Shown here: positions 1 to 64,000 of the stretch, piece after piece | How the letters are laid out: each line of letters begins with the position of its first letter | Position numbering within the stretch: position 1 is the stretch's first letter | NCBI RefSeq assembly: GCF_900105835.1 | Contig: NZ_LT629783.1 | Location: 3,556,501-3,620,500, forward strand | DNA length: 64,000 bases | Reading direction: 5' to 3' | DNA from: Pseudomonas fragi | Lineage (GTDB): Bacteria > Pseudomonadota > Gammaproteobacteria > Pseudomonadales > Pseudomonadaceae | Notes under the pieces: model-generated | Database searches by the model: none | Told to the model about the DNA's origin: nothing | Seen by the model: the letters and a program-made list of their open reading frames with translations, nothing else | Program-made: the position numbers and the translations under genes

Positions 1-71
1 TTGTAGTCGGCATTTTCAGCTGCATGGGCGCCGCCGGTGATCAATGCCAAGGCCAGGAGAATCGATTTCAT
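1..71 (-). CDS. N-terminus of a secreted protein of unknown function (partial)
   Basis: The reverse strand opens with ATG at 71 and reads MKSILLALALITGGAHAAEN before leaving the window. That is a clear Sec signal peptide: a basic N-terminus, a hydrophobic core, and a likely cleavage after AHA. Only about 23 codons are visible, so no family can be assigned. It is divergent from the dipeptidase-like gene at 302, and the 230-bp gap must hold promoters for both. Confidence 0.6.
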   Translation of the reverse strand, partial: MKSILLALALITGGAHAAENADY

Positions 72-301
72 TGCCGCTTCCTAATCCATAGTTGGCGCCG
101 ATTCTGGCTCAAGCGTGGGCCAAAGAACAGCCACGGCGTGCAGGTCATGATTTTGCCGCTGCCACGCTTTGTCGTGGTTTGACGCTTTCGGCAATTGCGC
201 TGTCGCTTTTGCACCCGGCTGCTTTTGACCCCGAGCCTATGCTGGCCCCAATAGCGCCGGCAGACGATTCGGCGCAGCAAACGCCAATAAGGGGACGCCT
301 G

Positions 302-1279
302 ATGAGCCCAGCCGAGTTGCACGCAGACAGCATCGTTATCGACGGGCTGATCATTGCCAAATGGAACCGCGAACTGTTTGAAGACATGCGTAAAGGTGGC
401 CTCACCGCAGCCAACTGCACCGTGTCGGTGTGGGAAGGCTTCCAAGCCACGATCAACAACATTGTCGCCAGCCAGACCCTGATCCGTGACAACAGCGACC
501 TGGTGATCCCGGTCAAGACCACTGCTGATATCCGTCGGGCGAAGGAGCAGGGCAAGACCGGGATCATCTTCGGCTTCCAGAATGCCCATGCCTTTGAAGA
601 CCAACTGGGCTATATCGAGATCTTCAAGCAGCTCGGCGTTGGCGTGGTGCAGATGTGCTACAACACCCAGAACCTGGTGGGCACCGGCTGCTACGAACGC
701 GATGGCGGGCTCTCGGGTTTCGGCCGCGAAGTGGTGGCTGAAATGAACCGTGTCGGGATCATGTGCGACCTCTCTCACGTCGGCTCGAAAACCTCGGAAG
801 AGGTGATCCTGGAATCGAAAAAACCGGTCTGCTACTCCCATTGCCTGCCGTCCGGTCTTAAAGAGCACCCGCGCAACAAATCCGACGCCGAACTCAAGTT
901 TATTGCTGACCACGGTGGCTTTGTCGGTGTGACCATGTTCGCGCCGTTTCTGGCCAAGGGCATTGACTCGACCATCGACGACTACGCCGAAGCGATCGAA
1001 TACACCATGAATATTGTCGGCGAAGACTCGATCGGTATCGGCACCGATTTCACCCAGGGCCACGGCCAGGATTTCTTTGAAATGCTGACCCATGACAAGG
1101 GCTACGCCCGCCGCCTGACCAGCTTCGGCAAGATCATCAACCCGCTGGGCATCCGCACCGTGGGCGAGTTCCCCAACCTCACCGAAACCCTGCTCAAGCG
1201 CGGCCATAACGAGCGCGTGGTGCGCAAGATCATGGGCGAGAACTGGGTCAACGTGCTCAAGGACGTCTGGGGCGAATAA
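302..1279 (+). CDS. Membrane dipeptidase family (peptidase M19) protein of the betaine catabolic operon
   Basis: A 325-residue protein of the renal-dipeptidase (M19) fold. I chose ATG 302 because an AGGGG ribosome site lies 7-8 bases upstream; the open frame runs back to 92, but that extension is low in family character. Conserved M19 landmarks are GFGREVVAEMNR, DLSHVG, CYSHC, HPRN and GIGTDF. The usual N-terminal zinc motif (DGHxD) reads DGLIIAKW, and the bridging Glu of GIEGxH is replaced (GFQNAH), so half of the bimetal centre seems missing. It heads the run dipeptidase-DUF5943-dgcA-dgcB-etfA-etfB, like the cluster starting at PA5396 in P. aeruginosa. A role in hydrolysing a betaine-related dipeptide is only inferred. 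Confidence 0.85.
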   Translation: MSPAELHADSIVIDGLIIAKWNRELFEDMRKGGLTAANCTVSVWEGFQATINNIVASQTLIRDNSDLVIPVKTTADIRRAKEQGKTGIIFGFQNAHAFEDQLGYIEIFKQLGVGVVQMCYNTQNLVGTGCYERDGGLSGFGREVVAEMNRVGIMCDLSHVGSKTSEEVILESKKPVCYSHCLPSGLKEHPRNKSDAELKFIADHGGFVGVTMFAPFLAKGIDSTIDDYAEAIEYTMNIVGEDSIGIGTDFTQGHGQDFFEMLTHDKGYARRLTSFGKIINPLGIRTVGEFPNLTETLLKRGHNERVVRKIMGENWVNVLKDVWGE

Positions 1280-1295
1280 CGCCAAGGCATCGTTT

Positions 1296-1430
1296 GCGTA
1301 GCAGCTGCCGAAGGCTGCGTCCGGCTGCGAAGCAGTCGCAAACCCATATTGCACATTTTGCCTGTGAAGGCGCGGTGACCGGTTTTACGACCGCTTCGCG
1401 CTCGAACGCAGCCTTCGGCAGCTGCTACGG
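1296..1430. repeat. Long palindromic repeat, family 2 (GTAGCAGCTGCCGAAGGCTGCG)
   Basis: Imperfect inverted repeat: GCGTAGCAGCTGCCGAAGGC at the left end is answered by GCCTTCGGCAGCTGCTACG at the right end, with inner complementary GCGAAGC/GCTTCGCG segments. Related copies lie at 12257-12392 and 56237-56390. It sits between the dipeptidase-like gene and the DUF5943 gene. Confidence 0.85.
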
Positions 1431-1458
1431 GACTTGATCATCTTCTGGAGTTGTATTC

Positions 1459-1989
1459 ATGGCTAAAATCGCCCCGCAATTGCCTATCGAAGTCGACAGC
1501 GAAACCGGCGTCTGGACCTCCGACGCCCTGCCGATGCTCTATGTGCCGCGCCACTTTTTCGTCAATAACCACATGGGCATCGAAGAAGTCCTGGGCGCCG
1601 ACGCCTACGCCGACATTCTCTACAAGGCCGGCTACAAATCCGCCTGGCACTGGTGCGAAAAAGAAGCTGAATGCCACGGCATCGAAGGCGTCGCAGTGTT
1701 CGAGCACTACATGAAACGCCTGTCGCAGCGTGGCTGGGGCCTGTTCACCATTCAGGACATCGATCTCGACAAAGGCACCGCCACCATCAAGCTGGAACAC
1801 TCCTGTTTTGTCTATGTGTACGGCAAGGTCGGGCGCAAGGTCGACTACATGTTCACGGGCTGGTTTGCCGGGGCAATGGATCAGATCCTGCACGCCCGTG
1901 GCAGCAACATCCGCACCGTGGCAGAACAGGTTTATAGCGGATCGGAAGAAGGCCACGACCACGGCCTGTTTATCGTCAAGCCGTTGTAA
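1459..1989 (+). CDS. DUF5943 domain protein (V4R-like), dgc operon
   Basis: A 176-residue soluble protein that I recognise as the DUF5943 family, which travels with dimethylglycine catabolism genes in pseudomonads (PA5397-like). It starts MAKIAPQLPIEVDSET and contains a heme-NO/V4R-like pattern (RHFFVNNHMGIEEVLG, AWHWCEKEAECHG, CFVYVYGKVGRKVDYMFTGW). It lies 15 bp upstream of dgcA, so it is surely cotranscribed. A ligand-binding or assembly role is possible, but no activity can be read from the sequence. Confidence 0.85.
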   Translation: MAKIAPQLPIEVDSETGVWTSDALPMLYVPRHFFVNNHMGIEEVLGADAYADILYKAGYKSAWHWCEKEAECHGIEGVAVFEHYMKRLSQRGWGLFTIQDIDLDKGTATIKLEHSCFVYVYGKVGRKVDYMFTGWFAGAMDQILHARGSNIRTVAEQVYSGSEEGHDHGLFIVKPL

Positions 1990-2004
1990 GTCGAGGATCG
2001 GGAT

Positions 2005-4065
2005 ATGGCGTTCGAAGCAATGTTTGAGCCGATTCAAATCGGCAAACTGACCATCCGCAACCGTGTGCTCAGCACCGCCCATGCCGAGGTGTATGCCACT
2101 GATGGCGGCATGACCACTGAGCGTTATGTGCAGTACTACGAAGAAAAAGCCAAGGGCGGTATCGGCCTGGCGATTTGCGGCGGCTCGTCGGTGGTGGCCA
2201 TCGACAGCCCGCAAGAGTGGTGGAGTTCGGTCAACCTGAGCACCGACCGCATTATCCCGCACTTCCAGAACCTGGCTGACGCCATGCACAAGCATGGTGC
2301 CAAGATCATGATCCAGATTACCCATATGGGTCGTCGCTCGCGCTGGGACGGTTTCAACTGGCCGACCCTGATGTCACCCTCCGGCGTGCGCGAACCGGTG
2401 CACCGCGCCACGTGCAAGACCATCGAACCCGAGGAGATCTGGCGGGTGATCGGCAACTATGCCAGCGCCGCCGGGCGCGCCAAAAAAGGCGGGCTGGATG
2501 GCGTGGAACTGTCAGCGGTACACCAGCACATGATCGACCAGTTCTGGAGCCCGCGCGTCAATAAACGCACCGATGAATGGGGCGGCAGTTTTGAGAACCG
2601 CATGCGTTTTGGCCTTGAAGTGCTCAAGGCCGTGCGCGCCGAAGTGGGCCCGGATTTCTGCGTGGGCATCCGCCTGTGCGGCGACGAATTTCACCCCGAT
2701 GGCCTGAGCCACGAGGACATGAAGCAAATCGCCAAGTACTACGACGACACCGGCATGCTCGATTTTATCGGCGTGGTCGGCTCGGGGTGCGATACCCACA
2801 ACACCCTGGCCAACGTGATCCCGAACATGAGCTTCCCGCCGGAGCCGTTCCTGCATTTGGCCGCTGGCATCAAGGAAGTGGTCAAGGCCCCGGTGCTGCA
2901 CGCACAAAACATCAAGGACCCGAACCAGGCCACGCGGATTCTGGAAGGGGGCTACGTCGATATGGTGGGCATGACCCGCGCCCATATCGCCGACCCGCAC
3001 CTGATCGCCAAGATCAAGATGGGCCAGGTTGACCAGATCAAGCAGTGCGTGGGCGCCAACTACTGCATCGACCGCCAGTACCAGGGACTGGACGTGCTGT
3101 GTATTCAGAACGCCGCGACCTCCCGTGAGTACATGGGCGTGCCGCACATTATCGAGAAATCCACCGGGGCCAGGCGCAAGGTGGTGATCGTCGGCGCGGG
3201 GCCTGCGGGGATGGAAGCGGCGCGTGTGGCCGCCGAGCGCGGCCATGACGTGACCCTGTTCGAGAAAAAGGACGCCATCGGCGGGCAGATCACTACCGCC
3301 TCCAAAGCGCCGCAGCGTGATCAGATGGCTGGCATCACCCGCTGGTTTCAACTGGAACTGGCGCGCCTGAACGTTGACCTGCGCCTGGGCACCGCGGCCG
3401 ACGCGGCGACGATCATGGACTTGCGCCCGGACATCGTGGTGCTGGCGGTGGGCGGGCATCCGTTTGTGGAGCAGAACGAACACTGGGGTGCGGCCGAAGG
3501 GCTGGTGGTCAGCAGTTGGGATGTGCTCGACGGCAAGGTGGAGCCGGGCAAAAACGTGCTGGTGTACGACACCATTTGCGAATTTACCGGCATGTCGGTG
3601 GCCGACTATATGGCGGACAAAGGTGCGCAGGTCGAAATCGTCACCGATGACACCAAGCCCGGCGTGGCCATTGGCGGCACGTCATTCCCCACCTACTACC
3701 GCAGCCTGTACCCCAAGGAAGTGATCATGACCGGCGACATGATGCTGGAGAAGGTCTACCGCGAAGGCGACAAGGTGATTGCGGTACTGGAGAACGAATA
3801 CACCGGCGCCCGGGAAGAGCGGGTGGTCGATCAGGTGGTGATTGAAAACGGCGTGCGCCCGGACGAAGAGCTGTATTACGGGCTCAAGCCGGATTCGCGC
3901 AACAAGGGCCAGATCGACGTCGAAGCCCTGTTTGCGATCAAGCCGCAGCCTTGTTTGAGCGAAGCCGGGGATGGCTACTTGCTGTTTCGTATCGGCGACT
4001 GCGTGGCCCAGCGCAATGTGCATGCAGCGATCTATGACGCGCTGCGGTTGTGCAAGGATTTTTGA
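2005..4065 (+). CDS. dgcA: Dimethylglycine demethylase subunit DgcA (NADH:flavin oxidoreductase family)
   Basis: A 686-residue protein of the 2,4-dienoyl-CoA reductase/trimethylamine dehydrogenase architecture. An old-yellow-enzyme TIM barrel covers about residues 1-345, followed by an Fe-S segment near 348-366 and a C-terminal nucleotide-binding region with VVIVGAGPAGMEAA from about 393. With DgcB it oxidatively demethylates N,N-dimethylglycine to sarcosine, passing electrons towards the ETF encoded downstream. The cluster-binding segment has C348, C354 and C366 only (C-x5-C-x11-C), one Cys fewer than the usual four-Cys motif. A REP element separates it from dgcB. Confidence 0.93.
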   Translation: MAFEAMFEPIQIGKLTIRNRVLSTAHAEVYATDGGMTTERYVQYYEEKAKGGIGLAICGGSSVVAIDSPQEWWSSVNLSTDRIIPHFQNLADAMHKHGAKIMIQITHMGRRSRWDGFNWPTLMSPSGVREPVHRATCKTIEPEEIWRVIGNYASAAGRAKKGGLDGVELSAVHQHMIDQFWSPRVNKRTDEWGGSFENRMRFGLEVLKAVRAEVGPDFCVGIRLCGDEFHPDGLSHEDMKQIAKYYDDTGMLDFIGVVGSGCDTHNTLANVIPNMSFPPEPFLHLAAGIKEVVKAPVLHAQNIKDPNQATRILEGGYVDMVGMTRAHIADPHLIAKIKMGQVDQIKQCVGANYCIDRQYQGLDVLCIQNAATSREYMGVPHIIEKSTGARRKVVIVGAGPAGMEAARVAAERGHDVTLFEKKDAIGGQITTASKAPQRDQMAGITRWFQLELARLNVDLRLGTAADAATIMDLRPDIVVLAVGGHPFVEQNEHWGAAEGLVVSSWDVLDGKVEPGKNVLVYDTICEFTGMSVADYMADKGAQVEIVTDDTKPGVAIGGTSFPTYYRSLYPKEVIMTGDMMLEKVYREGDKVIAVLENEYTGAREERVVDQVVIENGVRPDEELYYGLKPDSRNKGQIDVEALFAIKPQPCLSEAGDGYLLFRIGDCVAQRNVHAAIYDALRLCKDF

Positions 4066-4081
4066 CCCGACACCGAACCAA

Positions 4082-4169
4082 TGTGGGAGCGGGCTTGCTC
4101 GCGATAAACGATTACGCGGTGCTGTTGATGCACCGCTTCGCCTGAATCGCGAGCAAGCCCGCTCCCACA
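4082..4169. repeat. REP inverted pair (family 1) between dgcA and dgcB
   Basis: TGTGGGAGCGGGCTTGCTCG and its reverse complement CGAGCAAGCCCGCTCCCACA face each other around a variable loop, the standard paired REP of fluorescent pseudomonads. It lies inside the dgc operon, where the hairpin could damp readthrough or protect upstream mRNA. Confidence 0.95.
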
Positions 4170-4200
4170 TCAGACCTGCCTGGTCTTTGGGAGCTTCACC

Positions 4201-6144
4201 ATGCTCAATATCGTTCTTCCCATCCTGCTGTTCGCCGCCCTCGCCCTGACGATAGTGGGCGCCGTGCGTCGTATGAACATGTGGCGCCGTGGCCGCCCGG
4301 CCAGGGTCGATCTGCTTGGCGGGCTGCTGGCCATGCCCCGGCGCTACATGGTCGACTTGCACCATGTGGTTGCCCGCGACAAATACATGGCCAACACCCA
4401 CGTCGCTACGGCTGGCGGCTTTGTGCTGGCGGCCGTGCTGGCGATTCTGGTGCATGGCCTGGGGTTGAATAACCGCATCCTCGGCTATGTCTTGCTGTTG
4501 GCCACGGCGCTGATGTTTGTGGGCGCGCTGTTTGTGTTCAAGCGTCGCCTCAACCCGCCGTCGCGGCTGTCCAAAGGCCCGTGGATGCGCCTGCCGAAAA
4601 GCCTGCTGGTGTTTTCAGCGAGTTTTTTTGTCCTCACCCTGCCGGTGGCCGGTGTGTTGCCCGAAGGCTTTGGCGGCTGGGCGCTGGCGGCGGTGCTGGC
4701 GCTTGGTGTGCTGTGGGGCGTGTCCGAGCTGTTCTTTGGCATGACCTGGGGCGGGCCGATGAAGCATGCCTTCGCCGGTGCCCTGCACCTGGCCTGGCAC
4801 CGTCGCCCCGAACGCTTTGGCGGTGGCCGCTCCACGGGCCTCAAGCCGCTGGACCTGAGCGACCGCAGCGCACCTTTGGGGGTGGAAAAACCCAAGGACT
4901 TCACCTGGAACCAACTGTTGGGCTTTGATGCCTGCGTGCAATGCGGTAAATGCGAAGCCGCGTGCCCGGCCTTCGCCGCCGGCCAGCCGCTCAACCCGAA
5001 AAAGCTGATTCAGGACATGGTGGTCGGGCTGGCGGGTGGCACCGATGCCCATTTTGCGGGTAGCCCGTACCCTGGCAAACCGATTGGTGAACATGGCGGT
5101 AACCCGCACCAGCCGATCGTCAACGGCCTGGTCGATGCCGACACGCTGTGGTCCTGCACCACTTGCCGTGCCTGCGTTGAAGAGTGCCCGATGATGATCG
5201 AGCATGTGGACGCCATCGTCGATATGCGCCGCTTTCTGACCCTGGAAAAAGGCGCGACGCCGAACAACGGTGCCCAGGTGCTGGATAACCTGATCGCCAC
5301 CGATAACCCCGGCGGTTTTGCCCCCGGCGGGCGGATGAACTGGGCAGCAGACCTGAGCCTTGACCTGATGCGCGACAAGCCCGCCGCAGACGTGCTGTTC
5401 TGGGTCGGTGACGGTGCCTTCGACATGCGTAACCAGCGTACCCTGCGTGCTTTCGTCAAAGTGCTCAAGGCCGCGCGGGTCAACTTTGCCGTGCTGGGCC
5501 TGGAGGAGCGCGACAGTGGCGACGTGGCCCGGCGCCTGGGCGATGAAGCGACCTTTCAGGCGCTGGCCAAACGCAATATCCAGACCCTGGCGCAGTACCG
5601 CTTCCAGCGCATCGTCACCTGTGACCCGCACAGTTTCCATGTGCTGAAAAACGAATACGGCGCCTTTGGCGGCGAGTACCTTGTGCAACATCACAGCACT
5701 TACATGGCCGAGCTGATCAGTGCCGGCCTGCTCAATCTCGCTGCGGATGCGGGTGGCAGCGTGACCTATCACGACCCCTGCTACCTGGGCCGCTACAACG
5801 GCGAATACGAGGCGCCGCGCGCGGTGTTGCGCGCGCTGGGCATTGAGGTCAAGGAGATGCAGCGCTCGGGCTTTCGCTCCCGTTGCTGCGGTGGCGGTGG
5901 CGGCGCGCCGATTACCGACATCCCCGGCAAACAGCGGATCCCCGACATGCGTATGGAAGACATCCGCGAGACGGGCGCCGAACGCGTAGCGGTGGGTTGC
6001 CCGCAATGCACGGCGATGCTCGAAGGGGTGGTCGAGCCCCGTGCACAAATCAAGGACATTGCCGAACTGGTGGCCGATGCGCTGATAGAAGACTCAGCTG
6101 CGGCCAAACCGGCCCGGCGCCCTGAAGCTGAGGTGATCGCATGA
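4201..6144 (+). CDS. dgcB: Dimethylglycine demethylase subunit DgcB (membrane Fe-S/heterodisulfide-reductase-like)
   Basis: A 647-residue protein. The N-terminal 190 residues carry several hydrophobic helices (for example LNIVLPILLFAALALTIVG and LLVFSASFFVLTLPVAG). Two 4Fe-4S motifs follow, C-x2-C-x2-C-x3-CP from C245 and from C319. The C-terminal half ends in the CCG domain of heterodisulfide reductase subunits (DPCYLGRYNGEYE, RCCGGGGG, GCPQC). It should anchor DgcA to the membrane and move electrons onward, probably with the ETF whose alpha gene overlaps its stop by ATGA. Confidence 0.93.
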   Translation: MLNIVLPILLFAALALTIVGAVRRMNMWRRGRPARVDLLGGLLAMPRRYMVDLHHVVARDKYMANTHVATAGGFVLAAVLAILVHGLGLNNRILGYVLLLATALMFVGALFVFKRRLNPPSRLSKGPWMRLPKSLLVFSASFFVLTLPVAGVLPEGFGGWALAAVLALGVLWGVSELFFGMTWGGPMKHAFAGALHLAWHRRPERFGGGRSTGLKPLDLSDRSAPLGVEKPKDFTWNQLLGFDACVQCGKCEAACPAFAAGQPLNPKKLIQDMVVGLAGGTDAHFAGSPYPGKPIGEHGGNPHQPIVNGLVDADTLWSCTTCRACVEECPMMIEHVDAIVDMRRFLTLEKGATPNNGAQVLDNLIATDNPGGFAPGGRMNWAADLSLDLMRDKPAADVLFWVGDGAFDMRNQRTLRAFVKVLKAARVNFAVLGLEERDSGDVARRLGDEATFQALAKRNIQTLAQYRFQRIVTCDPHSFHVLKNEYGAFGGEYLVQHHSTYMAELISAGLLNLAADAGGSVTYHDPCYLGRYNGEYEAPRAVLRALGIEVKEMQRSGFRSRCCGGGGGAPITDIPGKQRIPDMRMEDIRETGAERVAVGCPQCTAMLEGVVEPRAQIKDIAELVADALIEDSAAAKPARRPEAEVIA

Positions 6145-7382
6145 GTGACATTATTCGCCGCGACCCGCGTGCCGAGCGGATCGCCCGCAACCGTCTGCAT
6201 CCGTTGCACGCGGCCATGCAACCCGCGCAGCAGAGCTGGATGGGACCCAATGGCGTAGTGCGCAAAAACGTCCACGGTGTGGGCTTTATTGGCCCCAATG
6301 GCATCAAGCGCATAGACCGCAGCGGTGCGCAGCAGGGCGGGGCGAGCAAGCGTCCGGCCCAGGCCGAGGTGCAATTGCCACTGCATCAGATCACGGCTGC
6401 AGCTTTTTATATCGCCGTGGTGCCGGACATGGTCGGCGGCCGCCTGAGCAGTCACGACCGCGATCTGCTCGGGCTGGCCCGACAATTGGCGGGCAGCGAT
6501 GGCGCCGTATTGGCCGTGGTGTTTGGCGAGTGCAAGGAAACGGCCTTTGCCACGGCCGGGGTGGATCGGCTGTTGCTGCTCGACAGCCAGGGTTATGCAC
6601 CGGAGCAACGGGTGCTGGGTTTGCGCGCTGTGGATAACCAGTTTGCGCCGCGCCACTGGCTGTTGCCTGACAGCCGCACGGGGGGCGGTGAACTGGGCCG
6701 ACGCTTTGCCGCCAGCCTGGGCGAGCGCCCGGCTACGCGGGTGTGGCAGGTCAAGGACGGCGCCTGTATCGGCCGTGCCGGTGCGGGCCTGCAGGATCTG
6801 GCGCAGCCGTTGCGCCGGTTGATTCTGGCGACGGCCGAATGCGCCGAACCGGTCAGTGAAACCCGTCATGAAGCCTTGGTGGTGCAGTTATCCACAGCCG
6901 TAGTGCCGTGCCTGGCGCGGATCGAGGATTTGGGCGCGGTGGAGGTCGACCCGGCCGCGGTGCCTATGGCCGAGGCCGAATTTATCCTCAGCGGCGGCAA
7001 CGGGGTTAAAGACTGGGCGCTTTTCCACAAGGCAGCGGCGGCACTGGGCGCCACCGAAGGTGCGTCGCGGGTGGCGGTGGATGACGGCTTTATGGGGCGT
7101 GACCGGCAGGTGGGTGCCAGTGGCACCTGGGTCACGGCGCGGGTCTATGTGGCGATCGGCATCAGCGGTGCGATCCAGCACCTGCAAGGGATTGGCGCGT
7201 GCGACAAGGTGGTGGCGATTAACCAGGATGCGGGCTGCGACATGATCAAACGCGCTGATTTGTCGGTCATCGGTGACGGGGCGGCGGTGCTTGAAGCGCT
7301 GATCGTGGCTGTGGATAACTGGCGCAACGCAAACTCTGTGGGAGCGGGCTCGCCCGCGATTCAGGCGACCCGGTCTGCCTGA
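6141..7382 (+). CDS. etfA: Electron transfer flavoprotein alpha subunit of the dgc operon
   Basis: A 413-residue EtfA-type protein. The FAD-binding C-terminal domain shows GRDRQVGASGTWV, AIGISGAIQHLQGI and VVAINQDAGCDM. The first 80 residues are extra compared with housekeeping EtfA, typical of the ETF dedicated to dimethylglycine catabolism (PA5400-like). It starts in the last codon of dgcB (ATGA overlap). The last 15 residues (NSVGAGSPAIQATRSA region) are encoded by a REP copy, so the natural C-terminus has probably been replaced. Two perfect DnaA boxes (6888, 7310) lie in the coding sequence. Confidence 0.9.
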   Translation: MSDIIRRDPRAERIARNRLHPLHAAMQPAQQSWMGPNGVVRKNVHGVGFIGPNGIKRIDRSGAQQGGASKRPAQAEVQLPLHQITAAAFYIAVVPDMVGGRLSSHDRDLLGLARQLAGSDGAVLAVVFGECKETAFATAGVDRLLLLDSQGYAPEQRVLGLRAVDNQFAPRHWLLPDSRTGGGELGRRFAASLGERPATRVWQVKDGACIGRAGAGLQDLAQPLRRLILATAECAEPVSETRHEALVVQLSTAVVPCLARIEDLGAVEVDPAAVPMAEAEFILSGGNGVKDWALFHKAAAALGATEGASRVAVDDGFMGRDRQVGASGTWVTARVYVAIGISGAIQHLQGIGACDKVVAINQDAGCDMIKRADLSVIGDGAAVLEALIVAVDNWRNANSVGAGSPAIQATRSA

Positions 7383-7423
7383 TCCACCGCAGTGATCCCA
7401 TCGCGAGCAAGCCCGCTCCCACA
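7337..7423. repeat. REP inverted pair (family 1) overlapping the 3' end of etfA
   Basis: Left arm TGTGGGAGCGGGCTCGCCCG, right arm CGAGCAAGCCCGCTCCCACA. The left arm and loop are translated as the EtfA C-terminus; the stop codon lies at 7380-7382, inside the element. Confidence 0.93.
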
Positions 7424-7451
7424 GGATTGAGTTCAGTCTGGAGATTTATAG

Positions 7452-8222
7452 ATGACCATCGCCACCGTTGCACTGGTTTCAATCGGCGCCCATCCCGCTT
7501 CAGGCCGCAACCGTCGCGCCGAGCAGGACGCGCGCGCCGTCGAGCTGGGCCTGGAGCTGGTTGGGGATAATCTGCATGTGCTGCATGCGGGCAACCCCCA
7601 TGAGCCGGCCTTGCGCGCCTATCTGGGCATGGGCCTGGACGAACTGCATGTGCTGGAACAAGCGGACGGCGCCGATGCCGTGCCGGTGTTGCGCGATTAC
7701 ATCCGCGAGGCCGGTGTGCAACTGGTGCTCACCGGCAGCCAGGCCGAAACCGGCGAAGGCTCGGGCATGCTCCCGTACCTGCTGGCCGAGGAGCTGGGCT
7801 GGCCACTGCTGGTGGGCGTGGCGCAGATCGAATCTGTCCACAACGGCGTGGCACAGGTGCTGCAAGCCTTGCCCCGGGGCCAGCGACGCCGGCTGCAGGT
7901 GCGACTGCCGTTTCTGGTCACTGTGGATAACGCTGCTCCCAAGGCGCGGCAAAGCGCCTACGGCCCTGCCACGCGGGGTTTGGTCAACGCCGAAGTGGTT
8001 GAAATCGTCGCCGATGAGTTATCCACAACGGGGAGCCTGCAACCTGCGCGACCACGGCCCAAGCGCTTGAAGGTGATCAAGGCCAAGAGTGGCGCAGATC
8101 GTATGAAAGCCGCTACGGCCAAGTCCGCTGGCGGTTCCGGGCAAGTGCTCAAGGGCATCGGTGCCGAAGAGGGTGCCCAGGCCATTTTGAAGCTGTTGAT
8201 TGAAGAAGGTGTGGTGCGCTGA
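7452..8222 (+). CDS. etfB: Electron transfer flavoprotein beta subunit of the dgc operon
   Basis: A 256-residue EtfB family protein (AMP-binding side of the ETF heterodimer). Family features are TIATVALVSIGAHPASG at the start, LTGSQAETGEGSGMLPYLLAEELGWP in the middle, and VTVDNAAPKARQSAYGPATRG near residue 160. It pairs with the EtfA encoded 69 bp upstream to carry electrons from demethylation to the quinone pool. The coding sequence contains perfect DnaA boxes at 7922 and 8019. It is convergent with gbcA across a 561-bp gap. Confidence 0.92.
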   Translation: MTIATVALVSIGAHPASGRNRRAEQDARAVELGLELVGDNLHVLHAGNPHEPALRAYLGMGLDELHVLEQADGADAVPVLRDYIREAGVQLVLTGSQAETGEGSGMLPYLLAEELGWPLLVGVAQIESVHNGVAQVLQALPRGQRRRLQVRLPFLVTVDNAAPKARQSAYGPATRGLVNAEVVEIVADELSTTGSLQPARPRPKRLKVIKAKSGADRMKAATAKSAGGSGQVLKGIGAEEGAQAILKLLIEEGVVR

Positions 8223-8251
8223 CACTTGCCCACAAAGTCTGTTAGCGCTTA

Positions 8252-8660
8252 TGTGGATAAGTTGTTTGCTATCGTCCGTAAGCCATATAGACCGGGCCTT
8301 GCAAGGTTCTGGTCAAAAAACGATCAATCTGCTGTTTTATCCACTGGCCAGCCTTTAAACCCCTGAATAATCGGTTGATTGCGCGGTTTTCCACAGTCTG
8401 GGCGGCCAGTGCATAAGTTGCGCACAATCTCTGTTGGTGGATATGTGGATAAGGTGTTCGCGGCTGGCTACAGACCTTTAGAATCGTGGCTTGCAGGGTG
8501 TTGTACAAAAAACGCTCAATCGTGATTATCCGCACGACTTGTCCACTTCCCCACAATTGCTGTGGGTGTGCCTGTGGACAAGTTGTTAGCGGAGGGCTGT
8601 GGCCCTTGCCGTGCGTGGCGTGTAGAGGTTTGATCGAAAAGTGATCAGTGCTGGCTATGT
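8252..8660 (+). repeat. Three diverged tandem modules, each led by a DnaA box
   Basis: Modules begin at 8252 (TGTGGATAAG), 8444 (TGTGGATAAG) and 8573 (TGTGGACAAG). In all three a 15-mer starts exactly 62 bp after the first base of the box: CAAAAAACGATCAAT at 8314, CAAAAAACGCTCAAT at 8506, CGAAAAGTGATCAGT at 8635. The first two modules also share CTTGCAAGG/CTTGCAGGG 46 bp in and a reversed box 82-85 bp in (8337, 8526). No ORF or tRNA is present, and the rest of the 8223-8783 gap holds only a short REP. Confidence 0.7.
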
Positions 8661-8742
8661 CCGATTATAAACAACTTGGCCCAGCGCATTTATGAGCGTC
8701 ATGGGTTCGAGATCGTCCAAACCTGTCAGATAAGCCCCTCAA

Positions 8743-8770
8743 TGTGGGAGCGGGCTTGCCCGCCCCCACA
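8743..8770. repeat. Shortened REP (family 1) just after the gbcA stop
   Basis: TGTGGGAGCGGGCTTGCCCG runs directly into CCCCCACA, so this is one arm with a truncated partner. It lies 13 bp beyond the gbcA stop codon and could act as a terminator hairpin for gbcA. Confidence 0.8.
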
Positions 8771-8783
8771 GGTTGATGTGTAT

Positions 8784-10076
8784 TTATTGGGCAACTACAC
8801 CCTTGAGGTACGCCGCCGGCGCCGCCCCCAGGTTGTTCAGCAGCCGCTCGCTGTACCAGTCGACAAAGTTGACCACACCAAACTCGTAGGTTTGCGAGTA
8901 CGGCCCTGGTTGGTAGGCGATCGAGTTGATACCGCGCTGGTTTTCTTCTGCCAGGCGGCGGTCCTGGTCGTTGGTGGCGTCCCAGACCTTGCGCATGCGT
9001 TCCACGTCGTAGTCCACGCCTTCGACCGCGTCCTTGTGGACCAGCCATTTGGTGGTGACCACAGTTTCCTGCGCGCTGATCGGCCACACCGTGAACACGA
9101 TGATATGGTCGCCCATGCAGTGGTTCCAGGAGTGGGGCAGATGCAGGATACGCATCGAGCCCAGGTCCGGGTTTTTGATGCGCCCCATCAGCTTTGCGCA
9201 GCCTTGTTTGCCATCCAGGGTCATCGACACGGTGCCCTTGAGCAGTGGCATGCGCACGATGCGGTTGCGCAGGCCGAAGCTGGCATGGGCGTAGGGGATT
9301 TTTTCGGCGTCCCAGGCGGCGGCCGAAGCCGCGACGTGATCCTTGAATGCCTGGTCGGCGCGCGGGTCGGTGACGTCGTCCCATTCCAGCAGGGTCTTGA
9401 GCAACTCGGGGTGCGACGCATTGCAGTGGTAGCACTCGCGGTTGTTTTCCAGCACCAGCTTCCAGTTGGCCTTTTCCACCAGGGTGGTCTGGATCGCCAC
9501 CTTGGTGTTTTCCATGTCATAGGGTTCCATGTAGTGGTTCAGGGTGGCCAGGAACTCATCGATGGCAGGCGGGTTCTCGGCCAGGCTGATAAAGATGTAG
9601 CCGCCCGCCGTTTTGACGTTCACCGGCTTGAGGCCGTATTGCTTCATGTCGAAATCGGCGCCCATCTCGGTGCCGGCAAACAGCAGGCGCCCGTCCAGCT
9701 CGTAGGTCCACTGGTGGTAATGGCACACCAGTTTGGCGACCTTGCCCTTTTCGCTGGTACACAGCCGCGAGCCGCGATGGCGGCACACGTTATGAAAGGC
9801 ATGCACCTGGCCTTCGGCGCCGCGGATCACGATGATCGGGTTGTTGCCCACCTGCAGGGTCAGGAAGTTGCCCTTGGCCGGAATCTCGCAGGTCATACCT
9901 GCAATCAGCCACTCCTTCTGGAAGATCTCCTGCATGTCGATCTGAAACAGACGCTCGTCGTTATAGAACGGCTGCGGCAGCGAATAGGTGCGCTCGCGGT
10001 TCTGCAGCATCTCGGCGGTGGCCTTGCGTGCGGGTTCCAGTGGATCGCCCAGGCTCAGGTTTGCGGTGACGTCCAT
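8784..10076 (-). CDS. gbcA: Glycine betaine monooxygenase oxygenase subunit GbcA
   Basis: A 430-residue Rieske non-heme iron oxygenase that removes a methyl group from glycine betaine, giving dimethylglycine and formaldehyde. The Rieske 2Fe-2S ligands are C98-x-H100 and C118-x2-H121 (CRHRGS...CHYHQW). The catalytic domain has the NNRECYHCNASHPELL iron-site region. I start it at ATG 10076 (MDVTANLSLGDPLE), with AGGA 8 bases upstream, rather than at the in-frame ATGs up to 10097. It is divergent from its reductase gene gbcB over a 282-bp control region. Confidence 0.94.
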   Translation of the reverse strand: MDVTANLSLGDPLEPARKATAEMLQNRERTYSLPQPFYNDERLFQIDMQEIFQKEWLIAGMTCEIPAKGNFLTLQVGNNPIIVIRGAEGQVHAFHNVCRHRGSRLCTSEKGKVAKLVCHYHQWTYELDGRLLFAGTEMGADFDMKQYGLKPVNVKTAGGYIFISLAENPPAIDEFLATLNHYMEPYDMENTKVAIQTTLVEKANWKLVLENNRECYHCNASHPELLKTLLEWDDVTDPRADQAFKDHVAASAAAWDAEKIPYAHASFGLRNRIVRMPLLKGTVSMTLDGKQGCAKLMGRIKNPDLGSMRILHLPHSWNHCMGDHIIVFTVWPISAQETVVTTKWLVHKDAVEGVDYDVERMRKVWDATNDQDRRLAEENQRGINSIAYQPGPYSQTYEFGVVNFVDWYSERLLNNLGAAPAAYLKGVVAQ

Positions 10077-10258
10077 CGTTGTAGTCCTCATGGCCATCGG
10101 ATGTGGCCTAAAAATGGCTGATCAGGGGTGCGACGCAAGGCAAAGCAATACATGCAATGAGTGGCGCTGAGTGTGCGTTCGAAGTGCGTCGGGGCCATAT
10201 CTGCGGGCGACATGGCCCAATCTGTTCCCGACGCGCAAGCGCCCACTCTCAGGGGCTG

Positions 10259-10285
10259 GTCGCGATAAGTATGTGGATGTCGCGA
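10259..10285 (+). promoter_or_regulatory. Candidate activator site between gbcA and gbcB (direct repeat GTCGCGA)
   Basis: GTCGCGA occurs at 10259-10265 and 10279-10285, 20 bp apart, on one face of the helix as AraC-family regulators prefer. GbdR, an AraC-family activator, controls gbcA and gbcB in P. aeruginosa, so this is a plausible binding site. I cannot match it to a published consensus from memory and found no equally good copy before glyA or the dipeptidase-like gene. Confidence 0.3.
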
Positions 10286-10358
10286 ATGGATAAATGGCCG
10301 CCTCAGGGCATGCGCAGAATCGCCAGCAAGAGGCCGGCTGTCGGCCGTGGAGAAGCGC

Positions 10359-11459
10359 ATGTCCAACAGCTTTCTGAACCCGGTAACCACCCAGACCTGG
10401 GCCAATGGCCGACACATCGTGCGATGCGTCAAAGTGATTCAGGAAACCTGGGATGTGCGCACCTTCTGCTTTATGGCCGACCAGCCAATCCTGTTCTTTT
10501 TCAAGCCGGGGCAGTTCGTGACCCTGGAGCTGGAAATCGACGGTGACCCGGTGATGCGCTCGTACACCATTTCCAGTTCGCCGTCGGTGCCGTACAGCTT
10601 TTCAGTGACCATCAAGCGCGTGCCCGGTGGGCGGGTGTCCAACTGGCTGCACGACACCCTGCAGGAAGGCCAGGAGCTGGCGGTACACGGCCCGGTCGGG
10701 CTGTTCAACGCCATCGATGCGCCCAGCCCCAAGGTGCTGTACCTCAGCGGTGGTGTCGGGATTACCCCGGTGATGTCGATGGCGCGCTGGTTCTACGACA
10801 CCAACGCCAATGTCGACATGGTGTTTATCCACAGCGCCCGTTCGCCCAAGGACATCATTTACCACCGCGAGCTGGAGCATATGGCCTCGCGTATCGACAA
10901 CTTCAGCCTGCACCTGATCTGCGAGAAGCACGGGCTGGGCGAACCCTGGGCCGGGTATCGCGGCTATCTGAACCACAAGATGCTCGACCTGATGGCGCCC
11001 GACTTTATGGAGCGCGAGGTGTTTTGCTGCGGGCCGACGCCTTATATGAATGCGGTCAAGCGTCTGCTGGAAAGCAACGGTTTCGACATGAGCCGTTATC
11101 ACGAAGAGTCGTTTGGCGCGACGCCGCCCGAAGTGCGGGCCGAGGCGGTGGAACAGGCCGAGCAGGCGGCCGACGCGCCGGAGCTGGACGTGGCGGACTT
11201 GAATCAGGTGGAATTCACCGCTTCTGGCAAAAGCATCCGCGTGGGCCCAAGCGAGACGGTACATGCGGCTGCGGCCAAACTCGGGCTGATGATCCCCAAG
11301 GCCTGCGGCATGGGTATTTGCGGGACATGCAAGGTGCTGAAACTGGGCGGCGAGGTGGAGATGGAGCACAACGGCGGCATCACCGATGAAGACGTCGCCG
11401 AGGGCTACATCCTGTCGTGTTGCAGCGTGCCCAAAGGCGATGTGCGCATTGAGTTTTGA
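10359..11459 (+). CDS. gbcB: Glycine betaine monooxygenase reductase subunit GbcB
   Basis: A 366-residue ferredoxin-NADP reductase-like protein that feeds electrons to GbcA. An FAD-binding barrel comes first (VMRSYTISSSP), then the NAD domain (LYLSGGVGITPVMSMARW), then a C-terminal plant-type 2Fe-2S ferredoxin with C316, C321 and C324 (CGMGICGTC) and a final Cys in YILSCC. I start at ATG 10359 (MSNSFLNPVT) with GGAG upstream, four codons into the longest frame. Confidence 0.94.
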   Translation: MSNSFLNPVTTQTWANGRHIVRCVKVIQETWDVRTFCFMADQPILFFFKPGQFVTLELEIDGDPVMRSYTISSSPSVPYSFSVTIKRVPGGRVSNWLHDTLQEGQELAVHGPVGLFNAIDAPSPKVLYLSGGVGITPVMSMARWFYDTNANVDMVFIHSARSPKDIIYHRELEHMASRIDNFSLHLICEKHGLGEPWAGYRGYLNHKMLDLMAPDFMEREVFCCGPTPYMNAVKRLLESNGFDMSRYHEESFGATPPEVRAEAVEQAEQAADAPELDVADLNQVEFTASGKSIRVGPSETVHAAAAKLGLMIPKACGMGICGTCKVLKLGGEVEMEHNGGITDEDVAEGYILSCCSVPKGDVRIEF

Positions 11460-11466
11460 GGTTTTT

Positions 11467-11575
11467 ACCCTCACCCCAACCCTCTCCCTGAGGGAGAGGG
11501 AGCTAATTGTCAGTGGTCTTGAAGGCGCGCGCGGTCAGTCCCCTCTCCCTTCGGGAGAGGGTCAGGGTGAGGGGC
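11467..11575. repeat. Palindromic repeat family 3 (CCCTCTCCC..GGGAGAGGG) after gbcB
   Basis: CCCTCACCCCAACCCTCTCC at the left is mirrored by GGAGAGGGTCAGGGTGAGGG at the right, and the left arm forms its own hairpin CCCTCTCCCTGAGGGAGAGGG. It follows the gbcB stop by about 8 bp and probably works as a terminator or mRNA 3' guard. Other copies are at 26404 and 38216. Confidence 0.88.
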
Positions 11576-11716
11576 TTTTGCTGTTTGAAAGGCGAGACCG
11601 GGAACAAAGGCTCTAAAGCAGAGTCATTAGGGGTCTGATAAGGCCGGTTGCTGCTAGCTTAGCCGGTGACTTTTCTTTATCGTACGCGCCCTTCGAAACT
11701 GCTTGAGAACACCACC

Positions 11717-11941
11717 ATGATTGAGTCATCCCTTAGCAAACTGGAACAACTGGTCAGCGACCTGGTACAGCAAAAACAGGAACTGCTGGACGCCAACGAG
11801 CAACTGAACACCGAACTGGCCCAGGCCCGTGACGAAAACGAAAGCCTGCAACTGACCCTGATGGAACAGGAAGAAAAGCAAGGCGCGACAGCCGCCCGCA
11901 TCCAGGCACTGGTTGAGCGCGCGAGCCCTGTCAGCGCATGA
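11717..11941 (+). CDS. ZapB-like coiled-coil protein (TIGR02449 family)
   Basis: A 74-residue, almost entirely coiled-coil protein (LSKLEQLVSDLVQQKQELL, then heptads through LMEQEEKQGATAARIQALVE). This family is normally encoded directly before zapA in pseudomonads, as here: its stop overlaps the zapA start by ATGA. By analogy with ZapB it may act with ZapA at the FtsZ ring. I start at ATG 11717 rather than further upstream because the extension has no family similarity. Confidence 0.8.
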   Translation: MIESSLSKLEQLVSDLVQQKQELLDANEQLNTELAQARDENESLQLTLMEQEEKQGATAARIQALVERASPVSA

Positions 11942-12240
11942 GCCTTGACAGAGACGGAGTAAATGTCGTCTCGATTCTGGGTAACGACTACACGATCAAG
12001 GCGCCGGAGGGGGAGCAAAAGACCCTGATGGCGGCCACGGTCATGTTGAAAGCCGCCCTGGCCGAAACGAAAAGAAAGTACCCGAGCCTGATCGGGGACA
12101 AACTGCTGGTGCTGGCAGCACTGAATCTGTGTTCACAACAGATTGAGTTGCAACTGAGCCACAAACAGGAACTCGACCGTTATCAAGAGCAAGTCAGCGC
12201 CACGGTCGATGTGATTGAACGAACGTTAGGGCAATCCTGA
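11938..12240 (+). CDS. zapA: ZapA family cell-division protein
   Basis: A 100-residue ZapA-type protein that would bundle FtsZ at the division site. It has the short N-terminal globular part (VNVVSILGNDYTIKAPEGEQ) and a C-terminal helix with KLLVLAALNLCSQQIEL before a coiled coil. It departs from the usual pseudomonad ZapA, which I recall as linked to 6S RNA and the 5-formyl-THF cyclo-ligase gene. Neither is next to it here, so it is probably a second ZapA paralogue in the betaine region. Confidence 0.78.
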   Translation: MSLDRDGVNVVSILGNDYTIKAPEGEQKTLMAATVMLKAALAETKRKYPSLIGDKLLVLAALNLCSQQIELQLSHKQELDRYQEQVSATVDVIERTLGQS

Positions 12241-12256
12241 CGCTTCGCACTACTCT

Positions 12257-12392
12257 GCGTAGCAGCTGCCGAAGGCTGCGTCCGATTGCGAAGCGATCGT
12301 AAATCCTGACAGCACGGTTTAGCTGAAAGACCGGGTTGGCAGGCTTTACGACGGCTACGCCGCCGGACGCAGCCTGGCGGCAGCTGCTACGC
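12257..12392. repeat. Long palindromic repeat, family 2
   Basis: GCGTAGCAGCTGCCGAAGGC is paired with a right arm ending GGCAGCTGCTACGC, with inner GCGAAGCGATCG and a divergent loop. It sits between the convergent zapA and ltaE genes. Confidence 0.85.
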
Positions 12393-12413
12393 AGTATCAA
12401 TGCTCCTTCTATT

Positions 12414-13454
12414 TTACCCCGCCATCACTTCCCGAATATCCGCCGCCAGTTCCCGCACACGGGCTTCTTCGGTGTCCCACGAGCACATGAAACGTGCGCC
12501 GCCCTTGCCGATAAAGGTGTAGAAGCGCCAGCCCCTGGCGGTCAATGCAGCCACGGCCGGTTCCGACAGTTGCAGGAACACGCCATTGGCCTCCACCGGA
12601 AACATCAGCTCGACCCCCGGAATGTCACTCACCAACTGGCTCAGCAACTGCGCGCAGTGGTTGGCGTGGCGCGAGTGTTTGAGCCAGGCGTCGTTTTCCA
12701 GCAGGCCTACCCACGGTGCCGAGAGAAAGCGCATTTTCGAAGCCAACTGCCCGGCCTGCTTGCAGCGGTAGTCAAAATCCACTGACAAGGCATGGTCGAA
12801 AAACAGGATCGCCTCGCCCACCGCCATGCCGTTTTTGGTGCCGCCAAAACACAGCACGTCCACACCGGCTTTCCAGCTCAGCTCTGCCGGGGTGCAGCCC
12901 AGGAAGGCGCAGGCATTGGAGAAGCGGGCGCCGTCCATGTGCAGCAGCAGGCCCAACTCCTTGCAGGTGTCGCTGATGGCGCGGATTTCTTCGGGGCGGT
13001 ACACGCTGCCGACTTCGGTGGCCTGGGTGATGGTGACCACCCGCGGTTTTGGATAGTGGATGTCCTTGCGCTTGAGGGCGATTTCGCGGATCGACTCGGG
13101 GGTGATCTTGCCGTTTTCAGTGCGCGCGATCAGCAGTTTGGAACCGTTGGAAAAGAACTCCGGGGCGCCGCATTCGTCGGTTTCGACGTGGGCGGTTTCG
13201 GAGCAGATCACGCTGTGAAAGCTCTGGCACAGGGACGACAGCGCCAGGGAGTTGGCCGCCGTACCGTTGAAGGCGAAATACACTTCGCAGTCGGTTTCGA
13301 ACAGTTTGCGAAAGTCGTTGGAGGCGCGCAGCGTCCACTCATCGTCACCGTATGAGCGCTGGTGGCCGTGGTTGGCCTTTTCCATGGCGGACCAGACTTC
13401 AGGGCAGATACCGGAGTAGTTGTCGCTGGCGAATTGTTGGCTCTTATCAGTCAT
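12414..13454 (-). CDS. ltaE: Low-specificity L-threonine aldolase
   Basis: A 346-residue PLP enzyme of the threonine aldolase family, cleaving threonine/allo-threonine to glycine and acetaldehyde. Landmarks are FASDNYSGICPEV at the start, HVETDECGAPEFFSNG, LHMDGARFSNA, and the PLP lysine region DVLCFGGTKNGM. I start at ATG 13454 (MTDKSQQF); the frame extends 22 codons further but without similarity. It lies next to glyA, consistent with glycine metabolism. Confidence 0.92.
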   Translation of the reverse strand: MTDKSQQFASDNYSGICPEVWSAMEKANHGHQRSYGDDEWTLRASNDFRKLFETDCEVYFAFNGTAANSLALSSLCQSFHSVICSETAHVETDECGAPEFFSNGSKLLIARTENGKITPESIREIALKRKDIHYPKPRVVTITQATEVGSVYRPEEIRAISDTCKELGLLLHMDGARFSNACAFLGCTPAELSWKAGVDVLCFGGTKNGMAVGEAILFFDHALSVDFDYRCKQAGQLASKMRFLSAPWVGLLENDAWLKHSRHANHCAQLLSQLVSDIPGVELMFPVEANGVFLQLSEPAVAALTARGWRFYTFIGKGGARFMCSWDTEEARVRELAADIREVMAG

Positions 13455-13575
13455 TTCCCGGTTCCATGGTCCAATTGTGTGGGTGCACTTTATCCAACAT
13501 TCAGGCAGGTGCACAGGCACGACGTGAAGTGCGGAAATACCTTACAAAAGAATAGCCCAAAGCCCCATAACAAAA

Positions 13576-13662
13576 TGTGGGAGCGGGCTTGCCCGCGATG
13601 GCATCGCCCGGTTTCGCCAGGCAAACCTCGCAGCCAGTATCGCGAGCAAGCCCGCTCCCACA
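13576..13662. repeat. REP inverted pair (family 1) between ltaE and glyA
   Basis: Left arm TGTGGGAGCGGGCTTGCCCG, right arm CGAGCAAGCCCGCTCCCACA. It occupies the middle of the 349-bp divergent gap 13455-13803. The remaining 140 bp before glyA should carry its promoter, but I see no convincing -35/-10 or riboswitch there. Confidence 0.95.
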
Positions 13663-13803
13663 GGGTTATGGGAAACCATGTCGTAAACGCACCATTGCGT
13701 GGCGTCCATGGGCATTTGGTCTGCCTGCGCCAGCTCTACCATCTGGCTCAAAGGGCATCAGCCCCACCGAGACCAAAAGGCGCGCTGGCGCTGGGAGAAC
13801 GCA

Positions 13804-15057
13804 ATGTTCAGCAAGCAGGATCAGATCCAGGGTTACGACGACGCCTTGTTGGCGGCCATGAACGCCGAAGACCAGCGCCAGGAAGATCACATTGAGTTGA
13901 TCGCCTCCGAGAACTACACCAGCCAGCGCGTGATGCAAGCCCAGGGCAGCGGCCTGACCAACAAGTACGCCGAAGGCTACCCGGGCAAGCGCTACTACGG
14001 CGGCTGCGAGCATGTGGATAAAGTCGAACAGCTGGCCATCGACCGCGCCAAGCAATTGTTCGGCGCCGATTACGCCAACGTGCAGCCGCACTCGGGCAGC
14101 TCGGCCAACGCGGCGGTGTACCTGGCACTGCTCAATGCCGGCGATACCGTACTGGGCATGAGCCTGGCCCACGGCGGACACCTGACCCACGGTGCCAGCG
14201 TCAGCTTCTCGGGCAAACTCTACAACGCCGTGCAGTACGGTATCGACACCAGCACCGGCTTGATCGACTACGACGAAGTCGAGCGTCTGGCTGTTGAACA
14301 TCAACCAAAAATGATCATTGCCGGATTCTCGGCCTACTCCAAATTCCTCGATTTCCCACGCTTTCGTCAGATTGCGGACAAGGTCGGTGCATATCTGTTT
14401 GTGGATATGGCCCACGTTGCCGGGCTGGTGGCGGCCGGGCTGTACCCCAACCCGCTGCCGTATGCCGACGTGGTGACCACCACCACCCACAAAACCCTGC
14501 GCGGCCCCCGTGGTGGGCTGATCCTGACCAGGGCCAACGAAGCGCTGGAGAAAAAACTCAACTCGGCGGTGTTCCCCGGCGGCCAGGGCGGGCCGTTGAT
14601 GCATGTAATTGCTGCCAAGGCCGTGTGCTTCAAGGAAGCGCTGGAGCCGGGCTTCAAGACCTATCAAAAACAGGTCATCGATAACGCCCAGGCCATGGCC
14701 GAGGTGTTTATCAAGCGCGGCTATGACGTGGTCTCGGGCGGTACTGACAACCACCTGTTCCTGCTCAGCCTGATCCGTCAGGGCCTGACCGGCAAGGACG
14801 CCGACGCCGCCCTGGGCCGCGCCCATATCACGGTCAATAAAAATGCCGTGCCCAACGACCCGCAATCACCCTTTGTCACCTCGGGCCTGCGCATCGGCAC
14901 CCCGGCAGTGACCACCCGCGGTTTCAAGGTGGCGCAATGCACGGAGCTGGCGGGCTGGATCTGCGACATCCTCGATCACCTCGGCGATGCCGATATCGAG
15001 GCCGATGTGGCCCGCCAGGTGACTTCGCTGTGCCAAGACTTCCCGGTTTATCGCTGA
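13804..15057 (+). CDS. glyA: Serine hydroxymethyltransferase
   Basis: A 417-residue PLP enzyme interconverting glycine and serine with tetrahydrofolate. Signature pieces are [10 protein letters not shown] near residue 34, [25 protein letters not shown], and the Schiff-base lysine K230 in [15 protein letters not shown] start at ATG 13804 ([12 protein letters not shown]) with GGGAG about 8 bases upstream. It leads the run glyA-soxB-soxD-soxA-soxG, so this copy (glyA1-like) assimilates the glycine and methylene-THF made from betaine. Confidence 0.95.
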
Positions 15058-15079
15058 GCGCGTTTTTGGAGTAGATCCT

Positions 15080-16330
15080 ATGCAACGGTATTCAGGCTTC
15101 GGCCTCTTCAAGCACTCCCTCAGCCACCACGAAAACTGGCAGAAGATGTGGCGCACACCGACCCCGAAAAAGGTCTATGACGTGGTTATCGTCGGCGGTG
15201 GCGGCCACGGGCTGGCGACCGCGTACTACCTGGCCAAGGAGCACGGCATCACCAACGTGGCCGTGGTCGAGAAGGGCTGGCTGGGCGGCGGCAACACGGC
15301 GCGCAACACTACCATCGTGCGCTCCAACTACCTGTGGGACGAGTCGGCGCACCTTTACGAACATGCGATGAAGCTGTGGGAAGGGTTGTCCCAGGACTTG
15401 AACTACAACGTCATGTTCTCCCAGCGCGGCGTCTACAACCTGTGCCATACCCTGCAGGACATGCGTGACTCCGAGCGCCGGGTAAGCGCCAACCGCCTCA
15501 ACGGCGTAGACGGTGAACTGCTCAACGGCAAGCAGGTGGCGGATGAAATCCCGTACCTCGACTGCTCGAAAAACACCCGTTACCCGATCATCGGCGCCAC
15601 CGTACAACGGCGTGGCGGCGTGGCCCGCCACGATGCCGTGGCCTGGGGCTTTGCCCGCGCCGCCGATGCCCTGGGCGTGGACTTGATCCAGCAAACCGAA
15701 GTGCTCGGCTTTCGCAAGGAAAACGGCGTGTGCATCGGCGTCGAAACCAGCAAGGGCTTTATCGGCGCCAAGCGCGTCGGTGTGGTCACGGCTGGCAACT
15801 CGGGGCATATGGCCCGCCAGGCCGGCTTTCGCCTGCCCATCGAATCGCACCCGCTGCAAGCGCTGGTGTCCGAGCCGATCAAGCCGATTATCGACAGCGT
15901 GATCATGTCCAACGCCGTTCACGGCTATATCAGCCAGTCCGACAAGGGCGACCTGGTGATCGGTGCCGGGATCGACGGCTGGGTCGGCTACGGCCAGCGC
16001 GGCTCGTACCCGGTGATCGAGCACACCATTCAGGCGATTGTGGAGATGTTCCCGGTGCTGTCCCGCGTGCGCATGAACCGTCAGTGGGGCGGCATCGTCG
16101 ATACCACGCCCGATGCCTGCCCGATCATCTCGAAAACCCCGGTGCCGAACCTGTTCTTCAACTGCGGCTGGGGTACCGGCGGCTTCAAGGCCACCCCGGG
16201 TTCGGGCAACGTCTTCGCCGCCAGCCTGGCCAAGGGCGAAATGCACCCGCTGGCCGCGCCGTTTTCCATTGACCGGTTCCACACCGGTGCCCTGATCGAC
16301 GAACACGGCGCAGCCGCTGTCGCCCACTAA
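15080..16330 (+). CDS. soxB: Sarcosine oxidase beta subunit
   Basis: A 416-residue FAD oxidoreductase of the DAO family, the flavin subunit of heterotetrameric sarcosine oxidase. It has the dinucleotide motif [19 protein letters not shown] near residue 34 and a [12 protein letters not shown] motif near the C-terminus. With SoxD, SoxA and SoxG it oxidises sarcosine to glycine, hydrogen peroxide and methylene-THF. It follows glyA by 22 bp. Confidence 0.95.
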
Positions 16331-16344
16331 CAGGAGAAATACCC

Positions 16345-16677
16345 ATGTTGCATATCTTCTGTCCCCATTGCGGCGAGCTTCGCTCCGAAGAGGAATTCCA
16401 CGCCAGCGGCCAGGCGCACATCCCGCGCCCGCTCGACCCCGGCAGTTGCACCGACGCCGAGTGGGGCGACTACCTGTTCTTTCGTGACAACCCCCGCGGC
16501 CTGCACCACGAACTGTGGAACCACGTCGCCGGTTGCCGGCAGTTTTTCAATGCCACGCGCAACACCGTGACGTACGAAATTCTCGAAACCTACCTGATCG
16601 GCAGCAAGCCGCAGTTCACTGAACAGGCGGCGCCAGCGGCCACCACGGCCACCCGCGAGCTGGGAGAAAAAGTATGA
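16345..16677 (+). CDS. soxD: Sarcosine oxidase delta subunit
   Basis: A 110-residue small subunit starting MLHIFCPHCGELRSEEEF. The two Cys of FCPHCGE and the later His/Cys in HVAGCRQFF match the zinc-binding delta subunit. It is 14 bp from soxB and overlaps soxA by ATGA, so translation is coupled. Confidence 0.94.
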   Translation: MLHIFCPHCGELRSEEEFHASGQAHIPRPLDPGSCTDAEWGDYLFFRDNPRGLHHELWNHVAGCRQFFNATRNTVTYEILETYLIGSKPQFTEQAAPAATTATRELGEKV

Positions 16678-19600
16678 GCCAGACCCATCGCCTGCCCAAC
16701 GGCGGCCGCGTTGACCGCACCAAAGTGCTGAGCTTCACCTTCAACGGTCAGCAATATAAAGGCTACGAAGGCGACAGCCTGGCGGCCGCCTTGTTGGCCA
16801 ACGGCGTTGACGTGATCGGCCGCAGTTTCAAATATTCCCGGCCCCGGGGCATCTACGCCGCCGGTGCCGAAGAACCCAACGCAGTGCTGCAGATCGGCGC
16901 CACCGAAGCCACGCAAATCCCCAACGTGCGCGCCACGCAACAGGCGCTGTACCAAGGCCTGGTCGCCACCAGCACCAACGGCTGGCCCAACGTTAATAAC
17001 GACGTGATGGGCATTCTCGGCAAGGTGGGCGGCAAGCTGATGCCGCCGGGTTTCTACTACAAAACTTTTATGTACCCGCAGTCGTTCTGGATGACCTACG
17101 AGAAGTACATCCGTAAGGCGGCAGGTCTTGGGCGTTCGCCGACCCAGAACGATCCTGATACCTACGACTATATGAACCACCACTGTGACGTGCTGATCGT
17201 CGGCGCTGGCCCTGCGGGGTTGGCAGCAGCATTGGCTGCGGGCCGCAGCGGTGCACGGGTGATCATCGCCGACGAACAGGAAGAGTTCGGCGGCAGCCTG
17301 CTCGACAGCCGCGAAAGCCTGGACGGCAAACCGGCGATGGAATGGGTGGCCAAGGTTATCGCTGAACTCAAGTCACTGCCGGACGTGATCCTGTTGCCCC
17401 GGGCGACGGTGAACGGCTATCACGACCACAACTTCCTGACCATTCACGAACGCCTCACCGACCACCTGGGCGACCGTGCCCCGATCGGTCAGGTGCGCCA
17501 GCGCATCCACCGGGTACGCGCCAAGCGCGTGGTGCTGGCCACCGGCGCCTGCGAGCGGCCATTGGTGTATGGCAACAATGACGTGCCGGGCAATATGCTT
17601 GCCGGTGCCGTGTCCACCTATGTGCGCCGCTATGGCGTGGCGCCGGGCAGAAAACTGGTGCTCAGCACCAACAACGACCACGCCTACCGCGTGGCCCTGG
17701 ACTGGCTTGATGCAGGCCAGCAAGTGGTCGCCGTTGCCGATGCGCGCAGCAACCCGCGGGGTGCGCTGGTTGAAGAAGCGCGGGCCAAGGGCATTCGCAT
17801 CCTCACCGGTAGTGCGGTGATCGAAGCCCGTGGCAGCAAACATGTAACCGGCGCCCGGGTGGCGGCAATTGACGTCAAGGCGCTGAGCGTCGCCAGCCCC
17901 GGTGAATGGCTGGACTGCGACCTGCTGGCCACCTCGGGCGGCTACAGCCCGGTGGTGCATCTGGCCTCGCACCTGGGCGGCAAGCCGACCTGGCGCGAAG
18001 ACATTCTCGGTTTCGTCCCCGGCGAAGCCCCGCAAAAGCGTGTGTGCGTAGGCGGCATCAACGGCGTTTATGCGCTGGGCGACAGCCTGGCCGATGGCTT
18101 TGAAGGTGGCGTGCGAGCGGCCAGCGAAGCGGGTTTCAAGGCGGTGGAAGGCGTGTTGCCCAAAGCCCTGAACCAGTTGCAGGAACCCACCCTGGCGCTG
18201 TTCCATGTGCCCCATGAAAAAGGTACGGCACGCGCGCCCAAGCAATTTGTCGACCTGCAAAACGACGTCACCGCCGCGGCCATCGAACTGGCAACCCGCG
18301 AAGGCTTCGAGTCGGTGGAGCACGTCAAGCGCTACACCGCGCTGGGCTTCGGCACCGACCAGGGCAAACTGGGCAACGTCAACGGGCTGGCCATCGCTGC
18401 ACGCTCGCTGAACGTGACCATCCCGCAGATGGGCACCACCATGTTCCGTCCCAACTACACGCCGGTGACGTTCGGTGCGGTGGCGGGGCGGCATTGCGGG
18501 CATATCTTCGAGCCGGTGCGCTACACCGCGCTGCAAGCCTGGCATGTGAAGCAGGGCGCTGAATTTGAAGATGTCGGCCAGTGGAAACGCCCTTGGTACT
18601 TCCCGCGTAACGGCGAAGATATGCATGCGGCGGTCAAGCGCGAGTGCAAGGCGGTGCGCGACAGCGTCGGCATCCTCGATGCCTCCACCCTGGGCAAGAT
18701 CGACATCCAGGGCCCGGATGCGCGGGAGTTTCTCAACCGCATCTACACCAACGCCTGGACCAAGCTCGACGTGGGCAAGGCCCGCTACGGCCTGATGTGC
18801 AAGGAAGACGGCATGGTCTTCGACGACGGCGTGACGGCCTGCCTGGCTGACAACCATTTCGTCATGACTACCACCACCGGCGGTGCGGCCCGCGTGTTGC
18901 AATGGCTGGAAATTTACCAGCAGACCGAATGGCCAGAGCTGAAGGTTTACTTCACTTCGGTCACCGACCACTACGCGACCCTGACCTTGTCCGGCCCCAA
19001 TAGCCGCAAGTTGCTGAGCGAAGTGACGGATATCGACCTGGACCGCGATGCGTTCCCGTTCATGACCTGGAAAGAAGGCCTGGTGGCGGGCGTGCCGGCG
19101 CGGGTGTTCCGTATCTCGTTTACCGGCGAGCTGTCGTATGAGGTCAATATCCAGGCCGATTACGCGATGGGCGTGCTGGAAAAAATCGTCGAAGCGGGCA
19201 AGCAGTACAACCTCACGCCCTACGGTACCGAGACCATGCACGTGTTGCGGGCCGAGAAGGGTTTCATCATTGTGGGCCAGGACACCGACGGCTCCATGAC
19301 CCCCGACGACTTGAACATGGGCTGGTGCGTGGGCCGCACCAAACCGTTCTCGTGGATCGGCTGGCGCGGCATGAACCGTGAAGACTGCCTGCGTGAACAG
19401 CGCAAGCAACTGGTGGGGCTCAAGCCCGTCAACCCGACCCAATGGCTGCCCGAAGGTGCGCAACTGGTGTTCGACGCCAAACAGGCGATCCCGATGACGA
19501 TGGTCGGCCATGTGACCTCCAGCTATGCGCACAACTCGCTGGGGTATTCGTTTGCAATGGGCGTGGTCAAGGGCGGCTTGAAGCGCATCGGCGAGCGGGT

Positions 19601-19691
19601 GTTTTCGCCCCAGGCGGATGGCAGCGTGATCGAAGCGGAAATTGTGTCTTCGGTGTTCTTCGACCCGAAAGGCGACCGGCAGAATATTTGA
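16674..19691 (+). CDS. soxA: Sarcosine oxidase alpha subunit
   Basis: A 1005-residue protein of the usual length. An N-terminal 2Fe-2S-ferredoxin-like fold (FNGQQYKGYEGDSLAAALLA) is followed by a nucleotide-binding domain (DVLIVGAGPAGLAAALAAG around residue 175). The C-terminal third is the aminomethyltransferase/GcvT fold (DSVGILDASTLGKIDIQGPD), which binds THF and captures the methyl carbon. The complex links betaine breakdown to one-carbon metabolism. Confidence 0.95.
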   Translation: MSQTHRLPNGGRVDRTKVLSFTFNGQQYKGYEGDSLAAALLANGVDVIGRSFKYSRPRGIYAAGAEEPNAVLQIGATEATQIPNVRATQQALYQGLVATSTNGWPNVNNDVMGILGKVGGKLMPPGFYYKTFMYPQSFWMTYEKYIRKAAGLGRSPTQNDPDTYDYMNHHCDVLIVGAGPAGLAAALAAGRSGARVIIADEQEEFGGSLLDSRESLDGKPAMEWVAKVIAELKSLPDVILLPRATVNGYHDHNFLTIHERLTDHLGDRAPIGQVRQRIHRVRAKRVVLATGACERPLVYGNNDVPGNMLAGAVSTYVRRYGVAPGRKLVLSTNNDHAYRVALDWLDAGQQVVAVADARSNPRGALVEEARAKGIRILTGSAVIEARGSKHVTGARVAAIDVKALSVASPGEWLDCDLLATSGGYSPVVHLASHLGGKPTWREDILGFVPGEAPQKRVCVGGINGVYALGDSLADGFEGGVRAASEAGFKAVEGVLPKALNQLQEPTLALFHVPHEKGTARAPKQFVDLQNDVTAAAIELATREGFESVEHVKRYTALGFGTDQGKLGNVNGLAIAARSLNVTIPQMGTTMFRPNYTPVTFGAVAGRHCGHIFEPVRYTALQAWHVKQGAEFEDVGQWKRPWYFPRNGEDMHAAVKRECKAVRDSVGILDASTLGKIDIQGPDAREFLNRIYTNAWTKLDVGKARYGLMCKEDGMVFDDGVTACLADNHFVMTTTTGGAARVLQWLEIYQQTEWPELKVYFTSVTDHYATLTLSGPNSRKLLSEVTDIDLDRDAFPFMTWKEGLVAGVPARVFRISFTGELSYEVNIQADYAMGVLEKIVEAGKQYNLTPYGTETMHVLRAEKGFIIVGQDTDGSMTPDDLNMGWCVGRTKPFSWIGWRGMNREDCLREQRKQLVGLKPVNPTQWLPEGAQLVFDAKQAIPMTMVGHVTSSYAHNSLGYSFAMGVVKGGLKRIGERVFSPQADGSVIEAEIVSSVFFDPKGDRQNI

Positions 19692-19703
19692 ATGGGTGAT
19701 CTC

Positions 19704-20336
19704 ATGACCACAGCCAACGTATACCAACAGCGCCCGGGTTCGGGCGCCAAAGCCGAGTCATCGCTGCACCATGCCAACCTCGCCGGCCTGATTGGCAAGG
19801 GCCGCAAAAACCCCGGCGTGACCGTGCGCGAGAAAAAACTGCTGGGCCACCTGACCCTGCGCGGCGACGGCAAGGATCCGGCCTTTGCCGAAGGCGTGCA
19901 CAAGGCCCTGGGCCTGGAACTGCCCGTGGCCCTGAGCCTGGTGGCCAACGCTGATACCTCGCTGCAATGGATGGGCCCCGATGAATGGCTGCTGATTGTG
20001 CCCGGCGGCCAGGAGTTTGCCGTGGAACAAGCACTGCGGGCAGCGCTGGCGGGGCTGCATATTTCGGTGGTCAACGTCAGTGGCGGGCAACAGTTGCTGG
20101 AACTGAGCGGGCCGAAGGTGCGCGAGGTACTGATGAAGTCCACCAGTTATGACGTACACCCGGACAACTTCCCGGTGGGCAAGGCCGTGGGCACGGTGTT
20201 CGTCAAGTCGCAACTGGTGATCCGCCACACGGCTGAAGACACCTGGGAACTGCTGATCCGCCGCAGCTTTTCGGATTACTGGTGGTTATGGTTGCAGGAT
20301 GCGGCGGCGGAATACGGGTTGAGCGTGGAAGCGTAA
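19704..20336 (+). CDS. soxG: Sarcosine oxidase gamma subunit
   Basis: A 210-residue gamma subunit, a short GcvT-like fold (SLQWMGPDEWLLIVP, GQQLLELSGPKVREVL). I prefer ATG 19704 (MTTANVYQQRPG) over 19692 because GGGTGA lies just before it and the family begins there. It ends the soxBDAG block; a REP pair separates it from purU. Confidence 0.93.
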   Translation: MTTANVYQQRPGSGAKAESSLHHANLAGLIGKGRKNPGVTVREKKLLGHLTLRGDGKDPAFAEGVHKALGLELPVALSLVANADTSLQWMGPDEWLLIVPGGQEFAVEQALRAALAGLHISVVNVSGGQQLLELSGPKVREVLMKSTSYDVHPDNFPVGKAVGTVFVKSQLVIRHTAEDTWELLIRRSFSDYWWLWLQDAAAEYGLSVEA

Positions 20337-20353
20337 ACCCGCCTGCTGTCCCC

Positions 20354-20440
20354 TGTGGGAGCGGGCTTGCTCGCGATGCTGACAACTTGGTACATCTGAA
20401 TAACCGAGATGCTGCAATCGCGAGCAAGCCCGCTCCCACA
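20354..20440. repeat. REP inverted pair (family 1) between soxG and purU
   Basis: TGTGGGAGCGGGCTTGCTCG facing CGAGCAAGCCCGCTCCCACA. It lies between two genes of the same catabolic run. Confidence 0.95.
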
Positions 20441-20481
20441 CCTGTAAGTGCGCATTCCAACAACAACCAAGGACTCCCGCC

Positions 20482-21339
20482 ATGAGCCGCGCCCCCGACA
20501 CCTGGATCCTCACCGCCGACTGCCCGAGCCTGCTGGGCACGGTGGACGCGGTTACCCGTTATCTGTTCGAGCACCGCTGCTACGTCACCGAGCACCATTC
20601 CTTCGACGACCAGCGCTCGGCGCGGTTTTTTATCCGCGTGGAATTCCGCCAGCCCGACGGCTTCGATGAGCACGAATTTCGCGCAGGCCTGGCCGAACGC
20701 GGTCAGGCGTTCGGCATGACTTTCGAACTGACACCGCCACACCATCGGCCAAAAGTGCTGATCATGGTGTCCAAAGCCGACCACTGCCTCAACGACCTGC
20801 TCTATCGCCAGCGTATCGGCCAGTTGTCGATGGACGTGGTGGCCGTGGTCTCCAATCACCCCGATCTGGAGCCGCTGGCGCAATGGCACGGCATCCCCTA
20901 CCACCACTTCGCCCTCGACCCGGCCAACAAGCCCGCGCAGGAGGCCAAAGTCTGGCAAGTGATCGAAGACACCGGCGCCGAACTGGTGATCCTCGCCCGT
21001 TACATGCAAGTGCTGTCCCCCGAGCTGTGCCGCAAGCTCGACGGCAAGGCGATCAATATCCACCACTCCCTGCTGCCCGGTTTCAAGGGCGCCAAGCCCT
21101 ATCACCAGGCCTACGAAAAAGGCGTCAAGCTGGTGGGCGCCACCGCCCATTACATCAACAACGACCTCGACGAAGGCCCGATCATTGCCCAGGGCGTCGA
21201 GGTGGTAGACCACAGCCACTACCCCGAAGACCTGATCGCCAAGGGCCGCGATATCGAAGCGCAAACCCTGGCCCGAGGCGTGGGCTATCACATTGAACGG
21301 CGCGTTTTCCTAAATGGAGGTCGTACGGTGGTGCTGTGA
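20482..21339 (+). CDS. purU: Formyltetrahydrofolate deformylase
   Basis: A 285-residue PurU, hydrolysing 10-formyl-THF to formate and THF. An N-terminal ACT domain (TWILTADCPSLLGTVDAVTR) is followed by a formyltransferase-like catalytic domain with HHSLLPGFKGAKPYHQAY and a downstream Asp in NNDLDEGPII. Next to sox and fdhA, it should recycle the THF loaded by sarcosine oxidation. This corresponds to the purU2 copy of P. aeruginosa. Confidence 0.94.
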   Translation: MSRAPDTWILTADCPSLLGTVDAVTRYLFEHRCYVTEHHSFDDQRSARFFIRVEFRQPDGFDEHEFRAGLAERGQAFGMTFELTPPHHRPKVLIMVSKADHCLNDLLYRQRIGQLSMDVVAVVSNHPDLEPLAQWHGIPYHHFALDPANKPAQEAKVWQVIEDTGAELVILARYMQVLSPELCRKLDGKAINIHHSLLPGFKGAKPYHQAYEKGVKLVGATAHYINNDLDEGPIIAQGVEVVDHSHYPEDLIAKGRDIEAQTLARGVGYHIERRVFLNGGRTVVL

Positions 21340-21405
21340 GCCCGCGCCACCTTCTAAGCTGCAAGCAGCAAGTTAATCCCTCCAATAACAACAAGGGTGA
21401 ATACG

Positions 21406-22605
21406 ATGGCTGACAATCGCGGTGTGGTGTACCTGGGCAACGGTCAGGTAGAAGTACAAAGCATTCCTTTCCCCAAGATGCAGAACCCCCAGGGCAAACC
21501 CATCCACCACGGCGTGATCCTGCGGGTGGTGTCGACCAATATCTGCGGCTCCGACCAGCATATGGTGCGTGGCCGCACCACGGCGCAAACCGGGCTGGTG
21601 CTGGGCCATGAGATCACCGGTGAGGTGATCGAGGCCGGGCGCGATGTGGAACACCTGAAAGTCGGCGACCTGGTGTCGGTGCCGTTTAACGTGGCGTGCG
21701 GCCGCTGCCGCAGTTGCAAGGAGCAGAACACTGGTGTGTGTCTGACCGTCAACCCGGCCCGTCCCGGCGGCGCATATGGTTACGTGGACATGGGCGACTG
21801 GGTTGGCGGTCAGGCTGAATATGTATTGGTGCCGTATGCCGATTTCAACCTGCTCAAGCTGCCCAATCGTGATGCGGCGATGGAAAAAATCCGCGACCTG
21901 ACCTGCCTCTCCGACATCCTGCCCACCGGTTATCACGGCGCAGTCACTGCTGGCGTTGGCCCGGGCAGCACGGTGTATATCGCCGGCGCTGGCCCGGTGG
22001 GCCTGGCGGCTGCGGCCTCGGCGCGCTTGCTGGGGGCGGCGGTGGTGATTGTCGGCGACGTTAACCCGATTCGCCTGGCCCACGCCAAGGCCCAGGGTTT
22101 TGAGATTGCCGATTTGTCCAAGGACACGCCGTTGCACGAACAGATCGCCGAGTTGTTGGGCGAGCCTGAAGTGGACTGTGCAGTGGATGCCGTGGGCTTT
22201 GAAGCGCGCGGTCACGGCCATGACGGGGTCAAGCACGAAGCACCGGCCACAGTGCTCAACTCGTTGATGGGCGTAGTGCGGGTAGCGGGCAAGATCGGCA
22301 TTCCGGGCTTGTATGTGACCGAAGACCCGGGCGCGGTGGACGCGGCGGCGAAGAAGGGCAGCCTGAGCATCCGCTTCGGGTTGGGCTGGGCCAAGTCCCA
22401 CAGCTTCCACACCGGCCAGACCCCGGTGATGAAATACAACCGCCAACTGATGCAGGCGATCATGTGGGACCGGATCAAGATTGCTGACATTGTGGGTGTA
22501 GAAGTCATCAGCCTGGACGAAGCCCCACGGGGCTATGGCGAGTTCGATGCCGGTGTGCCGAAGAAATTCGTGATCGACCCGCACCGGATGTTCAGCAAGG
22601 GCTAA
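21406..22605 (+). CDS. fdhA: Glutathione-independent formaldehyde dehydrogenase
   Basis: A 399-residue zinc alcohol-dehydrogenase family enzyme oxidising formaldehyde to formate with NAD. The catalytic zinc ligands C47 (ICGSDQHM) and H68 (GHEITGEV) are present, as is the structural zinc loop (CGRCRSCKEQNTGVC). The NAD motif is IAGAGPVGLAAAASA. I start at ATG 21406, preceded by AAGGGTG; three extra codons upstream are possible. It detoxifies the formaldehyde released by GbcAB. Confidence 0.95.
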   Translation: MADNRGVVYLGNGQVEVQSIPFPKMQNPQGKPIHHGVILRVVSTNICGSDQHMVRGRTTAQTGLVLGHEITGEVIEAGRDVEHLKVGDLVSVPFNVACGRCRSCKEQNTGVCLTVNPARPGGAYGYVDMGDWVGGQAEYVLVPYADFNLLKLPNRDAAMEKIRDLTCLSDILPTGYHGAVTAGVGPGSTVYIAGAGPVGLAAAASARLLGAAVVIVGDVNPIRLAHAKAQGFEIADLSKDTPLHEQIAELLGEPEVDCAVDAVGFEARGHGHDGVKHEAPATVLNSLMGVVRVAGKIGIPGLYVTEDPGAVDAAAKKGSLSIRFGLGWAKSHSFHTGQTPVMKYNRQLMQAIMWDRIKIADIVGVEVISLDEAPRGYGEFDAGVPKKFVIDPHRMFSKG

Positions 22606-22621
22606 ACACCACCACCAACCC

Positions 22622-22708
22622 TGTGGGAGCGGGCTTGCCCGCGATTGCAGCACCTCGGTTATTAAGGTGTACCGAGTTGTCTGCATCGCGAGCAAGCCCG
22701 CTCCCACA
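22622..22708. repeat. REP inverted pair (family 1) after fdhA
   Basis: Arms TGTGGGAGCGGGCTTGCCCG and CGAGCAAGCCCGCTCCCACA, between the convergent fdhA and anti-sigma genes. Confidence 0.95.
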
Positions 22709-22724
22709 AGTGCGTGGATTGTTT

Positions 22725-23399
22725 TTACAGGCTGGCCAGCGGCCCCTGATACAGCACCGGGCCCGTCGGTTGCCCGGTCGGCGAGCCGCCTTGCGGTTCA
22801 AGGCTGACCGCCAGCACCACCGGAATCCTGATCAATTGCTGCTGGGTTTGGCTAAGGGTGATCCGGCCATCGCCATCGCGGGGGATCAGGCCCAGGGACA
22901 CCGGTTTTCCTTCGACCGGTATCGCCCACAACTCCAGGCTGCGGCCGCCATCCACCGCCGCCAGTTCCAGTGGCCGCACCTTCAGGTAGTCGCTGTGGGC
23001 CTCGATGCTCAGGCCCGGCTGCGCCGTACCACTGAGCAGGGTGGCCTTGTACTGCACGCTGTCGCGGTTGTAGAGCAGGCCCACGGTCAGGGCAATCAGC
23101 AAGGAACAGGCCAGCGCACTCAGGCGTACCCAGCTCCAGAACGGCCGCCTGGCCGGCACATGCAGGGTTTGCGGTTCGATGCGCGCCACGATGGCCTGCC
23201 ACACATGGTCGGGCACGGGTTGCTCGACCAAAGGCTCGGTCAACTGGCTGAGGTGGGTGTTCCAGCGCGCCAGTTCGGCGCGCAGCGGCGCATCGTCTTG
23301 CAGCAGATGCTCGAAGCGTTTGCGGGCGGTGGGCGGCATCAGGCCGATGGCGTAGTCGGCGGCCAGCGCACGGCGCCGTTCGGGGGTTTGATAGTTCAT
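22725..23399 (-). CDS. Anti-sigma factor (RskA-like, single transmembrane)
   Basis: A 224-residue protein beginning MNYQTPERRRALAADYAIGL. The N-terminal 75 residues resemble the zinc-free anti-sigma domain of the RskA/ChrR type. One membrane helix follows at about 95-115 (LSALACSLLIALTVGLLY), then a periplasmic RskA-like domain (LELWAIPVEGKPVSLGLIP). It overlaps the upstream ECF sigma gene by 4 bp, so it presumably holds that sigma factor at the membrane until a signal arrives. The inducing signal is unknown. Confidence 0.85.
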   Translation of the reverse strand: MNYQTPERRRALAADYAIGLMPPTARKRFEHLLQDDAPLRAELARWNTHLSQLTEPLVEQPVPDHVWQAIVARIEPQTLHVPARRPFWSWVRLSALACSLLIALTVGLLYNRDSVQYKATLLSGTAQPGLSIEAHSDYLKVRPLELAAVDGGRSLELWAIPVEGKPVSLGLIPRDGDGRITLSQTQQQLIRIPVVLAVSLEPQGGSPTGQPTGPVLYQGPLASL

Positions 23400-24028
23400 G
23401 ATTCCAGGCACCTGCGCAGTCGCTCCATGCCCCGGCGAATCCAGGATTTGACCGAACCCAGAGGCGCGGCCAATTGCTGCGCCAGTTCACTGGCGCTCAG
23501 CCCATGAAAATAGGCGATGGTGATGCTCTGGCGCTGCATGCTTTCGAGGCCTTCCAGGCACTGGTTGAGAGCACGGGCCTCGCGGGCGCTGCCCAGTTGG
23601 TCGAGGGCGCTGGGGCTGTCATCGGCCACGGCGTCCTGCTGCAGGTCGCTCAATGGCAATTCGCGGTGTTTGCGCAACTGGTCGATGGCCTGGTTGCGGG
23701 TGATGGTGATCATCCAGGTCAGCGGTGACGACAAATGGGCCTGGTAACGCGAGGCGTTGTGCCAGATACGCACAAAACTTTCCTGCACCACTTCTTCGGC
23801 CAGATCACTGCGCCCCATGCAGCGCAAAGCCACGCTGTACAAGCGCGGGGCCACGCTGCGATAGAGGGTTTCGAAGGCACGCCGATTACCCAATGAGCAT
23901 TGGGCCAGGAGCTTTTCAAGGTAATCGGTATTGGCAGTTAAAATAGCTGTTCTCCCCTCAAAAAAAGCCAGGACTTCAGACCAGTTGTCGGTTGAGGGTA
24001 GTTCAGGGGGTGGGGTTGTTCCAATCAT
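23396..24028 (-). CDS. ECF RNA polymerase sigma factor (SigK-like)
   Basis: A 210-residue group IV sigma factor. Region 2 is RAFETLYRSVAPRLYSVALR through SPLTWMITITRNQAIDQLRK, and region 4 is QSITIAYFHGLSASELAQ with PLGSVKSWIRRGMERLR. I start at ATG 24028 (MIGTTPPPEL), which has GAGGTG 8 bases upstream; the frame continues 17 codons further. It forms a two-gene unit with the anti-sigma gene and is divergent from a DUF2780 gene that carries an ECF-like promoter. Confidence 0.9.
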   Translation of the reverse strand: MIGTTPPPELPSTDNWSEVLAFFEGRTAILTANTDYLEKLLAQCSLGNRRAFETLYRSVAPRLYSVALRCMGRSDLAEEVVQESFVRIWHNASRYQAHLSSPLTWMITITRNQAIDQLRKHRELPLSDLQQDAVADDSPSALDQLGSAREARALNQCLEGLESMQRQSITIAYFHGLSASELAQQLAAPLGSVKSWIRRGMERLRRCLES

Positions 24029-24128
24029 GTGAGGCACCTCGCTACCCGGTATACGCAGGCAAGGGCTCAGCGGATGCACCTGTTTTCAATTAAGATTGCG
24101 GGCCGTTTGATCCGATAGTGGCACTTGG

Positions 24129-24155
24129 GAACATCTGCCCGGGTTTCGGGTCAAA
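24129..24155 (+). promoter_or_regulatory. ECF-type promoter for the DUF2780 gene
   Basis: GAACAT at 24129-24134 and TCAAA at 24151-24155 are separated by 16 bp, close to the AlgU/RpoE pattern GAACTT-N16-TCTGA. It points to the DUF2780 gene 55 bp downstream. Either AlgU or the adjacent ECF sigma could read it. Confidence 0.5.
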
Positions 24156-24210
24156 CCCATAGTTTTACCGCCCCATTGCGGGCGGCATTTTGGTTCTAGA
24201 GGTTGAAGCG

Positions 24211-24768
24211 ATGAAAAAGTTGAGCGGCGTGGCACTGGCAACATTGATGACCGTGGCAGCGAGCCCGGTGTTTGCAGGTTTCAGCCTGAGCGACGTGGCC
24301 AACGTGGCTGCGCAAGTGCAGGGCGGCAACGGCAATGGCGCAACCACGGACAAGTCGGCACAAGCCGTGCAAATGCTGACCAAGGTCAACGAGCTGGGCG
24401 TCAAGCCTGAGCAGGCCGCGGGCGGTATTGGCGCAATGTTGAGCCTGGCGAAAAACCAGCTGACCTCCAGCGACTACTCCGAACTGACCAAGCAAGTGCC
24501 AGGCGTGAACAAGCTGGCAGGCGCCGGAGCCCTGGGCCAACTGAGCCAGTTGGGCGGCCTGCTGGGCAAGTCCAATGGCGTTTCCGAGACCGCAACCAGC
24601 GCTGTCAGCAACGTGGCCAACACCGACCAGCTCAACAGCGCCTTTACTGCGCTGGGCATGCAGGACGGCATGGTTGCCAAGTTCGCACCGGTATTGCTGG
24701 ACTACTTCAAAGGTCAGAACGTCAGCACTTCGCTGCTGAGCAAACTGAGCAGCGCCTGGGGCGTTTAA
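24211..24768 (+). CDS. Secreted DUF2780 protein
   Basis: A 185-residue exported protein with a signal peptide (MKKLSGVALATLMTVAASPVFA). The mature part is Gly/Ala/Leu/Gln-rich, contains VGLMxG-like repeats such as GALGQLSQLGGLLG, and fits DUF2780 (a VcgC/VcgE-related family). The start at 24211 has GAGG upstream. It is divergent from the ECF sigma/anti-sigma pair, so envelope-stress control is plausible. The function is unknown. Confidence 0.85.
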   Translation: MKKLSGVALATLMTVAASPVFAGFSLSDVANVAAQVQGGNGNGATTDKSAQAVQMLTKVNELGVKPEQAAGGIGAMLSLAKNQLTSSDYSELTKQVPGVNKLAGAGALGQLSQLGGLLGKSNGVSETATSAVSNVANTDQLNSAFTALGMQDGMVAKFAPVLLDYFKGQNVSTSLLSKLSSAWGV

Positions 24769-24771
24769 AGG

Positions 24772-25659
24772 CTAGCCGCGCTCGGCACGCAAAGTGCTGA
24801 TGCGCTGGTCTTTCAGGGTCCAGAGCTGGTTGACCCAGCCCTGGACCTGTTCACGGAACACCGGGTCGTTTTCGTAATCGCCTTGCCACAATGCCGGATC
24901 CAGTTCGCGGGTCTGTATGTCGACAATCACCTTGGGCACCTGCCCGCTGATCAACTGCCAGAAGCCCGGAATCTTTGCCTGTGGATACACCACGGTCACG
25001 TCGAGCACGGCATCCAGTTGTTCGCCCATCGCCGCCAGCACAAACGCCACGCCGCCTGCCTTGGGCTTGAGCAGCCAGGTATAGGGTGACTGTTGCTGCG
25101 CGTGTTTGACCGGGGTAAAGCGCGTGCCTTCGAGGTAATTGACGATAGTGACCGGCTGGCGCTTGAACAGCTCGCAGGCGGCCCGGGTGATCTTCAGGTC
25201 TTCGCCTTTGAGCTGCGGGTGTTTGGCCAGAAAGGCCTTGGAATAGCGTTTCATGAACGGGTAGTCGAGGGCCCACCAGGCCAGGCCGAGGAAGGGCACC
25301 CAGATCAGTTCTTTTTTCAGGAAGAATTTGAAGAACGGCGTACGTCGGTTAAGGCCCTGCATCAGGGCGGGGATATCAACCCAGGACTGGTGATTGCTGA
25401 TCACCAGATACGAGGTATCACGGCTCAGGCCTTCGGCGCCGCGAATGTCCCATTGGGTGGGCAGGCACAGGGCAAAAATGCGTTTGTCGATTTCGGACCA
25501 GGTTTCGGCGATCCACATCACCGCCCGCGAATTGTAATCGCGCAGGCGCCCCGACGATGCCAGTTTGAGCAGGGCAAACAGCATCAACGGCCCGAACAGA
25601 ATCAGGGTGTTGCACAGCAATAACAGGGTGACCAGACAGCCGGTGAGCAGGCGGCGCAT
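24772..25659 (-). CDS. YihG-like 1-acylglycerol-3-phosphate acyltransferase family protein
   Basis: A 295-residue membrane acyltransferase. An N-terminal hydrophobic helix (LLTGCLVTLLLLCNTLILFG) precedes the NHX4D motif in VISNHQSWVDIP and the EGTRFTP motif of lysophospholipid acyltransferases. It probably transfers acyl chains onto a lysophospholipid; YihG of E. coli is the nearest named relative I recognise. The start is ATG 25659; a TTG two codons earlier is less likely. It converges with the DUF2780 gene, 3 bp apart. Confidence 0.85.
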   Translation of the reverse strand: MRRLLTGCLVTLLLLCNTLILFGPLMLFALLKLASSGRLRDYNSRAVMWIAETWSEIDKRIFALCLPTQWDIRGAEGLSRDTSYLVISNHQSWVDIPALMQGLNRRTPFFKFFLKKELIWVPFLGLAWWALDYPFMKRYSKAFLAKHPQLKGEDLKITRAACELFKRQPVTIVNYLEGTRFTPVKHAQQQSPYTWLLKPKAGGVAFVLAAMGEQLDAVLDVTVVYPQAKIPGFWQLISGQVPKVIVDIQTRELDPALWQGDYENDPVFREQVQGWVNQLWTLKDQRISTLRAERG

Positions 25660-25734
25660 AAGCAACTCTTGAACGTTTAAGGACTGGTCATGATAAGCAG
25701 ACTGGCGTAGAACGCCAAATCAATGACCCGTCTT

Positions 25735-25822
25735 TGTGGGAGCGGGCTTGCTCGCGATGCAGACAGCTCGGTGTATCAGACATGGCCGCAGTGATGCTAT
25801 CGCGAGCAAGCCCGCTCCCACA
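25735..25822. repeat. REP inverted pair (family 1)
   Basis: TGTGGGAGCGGGCTTGCTCG against CGAGCAAGCCCGCTCCCACA, between the divergent acyltransferase and retropepsin-like genes. Confidence 0.95.
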
Positions 25823-25890
25823 GAAAAAAGCGTTGTGAACCTACTGCGGGGCCGTGGTCTAACCTGCACTCTTTGAAAGGAAATGCCTGC

Positions 25891-26391
25891 ATGAAGTCTG
25901 TTCTTGCGTTGCTGTCTTTATTGGCGCTGCCGGTGATGGCCGCCGAGCCGACCCTTTATGGGCGTTACGAGTACATCAAATTGCCGGAAATCGGCGAGAC
26001 CCTTAAAGCCAAGATGGACACGGGTGCCTTGACCGCGTCGTTGTCGGCCAAAAATATCCAGACCTTTACCCGTGACGGTGAAGAGTGGGTGCGCTTCCAG
26101 CTGGCCACCGAAGGCGCAAGCAGCAAAGTGTATGAACACAAGGTGGCGCGCATCAGCAAAATCAAAAGCCGCGCCGATGAGGATGAAGACCGGGACACCC
26201 CCGAAAGCGCCAAGCGCCCGGTGGTGGATCTGGAAATGTGCCTGGGTAACGTCAAGCGTACCGTGGAGGTCAATTTGACCGACCGCAGCAGCTTTAACTA
26301 CCCGCTGTTGATTGGCGCCAAGGCACTGCGTGAGTTTGGCGCGGCGGTAAACCCGGCGCGGCGGTATACGGCGGACAAGCCGGATTGCTGA
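25891..26391 (+). CDS. Secreted retropepsin-like protein (ATP-dependent zinc protease/RimB family)
   Basis: A 166-residue protein with a signal peptide (MKSVLALLSLLALPVMAAE). The mature part carries an aspartic-protease-type MDTGALTASLSA motif near residue 46 and a closing LLIGAKALREFGAAVNP, the pattern of the DUF785 family often labelled ATP-dependent zinc protease. It has no ATP or zinc motif, so a periplasmic retropepsin-like fold is the better description. The start follows AAAGGAAATG with ATG at 25891. Confidence 0.82.
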   Translation: MKSVLALLSLLALPVMAAEPTLYGRYEYIKLPEIGETLKAKMDTGALTASLSAKNIQTFTRDGEEWVRFQLATEGASSKVYEHKVARISKIKSRADEDEDRDTPESAKRPVVDLEMCLGNVKRTVEVNLTDRSSFNYPLLIGAKALREFGAAVNPARRYTADKPDC

Positions 26392-26403
26392 GTCAACCCC
26401 TGG

Positions 26404-26517
26404 CCCTCACCCCAGCCCTCTCCCGGAGGGAGAGGGGGCCGATCTTCAGCGTACTCAAGATCCGCGTCACCGCCGACCAAGCCCCCTCTCCCTTTGGGAG
26501 AGGGCTGGGGTGAGGGG
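26404..26517. repeat. Palindromic repeat family 3
   Basis: CCCTCACCCCAGCCCTCTCC is mirrored by GGAGAGGGCTGGGGTGAGGG, between the convergent retropepsin-like gene and mtgA. Likely a bidirectional terminator-like hairpin. Confidence 0.88.
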
Positions 26518-26525
26518 CTTTCAGG

Positions 26526-27248
26526 TTAACTGGACCAGGGCGCCTTGCGTGAGTTGTTCAGTGTGGTGAGATAACTGTCGCCACCCAGCTGGTTCATCTG
26601 CTGGCGAATCCAGCCGGCGCGGCGGCTGACATAGGTGCTGGGGTGGCTGGCACTCCAGTTCAGCGGGCTGGGCAACACGGCCGCCAGATAACTGGCCTGC
26701 TGGCGCGAAAGGTTTTTCGCGCTCACGCCAAAGTGATGCTGCGCTGCAGCCTCGGCGCCGAACACGCCTTCATCCCACTCCGCACTATTGAGGTACACCT
26801 CAAGAATTCGCTGCTTGGGCCACAACACCTCAATCAACCCGGTAAACCAGGCTTCCAGGCCTTTGCGCAGCCAACTGCGGCCAGACCACAAAAACAGGTT
26901 CTTCGACACCTGTTGGCTCAGCGTACTGGCGCCGCGCAACGTACCTCCCTGTTCGTTGTGGATCAGTGCAGCCTTGATTGCGCCGAAGTCAAAGCCCCAG
27001 TGCTCGGGGAATTTCTGATCTTCACCCGCCATGACCGCAACTTTCAGTTCGTCGGATATTTCATCCCACGGCCGCCAACTGCGTTGCAGGTCAATCGGCT
27101 GGCCATCAAGCCAAGACTCGACCTTGCGCTCGACCATCAGCGCCGTACCTGGCGGTGGCACCCAGCGAAAAACCAGCACCAGCAATGCGCTGCCCACTGC
27201 GAACCAGAGCAGGACCTTGAGAAAGCGATGAACCAGAATACGCAGCAT
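26526..27248 (-). CDS. mtgA: Monofunctional biosynthetic peptidoglycan transglycosylase
   Basis: A 240-residue GT51 enzyme polymerising lipid II glycan strands. One membrane anchor lies near residues 10-27 (LKVLLWFAVGSALLVLVF). The catalytic Glu is E76 in AGEDQKFPEHWG, and RGASTLSQQVSKNLFLW is the second family motif. I start at ATG 27248; the upstream in-frame ATG overlaps a TATAAT (27280-27285, minus strand) that looks like its -10 box. Confidence 0.93.
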   Translation of the reverse strand: MLRILVHRFLKVLLWFAVGSALLVLVFRWVPPPGTALMVERKVESWLDGQPIDLQRSWRPWDEISDELKVAVMAGEDQKFPEHWGFDFGAIKAALIHNEQGGTLRGASTLSQQVSKNLFLWSGRSWLRKGLEAWFTGLIEVLWPKQRILEVYLNSAEWDEGVFGAEAAAQHHFGVSAKNLSRQQASYLAAVLPSPLNWSASHPSTYVSRRAGWIRQQMNQLGGDSYLTTLNNSRKAPWSS

Positions 27249-27325
27249 GGATGACTTGGCCGAACCCGTTGAGCGGGCCATTATACAGACCCTGCGCCAT
27301 TCCATGATCCTGACGGGAGTTACCC

Positions 27326-27697
27326 ATGCTGCGCGTTTACCTGTTGCTGGCCGCCTTTTTCGGCTTTACCGGTGTTGCTCTGGGTGCATTCGCTGCCCAC
27401 GGCCTGAAAGGCCGCCTGACTGAGCAGTATCTGGCTATTTTTCATACAGGCGTGACCTACCAACTGGTCCACACCCTGGCCCTGTTTGGCGTGGCTCTGC
27501 TGGCCACCCACCTTCCCGGGCGCCTGGTGACCTGGGCAGGTATCTGCTTCACCCTCGGGATCGTGCTGTTTTCCGGCAGCCTGTACCTGCTGACCATGAC
27601 CGGCATCAGCAAGCTGGGGATCATCACCCCCTTCGGCGGCCTGGCCTTTTTGGCCGGCTGGTTGTGCCTGGGGCTCGCCGCCTGGCGCCTGAGCTGA
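27326..27697 (+). CDS. DUF423 membrane protein (YgdD family)
   Basis: A 123-residue protein with four predicted membrane helices. It begins MLRVYLLLAAFFGFTGVALG, with the family motif GAFAAHGLKG, and later GIVLFSGSLYLL and ITPFGGLAFLAGW. Function is unknown; the family is common in proteobacteria. It is divergent from mtgA. Confidence 0.9.
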   Translation: MLRVYLLLAAFFGFTGVALGAFAAHGLKGRLTEQYLAIFHTGVTYQLVHTLALFGVALLATHLPGRLVTWAGICFTLGIVLFSGSLYLLTMTGISKLGIITPFGGLAFLAGWLCLGLAAWRLS

Positions 27698-27777
27698 GCC
27701 GACAAGATGAATGGCTTGGGTCGACCTGACTGATCGGGCTAGAATGCTGGCCCCTTAAAATGAAGGCAGCGTCGCGC

Positions 27778-27978
27778 ATGCTCATTCAGTTGAACGGTGA
27801 ATCCTTTGAACTACCGGACGGCGAGACCGTCGCCGACCTTTTGGCCCGTCAGGAGCTGACCGGCCGTCGGGTTGCGGTGGAGCTGAACCTGGACATTGTC
27901 CCGCGCAGCCAGCATGCCGAAACGGTACTCAAAGCAGGTGATCAGGTCGAAGTGGTGCACGCCATCGGTGGCGGCTAA
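27778..27978 (+). CDS. thiS: Sulfur carrier protein ThiS
   Basis: A 66-residue ubiquitin-like carrier ending in the required Gly-Gly (VVHAIGGG). Its C-terminal thiocarboxylate gives sulfur to the thiazole of thiamine through ThiG. I use ATG 27778 (MLIQLNGESF), since six upstream codons add nothing. It is 57 bp from thiG. Confidence 0.95.
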   Translation: MLIQLNGESFELPDGETVADLLARQELTGRRVAVELNLDIVPRSQHAETVLKAGDQVEVVHAIGGG

Positions 27979-28035
27979 GTATTGCCACACGCGTCACGCT
28001 CACCCCGCAGTGCACATAATCAAAGAGGATTCCCG

Positions 28036-28830
28036 ATGAGCAACGTTCGCAACGACAAGCCTTTTACCCTGGCTGGCCGTACTTACCAGTCGCGCCTGCT
28101 GGTGGGCACCGGCAAGTACCGTGACCTTGAAGAAACCCGCCTGGCCATCGAAGCCTCGGGTGCCGAGATCGTCACCGTTGCCGTGCGTCGCACCAACATC
28201 GGTCAGAATCCTGGCGAGCCTAACCTGCTCGACGTGCTGCCGCCGGATCGCTACACCATCCTGCCGAACACCGCCGGTTGCTACGATGCAGTCGAAGCCG
28301 TGCGCACCTGCCGCCTGGCCCGTGAGCTGCTCGATGGCCACAAGCTGGTCAAGCTGGAAGTGCTGGCCGATCAGAAAACCCTGTTCCCCAACGTGATCGA
28401 AACCCTCAAGGCCGCCGAGATTCTGGTCAAGGACGGTTTCGACGTGATGGTATACACCAGTGATGACCCGATCATTGCGCGTGAACTCGAGGCGATGGGC
28501 TGTATTGCCGTGATGCCGCTGGCCGGCCTGATCGGCACTGGCCTGGGGATCTGCAACCCCTACAACCTGCGCATCATCCTTGAAGAAGCCAAAATTCCGG
28601 TGCTGGTCGATGCGGGCGTGGGCACTCCCTCCGACGCGACCATCGCCATGGAAATGGGCTGTGAAGCGGTGCTGATGAACTCGGCCATCGCCAACGCCCA
28701 GCATCCGATCATCATGGCCGAAGCCATGAAACACGCCATTGTGGCGGGCCGCCTGGCGTATCTGGCCGGGCGCATGCCGAAAAAACTCTATGCCAGCGCC
28801 TCTTCGCCGCTGGATGGTCTGATCAAGTAA
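28036..28830 (+). CDS. thiG: Thiazole synthase ThiG
   Basis: A 264-residue TIM-barrel enzyme that makes the thiazole phosphate of thiamine from deoxyxylulose phosphate, dehydroglycine and ThiS thiocarboxylate. Landmarks are [39 protein letters not shown] and [11 protein letters not shown]. The start at 28036 has AGAGGAT upstream. It sits between thiS and trmB. Confidence 0.96.
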
Positions 28831-28839
28831 GAGCCACTG

Positions 28840-29562
28840 ATGACTGAATCACTAGACACCCCAATCCCGGAAGAAGGCGAAGATCGCCAACACCGTCGCA
28901 TCAAGAGTTTTGTGATGCGCGCCGGGCGCATGACCGAAGGCCAGCAACGCGGCCTCGATCAAGGCACGCCGCTGTATGTGCTGCCGCTGGCTGACGCGCC
29001 GGTCGATTTCGACCAGGTGTTCGGTCGCTCTGCGCCGCGCACCCTGGAAATCGGTTTTGGCATGGGCCATTCCCTGCTGGAAATGGCCGCGGCTTCGCCT
29101 GAACAGGACTTTATCGGGGTTGAGGTTCACCGCCCGGGTGTGGGTGCGCTGCTCAATGGCGTGCTGACTCAAGGCCTGACCAACCTGCGGGTTTACGATT
29201 GCGATGCGATCGAAGTCCTGACCCGTTGCGTGGCGGATAACAGCCTTGATCGCCTGCTGCTGTTCTTCCCGGACCCTTGGCACAAGAGCCGTCACCACAA
29301 GCGCCGGATCGTGCAAGCGTCCTTCGCGGAACTGGTGCGCTCCAAGCTCAAGGTTGGCGGTGTGCTGCACATGGCGACCGACTGGGAACCCTATGCCGAA
29401 TACATGCTGGAAGTGATGAACGTCGCGCCGGGTTATCGTAACCTGGCTGAAGACGGCAAGTGCGTGCCACGTCCGCCTGAGCGCCCGGTGACCAAGTTCG
29501 AACGCCGCGGCGAACGTCTTGGGCACGGCGTGTGGGATTTGAAGTTCGAAAAACTGGCTTAA
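28840..29562 (+). CDS. trmB: tRNA (guanine-N7-)-methyltransferase
   Basis: A 240-residue SAM-dependent enzyme that makes m7G46 in tRNA. It has [15 protein letters not shown] as the SAM motif, [12 protein letters not shown], and the catalytic-region motif [17 protein letters not shown]. It follows thiG by 9 bp, an arrangement common in pseudomonads. Confidence 0.96.
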
Positions 29563-29621
29563 GCGGTTTTTCAATCACCGATCTCACCCTGCTTTGGGGT
29601 CGGTGAAGTTCGTACGGTATC

Positions 29622-29708
29622 TGTGGGAGCGGGCTTGCTCGCGATGGCATCACAGCGGTGAATCAGCTGCACCGCGTTGCCTGTATCGCGAGCAAGCCCG
29701 CTCCCACA
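29622..29708. repeat. REP inverted pair (family 1) after trmB
   Basis: TGTGGGAGCGGGCTTGCTCG against CGAGCAAGCCCGCTCCCACA, between the convergent trmB and DUF3392 genes. An extra inverted repeat (CACCGA/TCGGTG, 29577-29605) precedes it. Confidence 0.95.
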
Positions 29709-29726
29709 AGATATCCTGGGTGTTCC

Positions 29727-30050
29727 TCAGCGCCGATCCGCCACCACCCCGATCAACACCAGCACCACCAACAACACTGGCGCCAGGCTGTAGTTGTTGA
29801 ACTGGCTCAGCCCGCGTTCCACCCACGGCGTGGCGTAGATCAGGGCCGCACCGCTGCCGATCAGGCACAGCAATGCCATCAATGGCACGCGCAAAGCCCC
29901 GGCAATACTGCCCAGACGCTGCTCGACCCAGCCCTTGAAGTCGGCACCAAACAGCACCAGCACACAGCCAATCAACGCCAGGGCAATCTCCGAGAGATGG
30001 CTGCGGCTCCAGCGCGATACGTTGGCAAGCAGGTCAAGTACCAAGTCCAT
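29727..30050 (-). CDS. DUF3392 small membrane protein
   Basis: A 107-residue protein with three hydrophobic segments (IALALIGCVLVLFG, VPLMALLCLIGSGAALIYA, LAPVLLVVLVLIGVVA). It matches DUF3392, which often follows hemW in pseudomonads. It is 9 bp downstream of hemW. The function is unknown. Confidence 0.88.
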   Translation of the reverse strand: MDLVLDLLANVSRWSRSHLSEIALALIGCVLVLFGADFKGWVEQRLGSIAGALRVPLMALLCLIGSGAALIYATPWVERGLSQFNNYSLAPVLLVVLVLIGVVADRR

Positions 30051-30059
30051 TCGAGTTCC

Positions 30060-31274
30060 TTAGATCAAAAAGTGCTGCAACAAGTCGTTGAGAAACAGCT
30101 GGCCCCGGGCGGTTGCCGCCAGGCGTGACGGTTCGACCTGCAATAAGCCACTTTGTTCGGCTGCTTTGCGTCCAATGCTCAAGCTGTCCAGTGTCAGCCC
30201 GGTGCGCTGAGGGTACAGCGCCGAATCAACGCCGTCGGTCAGGCGCAAGGCGTTCATTAGAAACTCAAAAGGCAGTTCTTCAGCTGTAAGAGTTTTCTCG
30301 CCTGCTTGAAAGTTTTTCGCCGGATTCAGGTAGTCCTTAGGCAGGCGGGTTTTCCAGGTGCGCACGATGCGACCATCAGGATGGCTCAGTTTGCCGTGGG
30401 CGCCAGCGCCAATGCCGATAAAGTCGCCAAAGCTCCAGTAGTTGAGGTTATGCCGCGCCGGGCGGCCAGGCTGGGCATAGGCCGACACTTCATACTGGGC
30501 GTAGCCATGTTCGGCGAGCAGCGCCTGGCCGACTTCCTGAATGTCCCACAGGGTGTCGTCTTCGGGGAGCACCGGCGGCTGGTTCCAGAACACCGTATTA
30601 GGCTCCAGTGTCAGCTGATACCACGACAGGTGGGTCGGCTTGAGCGCGATGGCCTGGCGCAGGTCGCTCAGGGCGTCGTCCAGGGACTGATCGGGCAGGC
30701 CGTGCATCAGGTCCAGGTTGAAGTTGTCAAAGCCCGCCAGGCGCGCCATACCGGCGGCACGCACGGCTTCGTCACCATTGTGGATGCGGCCCAGGGCCTG
30801 CAACTTCTCTTGCTGGAAGCTCTGGATACCGATCGACAGGCGGTTGATCCCCAGCTTGCGGTAAGCCACGAATTTTTCCTGCTCGAAAGTGCCCGGGTTG
30901 GCTTCCAGGGTGATTTCGATATCACTGGCAAACGGGATGCGTGCCTCAACGCCCTTGAGCAGGCGCCCCAGCGCTTGCGCGCTGAACAGGCTTGGCGTGC
31001 CGCCACCAAAGAAGATCGAGCTCAGCTCGCGGCCATAAACCGCGTGCAGGTCCTGATCAAGATCGGCCAACAGTGCGTCGACGTATTCTTCTTCGGGCAG
31101 CACCGGGCTGGCGGTGTGGGAGTTGAAGTCGCAATACGGGCATTTGCGCACGCACCACGGAATATGGATATACAGCGACAGGGGTGGCAATTGGCTCAGC
31201 GGCGCACGCGGCGCCTGCTGGGTAAAGCCAGCCGCGCCCAGATAGAGCGGCTGTGGAGGTGTGTCGTGGGTCAT
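30060..31274 (-). CDS. hemW: HemW heme chaperone (radical SAM, coproporphyrinogen III oxidase-like)
   Basis: A 404-residue radical-SAM protein with the cluster motif C-x3-C-x2-C in [12 protein letters not shown] and GGGTPSLF as the SAM-binding motif. The HemN C-terminal domain follows ([17 protein letters not shown]). It has the shorter form and context of HemW, a heme-trafficking protein, rather than the true oxidase HemN. Its start overlaps the rdgB stop by 4 bp. Confidence 0.92.
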
Positions 31275-31867
31275 TTCAGGCCCAAACGCTGACGCAGCAG
31301 AACCATGGCGCGAGCACGATGGCTTAGCTGGTTTTTCTCAGTGGGGCTCAGTTCGGCGCTGGAGCAGTTGCGCTCAGGTACCCAGAACAGCGGGTCATAG
31401 CCAAAACCGTGTTCACCACTGGCGGCAGGCAGGATGCGCCCGTGCCACAGGCCCTCGCAGATGATCGGCAGCGGGTCGTCGGCGTGGCGCACCAGTGCCA
31501 GCACGCAGACAAACTGCGCGCCGCGCTCGGCTTCAGGCACGTCCTTGAGGGCGTCGAGCAGTTTGGCGTTGTTCGCCGCATCACCTTTGCCGTCCGCGTA
31601 ACGGGCCGAGTAGATGCCCGGCGCGCCGCCAAGAAAGTCCACCGCCAGCCCCGAATCGTCGGCCAGTGCCGGCAAACCCGAGAGACGTGCCGCATTGCGG
31701 GCTTTAAGAATCGCGTTCTCAACAAACGACAAGCCGGTTTCTTCCGGCTCGACGCTGCTGAATTCTCCAATCGAGCGCAACTGCACCGACTCGCCGAGCA
31801 TGGCCTGAAGTTCTTTGAGTTTGCCGGCGTTGTGGCTAGCCAGTACCAGTTGCGTAAAGTTCATCAT
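31271..31867 (-). CDS. rdgB: dITP/XTP pyrophosphatase
   Basis: A 198-residue Ham1 family enzyme that removes non-canonical purine triphosphates. Motifs are [41 protein letters not shown] and [13 protein letters not shown]. It is translationally coupled to hemW downstream and to the DUF4426 gene upstream. Confidence 0.95.
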
Positions 31868-32301
31868 TCGATTGGAGCGACCATTTGAGAAAATTGGATG
31901 GTTTCAGACGTTGCGCCGCCAGCCTTCACATCCACCTTGAAGGTGAAGGTCTGCGGCCCGGCTACCGGGAACTGGGCCAGGTAATTGATTTCGCCGTTCT
32001 TGCCCACCTGACGGAACGTCAGCGGCGTTGGCTTGGCATCGCCGGTCTGCACCGTGCCTTGAACGTTGGCGGCAATGTTCTTGCCGCCCTTGTTCAGGGT
32101 GATGTTGAGCACCCCGTTGGTTTTACTGCGGGTGACTTCAAATTCACGCGCGATGTCCGGTGTCAGGAAAGTCGACGGGAACGCGTTGTAATACACCGTT
32201 GTATCGCCAAACGTCTGCTGACGCTGGGCAGAGGTGCCGTCAGCGGCAAACGCCTGCATGCCAAAACACATCGAAAGCAGTAGTAATCCAATACGACCCA
32301 T
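31864..32301 (-). CDS. Secreted DUF4426 protein
   Basis: A 145-residue protein with a signal peptide ([20 protein letters not shown]). The mature part matches DUF4426 ([37 protein letters not shown]). I start at ATG 32301, where the signal peptide begins, not 27 codons upstream. It sits in the metX-metW-DUF4426-rdgB-hemW run. Function unknown. Confidence 0.9.
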
Positions 32302-32326
32302 TGTCACTCTCCTTGAACTTGCCGGT

Positions 32327-32947
32327 TTAGACCGCGACTTGATGATCCTGAAGGCCAGGACTGCTGACACGATAAATGCCAATCTCGCCCAACAGGTTAG
32401 GCCATATCTTGCTCGCCCACCCGTGTCGGTGTTGTTGATCTACGGCAAGGCGGTTGATCACTTGTGCTTCGCGCTCGCGGCACAGCGCTTCGAAGTCTTC
32501 GAACGTGCAGAAGTGAATGTTCGGCGTGTTGTACCAGGTGTACGGCAGAAATTCGGAAACCGGCATCCGCCCCTTGCTGGCCAGGTACCAGCGGCAGCGC
32601 CAGTGCCCGAAGTTGGGGAAGGTGATGATGCACTGGCGGCCGACGCGCAACATTTCGTCGAGGATCCGGTCGGGGTAATGCACGGCCTGCAGCGCCTGGG
32701 TCATGACCACGATGTCGAAACTGTTGCTGGCGAAGTTGCCCAGGCCCTTGTCCAGGTCCTGCTCGATAACATTGATGCCTTTGGCGACGCATTCGGCGAT
32801 GTTATCCGGGTCGTTTTCCAGGCCATAGCCGGTGACTTGCTTGTTGTCGCGCAGCCAGCTCAGCAGTTCGCCATCACCACAACCGAGGTCGAGCACGCGG
32901 CTGCCGGCGGGGATCCAGTCTTGGATGATTTCCAGGTCGGCTCTCAT
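32327..32947 (-). CDS. metW: Methionine biosynthesis protein MetW
   Basis: A 206-residue SAM-binding-fold protein with VLDLGCGDGELLSWL near the N-terminus, VIEQDLDKGLGNF and FDIVVMTQALQAVHYP. In pseudomonads MetW acts with MetX in homoserine acylation. It begins 7 bp after metX. Confidence 0.94.
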   Translation of the reverse strand: MRADLEIIQDWIPAGSRVLDLGCGDGELLSWLRDNKQVTGYGLENDPDNIAECVAKGINVIEQDLDKGLGNFASNSFDIVVMTQALQAVHYPDRILDEMLRVGRQCIITFPNFGHWRCRWYLASKGRMPVSEFLPYTWYNTPNIHFCTFEDFEALCREREAQVINRLAVDQQHRHGWASKIWPNLLGEIGIYRVSSPGLQDHQVAV

Positions 32948-32954
32948 GGCGTTC

Positions 32955-34094
32955 TCACAGTTCTATGCGGTTCATGTAGTTGCTGAAGGCTTGCAGGTAA
33001 CGCGGGATCGGGATCAGGAAGGCGTCATGGCCCTGCGGAGCGTCGATTTCCAGGTAGCAGACGTCTTTTTTCGCCGCCATCAATGCATCCACCAGCTCCC
33101 GCGAACGGGCCGGCGAGAAGCGCCAGTCGGTGGTGAACGACATCACGCAGAAGCGCGCCTTGGCCCCGGCAAAGGTTTTGGCCAGATCGTCATCGAAGTT
33201 GGCGGCCGGGTCGAAGTAGTCCAGCGCCTTGGTCATCAGCAGGTAAGTATTGGCATCGAAACGCCCGGAGAACTCTTCACCCTGATAACGCAGGTAGCTC
33301 TCGACCTGGAACTCGACGCTGTGGAAGTCGTAGTTGAGGTTTTCGTTCTTCAGGCCACGGCCGAATTTTTCACCCATCGAGTCATCGGACAGGTAGGTGA
33401 TGTGCCCGACCATGCGCGCCAGCATCAGGCCTCGCTTGGGAATCACGCCTTTTTCCTGGAACGAACCGCCGTGGAACTCGGGGTCGGTGAGGATGGCCTG
33501 GCGGGCGACTTCGTTGAACGCGATGTTTTGCGCGGACAATTTGGGCGCCGAGGCAATCGCCAGGCAATGGCGCAGGCGATCCGGGTAGCTGATGCTCCAC
33601 TGCAACGCCTGCATGCCGCCCAGGCTGCCACCGATCACGGCGGCCCACTGGTTGATCCCCAGGCGGTCAGCCAGGCGCGCCTGGCTGTGCACCCAGTCTT
33701 CAACGGTCAGTACCGGGAAGTCGGCGCCAAACGGGCGACCGGTTTGCGGGTTGAGGCTGCTTGGGCCGGTAGAACCGTTGCAGCCGCCCAGGTTGTTGAG
33801 GCTGACGACGAAAAACTTGTTGGTGTCGATGGGCTTGCCGGGGCCGATGCAGCTGTCCCACCAACCGGGCTTGCGATCGTCGGCGCTGTGGTAGCCCGCC
33901 GCGTGATGATGCCCTGACAGCGCGTGACAGATGAGCACGGCATTGCTGGCCGTGGCATTGAGCTGGCCGTAGGTTTCGTAAATCAGTTCATAGGCAGGCA
34001 GTGAGCGGCCGCAGGCTAGCGCCAGGGGCTCGTTGAAGTGCGCTGTTTGCGGCACGACCAGACCAACGGAATCGGGGGGAAAGGCAGCTGGCAT
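32955..34094 (-). CDS. metX: Homoserine O-succinyltransferase MetX
   Basis: A 379-residue alpha/beta-hydrolase acyltransferase that acylates homoserine, the first committed step of methionine synthesis. The nucleophile elbow is [12 protein letters not shown] and the catalytic His is in PQGHDAFL. The pseudomonad enzymes are thought to use succinyl-CoA. I start at 34094 ([12 protein letters not shown]), matching the usual family length, rather than 34109. Confidence 0.93.
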
Positions 34095-34104
34095 CGACCC
34101 TGCT

Positions 34105-34118
34105 CTCATTTAAATGAG
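34105..34118. promoter_or_regulatory. 14-bp perfect palindrome upstream of metX
   Basis: CTCATTTAAATGAG lies 11 bp before the metX start codon. It is a perfect palindrome and could be an operator overlapping the promoter or leader. I know no regulator for it. Confidence 0.3.
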
Positions 34119-34192
34119 GCGTAAGTCTAATGAGCGGGGGGCGCAGCAGCAAGCAATGGTCTGGGCTGATTTTATGACCTGTAGCCAAACTC

Positions 34193-34278
34193 GGTGGGAG
34201 CGGGCTTGCTCGCGATTGCATCACCGCTGTTTGTCGACAGACCGCGGTGCCAGGATCGCGGGCAAGCCCGCTCCCACA
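34193..34278. repeat. REP inverted pair (family 1)
   Basis: GGTGGGAGCGGGCTTGCTCG with a right arm GGGCAAGCCCGCTCCCACA. It ends 3 bp before the DUF167 stop codon and can serve as that operon's terminator hairpin. Confidence 0.93.
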
Positions 34279-34281
34279 GGT

Positions 34282-34572
34282 TCAGGGTCGGACCAAACCC
34301 GGCAAGTCCGGCAGCTTTTTCGGCGCATGCAAACGCACGCGCTTCTGCCGGTTGAGTTCGCCGCTGATCAGGCTCACCTGGCTTTTGGCAATGCCGAACG
34401 CCTTGGCCAGGAAGGCCATCAGGTGGGCGTTGGCCTTGCCTTCTACCGGCGGGGCGGTGAGGCGGATTTTCAGACGGTCACCGTGCAGGCCGGCAAACTC
34501 GTCGCTGCTGGCCTTGGGTTGCAGGTGACAGTCGAGAATCAGATCCTCGCCGTCCCACCGGAAGTAGCTCAT
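34282..34572 (-). CDS. DUF167 family protein (YggU)
   Basis: A 96-residue protein of the YggU family (LILDCHLQPKASSDEFAGLHG, KIRLTAPPVEGKANAHLMAFLA). Its start overlaps the YggT stop (TGATG). Function unknown; the proC-yggT-yggU arrangement is widely conserved. Confidence 0.93.
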   Translation of the reverse strand: MSYFRWDGEDLILDCHLQPKASSDEFAGLHGDRLKIRLTAPPVEGKANAHLMAFLAKAFGIAKSQVSLISGELNRQKRVRLHAPKKLPDLPGLVRP

Positions 34573-35162
34573 CAGATCAGGCCGAACAAGATGACCGGCA
34601 TGCCGACATACATGGCCAATGGCGGGATCACGAAACTCTGGATCAGCTGGATCACCATGAACGCCAGGATCGGCGAGATATCCAGGCCGCCCATGCTTGG
34701 CAGGAAGCGGCGGAACGGTGCCAGGGCCGGTTCGGTGATCTGGTTGACCAGTTCAGCGCCAGGGCTGACGCTGCCCGGTGCTACCCACGACAGGATCACG
34801 CTGATGATCATGGCGAAGAAGAACACTTTCAAAAACAGCGCAGTCACGCCAATGATCGCCCACAGCAGCAGGCCCAGAATGTTGAAGGACATGTAGCTGA
34901 GTGTCAGGACCACGGCGAAAATCACCATCTGCACCAGAATCGCCAGCACCAGCGACGACATGTCCAGGCCGAACACGCTCGGGATGACCCGGCGCAGCGG
35001 CTTGAGCAGCGGCTGGGTGGCCTTGACGATGAACTGGCACAGCGGGTTGTAGAAGTTGGCCCGCACCAGCTGCAGGATAAACCGCAGCAGTACGATCAGC
35101 AGGTAGAGGCTACCCAGGGTTTGAATCACGAAAATGGCTGCGCCATTAAGTCCGGACATCAT
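34572..35162 (-). CDS. YggT family integral membrane protein
   Basis: A 196-residue protein with two copies of the YggT repeat. The first is ILQLVRANFYNPLCQFIVKA with LKPLRRVIPS; the second is SWVAPGSVSPGAELVNQI with LAPFRRFLPSMGGLD. Four or more membrane helices are evident. The family has been linked to osmotic shock or secretion, without a settled role. It lies 8 bp after proC. Confidence 0.93.
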   Translation of the reverse strand: MMSGLNGAAIFVIQTLGSLYLLIVLLRFILQLVRANFYNPLCQFIVKATQPLLKPLRRVIPSVFGLDMSSLVLAILVQMVIFAVVLTLSYMSFNILGLLLWAIIGVTALFLKVFFFAMIISVILSWVAPGSVSPGAELVNQITEPALAPFRRFLPSMGGLDISPILAFMVIQLIQSFVIPPLAMYVGMPVILFGLI

Positions 35163-35170
35163 GTGCTCCT

Positions 35171-35989
35171 TTATTGACCCAGTTGTTCGGCCATTTCGGC
35201 CGAGCGGTGCGCGGCGGCACTCAATGCTTTTTCGACCGAGGCGGCAAAGCCGTCGGCCTGGAATGATTTGATCGCAGCTTCAGTGGTGCCCGCTGGCGAG
35301 GTCACGCGGCGGCGCAGTTCGGCGGCGTCGACATCGCTGGCCACGGCCATGTGTGCGGCGCCCAGCGCGGTCTGCTCGGCCAGTTGCTTGGCCACGTCAC
35401 GCGGCAGGCCGAGTTTGACGCCGGCGTCGGTCATGGCTTCGATCAGCAGGAAAAAGTACGCGGGGCCGCTGCCGGACACGGCCGTCACGGCATCGATCTG
35501 CGCTTCACTGTCCACCCACACCACAATGCCCACGGCACTGAGCAGTTGCTCCGCCTGCTGGCGTTGCTCGGCGGTGACGTCGGCAGTGGCGAACAGGCCG
35601 CTCACACCCTTGCCCAGCAGGGCCGGGGTGTTGGGCATGCAGCGCACCAGCGGCTGGCTGCCCAGCCAGTTGAGCAGGCTGGCGCAGGTAATGCCGGCAG
35701 CAATCGAGACCAGCAATTGATGGGGCTGCAGATGCGGGCGCAGGTCCTGGCACACGGCTTTCATGGCCTGTGGCTTGACCGCAATGACAATCACGTCGGC
35801 GTCCTGGATGGCTTGCGCGTTATCGGCAAACAGTTCGATGCCATGCTCGGCGGCCACTTTGGCCCGCGTCTCGGCACCCGGATCGCTGGCGCGGATCTGT
35901 GCTGCATCCAGACCTTTGGCCAACAGGCCGCCGATCAGGCTGGAAGCCATGTTGCCGGCGCCGATAAAGGCAATACGCGTTTTGCTCAT
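35171..35989 (-). CDS. proC: Pyrroline-5-carboxylate reductase
   Basis: A 272-residue NAD(P)H-dependent enzyme, the last step of proline synthesis. It has the nucleotide motif RIAFIGAGNMASSLIGGLL and the C-terminal signature with LRRRVTSPAGTTEAAIKSF. It is cotranscribed with yggS, yggT and DUF167 in the conserved order. Confidence 0.96.
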   Translation of the reverse strand: MSKTRIAFIGAGNMASSLIGGLLAKGLDAAQIRASDPGAETRAKVAAEHGIELFADNAQAIQDADVIVIAVKPQAMKAVCQDLRPHLQPHQLLVSIAAGITCASLLNWLGSQPLVRCMPNTPALLGKGVSGLFATADVTAEQRQQAEQLLSAVGIVVWVDSEAQIDAVTAVSGSGPAYFFLLIEAMTDAGVKLGLPRDVAKQLAEQTALGAAHMAVASDVDAAELRRRVTSPAGTTEAAIKSFQADGFAASVEKALSAAAHRSAEMAEQLGQ

Positions 35990-36022
35990 AACCGATCCTT
36001 ATAAAAAATGAGATAGGCCCTT

Positions 36023-36709
36023 TCAGGCCTGGCCGTAGTCGCGGGCGCCAAATAATGCAGTGCCGATGCGCACCCAGGTGGCGCCTTGGGCAATCGCCGA
36101 CTCAAGGTCGTGGCTCATGCCCATTGAAAGCGTGTCGAGGCCCATGTTCAGGCGCTCTTGAAGCGTGCGCACCTGCGCAAAAGCAGCATCCTGCTCGGCG
36201 CGGTCCTCAGTGGGCTCCGGAATTGCCATCAAACCGCGCAGCTTCAAGCGTGGCAGGGCGCTGATGGCGGCCGCCAGCGCAGGCAAGTCTGCCGGGGTAC
36301 AGCCCGATTTGCTGGCTTCACCGCTGACATTGACCTGGATGCAGATATTGAGCGGTGGCAAGTCGGCCGGGCGTTGTTCAGACAAACGCTGGGCAATCTT
36401 GAGCCGGTCGACGGAATGCACCCACGCAAAATGCTCGGCGATATCACGCGTCTTGTTCGATTGAATGGGGCCGATGAAGTGCCAACACAAGGGCAGGTCG
36501 GCCAATTCGATCTGTTTGGCGCGGGCTTCCTGCAGGTAGTTCTCGCCAAAGTCGCGAACCCCGGCGGCATGGGCCTCACGCAGCGCGGCGGCAGGCTTGG
36601 TCTTGCTGACCGCGAGTAGATGAATGCTGGTTACATCACGGTGAACAGCCAGTGCAGCGGCACGGATGCGCGCCTCAACCTGGGCAATGTTGCCTGCTAT
36701 CGTGGACAT
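36023..36709 (-). CDS. PLP homeostasis protein (YggS/PLPBP family)
   Basis: A 228-residue PLP-binding protein with the lysine in LLAVSKTKPAAALREAHAAG, FGENYLQEA, and MGMSHDLESAIAQGATWVRIG. It buffers pyridoxal phosphate in cells. In other pseudomonads it is usually divergent from pilT; here nothing resembling pilT follows. Confidence 0.95.
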   Translation of the reverse strand: MSTIAGNIAQVEARIRAAALAVHRDVTSIHLLAVSKTKPAAALREAHAAGVRDFGENYLQEARAKQIELADLPLCWHFIGPIQSNKTRDIAEHFAWVHSVDRLKIAQRLSEQRPADLPPLNICIQVNVSGEASKSGCTPADLPALAAAISALPRLKLRGLMAIPEPTEDRAEQDAAFAQVRTLQERLNMGLDTLSMGMSHDLESAIAQGATWVRIGTALFGARDYGQA

Positions 36710-36766
36710 TCGTTTAAGCCCGCCGTTGTGAAAGTCAGCGGCATTCTACTGGAATTGGCAGGGGGG

Positions 36767-36892
36767 ATGGATATCGCCGGCCTGTCGCCGGGGGAGGGAG
36801 CGAAGATTGAAGCGCAGAGGCCGGGAGTTGGCAGCGATAACGCTGTGGGAGCGGCGGTGCTCCCACAGAATCAAAAGCAAAAGCGTTTTTAG
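36767..36892 (+). pseudogene. Possible remnant of the pilT start (very tentative)
   Basis: AGGGGGG followed by ATGGATATC is a good ribosome site and the first three codons (MDI) expected of PilT, at the position where pilT normally lies divergent to yggS. After that the 41-codon frame has no PilT similarity and ends over the NlpC stop. It may be a deletion scar or chance. Confidence 0.2.
36844..36867. repeat. Miniature REP hairpin
   Basis: TGTGGGAGCGGCGGTGCTCCCACA keeps the outer REP bases (TGTGGGAGC/GCTCCCACA) with a 6-base loop. It is downstream of the NlpC/P60 gene and probably terminates it. Confidence 0.7.
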
Positions 36893-37536
36893 CGTTGCAC
36901 AACCTGCAGCGTGGACTTCTCTTTAGGCAGCACACGTTTGGCGACCACATAGTGGCTCTGCCAGTACGGCTTTTGCAGCGTGTCGATAGTCACCGACTTG
37001 CCGCGACGCGGGGCGTGGATAAAGCGGTCGTTGCCCAGGTAAATGGCAACGTGGTTGACCTTGCGGCTCTTGATGTTGAAAAACAGCAGGTCGCCGGGTT
37101 TCAAATCCTTGCGCTCGACTTTTTGCCCATGACCACTGGCCATTTCGCTGGAAGTGCGTGGCAAATCAACGGCGGCTACGTCATTAAAGGCGTATTTGAC
37201 CAGCCCGCTGCAGTCGAACCCTTTACTTGGGCTGCTGCCGCCCCAACGATAAGGGGTGCCTAACACGTTTACAGCGCGGCTCAGGACCGTGCTGCTCTGC
37301 TTGTTGGCGGCGGCCAGGGACGCCGCTGCCATTTTGCCCGGGGCCTTGCGGTGGGCTTTACTGGTGGCAGGACGTGCTACGGTCTTGCTGGTAGAGGCAA
37401 CATAGGGTGCAGCCGCAGATGACTTTGCGGTGTAGCCGGTGAAGCCCGAAGGAAGATGTTGCTCACGATTGGTGGCGTGGGCGGCCAGTGGCAATAATAG
37501 GCAAATGGTTAGCCATGTCTTGAATATAGGACGCAT
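36889..37536 (-). CDS. Secreted NlpC/P60 family peptidoglycan endopeptidase
   Basis: A 215-residue protein with a signal peptide (IFKTWLTICLLLPLAAHA), an Ala/Ser/Lys-rich linker to residue 85, and a C-terminal NlpC/P60 domain. The catalytic residues are C109 (GFDCSGLVKYAF), H162 (VNHVAIYLG) and probably H174 (FIHAPRRGK). It should cleave peptide stems in the cell wall. No lysin-binding domain is visible. Confidence 0.92.
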   Translation of the reverse strand: MRPIFKTWLTICLLLPLAAHATNREQHLPSGFTGYTAKSSAAAPYVASTSKTVARPATSKAHRKAPGKMAAASLAAANKQSSTVLSRAVNVLGTPYRWGGSSPSKGFDCSGLVKYAFNDVAAVDLPRTSSEMASGHGQKVERKDLKPGDLLFFNIKSRKVNHVAIYLGNDRFIHAPRRGKSVTIDTLQKPYWQSHYVVAKRVLPKEKSTLQVVQR

Positions 37537-37788
37537 TCGGCAGGGCTCAATGGTTATAAACGCGAAACTTTATAACAGCTTTTTTGTCCTTTCTCAGGCC
37601 ATTTGTCAGGTGGACTGTGGGGTCAATTTCCGCAAAGGTGATGGCAAATTGTCGCATGGCGAGGGTGCAGGTCAGGTAGTACAAGGCTTTGCGCCAATTC
37701 TTGTAAGACACTTTTACCTTTTGCACGACAGTAAAAAAGTCACAAAAAACTTCACAATATTTTTCTATCAGCAGCAAAGAGGGCATTT

Positions 37789-38205
37789 ATGAGCGGCTAT
37801 CGAGACGATGTTCAGCGCGATACTCACAGCAAAGTGCTGGGCTATTTGCTGTGGATTTTTGGTTTTCTGGGTGCGCACCGCTTCTATTACGGCAAGCCGG
37901 TGACCGGGACGATCTGGTTTTTCACCTTGGGCTTGCTGGGTATTGGCTGGCTGATCGACTTGTTCCTGATCCCGAGCATGGACCGTGAAGCCGACTTGCG
38001 GTTTACCGCAGGTGACACTGACTACAGCGTGTCATGGATTCTGCTGACGTTTCTGGGGGTGTTTGGCGTACATCGCATGTACATGGGCAAATGGATCACG
38101 GGGATCATCTACCTGTTTACCGGTGGTTTGTTCCTGATCGGTATCCTGTATGACTTCTGGACCTTGAACGAGCAGATCTCGATCAAGAACGCAGAGCGCC
38201 GGTAA
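37789..38205 (+). CDS. TM2 domain membrane protein
   Basis: A 138-residue protein with two TM2-like hairpins: KVLGYLLWIFGFLGAHRFYYG and WILLTFLGVFGVHRMYMGKW. Each has the G-x-HRxYxG motif of TM2 domains. Function unknown. The 252-bp divergent gap before it is noticeably AT-rich and should carry promoters for both flanking genes. Confidence 0.88.
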   Translation: MSGYRDDVQRDTHSKVLGYLLWIFGFLGAHRFYYGKPVTGTIWFFTLGLLGIGWLIDLFLIPSMDREADLRFTAGDTDYSVSWILLTFLGVFGVHRMYMGKWITGIIYLFTGGLFLIGILYDFWTLNEQISIKNAERR

Positions 38206-38215
38206 AGATCAAAAG

Positions 38216-38325
38216 CCCCTCACCCTAACCCTCTCCCGGAGGGAGAGGGGACTAAAGGCAAAAGCAGATTTGCGCAACGCATCCAATCAGCTCCCTCTCC
38301 CGGAGGGAGAGGGTTGGGGTGAGGG
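38216..38325. repeat. Palindromic repeat family 3
   Basis: CCCCTCACCCTAACCCTCTC is mirrored by GAGAGGGTTGGGGTGAGGG. It lies between the convergent TM2 and pyrC' genes and follows each stop within about 10 bp. Confidence 0.88.
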
Positions 38326-38331
38326 CCGCGC

Positions 38332-39603
38332 TTAGCCTTCGTAACTGATCCGGCCATCCACCAGCGTGTAACGCACGGCACCCGGCAGGCAATGGCCGAG
38401 GAACGGGCAGTTGTCGCCTTTGGAATGCCATTTCTCACCAACCAGGGTCGAGGCCGCCGGGTCAAACAGCACCAGGTCTGCTGCCGAACCCACCGCCAGC
38501 TTGCCGGCTGGCAGGCGCAGGGCGTTAGCCGGGCCAGCGCTCAGGCGGCTGAGCAGCGTCGGCAAGTCGAGCAAGCCGTCTTCGACCAGGGTCATTGCCA
38601 GCGGCAGCAGCACTTCAACGCTGCTCATGCCCGGCTCGGTCGCGCCGAACGGGGCCAGCTTGGCGTCACGCTCGTGGGGCTGGTGATGGCTGGAGATGGC
38701 TTGCACCACACCCGACTTCACGGCCTCGCGCAGGCCGTCACGGTCGGCTCGGGTGCGCAGCGGCGGTTGCACATGGTAAACGCTGGAGAAATCCACCAGC
38801 GCTTCGTCAGTCAGGATCAACTGATACAACGCTACATCGGCAGTGACTTTCAGGCCGCGAGCCTGGGCCTGGGCGATCAGGGCCACACCGCGGGCGCTGG
38901 TCAGCTGGCTGAAGTGCGCGCGCACGCCGCTTTGCTCAACCAGCAGCAGGTCACGGGCCAAAGCTACGGTTTCGGCGGTTTCCGGAATGCCCGGCAAACC
39001 ACGGAACGCTGCCATCGCGCCGTCGTGAGCGATACCGCCCTCGGCCAGATCACGGTCCTGGGAGTGGAAGATCACGGTCAGGTCGAACGTGGCCGCATAC
39101 TCCAGTGCCCGGCACAGGGTGCGGGTGTTGGTGAAGCTGTTGAGGCCGTTGCCAAATGCCACGCAGCCCGCGTCGCGCAGGGCGATCAGCTCGGCCAGTT
39201 GCTCGCCGTCCAGGCCTTTGCTCAACGCACCGATCGGGAACACCTTGCAGTTGCCGGCTTCACGGGCGCGGTCAAGGATCAGTTCGGCGACGGCCGAGGT
39301 GTCCAGCACCGGTTTGGTGTGCGGCGGGCAGCACAGGCTGGTGACGCCACCTGCCGCAGCGGCGCGGGTCTCGCTGGCGATGGTGCCTTTGCGGCTGTAG
39401 CCCGGCTCGCGCAGGGCAACGTTAAGGTCAACCAGCCCGGGGGCGGCCACCAGGCCCTTGGCCTCGATGGTTTGCGTCGGGGTGAAACCGGCTGGCGCTG
39501 CACCGATGGCAACGATCTTGCCGGCTTCCAGGTGCAGGTCAGTCACTTGATCCAGCTGGCTGGTCGGATCTATTACGCGGGCGCCGAGAATGCTGAGCTT
39601 CAC
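38332..39603 (-). CDS. pyrC': Dihydroorotase-like protein PyrC' (inactive, ATCase partner)
   Basis: A 423-residue amidohydrolase fold. The metal motif DxHxH of true dihydroorotases reads D59-L-N61-V-A63 ([12 protein letters not shown]), so both His ligands are gone. This is the known pseudomonad situation, where the PyrC' chain is non-catalytic and is required to assemble the PyrB/PyrC' aspartate transcarbamoylase. It overlaps pyrB by 4 bp. Confidence 0.93.
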
Positions 39604-40604
39604 TGGGCGTTCTCCTGTTCGAATTGGCGCTGGGCGGTTTGCCCGCTCATGGTCATGGACAACACCGCCATGCGCACGGCAATGCCGTAGGTCACCTGGT
39701 TGAGGATCACCGAGTGCGGGCCATCGGCCACCGCGGACTCAATCTCGACGCCACGGTTGATCGGCCCCGGGTGCATGACGATGCAATCAGGCTTGGCCCC
39801 GGCCAGGCGTGCAGTGGTCAGGCCGAACAGGCGGTAGAACTCGCCTTCGCTCGGCAGCAGGCCACCGGACATGCGCTCACGCTGCAGGCGCAGCATGATC
39901 ACTACGTCGACGTCTTTGAGGCCTTCGGTCATGTCGGTGTAGACCTTCACGCCGTATTGCTCGATGCCGATCGGCAGCAGGGTTTTCGGCGCGATAACGC
40001 GAATGTCCTTACAGCCCAGGGTCTTGAGGGCGATCATGTTCGAGCGCGCTACCCGCGAGTGCAGAATGTCGCCGACGATGGCCACCGACAGGTTTTCGAA
40101 GCCGCCCTTGTGCCGACGAATGGTCAGCATGTCGAGCATGCCCTGGGTCGGGTGGGCATGGCGGCCGTCGCCGCCGTTGATGATCGCCACCTGCGGGCAT
40201 ACATGCTCGGCAATAAAGTGCGCGGCGCCGGAATCGCCGTGGCGTACCACGAACATGTCGGCGGCCATCGCTTCAAGGTTGCGCAGGGTGTCGAGCAGGG
40301 TTTCGCCCTTGCTCGCCGACGAGGTCGACACGTTGAGCGTGATCACGTCGGCCGACAGGCGCTGGGCGGCCATTTCAAAGGTGGTGCGGGTGCGGGTGGA
40401 GTTTTCGAAGAACACGTTGCATACGGTCTTGCCGCGCAGCAACGGGACTTTTTTCACCGCCCGGGCGCCGACTTCGAGGAACGAGTCGGCGGTGTCGAGG
40501 ATTTCCGTCAGCAGCTCGCGGCGCAAACCGTCGAGCGACAGAAAGTGGCGCAGCTGGCCCTGGTCATTGAGCTGCAGCGGGCGCTTGGTGTCAGTCGGCG
40601 TCAT
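39600..40604 (-). CDS. pyrB: Aspartate carbamoyltransferase catalytic subunit
   Basis: A 334-residue class A ATCase chain. The carbamoyl-phosphate site [16 protein letters not shown] is at about residue 66, with HPTQGMLDM and [11 protein letters not shown] downstream. It makes carbamoyl-aspartate for pyrimidines, in complex with PyrC'. Confidence 0.96.
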
Positions 40605-40616
40605 CGCAATGGTCTC

Positions 40617-41123
40617 TTAAGGGGCTAGGTCTTGAAGTTCGAGTGTCAGTGGCGCAGGGCCGGACAATTTTACCCGCTCGCTCGGCTTGAGCGACAAGGT
40701 CGCGCCCACTACGTCCGGGCGGATCGGCAGTTCGGCGGCGTCAAGGTCCAGCAAGCTGACTAGGGTCACGCTGGCCGGACGACCATAGTCGAACAACTCG
40801 TTCAGCGCTGCGCGAATGGTCCGACCGCTCATCAGCACGTCGTCGATCAGCACCAGGTGCTGGCCTTCGATTTCGAACGGCAGCTCGGAAGGGCGCACTT
40901 GCGGGTGCAGGCCGTTCTGGCTGAAGTCATCGCGGTAGAACGATACATCCAGCGTGCCCAGCGGTGCATCGCTGCCGAGCGCCTTGAGCAGCGCCTGGGC
41001 AACCCAGATGCCGCCGGTGCGGATACCGATATAACGCGGCTCGGTGATGCCGCGACGGGCCAGATGGGCCTTCAGATCAAGGGCCATCTGGGAGATCAGT
41101 TCAGCGGGAACAGGCAGGATCAT
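40617..41123 (-). CDS. pyrR: PyrR: pyrimidine operon regulator/uracil phosphoribosyltransferase
   Basis: A 168-residue PRT-fold protein. The PRPP motif is [20 protein letters not shown], and [12 protein letters not shown] is typical of PyrR. It lies 12 bp upstream of pyrB. In pseudomonads it affects pyr gene expression; no classic PyrR attenuator is obvious in the 83-bp gap upstream. Confidence 0.93.
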
Positions 41124-41206
41124 GGTGGCTCCTTAAAAGGCCCGCGCAGCACAACGTGCGGCGGCGGGCGCAAACAATGAGGCGGGTCAATGGTACAAAC
41201 GCCGGG

Positions 41207-41647
41207 TCAGTCTTGAGAGTGCGCCGGGTTTTCGTCGAGCCAGCCTTGCAGCACCAGTTTGGCGGCGATGGCATCAACGGGGTTGTCGCGGTAACTGCCG
41301 CGCTGGCCGCCCTGGGCCCGGCGTTCGCCCTTGGCCTCGAAGGTGGTCAGGCGTTCATCATGGGTAAAAACCGGCAGATTGAAACGGCCATTCAGGCGAT
41401 TGGCAAATTTTTGTGCCCGGGCGCAGAAGTCGCTCGGGGTGCCGTCCATGTTCAAGGGCATGCCGACCACCATCGCGTCGGGCTGCCATTCCTTGATCAG
41501 TTTTTCGATTTCTTCCCACCTGGGGATGCCATTCTCGGCTTTCAGGTTGCACAGCTCGCGGGCCTGGCCAGTAATCATCTGGCCTACAGCCACGCCGATG
41601 GAGCGGGTGCCGTAGTCGAAGCCCAGCAATAAACGAAGGCTGGCCAT
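41207..41647 (-). CDS. ruvX: Holliday junction resolvase RuvX/YqgF
   Basis: A 146-residue RNase H-fold protein beginning MASLRLLLGFDYGTRSIGVAVG, with VVGMPLNMDG and DERLTTFEA. Besides resolvase activity in vitro, the family processes 16S rRNA 5' ends. It overlaps yqgE by one base. Confidence 0.94.
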   Translation of the reverse strand: MASLRLLLGFDYGTRSIGVAVGQMITGQARELCNLKAENGIPRWEEIEKLIKEWQPDAMVVGMPLNMDGTPSDFCARAQKFANRLNGRFNLPVFTHDERLTTFEAKGERRAQGGQRGSYRDNPVDAIAAKLVLQGWLDENPAHSQD

Positions 41648-42219
41648 CAGGAATGGCCTGCTTGGGTGCTTAACAAATTGAGGTTCACTCCGAGGTGCTT
41701 GGCGGCCGCGTCGAGGCGCAGCTCGCTTGGGGTATCAAACAGGATATGCGCCGAATACGGGCAGGTCAGCCAGGCGTTGTCGGCCAGTTCGGCTTCAAGC
41801 TGGCCAGCATCCCAGCCGGCATAGCCCAGGCAGATCAGGCTGCGGTTCGGGCCGCGGCCATCGGCAATGCTGAACAACACATCGGCAGAGGTGCTCAGGG
41901 CCAGCCCGTCGTCGAGTTCGACGGTGGCGTCAAAGTTCATGCTGGCCGGGTGCAGGACAAAGCCACGGTCGATCATGACCGGCCCGCCACCGAAGATCGG
42001 TACATGCTGGCACAGCGGTGAAGAAAGTTGTTCCGGGCGCAACTGCTCAAGAACATCCGCCAGGCTCAGCTCCAGCGGGCGGTTGATCATCAGCCCCATG
42101 GCACCATTGGCCGTGTGCTCGACGATGTAGGTCAAGGAATGGGCAAAGTTCGGGTCGGCCATATGGGGCATGGCGATCAGGAATTGATGCTTGAGGTAAG
42201 TCGGCGCGTGTTTTTTCAT
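41647..42219 (-). CDS. YqgE/AlgH family protein
   Basis: A 190-residue DUF179 protein (YLKHQFLIAMPHMADPNFAHSL, GAMGLMINRP, GGPVMIDRGFVLH). I start at ATG 42219 (MKKHAPTYLK) rather than 12 codons upstream. The AlgH name comes from alginate regulation, but the biochemical role is unclear. It is paired with ruvX as in most gammaproteobacteria. Confidence 0.93.
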   Translation of the reverse strand: MKKHAPTYLKHQFLIAMPHMADPNFAHSLTYIVEHTANGAMGLMINRPLELSLADVLEQLRPEQLSSPLCQHVPIFGGGPVMIDRGFVLHPASMNFDATVELDDGLALSTSADVLFSIADGRGPNRSLICLGYAGWDAGQLEAELADNAWLTCPYSAHILFDTPSELRLDAAAKHLGVNLNLLSTQAGHS

Positions 42220-42282
42220 GAGTCTTAGTGTGGCGCTGGCAACGTGAACTGACAAGTTGGGCGATCAAGATTCCTGGGTCTT

Positions 42283-42367
42283 TGTGGGAGCGGGCTTGCT
42301 CGCGATACAGGCGGCGCGGTTTAACGTTAAAACGCAGCGATCCAATCGCGAGCAAGCCCGCTCCCAC
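42283..42367. repeat. REP inverted pair (family 1)
   Basis: TGTGGGAGCGGGCTTGCTCG with a right arm ending CGCTCCCAC, in the gap between tonB and yqgE. Confidence 0.94.
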
Positions 42368-42381
42368 CGTTGCCCTGTGGA

Positions 42382-43281
42382 TCAGTTGCTGGACAGGCGG
42401 TCGCCTTCGGCGAATTTCCAGGTGCGGATAATCTCCAGCCGGTCGATATCCGCCAGGTCACCGGTAAACGGCGCAAAAGGTGCCGCCAGGCGCACGATGC
42501 GTTGTGCGGCCTGGTCCAGCAGCGGCTGGCCCGAAGACTCAAGCACCAGTACTTCATGCAGCGAACCGTCGCGGTTGATCGACACCAGCAGGCGCAGCTT
42601 GCCGTAGATCTTTTCCCGCCGTGCCTGCTCAGGGTAGTTGAGGTTGCCGATGCGCTCGATCTTCTTGCGCCAGTCCTCTTTGTACCAGGCGCCCTTGTCG
42701 CGCATGGTCGAGGCCGCGCTCATGCGGTAGATCTTCGGCCGCTTGGCGTACAGCTGTTGCTCGTTGGCCAGTTCGGCCTCGAGGCTGGAAATCTCGCTGG
42801 ACAGCTGCGAGCTGTCGAACGTTGGAATGCTGGCCTTGGGCGCCGCCTCGGTCTTGACCTTCTGCGGCTGGCTCGGGGCTTTTTTCACTGCGGGTGCCAC
42901 GGTGGTCACGGCGGCCTTGGGCGCGGTCTGGGTCTGCTCGGGTTTGGCGGCAGGCGGTGGGGTGACTTTTTTGACGCTGTTGTCCTGGAAAGGGGCGACC
43001 TCGCTGGTCTTGGGCACGGCTTTCTTGTCCAGCGTGCCGCTGCCCTGCTGGTTGTCCTGGGCCAGAAAGTCGGCTTTTTCCGGGGCTTTCTCGCTTTTGA
43101 AGGTGGACAGGGTGATTTCCAGGGTTTTGCTGACCGGTTTGGGCGCTTCCATGCTGAACCCCACGCCGACGATCACGGCGATATGCAGCAGCGCCGCCAC
43201 AAACAGGGCAAATCCAAGGCGATCGGCCGCGCGCACGCCTTTATGGCTGAGTTCGGGGGGCAGGTCGCTGGGGAGTGTCAT
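42382..43281 (-). CDS. TonB-type energy transducer
   Basis: A 299-residue TonB-like protein. It has a short cytoplasmic end, one membrane helix (LGFALFVAALLHIAVIVGVGF), a long Pro/Lys-rich periplasmic stretch with coiled-coil character, and a C-terminal TonB domain (YPEQARREKIYGKLRLLVSI). It resembles TonB3 (PA0406), placed next to gshB and pilG as in P. aeruginosa, where TonB3 was linked to twitching motility. Confidence 0.88.
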   Translation of the reverse strand: MTLPSDLPPELSHKGVRAADRLGFALFVAALLHIAVIVGVGFSMEAPKPVSKTLEITLSTFKSEKAPEKADFLAQDNQQGSGTLDKKAVPKTSEVAPFQDNSVKKVTPPPAAKPEQTQTAPKAAVTTVAPAVKKAPSQPQKVKTEAAPKASIPTFDSSQLSSEISSLEAELANEQQLYAKRPKIYRMSAASTMRDKGAWYKEDWRKKIERIGNLNYPEQARREKIYGKLRLLVSINRDGSLHEVLVLESSGQPLLDQAAQRIVRLAAPFAPFTGDLADIDRLEIIRTWKFAEGDRLSSN

Positions 43282-43358
43282 GGCAAAAAGACCAACATCG
43301 CGGGTTTCACAGGGTGCGCATGATAGCGCAATGTTGGTCTATTACAGGCTGTTGCAGA

Positions 43359-44312
43359 TCAGCGAGCCGCCAGCTTGCGCTCGATTGCATCCATCAGCAG
43401 GGCGCCGATATTGGTGCCGAAGGCATTGTCGATCTCGCGGATGCAGGTCGGGCTGGTGACGTTGATTTCGGTCAGGTGCTCACCGATTACGTCCAGACCT
43501 ACGAACAACAGGCCTTTTTCACGCAGGGTCGGGCCAACCTGGGCTGCAATCCAGCGGTCCTTTTCGCTCAGCGGGCGGGCTTCGCCACGACCGCCTGCGG
43601 CGAGGTTGCCACGGGTTTCACCCTGGGCCGGGATCCGTGCCAGGCAGTAATCGACCGGCTCGCCGTCGATCATCAGGATGCGTTTGTCGCCATCCTTGAT
43701 CGCCGGTAAGTAGCCTTGCGCCATGATCTGCTGGGTGCCGTTGAGGGTCAGGGTTTCGAGGATCACCGACAGGTTGGGGTCGCCCACCCGGTGACGGAAA
43801 ATCGAGGTGCCGCCCATGCCGTCCAGCGGCTTGAGGATCACGTCACCGTGCAAGGCAGCAAATTCACGCAGCACGTCGGCGCGGCGGCTGACCACGGTCG
43901 GCGGCGTGCATTGGGTAAATTGGGTGGCGAACAGTTTTTCGTTGCAGTCGCGCAGGCTCTGCGGCTTGTTGACGATCAGTACGCCATCACGCTCGGCCTG
44001 TTCCAGCAGGTAGGTGGAGTAGACGAACTCCATGTCGAAGGGCGGGTCCTTGCGCATCAGGATCACGTCCAGATCGCTCAGGGCCGTGTCGGTCTCGGCG
44101 TCCAGCTCAAACCATTTTTCCGGGTTGGCAAACACCTTGAGCGGCTTCATGCGTGCCCGCGCCTTGCCTTCATTCAGGTAAAGGTCTTGCTGTTCCATGT
44201 AGAACAGGGTCCAGCCGCGATCCTGGGCGGCCAGCAGCATGGCCAGCGAGCTGTCCTTTTTATAGGAGATGCCCGCAATGGGGTCCATGACAATCCCGAC
44301 TCGAACGCTCAT
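43359..44312 (-). CDS. gshB: Glutathione synthetase
   Basis: A 317-residue ATP-grasp ligase that joins gamma-glutamylcysteine and glycine. Landmarks are MRKDPPFDMEFVYSTYLLE, LKPLDGMGGTSIFR and the C-terminal ETRGNLAAGG with VTSPTCIREID. It is divergent from the pil-chp operon. Confidence 0.96.
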   Translation of the reverse strand: MSVRVGIVMDPIAGISYKKDSSLAMLLAAQDRGWTLFYMEQQDLYLNEGKARARMKPLKVFANPEKWFELDAETDTALSDLDVILMRKDPPFDMEFVYSTYLLEQAERDGVLIVNKPQSLRDCNEKLFATQFTQCTPPTVVSRRADVLREFAALHGDVILKPLDGMGGTSIFRHRVGDPNLSVILETLTLNGTQQIMAQGYLPAIKDGDKRILMIDGEPVDYCLARIPAQGETRGNLAAGGRGEARPLSEKDRWIAAQVGPTLREKGLLFVGLDVIGEHLTEINVTSPTCIREIDNAFGTNIGALLMDAIERKLAAR

Positions 44313-44350
44313 GGCAAATTCCTCAAATAAAGTGAGTGACGATCTGATCG

Positions 44351-44437
44351 TGTGGGAGCGGGCTTGCTCGCGATGGCATCACTGCGATTTGCCTGACAGA
44401 CCGCAGCGCCTGTATCGCGAGCAAGCCCGCTCCCACA
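44351..44437. repeat. REP inverted pair (family 1) between gshB and pilG
   Basis: TGTGGGAGCGGGCTTGCTCG and CGAGCAAGCCCGCTCCCACA. It fills part of the 340-bp divergent gap; the pilG-proximal 200 bp carry the promoter below. Confidence 0.95.
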
Positions 44438-44576
44438 CAGGGATCGGTATGACCTGAAAAGTGGCGCCAGAGTGGCGCTGAGTGTGGCCTCGGTCAAGGA
44501 AAAACCACCGCTTGGACCCTTCGATAGATTGAAGGTCGTGACTGTGCTAAAAAGGCTCGCACAGTGCTTGCAACCC

Positions 44577-44604
44577 TTGTCCATCAAGGAGTTGGGGTTA
44601 TAAG
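44577..44604 (+). promoter_or_regulatory. Possible pilG promoter
   Basis: TTGTCC at 44577-44582 and TATAAG at 44599-44604 with 16 bp between them, about 49 bp before pilG. The match to sigma-70 is fair. Confidence 0.4.
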
Positions 44605-44652
44605 CCGCACAGTTGTAACAAAATTGGTCGCCGTGGCGATGGTAAAGCACAT

Positions 44653-45060
44653 ATGCAAAAGCATTCCAGCGCCTTGAAGGTGATGGTGATCGATGATTCG
44701 AAAACCATTCGCCGCACCGCCGAAACGCTGCTGAAAAACGTGGGCTGCGAGGTCATTACCGCCATCGATGGTTTCGATGCGCTGGCCAAGATTGTCGACC
44801 ACCCTCCGCACATTATCTTTGTCGACATCATGATGCCGCGTCTGGATGGTTATCAGACCTGCGCACTGATCAAGAGCAACCGGGCGTTCAAGTCGATCCC
44901 CGTGATCATGCTGTCGTCCAAGGACGGCCTGTTCGACAAGGCCAAGGGGCGGATCGTGGGTTCTGATCAATTTTTGACCAAACCGTTCAGTCGCGACGAA
45001 TTGCTGAGCGCGATCAAGGCTCATGTGCCAGCCTTCAATATTCTACCCAGTGCCCAATAA
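44653..45060 (+). CDS. pilG: Pil-Chp response regulator PilG
   Basis: A 135-residue single-domain CheY-like regulator. The acidic pocket is VIDDSK, the phospho-acceptor is D58 (VDIMMPRLDG), and the conserved Lys is in FLTKPFSRDE. In P. aeruginosa PilG receives phosphate from ChpA and promotes pilus extension and cAMP signalling. First gene of the operon. Confidence 0.96.
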   Translation: MQKHSSALKVMVIDDSKTIRRTAETLLKNVGCEVITAIDGFDALAKIVDHPPHIIFVDIMMPRLDGYQTCALIKSNRAFKSIPVIMLSSKDGLFDKAKGRIVGSDQFLTKPFSRDELLSAIKAHVPAFNILPSAQ

Positions 45061-45102
45061 CACCCGGCCAGCCGGCCAACCACCTGATAAATGGGGAACA
45101 CC

Positions 45103-45480
45103 ATGGCTCGCATTCTGATCGTCGATGACTCGCCGACTGAAATGTACAAATTGACCGGCATGCTCGAAAAGCACGGCCATGAAGTGCTCAAGGCAGAAAA
45201 CGGCGCAGACGGCGTCGCCCTGGCACGACTGGAAAAACCCGACCTGGTGTTGATGGATATCGTGATGCCGGGCCTCAACGGCTTTCAGGCTACGCGTCAG
45301 CTTACAAAAGACCCGGAAACAAGCTACATCCCGGTTATCGTAGTGACTACCAAGGATCAGGAAACCGATATGGTCTGGGCCCAGCGTCAGGGTGCCAAGG
45401 GCTACCTGACCAAGCCGGTGGATGAAGAGCAGTTGATCCTCAAGGTGAAAAAAGTCCTGGAAGAAAACCCTCCAAAATGA
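45103..45480 (+). CDS. pilH: Pil-Chp response regulator PilH
   Basis: A 125-residue CheY-like protein with D52 as phospho-acceptor (LVLMDIVMPGLNG), LIVDDSPTEM at the N-terminus and YLTKPVDEEQL at the C-terminus. In known systems it opposes PilG or drains phosphate from ChpA. Start taken at ATG 45103 (MARILIVDD), though a frame four codons longer exists. Confidence 0.95.
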   Translation: MARILIVDDSPTEMYKLTGMLEKHGHEVLKAENGADGVALARLEKPDLVLMDIVMPGLNGFQATRQLTKDPETSYIPVIVVTTKDQETDMVWAQRQGAKGYLTKPVDEEQLILKVKKVLEENPPK

Positions 45481-45490
45481 CGGTCACCCT

Positions 45491-46030
45491 ATGCCCGGCG
45501 CATTGACAGCCTTTGAACTGCTACTTGAGATCGACCAGCGTTGTCGCTCGCTGGCGGCAGGCCTGGTGCCTGCCCAGGCACAGCTCGATACCTGGAGCGG
45601 TATTGGTTTTCGCATCGGCGAGCAGTGTTTTGTGGCGCCGATGGGCGAAATTGCCGAAATCCTGCATGAGCCGCGGTTTACCCTGTTGCCCGGGGTAAAG
45701 CCCTGGGTCAAGGGCGTGGCCAATTTGCGCGGGCAACTGTTGCCGATCATGGACCTGTGCGGGTTTTTCGGCATTGAGCTGTCACCCTTGCGCAAACAGC
45801 GCCGCGTATTGGTGCTGGAATACAAAGACGTGTTTGTCGGCCTGCAGGTCGATGAAGTGCAAGGCATGCAGCACTTTGCCCACGCCGACCTCAATACTGA
45901 TACACAAACCCTGCCCCATCCGGTGTTTGCGCCTTATGTGCAAGGGCACTTTGCCGCTGAGCAGCTGTGGTGGGTTTTTAGCCCGTTTGCCCTGGCCCGG
46001 GCTCCACAATTCTGGGCGGTAGCCGTGTGA
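45491..46030 (+). CDS. pilI: CheW-like adaptor PilI
   Basis: A 179-residue protein with one CheW domain (WSGIGFRIGEQCFVAPMGEI, VKGVANLRGQLLPIMDLCGF). It should couple the receptor PilJ to the kinase ChpA. It starts 10 bp after pilH. Confidence 0.93.
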   Translation: MPGALTAFELLLEIDQRCRSLAAGLVPAQAQLDTWSGIGFRIGEQCFVAPMGEIAEILHEPRFTLLPGVKPWVKGVANLRGQLLPIMDLCGFFGIELSPLRKQRRVLVLEYKDVFVGLQVDEVQGMQHFAHADLNTDTQTLPHPVFAPYVQGHFAAEQLWWVFSPFALARAPQFWAVAV

Positions 46031-46071
46031 ACAGGCTTTCAGCTTTAATACGGGATCTCAGGACCTGATCG

Positions 46072-48129
46072 ATGACCACAGCCAATACCGCTAAGCCAAT
46101 GGAAGGGTCGCGCAGTCGTTCGCAGATCATCGTGCTGTTTATCGCCCTGATCGTGTTCATCATGCTGTTGTTCGCCAACTTTGCGTACCTCAATACCCAG
46201 TCCAACTACGACAAGCAGTACATCAGCCATGCGGGCGAGTTGCGGGTGTTGTCCCAGCGCATTGCCAAGAACGCCACCGAAGCCGCTGCCGGCAAAGCCG
46301 CCGCATTCAAGTTGCTGATCGATGCGCGCAATGATTTCAGCCAGCGCTGGGGCTATCTGAAAAAAGGTGACCCGGCCACCGGCCTGCCTCCTGCGCCTGC
46401 GGCCGTACACAAGGAAATGCAGGCGGTGCAGCGTGACTGGGAGCTGCTGCTCAATAACGCCAACGCCATCCTGGCCAGTGAACAAACCGTGCTGTCGCTG
46501 CATCAGGTGGCCGCCACGCTGGCCGAGACCGTGCCGCAGTTGCAGGTTGAATACGAGAAAGTCGTCGAAATCCTGTTGCAGCGCGGCGCGCCAGCCAGCC
46601 AGGTGGCCCTGGCCCAGCGGCAGTCGTTGCTGGCCGAGCGTATTCTGGGGGCGGTCAATACGGTGCTGGCCGGCGACGAAAATGCCGCCCAGGCTGCAGG
46701 TGCCTTTGGGCGTGATGCCAACCGTTTCGGGCAAGTGCTCAACGGCATGCTTGAAGGCAATGAAGGGTTGCGTATTACCCAGGTTGAAGACAAGGATGCC
46801 CGCGCCCGCCTGCAGGAAATTTCCGAACTGTTTCAGTTTGTCTCCGGTTCCGTGGACGAAATCCTCGAAACCTCGCCGCAGCTGTTCCATGTGCGCGAAG
46901 CGGCGAACACCATTTTCAGCCTGTCGCAAACCTTGCTCGACGAAGCCTCGACCCTGGCCAATGGCTTTGAAAACCTCGCCAGCGGTCGCTCGCTGGACAT
47001 TATCGGTGGCTACGTTCTGGGCTTGCTGGCCCTGGCATCGATTATCCTGATCGGCTTGGTGATGGTGCGCGAAACCAACCGCCAGTTGCGTGAAACGGCT
47101 GAAAAGAACGAAAGAAACCAGAATGCGATCATGCGCCTCCTCGACGAAATTGCCGACCTGGCCGACGGTGACCTGACCGTGACCGCCTCGGTGACCGAAG
47201 ACTTTACCGGTGCCATTGCCGATTCGATCAATTATTCCATCGACCAACTGCGCGAACTGGTGGCCACCATCAACCTGACGGCAGGCCAGGTGGCCGCAGC
47301 GGTGCAGGAAACCCAGGCCACCGCCATGCAACTGGCCGAAGCGTCCGAGCATCAGGCCCAGCAAATCGCCGAGGCCTCGGGGGCGATCCAGGAAATGGCC
47401 CATTCAATCGATCAGGTGTCTGCCAACGCTTCCGAATCTTCGGCGGTGGCCGAGCGCTCCGTGGCGATTGCCAACAAAGGCAATGAAGTGGTGCACAACA
47501 CCATCCACGGCATGGACAACATTCGCGACCAGATCCAGGACACCGCCAAGCGGATCAAACGTTTGGGCGAGTCTTCCCAGGAAATCGGCGATATTGTCAG
47601 CCTGATTGATGATATTGCCGACCAGACCAATATTCTGGCACTCAACGCCGCCATCCAGGCATCGATGGCCGGTGATGCCGGACGCGGCTTTGCCGTGGTA
47701 GCCGACGAAGTACAGCGCCTGGCTGAGCGCTCGTCTGCGGCGACCCGGCAAATCGAGACGCTGGTGCGGGCCATTCAGGCGGATACCAACGAAGCGGTGA
47801 TTTCCATGGAACAAACCACCACTGAAGTGGTGCGCGGTGCCCGCTTGGCCCATGACGCCGGGGTCGCGCTGGAAGAGATCGAAGGCGTGTCGCAAAACCT
47901 GGCGGATCTGATTCAAAGCATCTCCAACGCGGCACAAAAGCAGACCACTTCGGCGGCGCAGATTTCCCTGACCATGAATGTCATTCAGCAAATCACCAAT
48001 CAGACCTCGTCCGGTTCCACGGCGACGGCCGAAAGCATTGGCAACCTGGCCAAAATGGCCAGCCAATTGAGGCGCTCGGTGTCCGGCTTCACGCTGCCTG
48101 CTCCGTCCAAAGACCATGAGCCACAGTAA
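46072..48129 (+). CDS. pilJ: Pil-Chp methyl-accepting receptor PilJ
   Basis: A 685-residue receptor. A first membrane helix lies near residues 20-40 ([22 protein letters not shown]), a periplasmic PilJ sensor region follows, and a second helix is near residues 310-330 ([23 protein letters not shown]). A HAMP region and the signalling domain come next, with tip [20 protein letters not shown]. It senses surface contact and pilin in known systems. The usual methyltransferase gene pilK does not follow. Confidence 0.95.
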
Positions 48130-48156
48130 TGCGCTGCAATTCTGACTGGAGTCGTT

Positions 48157-51100
48157 ATGGTTGACCGGCACGACTATGTGGCCCTTGAGTGGGTTAAAGG
48201 CGAAATTGCCCACACCCTGAAGCAGGCCCGCGCGGCGCTGGAGACCTATGCGCTGCAACCGGCGGCGGCGCCACTGGAACAATGCCTGGCCTGCATTCAT
48301 CAGGTGCATGGCAGCTTGCTGATGGTCGAGTTCTACGGCGCGGCCTTGCTGGCCGAAGAGATGGAGCAACTGGTGATTGCCCTGCAGCAAGGCCGCGTCA
48401 GCCAGGTTGATGAAGCCCTGCGCCTGTTGCAACAAGCCTTCAGCCAATTGCCGCTGTATCTGGACCGCGTCCACAGTGCCCGGCGCGACTGGCCTCTGGT
48501 GGTGTTGCCGCTGCTCAACGATTTGCGCAGCGCCCGTGGCCAGGCCTTGTTGTCGGAAACCAGCCTGTTCAGCCCGCCCTTGCAGGAGGTGCCCGCCCTG
48601 GATGCAGAGGCCCTGGCCCGTTTGCAGCCTGAAGATTTGCCGCGCGAATTGCGTGCGCTGCGCCATAGCCTGCAGGCCGCATTCCTGGGCTTGCGCCGTG
48701 GCGAAGCGGTGCAGGCCAACCTGGAAATCATGGCGGGGGTGTTCGCCAATCTTCAAGGCCTGTGCCAGGGCTCGCCGCTCAATGCCCTGTGGAAAATTGC
48801 CGCTGCGCTGGTCGACGGCATGCTCAAAGGCCGGGTGCCCAATAGCCCGGCCCTGCGCAGCCTGCTGAAAAAGTCTGACAGGGAGCTCAAGCGCCTGCTG
48901 GCACAGGGCATCGAGGCCATCAATCAGCCAGCCCCCGAAGAACTGCTGACCAGCCTGCTGTTTTATATTGCCAAGGCCGAGCACCCGACCACGAAAATGC
49001 TCGCGTTGAAAAATCACTACGAGCTGGACCAGGCCATGCCCGATGCGGCGATGGTCGATGAGGAGCGGGCGCGCCTGGCCGGCCCTGACCGCGACGCCAT
49101 GCGCTCGGTGGTGGCCGCGTTGTGCGAAGAGCTGGTACGGGTCAAGGAGCGCCTCGACCTGTTTGTGCGCAGTGACCGTCTGCATGTCTCGGAGCTGAGC
49201 AGCCTGATGGCGCCGCTGCGCCAGATTGCCGACACCCTGGCTGTGCTGGGGTTCGGGCAACCGCGTAAAGTCATCATCGATCAACTGGCGGTGCTGCAAA
49301 GCCTGGCCCAGGGCCAGCGCGAACCCACCGATGCGGTGTTGATGGATGTGGCTTCGGCCTTGCTGTATGTCGAAGCCACCCTGGCGGGCATGGTCGGCAG
49401 TGTCGAGCCTTCGCAGCGCGAAGAAAGCCGTTTGCCCACCACCGACCTGATGCAGATTCACCAATTGGTGATCAAGGAAGCGCGCATCAGTCTTGAAGAA
49501 GTCAAAGACCTGATCGGCGATTACCTGGCGGCTGACCACGACCGCCAGCACCTGCAGCCCGTGCCCGCGCTGTTGACGCAAATCCGCGGTGCGTTGGCGA
49601 TGATCCCCCTCAATCGCGCGGCCAGCTTGCTGCAAGCCTGCAATCAATATGTGAACGAGTGTTTGTTGCAAGGCCCCGGCCAGCCCGCGGATGAACAGCT
49701 TGATCACCTGGCCGATGCACTGGTCAGCATCGAATATTACCTGGAACGTCTGGCCCAGGACCCTGGCGCTTCGAGCGAACAGGTGCTGGATCGGGCCGAA
49801 AACAGCCTGGCCGAGTTGGGCTATGCGCCAGCGGTAAACCCCGTGGCGTTGCCCGATGACAGCCCCGGGCACCCAACGCAACGGCTGATGCCGGACCGGC
49901 AGGCACAAAGCCTGGCCGATGCCCTGGCCAGCCCGCTGTCGGCGCTCAACCCGCCGGCGCAACACATGCCTGCCAGTTTGCTGCCACCGCCGGTAGATGA
50001 GGCGCCGTTGGACGAAGAACTGCTGGAAGTGTTTCTCGAAGAAACGGATGAAGTCCTGATCACCCTGCACGACTGCCTGCCGCAATGGGCTGCCAACCCG
50101 GCGGACAGTGCTGCGCTGGCCGAGTTGCGGCGTGGCTTTCATACCCTCAAGGGCAGCGGGCGCATGGTGCGTGCGCTGGTGCTGGCGGAGCTGGCGTGGG
50201 CGGTCGAAAACCTGCTTAACCGGGTGATCGAGCGCAGCGTGGCAGCGTCTGCGCAGATCTTCCAGCTGCTTGAAGACGTGCTGGTCATGCTGCCTGAGTT
50301 GATTCAGGCGTTTGCCGAGCAAAGCCAACGCCAGCGCGAAGACGTCGACCAACTGGCCGCACGCGCCCAGCGCCTGGCCAAAGGCGAGCCGCAACCGCTG
50401 CTGATCGCCCAGGACTCCAGCAGTTTCGACCCCCAGTTGCTGGATATCTTTCGCCAGGAAGCACAAAGCCACCTGGAGCGCCTCGACCGCTTTCTGGCCC
50501 AGGCCCGGGTACATAGGCCATTGCACGCCAGTGACGATTTGCAGCTGGCCATGCATACCCTCAAAGGCAGCGCACATATGGCGGGCGTGGTGCCGATGGC
50601 CGAGCTGGCCGCGCCGCTGGACCACCTGGTGCGTGAATACAAGGCGCACACCCTGGCCCTGGGCGCGGAAGAAATTGACCTGCTGCAGGAGGCTGGCACT
50701 TTGCTGCATGCGGGGCTCAATCAACTGGACAGCGATCCGCTGGCCGAGATACAGGGCGCGCGGTCACTGATCGAACGCACCGAGCAGTTGATCGCCAGCC
50801 GCCTGGATACCTTGCTCAACAGCCCTGCGAGCAGTTGGGTGGCCAAGCGCGACCCGCAGCGCACGGCCGAGTTTCTGGGCGAAAGCATGGACATCCTGTT
50901 CGATGCCCAGGAGCTGCTGAAAACCTGGCACCAGAACCCCCATGAGCGCGATGGCCTGGACACCCTGCTGGACCAGCTGACCACGCTGGGCGAGTCTGCC
51001 CACCTGCTCGACTTGCAGCCGATGGATGCGCTGTGCGAAGCCTTGCTGGACCTTTATGGCGCGGTTGAAGAAAGCAGCCTGGCGCCCAGCGAGCGGTTTT

Positions 51101-54033
51101 TCGAGGCGGCCGATGACGCCCATGAAGCGCTGATCAACATGCTCGACCAGTTGGCCGCGGGGCAGGAGATCACCCCACAGCCGCAATTGGTCCAGACCCT
51201 GCACGCACTCCTGCACGAGGGGCTGGCGCCCGATGCCACGGGGCTGATTCGCCGTGATGGCGGGCAGGCGACCGAGCTGGGCGCGGCCACCGAGCAATTG
51301 GGGGGCGGCCAGGATGAGGACTTCGACGAGGAAATCGTCGAGATTTTCCTCGAAGAGGCGGTGGATATTCTCGAGAGTGCCGCGCAGGCCCTGCAGCGCT
51401 GGCTCAGTGCGCCCGACAGCCTGGCATCACTGTCGTCCCTGCAGCGTGACTTGCACACCCTCAAGGGTGGTGCGCGCATGGCCGGCATCGAGCCGATAGC
51501 CGAATTGGCCCATGAGCTTGAACACTTGTACGAAGGCCTGCTGGACCGGCGCCTGAGTGACAGCCCGGCACTGGCTCGCCTGCTGGAGCGCAGCCACGAA
51601 CAGCTGGCGCTGATGCTTGAAAAACTGCTGCACAAGCAAGCGTTGAGCGAGCCCTATGAACTGATCGAAGCCATTCGCGGCTTTCGTTTGTACAGTGCAG
51701 CACTGCCAGCGCCCGGCAGTGTTGCCCCGCAAGCGCCACCGAGCAATGAAGATCCGCAGTTGCAGGACATCTTCCTCGATGAGGCCTTCGATATTCTCGA
51801 AAGTTCGGGTGCGGCCCTGGCACGCTGGCAAGCCGAGCCGCAGAACCATCTTGAAGTGGAAAACCTGCTGCGCGACCTGCACACCCTCAAAGGCGGAGCG
51901 CGGATGGTGGAAGTCGCCGCGATTGGCGATTTTGCCCACGAACTTGAAACCCTTTTTGAAGATATTTCGATAGGCACCATCACCCCCAGCGATGAGCTGT
52001 TTGTGTTGTTGCAGCGCTGCCACGACCAGCTGGCGCAGATGTTTGACGCACTGCGTAGTGGCCAGTCGCTGCCTTCGCCTTCGGTGCTGATCGAGAAGAT
52101 CCGCCAGATTGAGCGCAACGCCCGGCAGGCACCCGCCGCCCCGGTCAAGCCAGAGCCCGCACCGGCGCCGCTGCCCGAAGGTGAGCGCACCGGGCTGGAC
52201 ACCCTCAAGGTGCCGGCCGAGCTGCTGGAAGACCTGGTCAACCTGGCGGGCGAAGCCTCGATCATTCGTGGGCGCGTGGAGCAGCAGGTCAACGACGGTC
52301 AGGTCGCCCTCAACGAAATGCAGACCACCCTTGAGCGCATGCAGGACCAACTGCGGCGCCTCGACAGCGAAACCCAGGGCCGCCTGTACAACCGTGCACA
52401 CACCGAAGCCGATGGCGTGGCTTACGACGAATTTGACCCGCTGGAAATGGACCGCCATTCCCTGCTGCAGCAACTGTCCCGCGCCCTGTTTGAGTCGGCC
52501 TCCGACTTGCTCGACCTCAAGGCCACCCTGACGGCACGCTACCAGGACGCCCACGGCCTGCTGCAAAAGCAGGCGCGGGTGAACACGCAACTGCAAGAGG
52601 GCCTGATGGGCACGCGCATGGTGCCATTCGAGCGGGTATTGCCGCGCCTCAAGCGCGTGGTGCGCCAGGTGGCGAGCGAGCTGGGCAAACAGGTTGAATT
52701 CAGCGTGATCAATGCCGAGGCCGAAATCGATCGCAACGTGCTGGAGCGCATGGTCGCACCCCTGGAACATATGCTGCGCAACGCCGTCGACCACGGCCTG
52801 GAACCCGCCGACGTGCGCCATGCCAGCGGCAAGCCGGAGCAGGGGCTAATCAGCCTGGAGCTGTCTTACGAGGGTGGCGACGTGGTCTTTGACATGCACG
52901 ACGATGGTGCTGGCGTGCCGCTGGAAGCCGTGCGCCGCAAAGCCATCCTGCGGGGCTTGCTGGACCCCGAAGTGAGCATCAGCGACCGTGAGGTGTTGCA
53001 GTTCATCCTGCAGCCGGGGTTCTCCACCGCCGAAAAAATCACCCAGATCTCCGGGCGTGGCGTCGGCATGGACGTGGTACACGAAGAAGTGCGGCAGTTG
53101 GGCGGCAGCATGACCATCGACTCGGTGGCCGGGCAGGGCGTGCATTTTCAGATTCGCCTGCCGTTCAGCGTATCGCTCAACCGGGCCTTGATGGTGCAGT
53201 GCGCAGACGAGCAATACGCCATTGCCCTGGACACCGTTGAAGGCATCGTGCGTGTCATGCCCAACGAACTGGAGGGCTACTACCAGCTCAACCCGCCGCT
53301 GTATCACTACGGCGGGCAAACCTACGAACTGCGCTACCTGGGCGAGCTGCTGCAAACCGTGGGCAAACCCAAGCTGGTGGGCGAAAGCCATTCGCTGCCG
53401 GTGCTGCTGGTGCATTGCCAGGACCAGCGCGTAGCGTTGCAGGTGGATGCGCTGGCGGGTTCGCGGGAGATTGTGGTCAAGAGCCTCGGCCCGCAGTTTA
53501 CCGGGGTGCAGGGCCTGTCGGGCGCGACCATTTTGGGCGACGGGCGAGTGGTGCTGATTCTTGATCTGCTGGCCTATATCCGCGCCCATCAGGCGCGCCA
53601 GCCGTTGCAGCGGGCGCATCATGAAGCCGTCGGCGCACTGGAATTCACCCCGGCCGTGCGTCCGCCGCTGGTGCTGGTGGTGGACGACTCGGTCACCGTG
53701 CGCAAAGTCACCAGCCGCCTGCTCGAACGCAACGGCATGAACGTCATCACGGTCAAGGACGGGGTCGACGCCATGAGCGTACTGGAAGAACACATCCCGG
53801 ACCTGATGCTGCTGGACATCGAAATGCCGCGCATGGACGGCTTTGAAGTGGCCACCCGCGTGCGCAACGACCCGCGCCTCAAGGACCTGCCGATCATCAT
53901 GATTACCTCGCGCACCGGGCAAAAACACCAGAACCGGGCGATGGCCATTGGCGTCAACGATTACCTGGGCAAGCCGTATCAAGAGTCGGTGCTGCTGGAG
54001 CGCATCGCCTACTGGAGCAACTTCCATGCTTGA
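48157..54033 (+). CDS. chpA: Pil-Chp hybrid histidine kinase ChpA (PilL)
   Basis: A 1958-residue CheA-type kinase with several phosphotransfer modules. HTLKG histidines are at H662, H800, H1100 and H1242; degenerate Hpt-like segments occur at about 48 (IHQVHGSLLMVEF) and about 940 (LGESAHLL). After these come a dimerisation segment, the kinase core (N-box HMLRNAVDHGLE near 1538, HDDGAGVPLE, GFSTAEKITQISGRGVGMDV), a CheW domain, and a receiver with D1887 (LLDIEMPRMDG). It is shorter than the P. aeruginosa protein (about 2470 residues, from memory), which has more Xpt domains. Confidence 0.94.
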   Translation: MVDRHDYVALEWVKGEIAHTLKQARAALETYALQPAAAPLEQCLACIHQVHGSLLMVEFYGAALLAEEMEQLVIALQQGRVSQVDEALRLLQQAFSQLPLYLDRVHSARRDWPLVVLPLLNDLRSARGQALLSETSLFSPPLQEVPALDAEALARLQPEDLPRELRALRHSLQAAFLGLRRGEAVQANLEIMAGVFANLQGLCQGSPLNALWKIAAALVDGMLKGRVPNSPALRSLLKKSDRELKRLLAQGIEAINQPAPEELLTSLLFYIAKAEHPTTKMLALKNHYELDQAMPDAAMVDEERARLAGPDRDAMRSVVAALCEELVRVKERLDLFVRSDRLHVSELSSLMAPLRQIADTLAVLGFGQPRKVIIDQLAVLQSLAQGQREPTDAVLMDVASALLYVEATLAGMVGSVEPSQREESRLPTTDLMQIHQLVIKEARISLEEVKDLIGDYLAADHDRQHLQPVPALLTQIRGALAMIPLNRAASLLQACNQYVNECLLQGPGQPADEQLDHLADALVSIEYYLERLAQDPGASSEQVLDRAENSLAELGYAPAVNPVALPDDSPGHPTQRLMPDRQAQSLADALASPLSALNPPAQHMPASLLPPPVDEAPLDEELLEVFLEETDEVLITLHDCLPQWAANPADSAALAELRRGFHTLKGSGRMVRALVLAELAWAVENLLNRVIERSVAASAQIFQLLEDVLVMLPELIQAFAEQSQRQREDVDQLAARAQRLAKGEPQPLLIAQDSSSFDPQLLDIFRQEAQSHLERLDRFLAQARVHRPLHASDDLQLAMHTLKGSAHMAGVVPMAELAAPLDHLVREYKAHTLALGAEEIDLLQEAGTLLHAGLNQLDSDPLAEIQGARSLIERTEQLIASRLDTLLNSPASSWVAKRDPQRTAEFLGESMDILFDAQELLKTWHQNPHERDGLDTLLDQLTTLGESAHLLDLQPMDALCEALLDLYGAVEESSLAPSERFFEAADDAHEALINMLDQLAAGQEITPQPQLVQTLHALLHEGLAPDATGLIRRDGGQATELGAATEQLGGGQDEDFDEEIVEIFLEEAVDILESAAQALQRWLSAPDSLASLSSLQRDLHTLKGGARMAGIEPIAELAHELEHLYEGLLDRRLSDSPALARLLERSHEQLALMLEKLLHKQALSEPYELIEAIRGFRLYSAALPAPGSVAPQAPPSNEDPQLQDIFLDEAFDILESSGAALARWQAEPQNHLEVENLLRDLHTLKGGARMVEVAAIGDFAHELETLFEDISIGTITPSDELFVLLQRCHDQLAQMFDALRSGQSLPSPSVLIEKIRQIERNARQAPAAPVKPEPAPAPLPEGERTGLDTLKVPAELLEDLVNLAGEASIIRGRVEQQVNDGQVALNEMQTTLERMQDQLRRLDSETQGRLYNRAHTEADGVAYDEFDPLEMDRHSLLQQLSRALFESASDLLDLKATLTARYQDAHGLLQKQARVNTQLQEGLMGTRMVPFERVLPRLKRVVRQVASELGKQVEFSVINAEAEIDRNVLERMVAPLEHMLRNAVDHGLEPADVRHASGKPEQGLISLELSYEGGDVVFDMHDDGAGVPLEAVRRKAILRGLLDPEVSISDREVLQFILQPGFSTAEKITQISGRGVGMDVVHEEVRQLGGSMTIDSVAGQGVHFQIRLPFSVSLNRALMVQCADEQYAIALDTVEGIVRVMPNELEGYYQLNPPLYHYGGQTYELRYLGELLQTVGKPKLVGESHSLPVLLVHCQDQRVALQVDALAGSREIVVKSLGPQFTGVQGLSGATILGDGRVVLILDLLAYIRAHQARQPLQRAHHEAVGALEFTPAVRPPLVLVVDDSVTVRKVTSRLLERNGMNVITVKDGVDAMSVLEEHIPDLMLLDIEMPRMDGFEVATRVRNDPRLKDLPIIMITSRTGQKHQNRAMAIGVNDYLGKPYQESVLLERIAYWSNFHA

Positions 54034-54478
54034 CCATCGCGTGGGCAGCCTGACCGCCCTGTTGCTGCCCCTGGCCGACCGTTACCTGCTGCTGCCCAAC
54101 GTCGCCATCGCCGAACTGATCGGCTGGCAGCGCGGCGAACCCAGCAGCGACTCCCCGCCCTGGCACCTGCGCCAGATCACCTGGCGCGACCACCAACTGC
54201 CGCTGATCAGCTTTGAAGCCGCATGCGGCGGGCCGCTGGTGATCGGTGAACGGGCGCGGATCGTGATCCTAAACACCCTGGGCGGTGACCCGGATTTCAA
54301 ATTCATGGCGATGGTGGTTCAGGGCATCCCGCGTTCCTACAAAGTCGACAGCCAACTGAGCTTCGTCGACGTACCGCTGAACCCGCTGGAGCGAGCGGCG
54401 GTGCAAGTGGGCGATCATGTGGCGAAAATCCCGGACTTACTGGCGCTGGAAAGGCTGGTGCGGGGCAGCGCGGATTAA
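54026..54478 (+). CDS. chpC: CheW-like protein ChpC
   Basis: A 150-residue CheW-fold protein overlapping the chpA end by 8 bp (ATG 54026). It reads MLDHRVGSLTALLLPLADRYLLLPN and later LPLISFEAACGG. ChpC is the second adaptor of the Pil-Chp system and may link other receptors to ChpA. In P. aeruginosa chpB lies between chpA and chpC; it is absent here. Confidence 0.9.
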   Translation: MLDHRVGSLTALLLPLADRYLLLPNVAIAELIGWQRGEPSSDSPPWHLRQITWRDHQLPLISFEAACGGPLVIGERARIVILNTLGGDPDFKFMAMVVQGIPRSYKVDSQLSFVDVPLNPLERAAVQVGDHVAKIPDLLALERLVRGSAD

Positions 54479-54486
54479 GCAGCACT

Positions 54487-54573
54487 TGTGGGAGCGGGCT
54501 TGCTCGCGATGCAGGCGATGCGGTCAGTCAGTTAAACCGCGGTGCTGCTACCGCGAGCAAGCCCGCTCCCACA
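54487..54573. repeat. REP inverted pair (family 1) after chpC
   Basis: TGTGGGAGCGGGCTTGCTCG and CGAGCAAGCCCGCTCCCACA, 9 bp after the chpC stop; a likely end of the pil-chp transcript. Confidence 0.95.
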
Positions 54574-54692
54574 GCGGTGGTGCAGGTTGCCCTGCTCGAC
54601 CAACGCCGCATTGCCCTTTAACTTCGCAACCCTGACCCTTATCTCGTAACCATGTGACACAGTCGCACTCTCGGCTTTTGAGGATTTTGCAC

Positions 54693-55310
54693 ATGTATCA
54701 CGGGGAGAAACTCAACGCCTGGACCCACCTGGTGGGTGCCGTGGCGGCAGCAGTGGGCAGTATCTGGTTGTTGGTAATGGCCTGCCTCGATGGCAGCCCG
54801 CAGAAGATTGTCAGTGTGGCCATCTATGGGGTCACGCTGGTGTTGCTGTACAGCGTGTCGACCGTGTACCACAGCGTGCGCGGGCGCTCGAAGGTGATCA
54901 TGCAGAAGTTCGATCACCTCTCCATTTACCTGTTGATCGCCGGCAGTTACACGCCGTTTTGCCTGGTCACGCTGCACGGGCCCTGGGGCTGGTCGTTGTT
55001 CGGGATCGTCTGGGGCATGGCGGTGATCGGCATGCTGCAGGAGATCAAGCCACGTTCCGAAACCCGCATCCTGTCCATCGTGATTTATGCCGTGATGGGC
55101 TGGATTGTGCTGGTGGCGGTCAAGCCGTTGCTGGCGGCGCTGGGCACCGCCGGCTTTATCTGGCTGGCCACCGGCGGGGTGATGTACACCGTGGGGATCA
55201 TCTTTTTTGCCCTCGATCACCGTCTGCGCCATGCCCACGGCATCTGGCACCTGTTCGTGATAGCCGGCAGCCTGCTGCATTTTGTGGCCATCGCGCATTA
55301 TGTGATCTGA
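54693..55310 (+). CDS. Hemolysin III family membrane protein (PAQR/TrhA type)
   Basis: A 205-residue protein with seven predicted membrane helices. It has the family His/Asp residues (LNAWTHLVG, YSVSTVYHSV, FDHLSIYLLIAGSYTPF, and HGIWHLFVIAGSLLHF at the end). I start at ATG 54693 with GAGG upstream; a GTG start 13 codons earlier exists. Hemolysis is unlikely to be its real role. The family binds metal and relates to membrane homeostasis. Confidence 0.9.
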   Translation: MYHGEKLNAWTHLVGAVAAAVGSIWLLVMACLDGSPQKIVSVAIYGVTLVLLYSVSTVYHSVRGRSKVIMQKFDHLSIYLLIAGSYTPFCLVTLHGPWGWSLFGIVWGMAVIGMLQEIKPRSETRILSIVIYAVMGWIVLVAVKPLLAALGTAGFIWLATGGVMYTVGIIFFALDHRLRHAHGIWHLFVIAGSLLHFVAIAHYVI

Positions 55311-55311
55311 C

Positions 55312-56169
55312 TCAGGGCAACTGCGCCTCGGGCTTGGGCTTTTGGGTGTCGCTGCGGATCTGCGCGTGGCTGATCAGGGCAAAGATAAAACTGCCACCGA
55401 TGATATTGCCGGCCAGGGTAGGGCCGGCAAAGATCAGCCAGAAGTCCTTCCAGGGCAACTCGCCAGCAAACACCAGATACGACACCTCGGCCGTACCGAC
55501 CACGATATGGGTGAAGTCACCCAGGGCCATCAGGTAGGTGATAAGGATGATGATCCACATCTTGGCGCTTTCCATGGACGGGATCATCCACACCATCGTG
55601 GCAATCATCCAGCCCGAGATGATGCCCTTGGCGAACATCTGGCTGGCGTCGTTTTCCATGACCTTGCGGCCGATCTCCAGGAAGGCCTTGTCGGTCTGCG
55701 TGTCGAAAATCGGCAAATGCAGCATCACATAAGCCACCAGCAGGGTGCCCATCAGGTTGCCCACCAGCACCACCGTCCAGAGCCGCAGCAGGCGCCCGAC
55801 GTTCTTGAGCGTGGGTTTGCTCATGATTGGCAGCACGGCGGTCAGGGTATTTTCGGTAAACAGCTGCTGACGGGACAGGATGACCGCCAGAAAACCCGCG
55901 CAGTAGCCGAAGCTGGCGATAACCTTGAAGCCTTCAGCGCTGGGCAGGCGCGAATTGAGCAAGCCCATAGCCATCAGCGACAGGCCCATCGTCAGCCCGG
56001 CGGCCAGTGCCGACCAGAACAGCGCGGCGATGCTGCGTTCCAGTTCCTGATCGCCCTGCTGGCGGATGATTTCGTGCAGCACCGCGGCGCGCGGTGGCTG
56101 GTTCTTGATGACATCGTGCTCTTCTTCAGCCGACAGGTTGGGGGTCTTGCCTGATTTTTGAGTGTCCAT
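55312..56169 (-). CDS. Formate/nitrite transporter family protein (YfdC-like)
   Basis: A 285-residue FNT channel homologue with six membrane helices, including ALFWSALAAGLTMGLSLMAMG and GTLLVAYVML. A hydrophilic N-terminal extension of about 45 residues carries charged clusters. YfdC of E. coli is the nearest named type. The substrate is unknown. It is convergent with the hemolysin III gene with almost no gap. Confidence 0.87.
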   Translation of the reverse strand: MDTQKSGKTPNLSAEEEHDVIKNQPPRAAVLHEIIRQQGDQELERSIAALFWSALAAGLTMGLSLMAMGLLNSRLPSAEGFKVIASFGYCAGFLAVILSRQQLFTENTLTAVLPIMSKPTLKNVGRLLRLWTVVLVGNLMGTLLVAYVMLHLPIFDTQTDKAFLEIGRKVMENDASQMFAKGIISGWMIATMVWMIPSMESAKMWIIILITYLMALGDFTHIVVGTAEVSYLVFAGELPWKDFWLIFAGPTLAGNIIGGSFIFALISHAQIRSDTQKPKPEAQLP

Positions 56170-56236
56170 AAGGCTCCAGAACCGTTGGCGTGTGCATGTA
56201 CGACACGCATGGACTGTAGCTGTTCACTATGGAACT

Positions 56237-56390
56237 CGTAGCAGCTGCCGGAGGCTGCGTTCGATTGCGAAGCGATCGCAGAACCTGAACGCACGGATTT
56301 TCAGTAAAACCGCGCCATATGATTTGCGACGGCTTCGTCGGAGTGCCGCATCACGCGAACGCAGCCTCGTTCCTTCGGCAGCTGCTACGG
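56237..56390. repeat. Long palindromic repeat, family 2
   Basis: CGTAGCAGCTGCCGGAGGCT at the left and CCTTCGGCAGCTGCTACGG at the right, with inner GCGAAGCGATCGC. It lies in the 231-bp gap upstream of the FNT gene. Confidence 0.85.
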
Positions 56391-56400
56391 GAGCCCGGCA

Positions 56401-56802
56401 TCAAGCCTGGCTGTCATCCTGGAACTGGTCCTTGACGTATTTGATCTCGGTACGCCCGTGCGGCGCCGGCAGGCCGTCTTCGCCCAGGTTGACGAAGACC
56501 ATCTTGTCCACGGTCAGGATGCTTTTGCGGGTGATCTTGTTGCGCACTTCGCAGGTCAGGGTGATCGAGGTGCGGCCGAACTCGGTGGCGGTGATGCCCA
56601 GTTCGATGATGTCGCCCTGGCGCGAAGCACTGACAAAGTTGATTTCGGAGATGTACTTGGTCACCACACGCTGGTTGCCCAATTGAACGATGGCGTAAAT
56701 CGCCGCTTCTTCGTCGATCCAGCGCAACAGGCTGCCACCAAAGAGGGTGCCGTTGGGGTTGAGGTCTTCGGGTTTAACCCATTTGCGGGTGTGAAAATTC
56801 AT
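56401..56802 (-). CDS. Acyl-CoA thioesterase (YciA-like hotdog fold)
   Basis: A 133-residue hotdog thioesterase (VKPEDLNPNGTLFGGSLLRWID, then VTKYISEINFVSASRQGDIIE). The N-x-G-T-LFGG-x3-W-x-D pattern is the YciA/BACH motif with the likely catalytic Asp. It probably hydrolyses acyl-CoAs. It is divergent from ahcY. Confidence 0.9.
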   Translation of the reverse strand: MNFHTRKWVKPEDLNPNGTLFGGSLLRWIDEEAAIYAIVQLGNQRVVTKYISEINFVSASRQGDIIELGITATEFGRTSITLTCEVRNKITRKSILTVDKMVFVNLGEDGLPAPHGRTEIKYVKDQFQDDSQA

Positions 56803-56920
56803 ATTCGCTCCTGACCGTCGTGACTTGGATGCCGACCATGATGTCAGACACCGGCACTCAGCTCTATTGAGCTTCGACTATGGTCTCGATTAAGCAAATC
56901 AAAATGCCGCGGATAAACCC

Positions 56921-56949
56921 TTGGGAACATCGGCGCGGATGGCTATAAT
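56921..56949 (+). promoter_or_regulatory. ahcY promoter
   Basis: TTGGGA (56921-56926) and TATAAT (56944-56949) are separated by 17 bp, a good sigma-70 match. Transcription would begin around 56957, about 45 bp before the riboswitch. Confidence 0.7.
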
Positions 56950-57000
56950 CACCCCCGCTTCAAAACGGTCATATTTACCCAGTACCGTTCCCGCCACCTG

Positions 57001-58536
<1,536 letters not shown>

Positions 58537-58544
58537 TTAAGAAA

Positions 58545-58577
58545 GGCGGTCAGGCTTGCACTGACCGCCTTTTTTTT
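58545..58577 (+). terminator. Rho-independent terminator of ahcY
   Basis: GGCGGTCAG-cttgca-CTGACCGCC followed by eight T residues. A 9-bp perfect stem directly after the ahcY stop. Confidence 0.93.
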
Positions 58578-58638
58578 GTGTGTGAGTTCAGCGTCAGGGG
58601 TTAGTACTGACCCCCTTCGCGTACGCAAGGGTATTCCC

Positions 58639-59484
58639 ATGTCTCAAGACCGTCGTTTCAGCTTCGAGTTCTTCCCGACCAAGACCGATGCTGGACATGA
58701 AAAGCTGATGAACACGGCTCGCCAACTGGCGACCTACAACCCCGATTTTTTCTCCTGCACCTACGGTGCCGGTGGCTCGACCCGCGACCGCACGATCAAT
58801 ACCGTGCTGCAGCTGGAGAGCGAAGTAAAAGTACCTGCGGCTCCGCACCTGTCGTGCGTGGGTGACAGCAAGGCTGATTTGCGCGGCCTGCTGGCCCAGT
58901 ACAAGGCCGCGGGCATCAAGCGCATCGTTGCGCTGCGTGGCGACCTGCCTTCGGGCATGGGCATGGCCAGCGGCGAACTGCGCTATGCCAATGACCTGGT
59001 GAGCTTCATTCGTGAAGAAACCGCCGACCACTTCCATATCGAAGTGGCTGCGTACCCGGAAATGCACCCGCAAGCGCGCAACTTCGAAGACGATATCAAC
59101 AACTTCGTGCGCAAGGCCCATGCTGGCGCTGACAGTGCGATCACCCAGTACTTCTTCAACGCCGACAGCTACTTCCGTTTTGTCGAGCGCGTAGAAGCAG
59201 CCGGTGTGATGATCCCTATCGTGCCCGGCATCATGCCGATCACCAACTACAGCAAGCTGGCGCGTTTTTCTGATGCGTGTGGCGCTGAAATTCCGCGCTG
59301 GATCCGCAAGCAACTTGAAGCCTACGGCGACGATACGCAGAGCATCCAGGCGTTTGGTGAGCAGGTCATCAGCGAAATGTGCGAGCGCCTGCTCGACGGC
59401 GGCGCCCCGGGGTTGCACTTCTACACCCTGAACCAGGCTGATCCGAGCCTGGCGATCTGGAACAACCTCAAGCTGCCACGCTGA
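58639..59484 (+). CDS. metF: 5,10-Methylenetetrahydrofolate reductase
   Basis: A 281-residue flavin enzyme making 5-methyl-THF for methionine synthesis. Motifs are RRFSFEFFPTKTDAG, FSCTYGAGGSTRDRT, RIVALRGDLP and FFNADSYFRFVE. I start at ATG 58639 (MSQDRRFSF) with AAGG upstream. It is separated from ahcY by a terminator, so it probably has its own promoter. Confidence 0.95.
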   Translation: MSQDRRFSFEFFPTKTDAGHEKLMNTARQLATYNPDFFSCTYGAGGSTRDRTINTVLQLESEVKVPAAPHLSCVGDSKADLRGLLAQYKAAGIKRIVALRGDLPSGMGMASGELRYANDLVSFIREETADHFHIEVAAYPEMHPQARNFEDDINNFVRKAHAGADSAITQYFFNADSYFRFVERVEAAGVMIPIVPGIMPITNYSKLARFSDACGAEIPRWIRKQLEAYGDDTQSIQAFGEQVISEMCERLLDGGAPGLHFYTLNQADPSLAIWNNLKLPR

Positions 59485-59492
59485 TCTGCCTT

Positions 59493-59578
59493 TGTGGGAG
59501 CGGGCTTGCCCGCGATGGCATCGCTGCGGTCTGTCAAGGAATCGCGTCGCCTGCATCGCGAGCAAGCCCGCTCCCACA
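59493..59578. repeat. REP inverted pair (family 1) after metF
   Basis: TGTGGGAGCGGGCTTGCCCG and CGAGCAAGCCCGCTCCCACA, 8 bp past the metF stop. Confidence 0.95.
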
Positions 59579-59871
59579 AGGCTTACCGCTCCTGGAGTTG
59601 TACATCACCTCCATTAGCCGTTGGGCAGCATGAAATCGGCGCGCCGTGATTGCTCTGTTATACTCCGGGTTTTCCGCCAGGCTTACGCCCGGCCGCTCGT
59701 CCTTGTACAAGCCACTCAACCCCGCTACTGCGCAGCTCTTGCCCGCGCGAGCGGTGCGAATGAGCCTTGTGGACTGGAGCAGGACCGGACGGGATTGCGT
59801 CATCTTAAACGCCATTCACGCCAGGCAAGACTATCCCTTTGGGCCAAGCCCTAACTAGAACAGGATTTCTC
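59579..59871 (+). promoter_or_regulatory. Long non-coding leader upstream of rhlE
   Basis: Nearly 300 bp without a credible gene precede rhlE. A possible -10 TATACT lies at 59659-59664 without a good -35, which would give an mRNA leader near 200 nt. Long leaders are common for cold-induced DEAD-box helicase genes. I see no classic riboswitch. Confidence 0.35.
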
Positions 59872-61722
59872 ATGTCCTTTGCTTCCCTCGGTCTCTCCGA
59901 GGCTTTAGTCCGCGCCATTGAAGCTGCGGGCTATACCGAGCCTACTCCGGTGCAACAGCGGGCCATTCCCGCCGTGTTGCAAGGTCGCGACCTGATGGTT
60001 GCGGCTCAGACAGGTACTGGTAAAACCGGCGGCTTCGCTCTTCCGATCCTGGAAAAGCTGTTTCCCAATGGCCACCCGGACAAATCCCAGCGCCACGGCC
60101 CACGCCAACCACGCGTGCTGGTCCTGACGCCTACCCGCGAACTCGCCGCCCAGGTGCACGAGAGCTTCAAGCTCTATGCCCGCGACTTGAAGTTCGTCAG
60201 TGCCTGCGTTTTCGGCGGTGTGGGTACCAACCCGCAGGTTCAGGCCCTGGCCCGCGGTGTTGACGTACTGGTTGCCTGCCCGGGTCGTTTGCTCGACCTG
60301 GCCGGCCAAGGCAGCGTTGACCTGTCCCACGTTGAAATTCTGGTGCTCGACGAAGCCGACCGGATGCTCGACATGGGCTTCGTCCATGACGTGAAAAAAG
60401 TCCTCGCCCGTCTGCCGTCCAAGCGTCAGAACCTGCTGTTTTCGGCGACGTTCTCCAAGGACATCACCGATCTGGCCGGCAAGCTGCTGCGCAACCCGGA
60501 GCGCATCGAAGTCACGCCGCCGAACACCACGGTCGAGCGTATCGAGCAACGGGTATTCCGCCTGCCTGCCACGCACAAGCGTGCCTTGTTGGCGCACTTG
60601 ATCACCGCTGGCGCCTGGGAACAGGTTCTGGTGTTCACGCGTACCAAGCACGGCGCAAACCGCCTGGCCGAGTACCTGGACAAGCACGGCCTCAGCGCTG
60701 TGGCCATCCACGGTAACAAGAGCCAGAACGCACGGACCAAGGCCCTGGCTGACTTTAAAGCCGGTTCCGTACGCATCCTGGTAGCCACCGATATCGCCGC
60801 TCGCGGCCTGGATATCGACCAGTTGCCACACGTGGTCAACTTCGAGCTGCCAAACGTCGACGAAGACTACGTTCACCGTATCGGCCGTACTGGCCGTGCC
60901 GGTCGTTCGGGCGAAGCGATCTCGCTGGTGGCTCCGGACGAAGAGAAACTGCTGAAAAGCATCGAGCGCATGACCAAGCAGAAAATCGCCGATGGCGACC
61001 TGATGGGTTTTGACGCCAGCAGCGTTGAGGCCGAGAAGCCTGAAGTGCGCGAGCGTCCGGATGTGCGTAACCCGCGCAACCCGCCGCGCGGCCCGCGTGG
61101 TGATGGCCCGGGTAATGGCGGCGGCGGTGGCCGCAAGGACAAGGGCAAGGAAAAGAGCAAAGAGAAGCCGGCAGCTGCTCGCAGCGAGCGTCCAGCTCGT
61201 GAGCAAAAGCCACGCGAAGCTCAGCCTGCCCGTGAACAGCGTCAGCCAACCCCTCGTGCCGACGCCAACCGCGCGCCGGACGAGTTCCGGGATGACGATG
61301 TGGATAACTTTGGTAACCGCGCTGATTACGTCAGCCCGTACCAGAACAAGAACAACCAGAGCCGTGGCCGTCGCCCGGGCGCGCCGGCACAGGGTACAGG
61401 CACTGGCGCTGCGCCAGCTGGTCGTACCGGTGGTCGTCAGAACGGTCCGCGTACCGGCAGCGGCGCCAGCACTGGCACTCCGCCTGCCAAGCGCAGCGGT
61501 CCACGCAGTGGCGCTCCGCGTGACGGCCAGGCCCGTCGCGAAAACCGCCCGGCCCGTGACGATGCCCGTCAAGAGCCCGCGGTAAAAGGCCCACGCGAGA
61601 ACCAGCCAAAGATCATGCACAAAGAGTCGAAAAGCGATCGCTTCCCGACGCCTGAGCAGCTCGATCAACTGCCGAACCGTCCTCGTGGCGAGAAGCCAGC
61701 GCTGCTGACCCGCAACCGCTAA
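59872..61722 (+). CDS. rhlE: DEAD-box ATP-dependent RNA helicase RhlE
   Basis: A 616-residue helicase. The Q motif is near residue 22 ([12 protein letters not shown]), AQTGTGKT begins at residue 44, DEAD is 160-163, then SAT and [11 protein letters not shown] in the second RecA domain. The C-terminal 240 residues are low-complexity, rich in Arg, Gly, Pro and Lys (for example [20 protein letters not shown]), an RNA-binding tail. It probably helps ribosome assembly or mRNA turnover at low temperature. I start at ATG 59872 ([10 protein letters not shown]). Confidence 0.94.
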
Positions 61723-61726
61723 AAAT

Positions 61727-61812
61727 TGTGGGAGCGGGCTTGCTCGCGATTCAGGCACCTCGGGTTAACGGCTACACCGAGGCGATCCAATCGCGAGCAA
61801 GCCCGCTCCTAC
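61727..61812. repeat. REP inverted pair (family 1) after rhlE
   Basis: TGTGGGAGCGGGCTTGCTCG and CGAGCAAGCCCGCTCCTAC; the right arm has one changed base. It starts 5 bp after the rhlE stop. Confidence 0.94.
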
Positions 61813-61822
61813 GACAGCACAC

Positions 61823-61863
61823 AAAAAAACGCCCCGGCTTTCACAAGCCGGGGCGTTTTTTTT
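61823..61863. terminator. Bidirectional rho-independent terminator
   Basis: CGCCCCGGCTT-tcac-AAGCCGGGGCG flanked by A-run on the left and T-run on the right, so it can stop both rhlE and the convergent yceI gene. Confidence 0.93.
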
Positions 61864-61881
61864 AGCCGTATAAAAGCGCTA

Positions 61882-62457
61882 TTACTTGGCTTTCACGCCT
61901 TCCAGCGAGATATCCAGGCTCAGAGTCTGGTCCTTGCTTGGGGACTTGATGCCGAAATCCTGCAGGTTGATGGTGGTGGTCGCGTTGAAACCAGCACGCT
62001 CGCCGCCCCACGGATCCTTGCCTTCACCGTTGAACGTTGCCTTGAAGGTTACAGGCTTGGTCACACCGTGCAGGGTCAGGTCGCCTGTCACGTCAGCTGT
62101 ATTTTCGCCAGTCGGCACAACCTTGGTCGACTTGAAGGTTGCTTCCGGGTACTTGCTCACGTCCAGGAAATCTTTGCTGGCGATGTGCTTGTCACGTTCG
62201 GCGTGGTTGGAAAACAGGCTGGCGGTTTTCAGGGTCACGTCAATCTTGCTGTCGGCAGGTTTGGCTGCATCCCACGAGAAAGTGCCGCTCCAGTCCTTGA
62301 AAGTACCGTGAATGAAGCTGAAGCCCAGGTGGCTGACTTTCCAGTCGATAAAGGCGTGCTGGCCTTCCTTGTCGATGGTGTAGTCAGCAGCCATGGCCTG
62401 ACCTGCGGTCAGCATTGCAGTACCGAGAGCCAGCGCAGCGAGGGTCTTTTTCAACAT
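61882..62457 (-). CDS. Secreted YceI family protein
   Basis: A 191-residue protein with a signal peptide ([23 protein letters not shown]) and a lipocalin-like YceI domain that binds isoprenoid-type ligands ([52 protein letters not shown]). Start at ATG 62457. It is cotranscribed with a cytochrome b561, a common pairing; the P. aeruginosa counterpart is PasP (PA0423). Confidence 0.93.
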
Positions 62458-62489
62458 GCGTTCTATTCCTTTTGAGTTGAGGTTGAGCA

Positions 62490-63041
62490 TCAGGCTTTGC
62501 GCCCCAGCATACGAGTCAGGGTCGCATCACGATCAATAAAGTGGTGTTTCAAAGCAACCAGACCATGAAGCCCTGCAAAAATTACCACGGCCCATGCCAG
62601 GTACAGATGCACGACACCCGCCACATCGGCCTGGTCAGGCAGGTTGGAAATCAGTGCAGGCACTTCAAACAGACCGAAAACCGGGATGCCCACGCCTTCA
62701 GAGGTGGAAATCAGGTAACCGGCGATCATCACGGCAAACAAACCCAGATACAAAAAACCATGCCCGAGTTTGGCACCGATTCGTGTTGCCCGGCTGTAAC
62801 TGGCCAGTGCCGGTGGTGCCGGGCTGAACCAGATCCATACAACGCGTAGCAGCATTACAGCGAATAGCGTCAGACCAATGCTTTTATGCAGGTCAGGCGC
62901 TTCTTTGCGCCAAGGGCTGTAGTAGTCCAGACCGACCATCCACAAACCCAGTGCGAACAACCCGAACACCGCCAACGCAACAGACCAGTGCATGAAGATG
63001 CTGACGGCACCATAGCGAGAAGAAGAGTTACGTAGCTGCAT
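62490..63041 (-). CDS. Cytochrome b561 family protein (CybB type)
   Basis: A 183-residue integral membrane heme protein with four helices. Likely heme ligands include H in [36 protein letters not shown] and [16 protein letters not shown] start at ATG 63041 ([11 protein letters not shown]) with AGGA 8 bases upstream. It may pass electrons from quinol to a periplasmic acceptor; the substrate is unknown. Confidence 0.9.
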
Positions 63042-63233
63042 GACCAACATCCTGTAGGAACTTGGGCCTAAGACTAATGGTTTACCTATCGATTGAAAGC
63101 TCATTTTTTTGCTGCAAGCTATCGATAAATACGATCTGAAGCCTGAGAGTCAAACGTTAAGCAAACGTTAACAATATTTGTGTTGCCTGTGGGTGCCCAA
63201 GGCCGTCTTTGAATACGGAGTAAACGTAATAGG

Positions 63234-63262
63234 TTGTTACACGCCTGCGCATTGCATAGGCT
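63234..63262 (+). promoter_or_regulatory. Possible bioA promoter
   Basis: TTGTTA (63234-63239) and TAGGCT (63257-63262) with 17 bp spacing, about 50 bp upstream of bioA. A direct repeat AAACGTTAA/AAACGTTAAC lies further upstream near 63152-63173. The match is only fair. Confidence 0.3.
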
Positions 63263-63313
63263 TGCATTCTTGTTTGCCCGCACACGCCGGGAGCCAGCGC
63301 CAGGAGAGTGGAA

Positions 63314-64000
63314 ATGGGCCTGAATAACCAGTGGATGCAACGCGACCTTGCCGTGTTGTGGCATCCCTGCACCCAAATGAAAGATCACGAACAACTGCCC
63401 TTGATCCCGATCAAGCGCGGCGAAGGCGTGTGGCTGGAAGACTTTGAAGGCAAGCGCTACCTCGATGCCGTGAGTTCCTGGTGGGTCAACGTGTTTGGCC
63501 ACTGCAACTCGCGGATCAACCAGCGCATCAAGGATCAGGTCGATCAGTTGGAACATGTGATCCTTGCAGGTTTCAGCCACCAGCCGGTGATCGAGCTGTC
63601 CGAGCGCCTGGTCAAGATGACACCTGAAGGCCTGACCCGTTGCTTCTATGCCGATAACGGTTCGTCGTGCATCGAAGTCGCGCTGAAGATGAGCTTTCAC
63701 TACTGGCTCAACCGCGAGCAGCCGAACAAAAAACGCTTCGTGACCCTGACCAACAGCTACCACGGCGAAACCATGGCCGCGATGGCGGTGGGCGATGTGC
63801 CGCTGTTCACCGAGACTTACAAGGCGTTGCTGCTCGACACCATCAAGGTGCCGAGCCCCGACTGCTACCTGCGCCCTGAGGGCGTGAGCTGGGAAGCGCA
63901 TTCGCGCACGATGTTTTTGGCGATGGAACAGACGCTCGCCGAAAATCACGACACGGTGGCTGCGGTGATCGTCGAGCCGCTGATCCAGGGCGCGGGCGGC
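63314..64000 (+). CDS. bioA: Adenosylmethionine-8-amino-7-oxononanoate aminotransferase (partial)
   Basis: The first 229 codons of BioA, a PLP enzyme of biotin synthesis, run off the right end. It starts MGLNNQWMQRDLAVLWHPCTQMKDH and shows AVSSWWVNVFGHCN, FYADNGSSCIEVALKMS and SYHGETMAAMAVGD, which identify the family; the Schiff-base lysine lies beyond the window. ATG 63314 has AGGAGAG upstream. It is divergent from the cytochrome b561 gene. Confidence 0.94.
   Translation, partial: MGLNNQWMQRDLAVLWHPCTQMKDHEQLPLIPIKRGEGVWLEDFEGKRYLDAVSSWWVNVFGHCNSRINQRIKDQVDQLEHVILAGFSHQPVIELSERLVKMTPEGLTRCFYADNGSSCIEVALKMSFHYWLNREQPNKKRFVTLTNSYHGETMAAMAVGDVPLFTETYKALLLDTIKVPSPDCYLRPEGVSWEAHSRTMFLAMEQTLAENHDTVAAVIVEPLIQGAGG

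Follow-up and report, generated by a model that had tools for sequence, protein, structure and literature searches.

Why does a dense cluster of DnaA boxes lie inside and beyond a pair of etfA- and etfB-like genes in Pseudomonas fragi, about 317 kb from dnaA and a typical oriC? The window analysed here is a stretch of 64,000 nucleotides (3556501-3620500 of the 5,072,204-bp genome). It carries ten perfect TTATCCACA boxes, seven in the cluster and the others at 10825, 14013 and 61299. Six of the seven (6888, 7310, 7922, 8019, 8252 and 8444) had been described in an earlier note on this DNA and were all recovered at these positions, as were four one-mismatch boxes at 8337, 8387, 8526 and 8573. 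The cluster had nevertheless been understated. A seventh perfect box, at 6629 on the minus strand, had been overlooked; it brings the count to seven within 1.8 kb and raises the number in coding sequence from the four claimed to five (6629, 6888 and 7310 in etfA, 7922 and 8019 in etfB). Boxes 8252 and 8444 fall into the gap at 8223-8783, where the 3' end of etfB faces that of a Rieske oxygenase gene (8784..10097) that we take to be gbcA (Table 1). The closest named relatives of the EtfB protein include those of P. fragi, P. bubulae and P. psychrophila (92-93% identity). Between etfA and etfB lies a GC-rich inverted repeat (approximately 7338-7424), which, we presume, resembles a Pseudomonas REP element. 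The perfect box at 10825-10833 is located inside a gbcB-like gene, and many relatives have boxes at a matching distance past gbcA.

Table 1. Genes, DnaA boxes and array units of the locus (window coordinates).
Feature	Position	Strand	Basis
etfA-like gene, three boxes inside	6141..7382	+	NCBIfam NF051845 above cut-off
Perfect DnaA box, etfA	6629..6637	-	Scan; kept in 117/123 distinct genus sequences
Perfect DnaA box, etfA, codons TTA-TCC-ACA	6888..6896	+	Scan; kept in 111/123
Perfect DnaA box near etfA 3' end, not widely conserved	7310..7318	-	Kept in 14/123
etfB-like gene, two boxes inside	7452..8222	+	Pfam PF01012
Perfect DnaA box, etfB	7922..7930	-	Scan; kept in 80/123
Perfect DnaA box, etfB	8019..8027	+	Kept as TTATNCACA in 52/123
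Array-bearing gap, convergent 3' ends of etfB and gbcA	8223..8783	.	GC 0.51
Array unit 1: strong box 8252-8260, weak middle, inverted 8226-8234	8226..8260	-	Exact composite; DARS-geometry 17 of 24
One-mismatch DnaA box TTATCCACT, between array units	8337..8345	+	Scan
DnaA box TTTTCCACA, fits wider consensus TT[A/T]TNCACA	8387..8395	+	Scan
Array unit 2: strong box 8444-8452, inverted 8418-8426	8418..8452	-	Exact composite; DARS-geometry 18 of 24
One-mismatch DnaA box TTATCCGCA	8526..8534	+	Scan
Array unit 3: first box 8573-8581 = TTGTCCACA	8547..8581	-	One mismatch to composite; DARS-geometry 18 of 24
gbcA-like Rieske oxygenase gene, 3' end flanks array	8784..10097	-	Pfam PF00355 + PF00848

Less than one perfect copy had been expected in a window of this size, and dinucleotide shuffling agreed (mean 0.20, largest 2 in 100 shuffles). 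A chance origin of the cluster was rejected on the ten boxes observed against 0.20 expected, together with the genus-wide conservation described below. Across the whole genome, TTATNCACA occurs 166 times and the reversed pattern 34 times. The proposal that the cluster is unusual could have been undermined by many loci of comparable density, and only oriC proved as dense among the 141 listed of the 166 positions (the other 25 lie beyond 3.785 Mb): the cluster and oriC hold seven boxes each in their densest 2 kb, and the next independent stretches hold four. The same 141 positions are crowded around oriC and nearly absent from the far part of the genome: the first 1.57 Mb has 5, 74 fall within the Mb to the left of oriC and 47 within the 0.54 Mb that follows on its right. 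This origin-proximal richness is real, yet as a whole explanation it gives neither conserved positions nor triplets.

A box density in 2 kb that equals that of oriC raises the question of whether the locus is a second origin, or the relic of one. In some relatives the arrays are also as AT-rich as oriC over 40 bp (lowest GC 0.15, median 0.30 among 107 arrays). In this genome, however, the most AT-rich 40 bp of the gap have a GC of 0.375, versus 0.175 at oriC, the GC skew is positive in the 8-kb bins on either side of the 8-kb mark and thus shows no switch of sign, and the boxes of the units are arranged differently from those of oriC. The chromosome also has its oriC elsewhere, with six boxes in 273 bp immediately before dnaA (start at approximately 3,246,732). 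The suggestion of a second origin-like element, made in the earlier note, finds no support here, and we regard this explanation as extremely improbable.

To what extent are the boxes retained in related Pseudomonas? The genus comparison comprised 133 rows (the window plus 52 plus 80 loci), of which 123 were distinct in etfA-etfB. Retention ranged from nearly all of these sequences for boxes 6629 and 6888, over intermediate values for 7922 and 8019, to very few for 7310 (Table 1). The 9-mer at 6629 was identical in 95% of the rows, and the median etfA 9-mer in about 6%. Since some other stretches are equally conserved (offset 1095 of etfA, 99%), 9-mer identity is not unique to the boxes, and more weight falls on the choice of codons. 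Box 6888 requires TTA, a codon used for 3.6% of the leucines across the rows of etfA and etfB. Underneath box 8019, the 52 rows that keep it encode four residues (Phe in 32 rows, Ser in 17 and either Cys or Tyr in 3), and the residue change is confined to the free position of the box. This box was lost in 71 of the 123 rows, in 8 of them through the last base alone.

Outside the genus the boxes are largely missing. At the corresponding sites, 0 to 1 of 19 outgroup rows had a box (locus L089 excluded). Among 20 loci from other genera, 14 were boxless in the stretch shown, two had one box about 4.9 kb away, two had a single gap box, L085 had four boxes and L089 carried the full genus-type set. 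L089 (G326) is filed under another genus (g9) and may be misfiled, or the region may have been exchanged. Dictation of the boxes by the protein sequence is ruled out by the codon use and by the other genera, which keep the proteins. The earlier argument for selection on the DNA itself, drawn from the coding boxes, is supported by their genus-wide retention through codon choice. Judged from sequence comparison, these data support a candidate box locus outside the origin that is selected at the DNA level and is of the datA/DARS kind.

Downstream of etfB, a chain of at least two boxes was present in 101 of the 123 distinct rows. The chain search covered boxes on the minus strand relative to etfB, with steps of at most 270 bp; single plus-strand boxes also occur in the gap of some rows. 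In the remaining 22 rows the chain was absent from the fetched stretch, and 20 of these lacked gbcA in that stretch, two of them with less than 1 kb of flank. Eight loci without an array near etfB were extended by 17-19 kb, which revealed an array in three, two chained boxes beside gbcA in one and none in four; in one of these four genomes the array lies on another contig, 240 bp beyond the 3' end of gbcA. The array is located beside gbcA in L106, about 2 kb from it in L108 and about 7 kb from it in L105.

DnaA also acts as a transcription factor, and an array that stays beside gbcA in many genomes, even with etfB elsewhere, might be thought to mediate DnaA-dependent regulation of the neighbouring genes. 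Against this, the array of this window is situated between convergent 3' ends, where the promoter of neither gene is expected, and in L105 and L108 its spacing is preserved despite the kilobases that separate it from gbcA. Regulation of the neighbours is thus very unlikely to be the explanation.

The arrays hold two to six chained boxes, whose spacings fall into clusters of 54-55, 66, 104-106, 127-129, 148-150, 159-162, 171-173, 181-184, 191-193 and 256-259 bp, with single values of 86, 97 and 102 bp. The best period was 10.65-10.75 bp, with R 0.85 for 135 spacings from distinct patterns and R 0.71 for 13 cluster centres. Against the null this gave p 0.001 (period scanned from 10 to 11.3), a value that comes from a test devised after the pattern had been seen and taking no account of descent.

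The sequence surrounding 381 distinct array boxes follows a fixed motif, gCgAACAnnTTATCCACAnnnnnnCnnACAGnnnnTGtGggtAA, which can be read as three DnaA sites: a strong box at 0-8, a weak site or half-box at 12-20 and, in inverted orientation, a box at 26-34. Among inverted offsets, +26 was the best, with a mean of 5.71 of 8 against a background of 2.29 and at least 6 in 257 of the 381 units. The middle site at +12 is weak (3.72 of 8 against a background of 2.31); it ranked only eighth among the forward offsets, the first side peak being at -58. The exact composite TTATCCACA-N9-ACAG-N4-TGNGNNNAA was matched by 311 of 382 chained boxes.

Together, the box and its inverted partner make up an inverted repeat with 17 bp between the arms, and the genes on either side converge, so the units might instead belong to an RNA hairpin or terminator family. 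In the middle units, however, the inverted site often reads TTTGGGGGCAA; this disrupts the stem, with the first arm remaining invariant, and copies are found in other gene settings. An Rfam search of 6000-9000 gave no matches, and we give the hairpin hardly any credence.

The layout of the triplet is that of the DARS cores of E. coli. DARS1 reads TAATACACA-TGG-TTATCCACA-GGAAT-AGTGGATAA and the DARS2 core TTCTTCACA-ACT-CTATCCACA-GAAAA-GGTGAATAA, both with sites at 0 and 12 and an inverted site at 26. The identity of these core sites was taken from a table in PMC11317965 and from deletion primers in PMC4585315, each source used in part. According to passages of PMC5742627, the spacing is equal in DARS1 and DARS2, and box I is opposed to boxes II and III. 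Like the array, DARS1 (bioD-uvrB) and DARS2 (upstream of mutH) lie outside the origin in non-coding DNA, and their cores also have a G after the second site. We scored this geometry (sites 0, 12 and inverted 26 against the plain DnaA consensus, out of 24) along the 64-kb window, and the three array units came out on top (18, 18 and 17, the 17 being tied with an opposite-strand reading at the same place). In E. coli the score was 22 for DARS1, 21 for the DARS2 core, 19 for the second DARS2 triple and 18 for the best datA position. As the last value equals the level of the array units, datA and the array cannot be told apart by the summed score on its own.

The inverted site is more informative. 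E. coli double boxes (polA, purH, nrdA, oriC and others, in the part of PMC11317965 used) have the same 12-bp pitch as the array, and this pitch would be accounted for by the preference of DnaA for boxes 2-3 bp apart (PMC11317965, same part), an explanation that does not extend to the inverted site. The E. coli ChIP-seq table contains 13 distinct double boxes, and of these DARS1 and the DARS2 core alone gave 7 of 8 for the inverted site at +26; it scored 5 at the second DARS2 triple and at nrdD, 4 at datA and 1-3 at the rest, so that outside the two cores these double boxes, unlike the array, offer only 1-5 of 8. At rpoH, which is no DARS, a perfect inverted box stands at +25 and so misses the DARS position by a single base.

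The array has the three fixed-spaced sites of a DARS core, with box I opposed to the other two, in layout more than in strength. Its strong box stands at the front (III), in contrast to the E. coli DARS, where the middle box (II) is strong and boxes I and II are the key pair; a strong middle box is a feature of the E. coli cores and not a published requirement of all DARS. Further differences are the two to six chained boxes in place of one core, the position nearer the origin, the extra strong boxes in the flanking genes and the lack of a conserved IHF site. A perfect IHF consensus at 8368-8380, between boxes in the window, had made an IHF-assisted analogue of datA or DARS2 look promising. 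This candidate was dropped, as such a perfect match occurs near only 4 of 101 arrays, so that neither a DARS2-type nor a datA-type IHF site can be assigned to them. Of the comparison with datA and DARS drawn in the earlier note, it is the DARS half rather than the datA half that holds for the site layout of the gap units. Compared with DARS, the core layout would be known already, and what would be new are the copy number, the identity of the strong site, the cofactor site and the place.

datA does share traits with the locus: it is rich in boxes, its distance from oriC is similar as a share of the chromosome, and it contains a weak box and a strong one at a 12-bp pitch. The boxes might then serve as a titration sink or a datA-like ATP-hydrolysis site that holds or inactivates DnaA soon after the locus is copied and so prevents re-initiation, the triplets being simply tight binding sites. 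There are many strong boxes near oriC, and they crowd around it. In 41 genomes of the genus the distance from dnaA to etfB is 5.7-17.1% of the genome; in 57 genomes it is 2.3-17.1% (median 7.9%), a set that includes 16 genomes from other genera, mostly without the array, and 26 rounded genome sizes. datA is similarly placed, at 94.7 against 84.6 min (PMC5742627, in part), and for E. coli there is a report of titration (PMC12371093, in part). In any case DnaA favours boxes with 2-3 bp between them. A sink, however, needs neither the exact spacing nor the inverted site at +26, which among the 13 double boxes is good only at the DARS cores and poor at datA, and the IHF site that datA requires is not conserved in the array. 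We consider this explanation possible, though rather unlikely. Clusters of DnaA boxes in Bacillus subtilis and Streptomyces also lie outside the origin and are said, in passages of PMC5742627, to restrain initiation; the likeness to the present locus is one of description.

Copies of the triplet occur beyond the array. The exact composite is found six times in the genome, twice in the array and at 2.540, 2.671, 3.429 and 3.963 Mb. It is present in 155 of 298 genomes of the family, and the reversed control gave zero among the genomes listed. Flanking DNA is common to copies in two genera at 2,671,104, beside livF-like genes, and at 2,540,145, between a YigZ-family and an SDR gene. At 3,963,341, between a TIGR03862 flavoprotein gene and a gene with a histone-deacetylase domain, flanks are shared within the genus, and for the copy at 3,428,579, inside an ORF, no flank-sharing relative was found among those fetched. 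At 2887-3950 of L253 (G376:C13) there are five tandem composite triplets at steps of 257-258 bp, and the DNA flanking this locus is also present beside the solitary copy at 3.963 Mb. When 29 distinct composites of other genera were compared, two positions that had not been selected for were T (position 15) in 22 and C (position 17) in all 29; the middle site is accordingly a TNCACAG half-box in 22 and NCACAG in 29.

A strict pattern, TTATNCACA-N6-TNCACAG-N4-TGTG-N3-AA, yielded 29 sites in 25 of 369 genomes of the class, a rare module by this measure, and none for the reversed control. Of the 27 sites outside the window genome, 24 have a perfect middle TTATNCACA and 17 have three perfect boxes. 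When the last gap was freed to N0-30, 30 sites were found in the 369 genomes, 29 of them at N4 and one at N3, against one for the reversed control. In the window genome the strict pattern picks up the solitary triplets at 2.540 and 3.963 Mb and misses the array units because their middle site is too degenerate. DARS-spaced triplets of perfect DnaA boxes thus occur in 24 further genomes of the class.

What, then, might the locus do? That it has some role in the control of DnaA seems very likely, and it is probably a site that controls the timing of replication. By a small degree we favour a chromosomal control site for DnaA activity whose working part would be the tandem DARS-like array. This interpretation is built on sequence features: the genus-wide conservation, a triplet geometry equal to that of the DARS1 and DARS2 cores, spacing steps of approximately 10.7 bp and, for this genome, the lack of features of an origin. 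In DARS, boxes I and II bring ADP-DnaA molecules together head to head, and their ADP is released (PMC8682772 and PMC5742627, in the passages concerned). As the Pseudomonas triplets have DARS geometry, a similar recharging is suggested, and whether nucleotide exchange is the main role we judge to be an even call. DnaA would bind the array triplets, and opposed protomers would lose ADP, by which DnaA would be recharged with ATP as at DARS. The outer triplet sites would perhaps form the main DnaA pair. Helical phasing might let adjacent units join one complex, and the strong boxes in etfA and etfB might act as satellites that load DnaA.

For E. coli relatives, the available parts of two papers describe conservation of the DARS2 core (PMC4245941) and a comparison of seven E. 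coli-related species (PMC8682772). Among the open-licence PMC papers listed by literature searches there was no report of a datA or DARS locus in Pseudomonas, and the word Pseudomonas is absent from the main text of PMC4245941, PMC8682772, PMC4585315, PMC12371093 and the 2026 review PMC13220808. In the portion of PMC10218098 consulted, Pseudomonas and DARS/datA are both named, in unrelated passages. More tentatively, and at rather less than even odds, recharging might extend beyond the E. coli relatives: the class would share a fixed-geometry module of three DnaA sites, which Pseudomonas would have multiplied into a helically phased array near oriC, with solitary copies on both arms, and a distributed recharging network together with an origin-centred titrating gradient would set DnaA activity. 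A conserved, compact and largely non-coding locus whose parts can be removed singly would make the control of replication timing directly testable in Pseudomonas, and the class-wide triplet would serve as a sequence signature with which to look for DnaA control sites elsewhere among bacteria.
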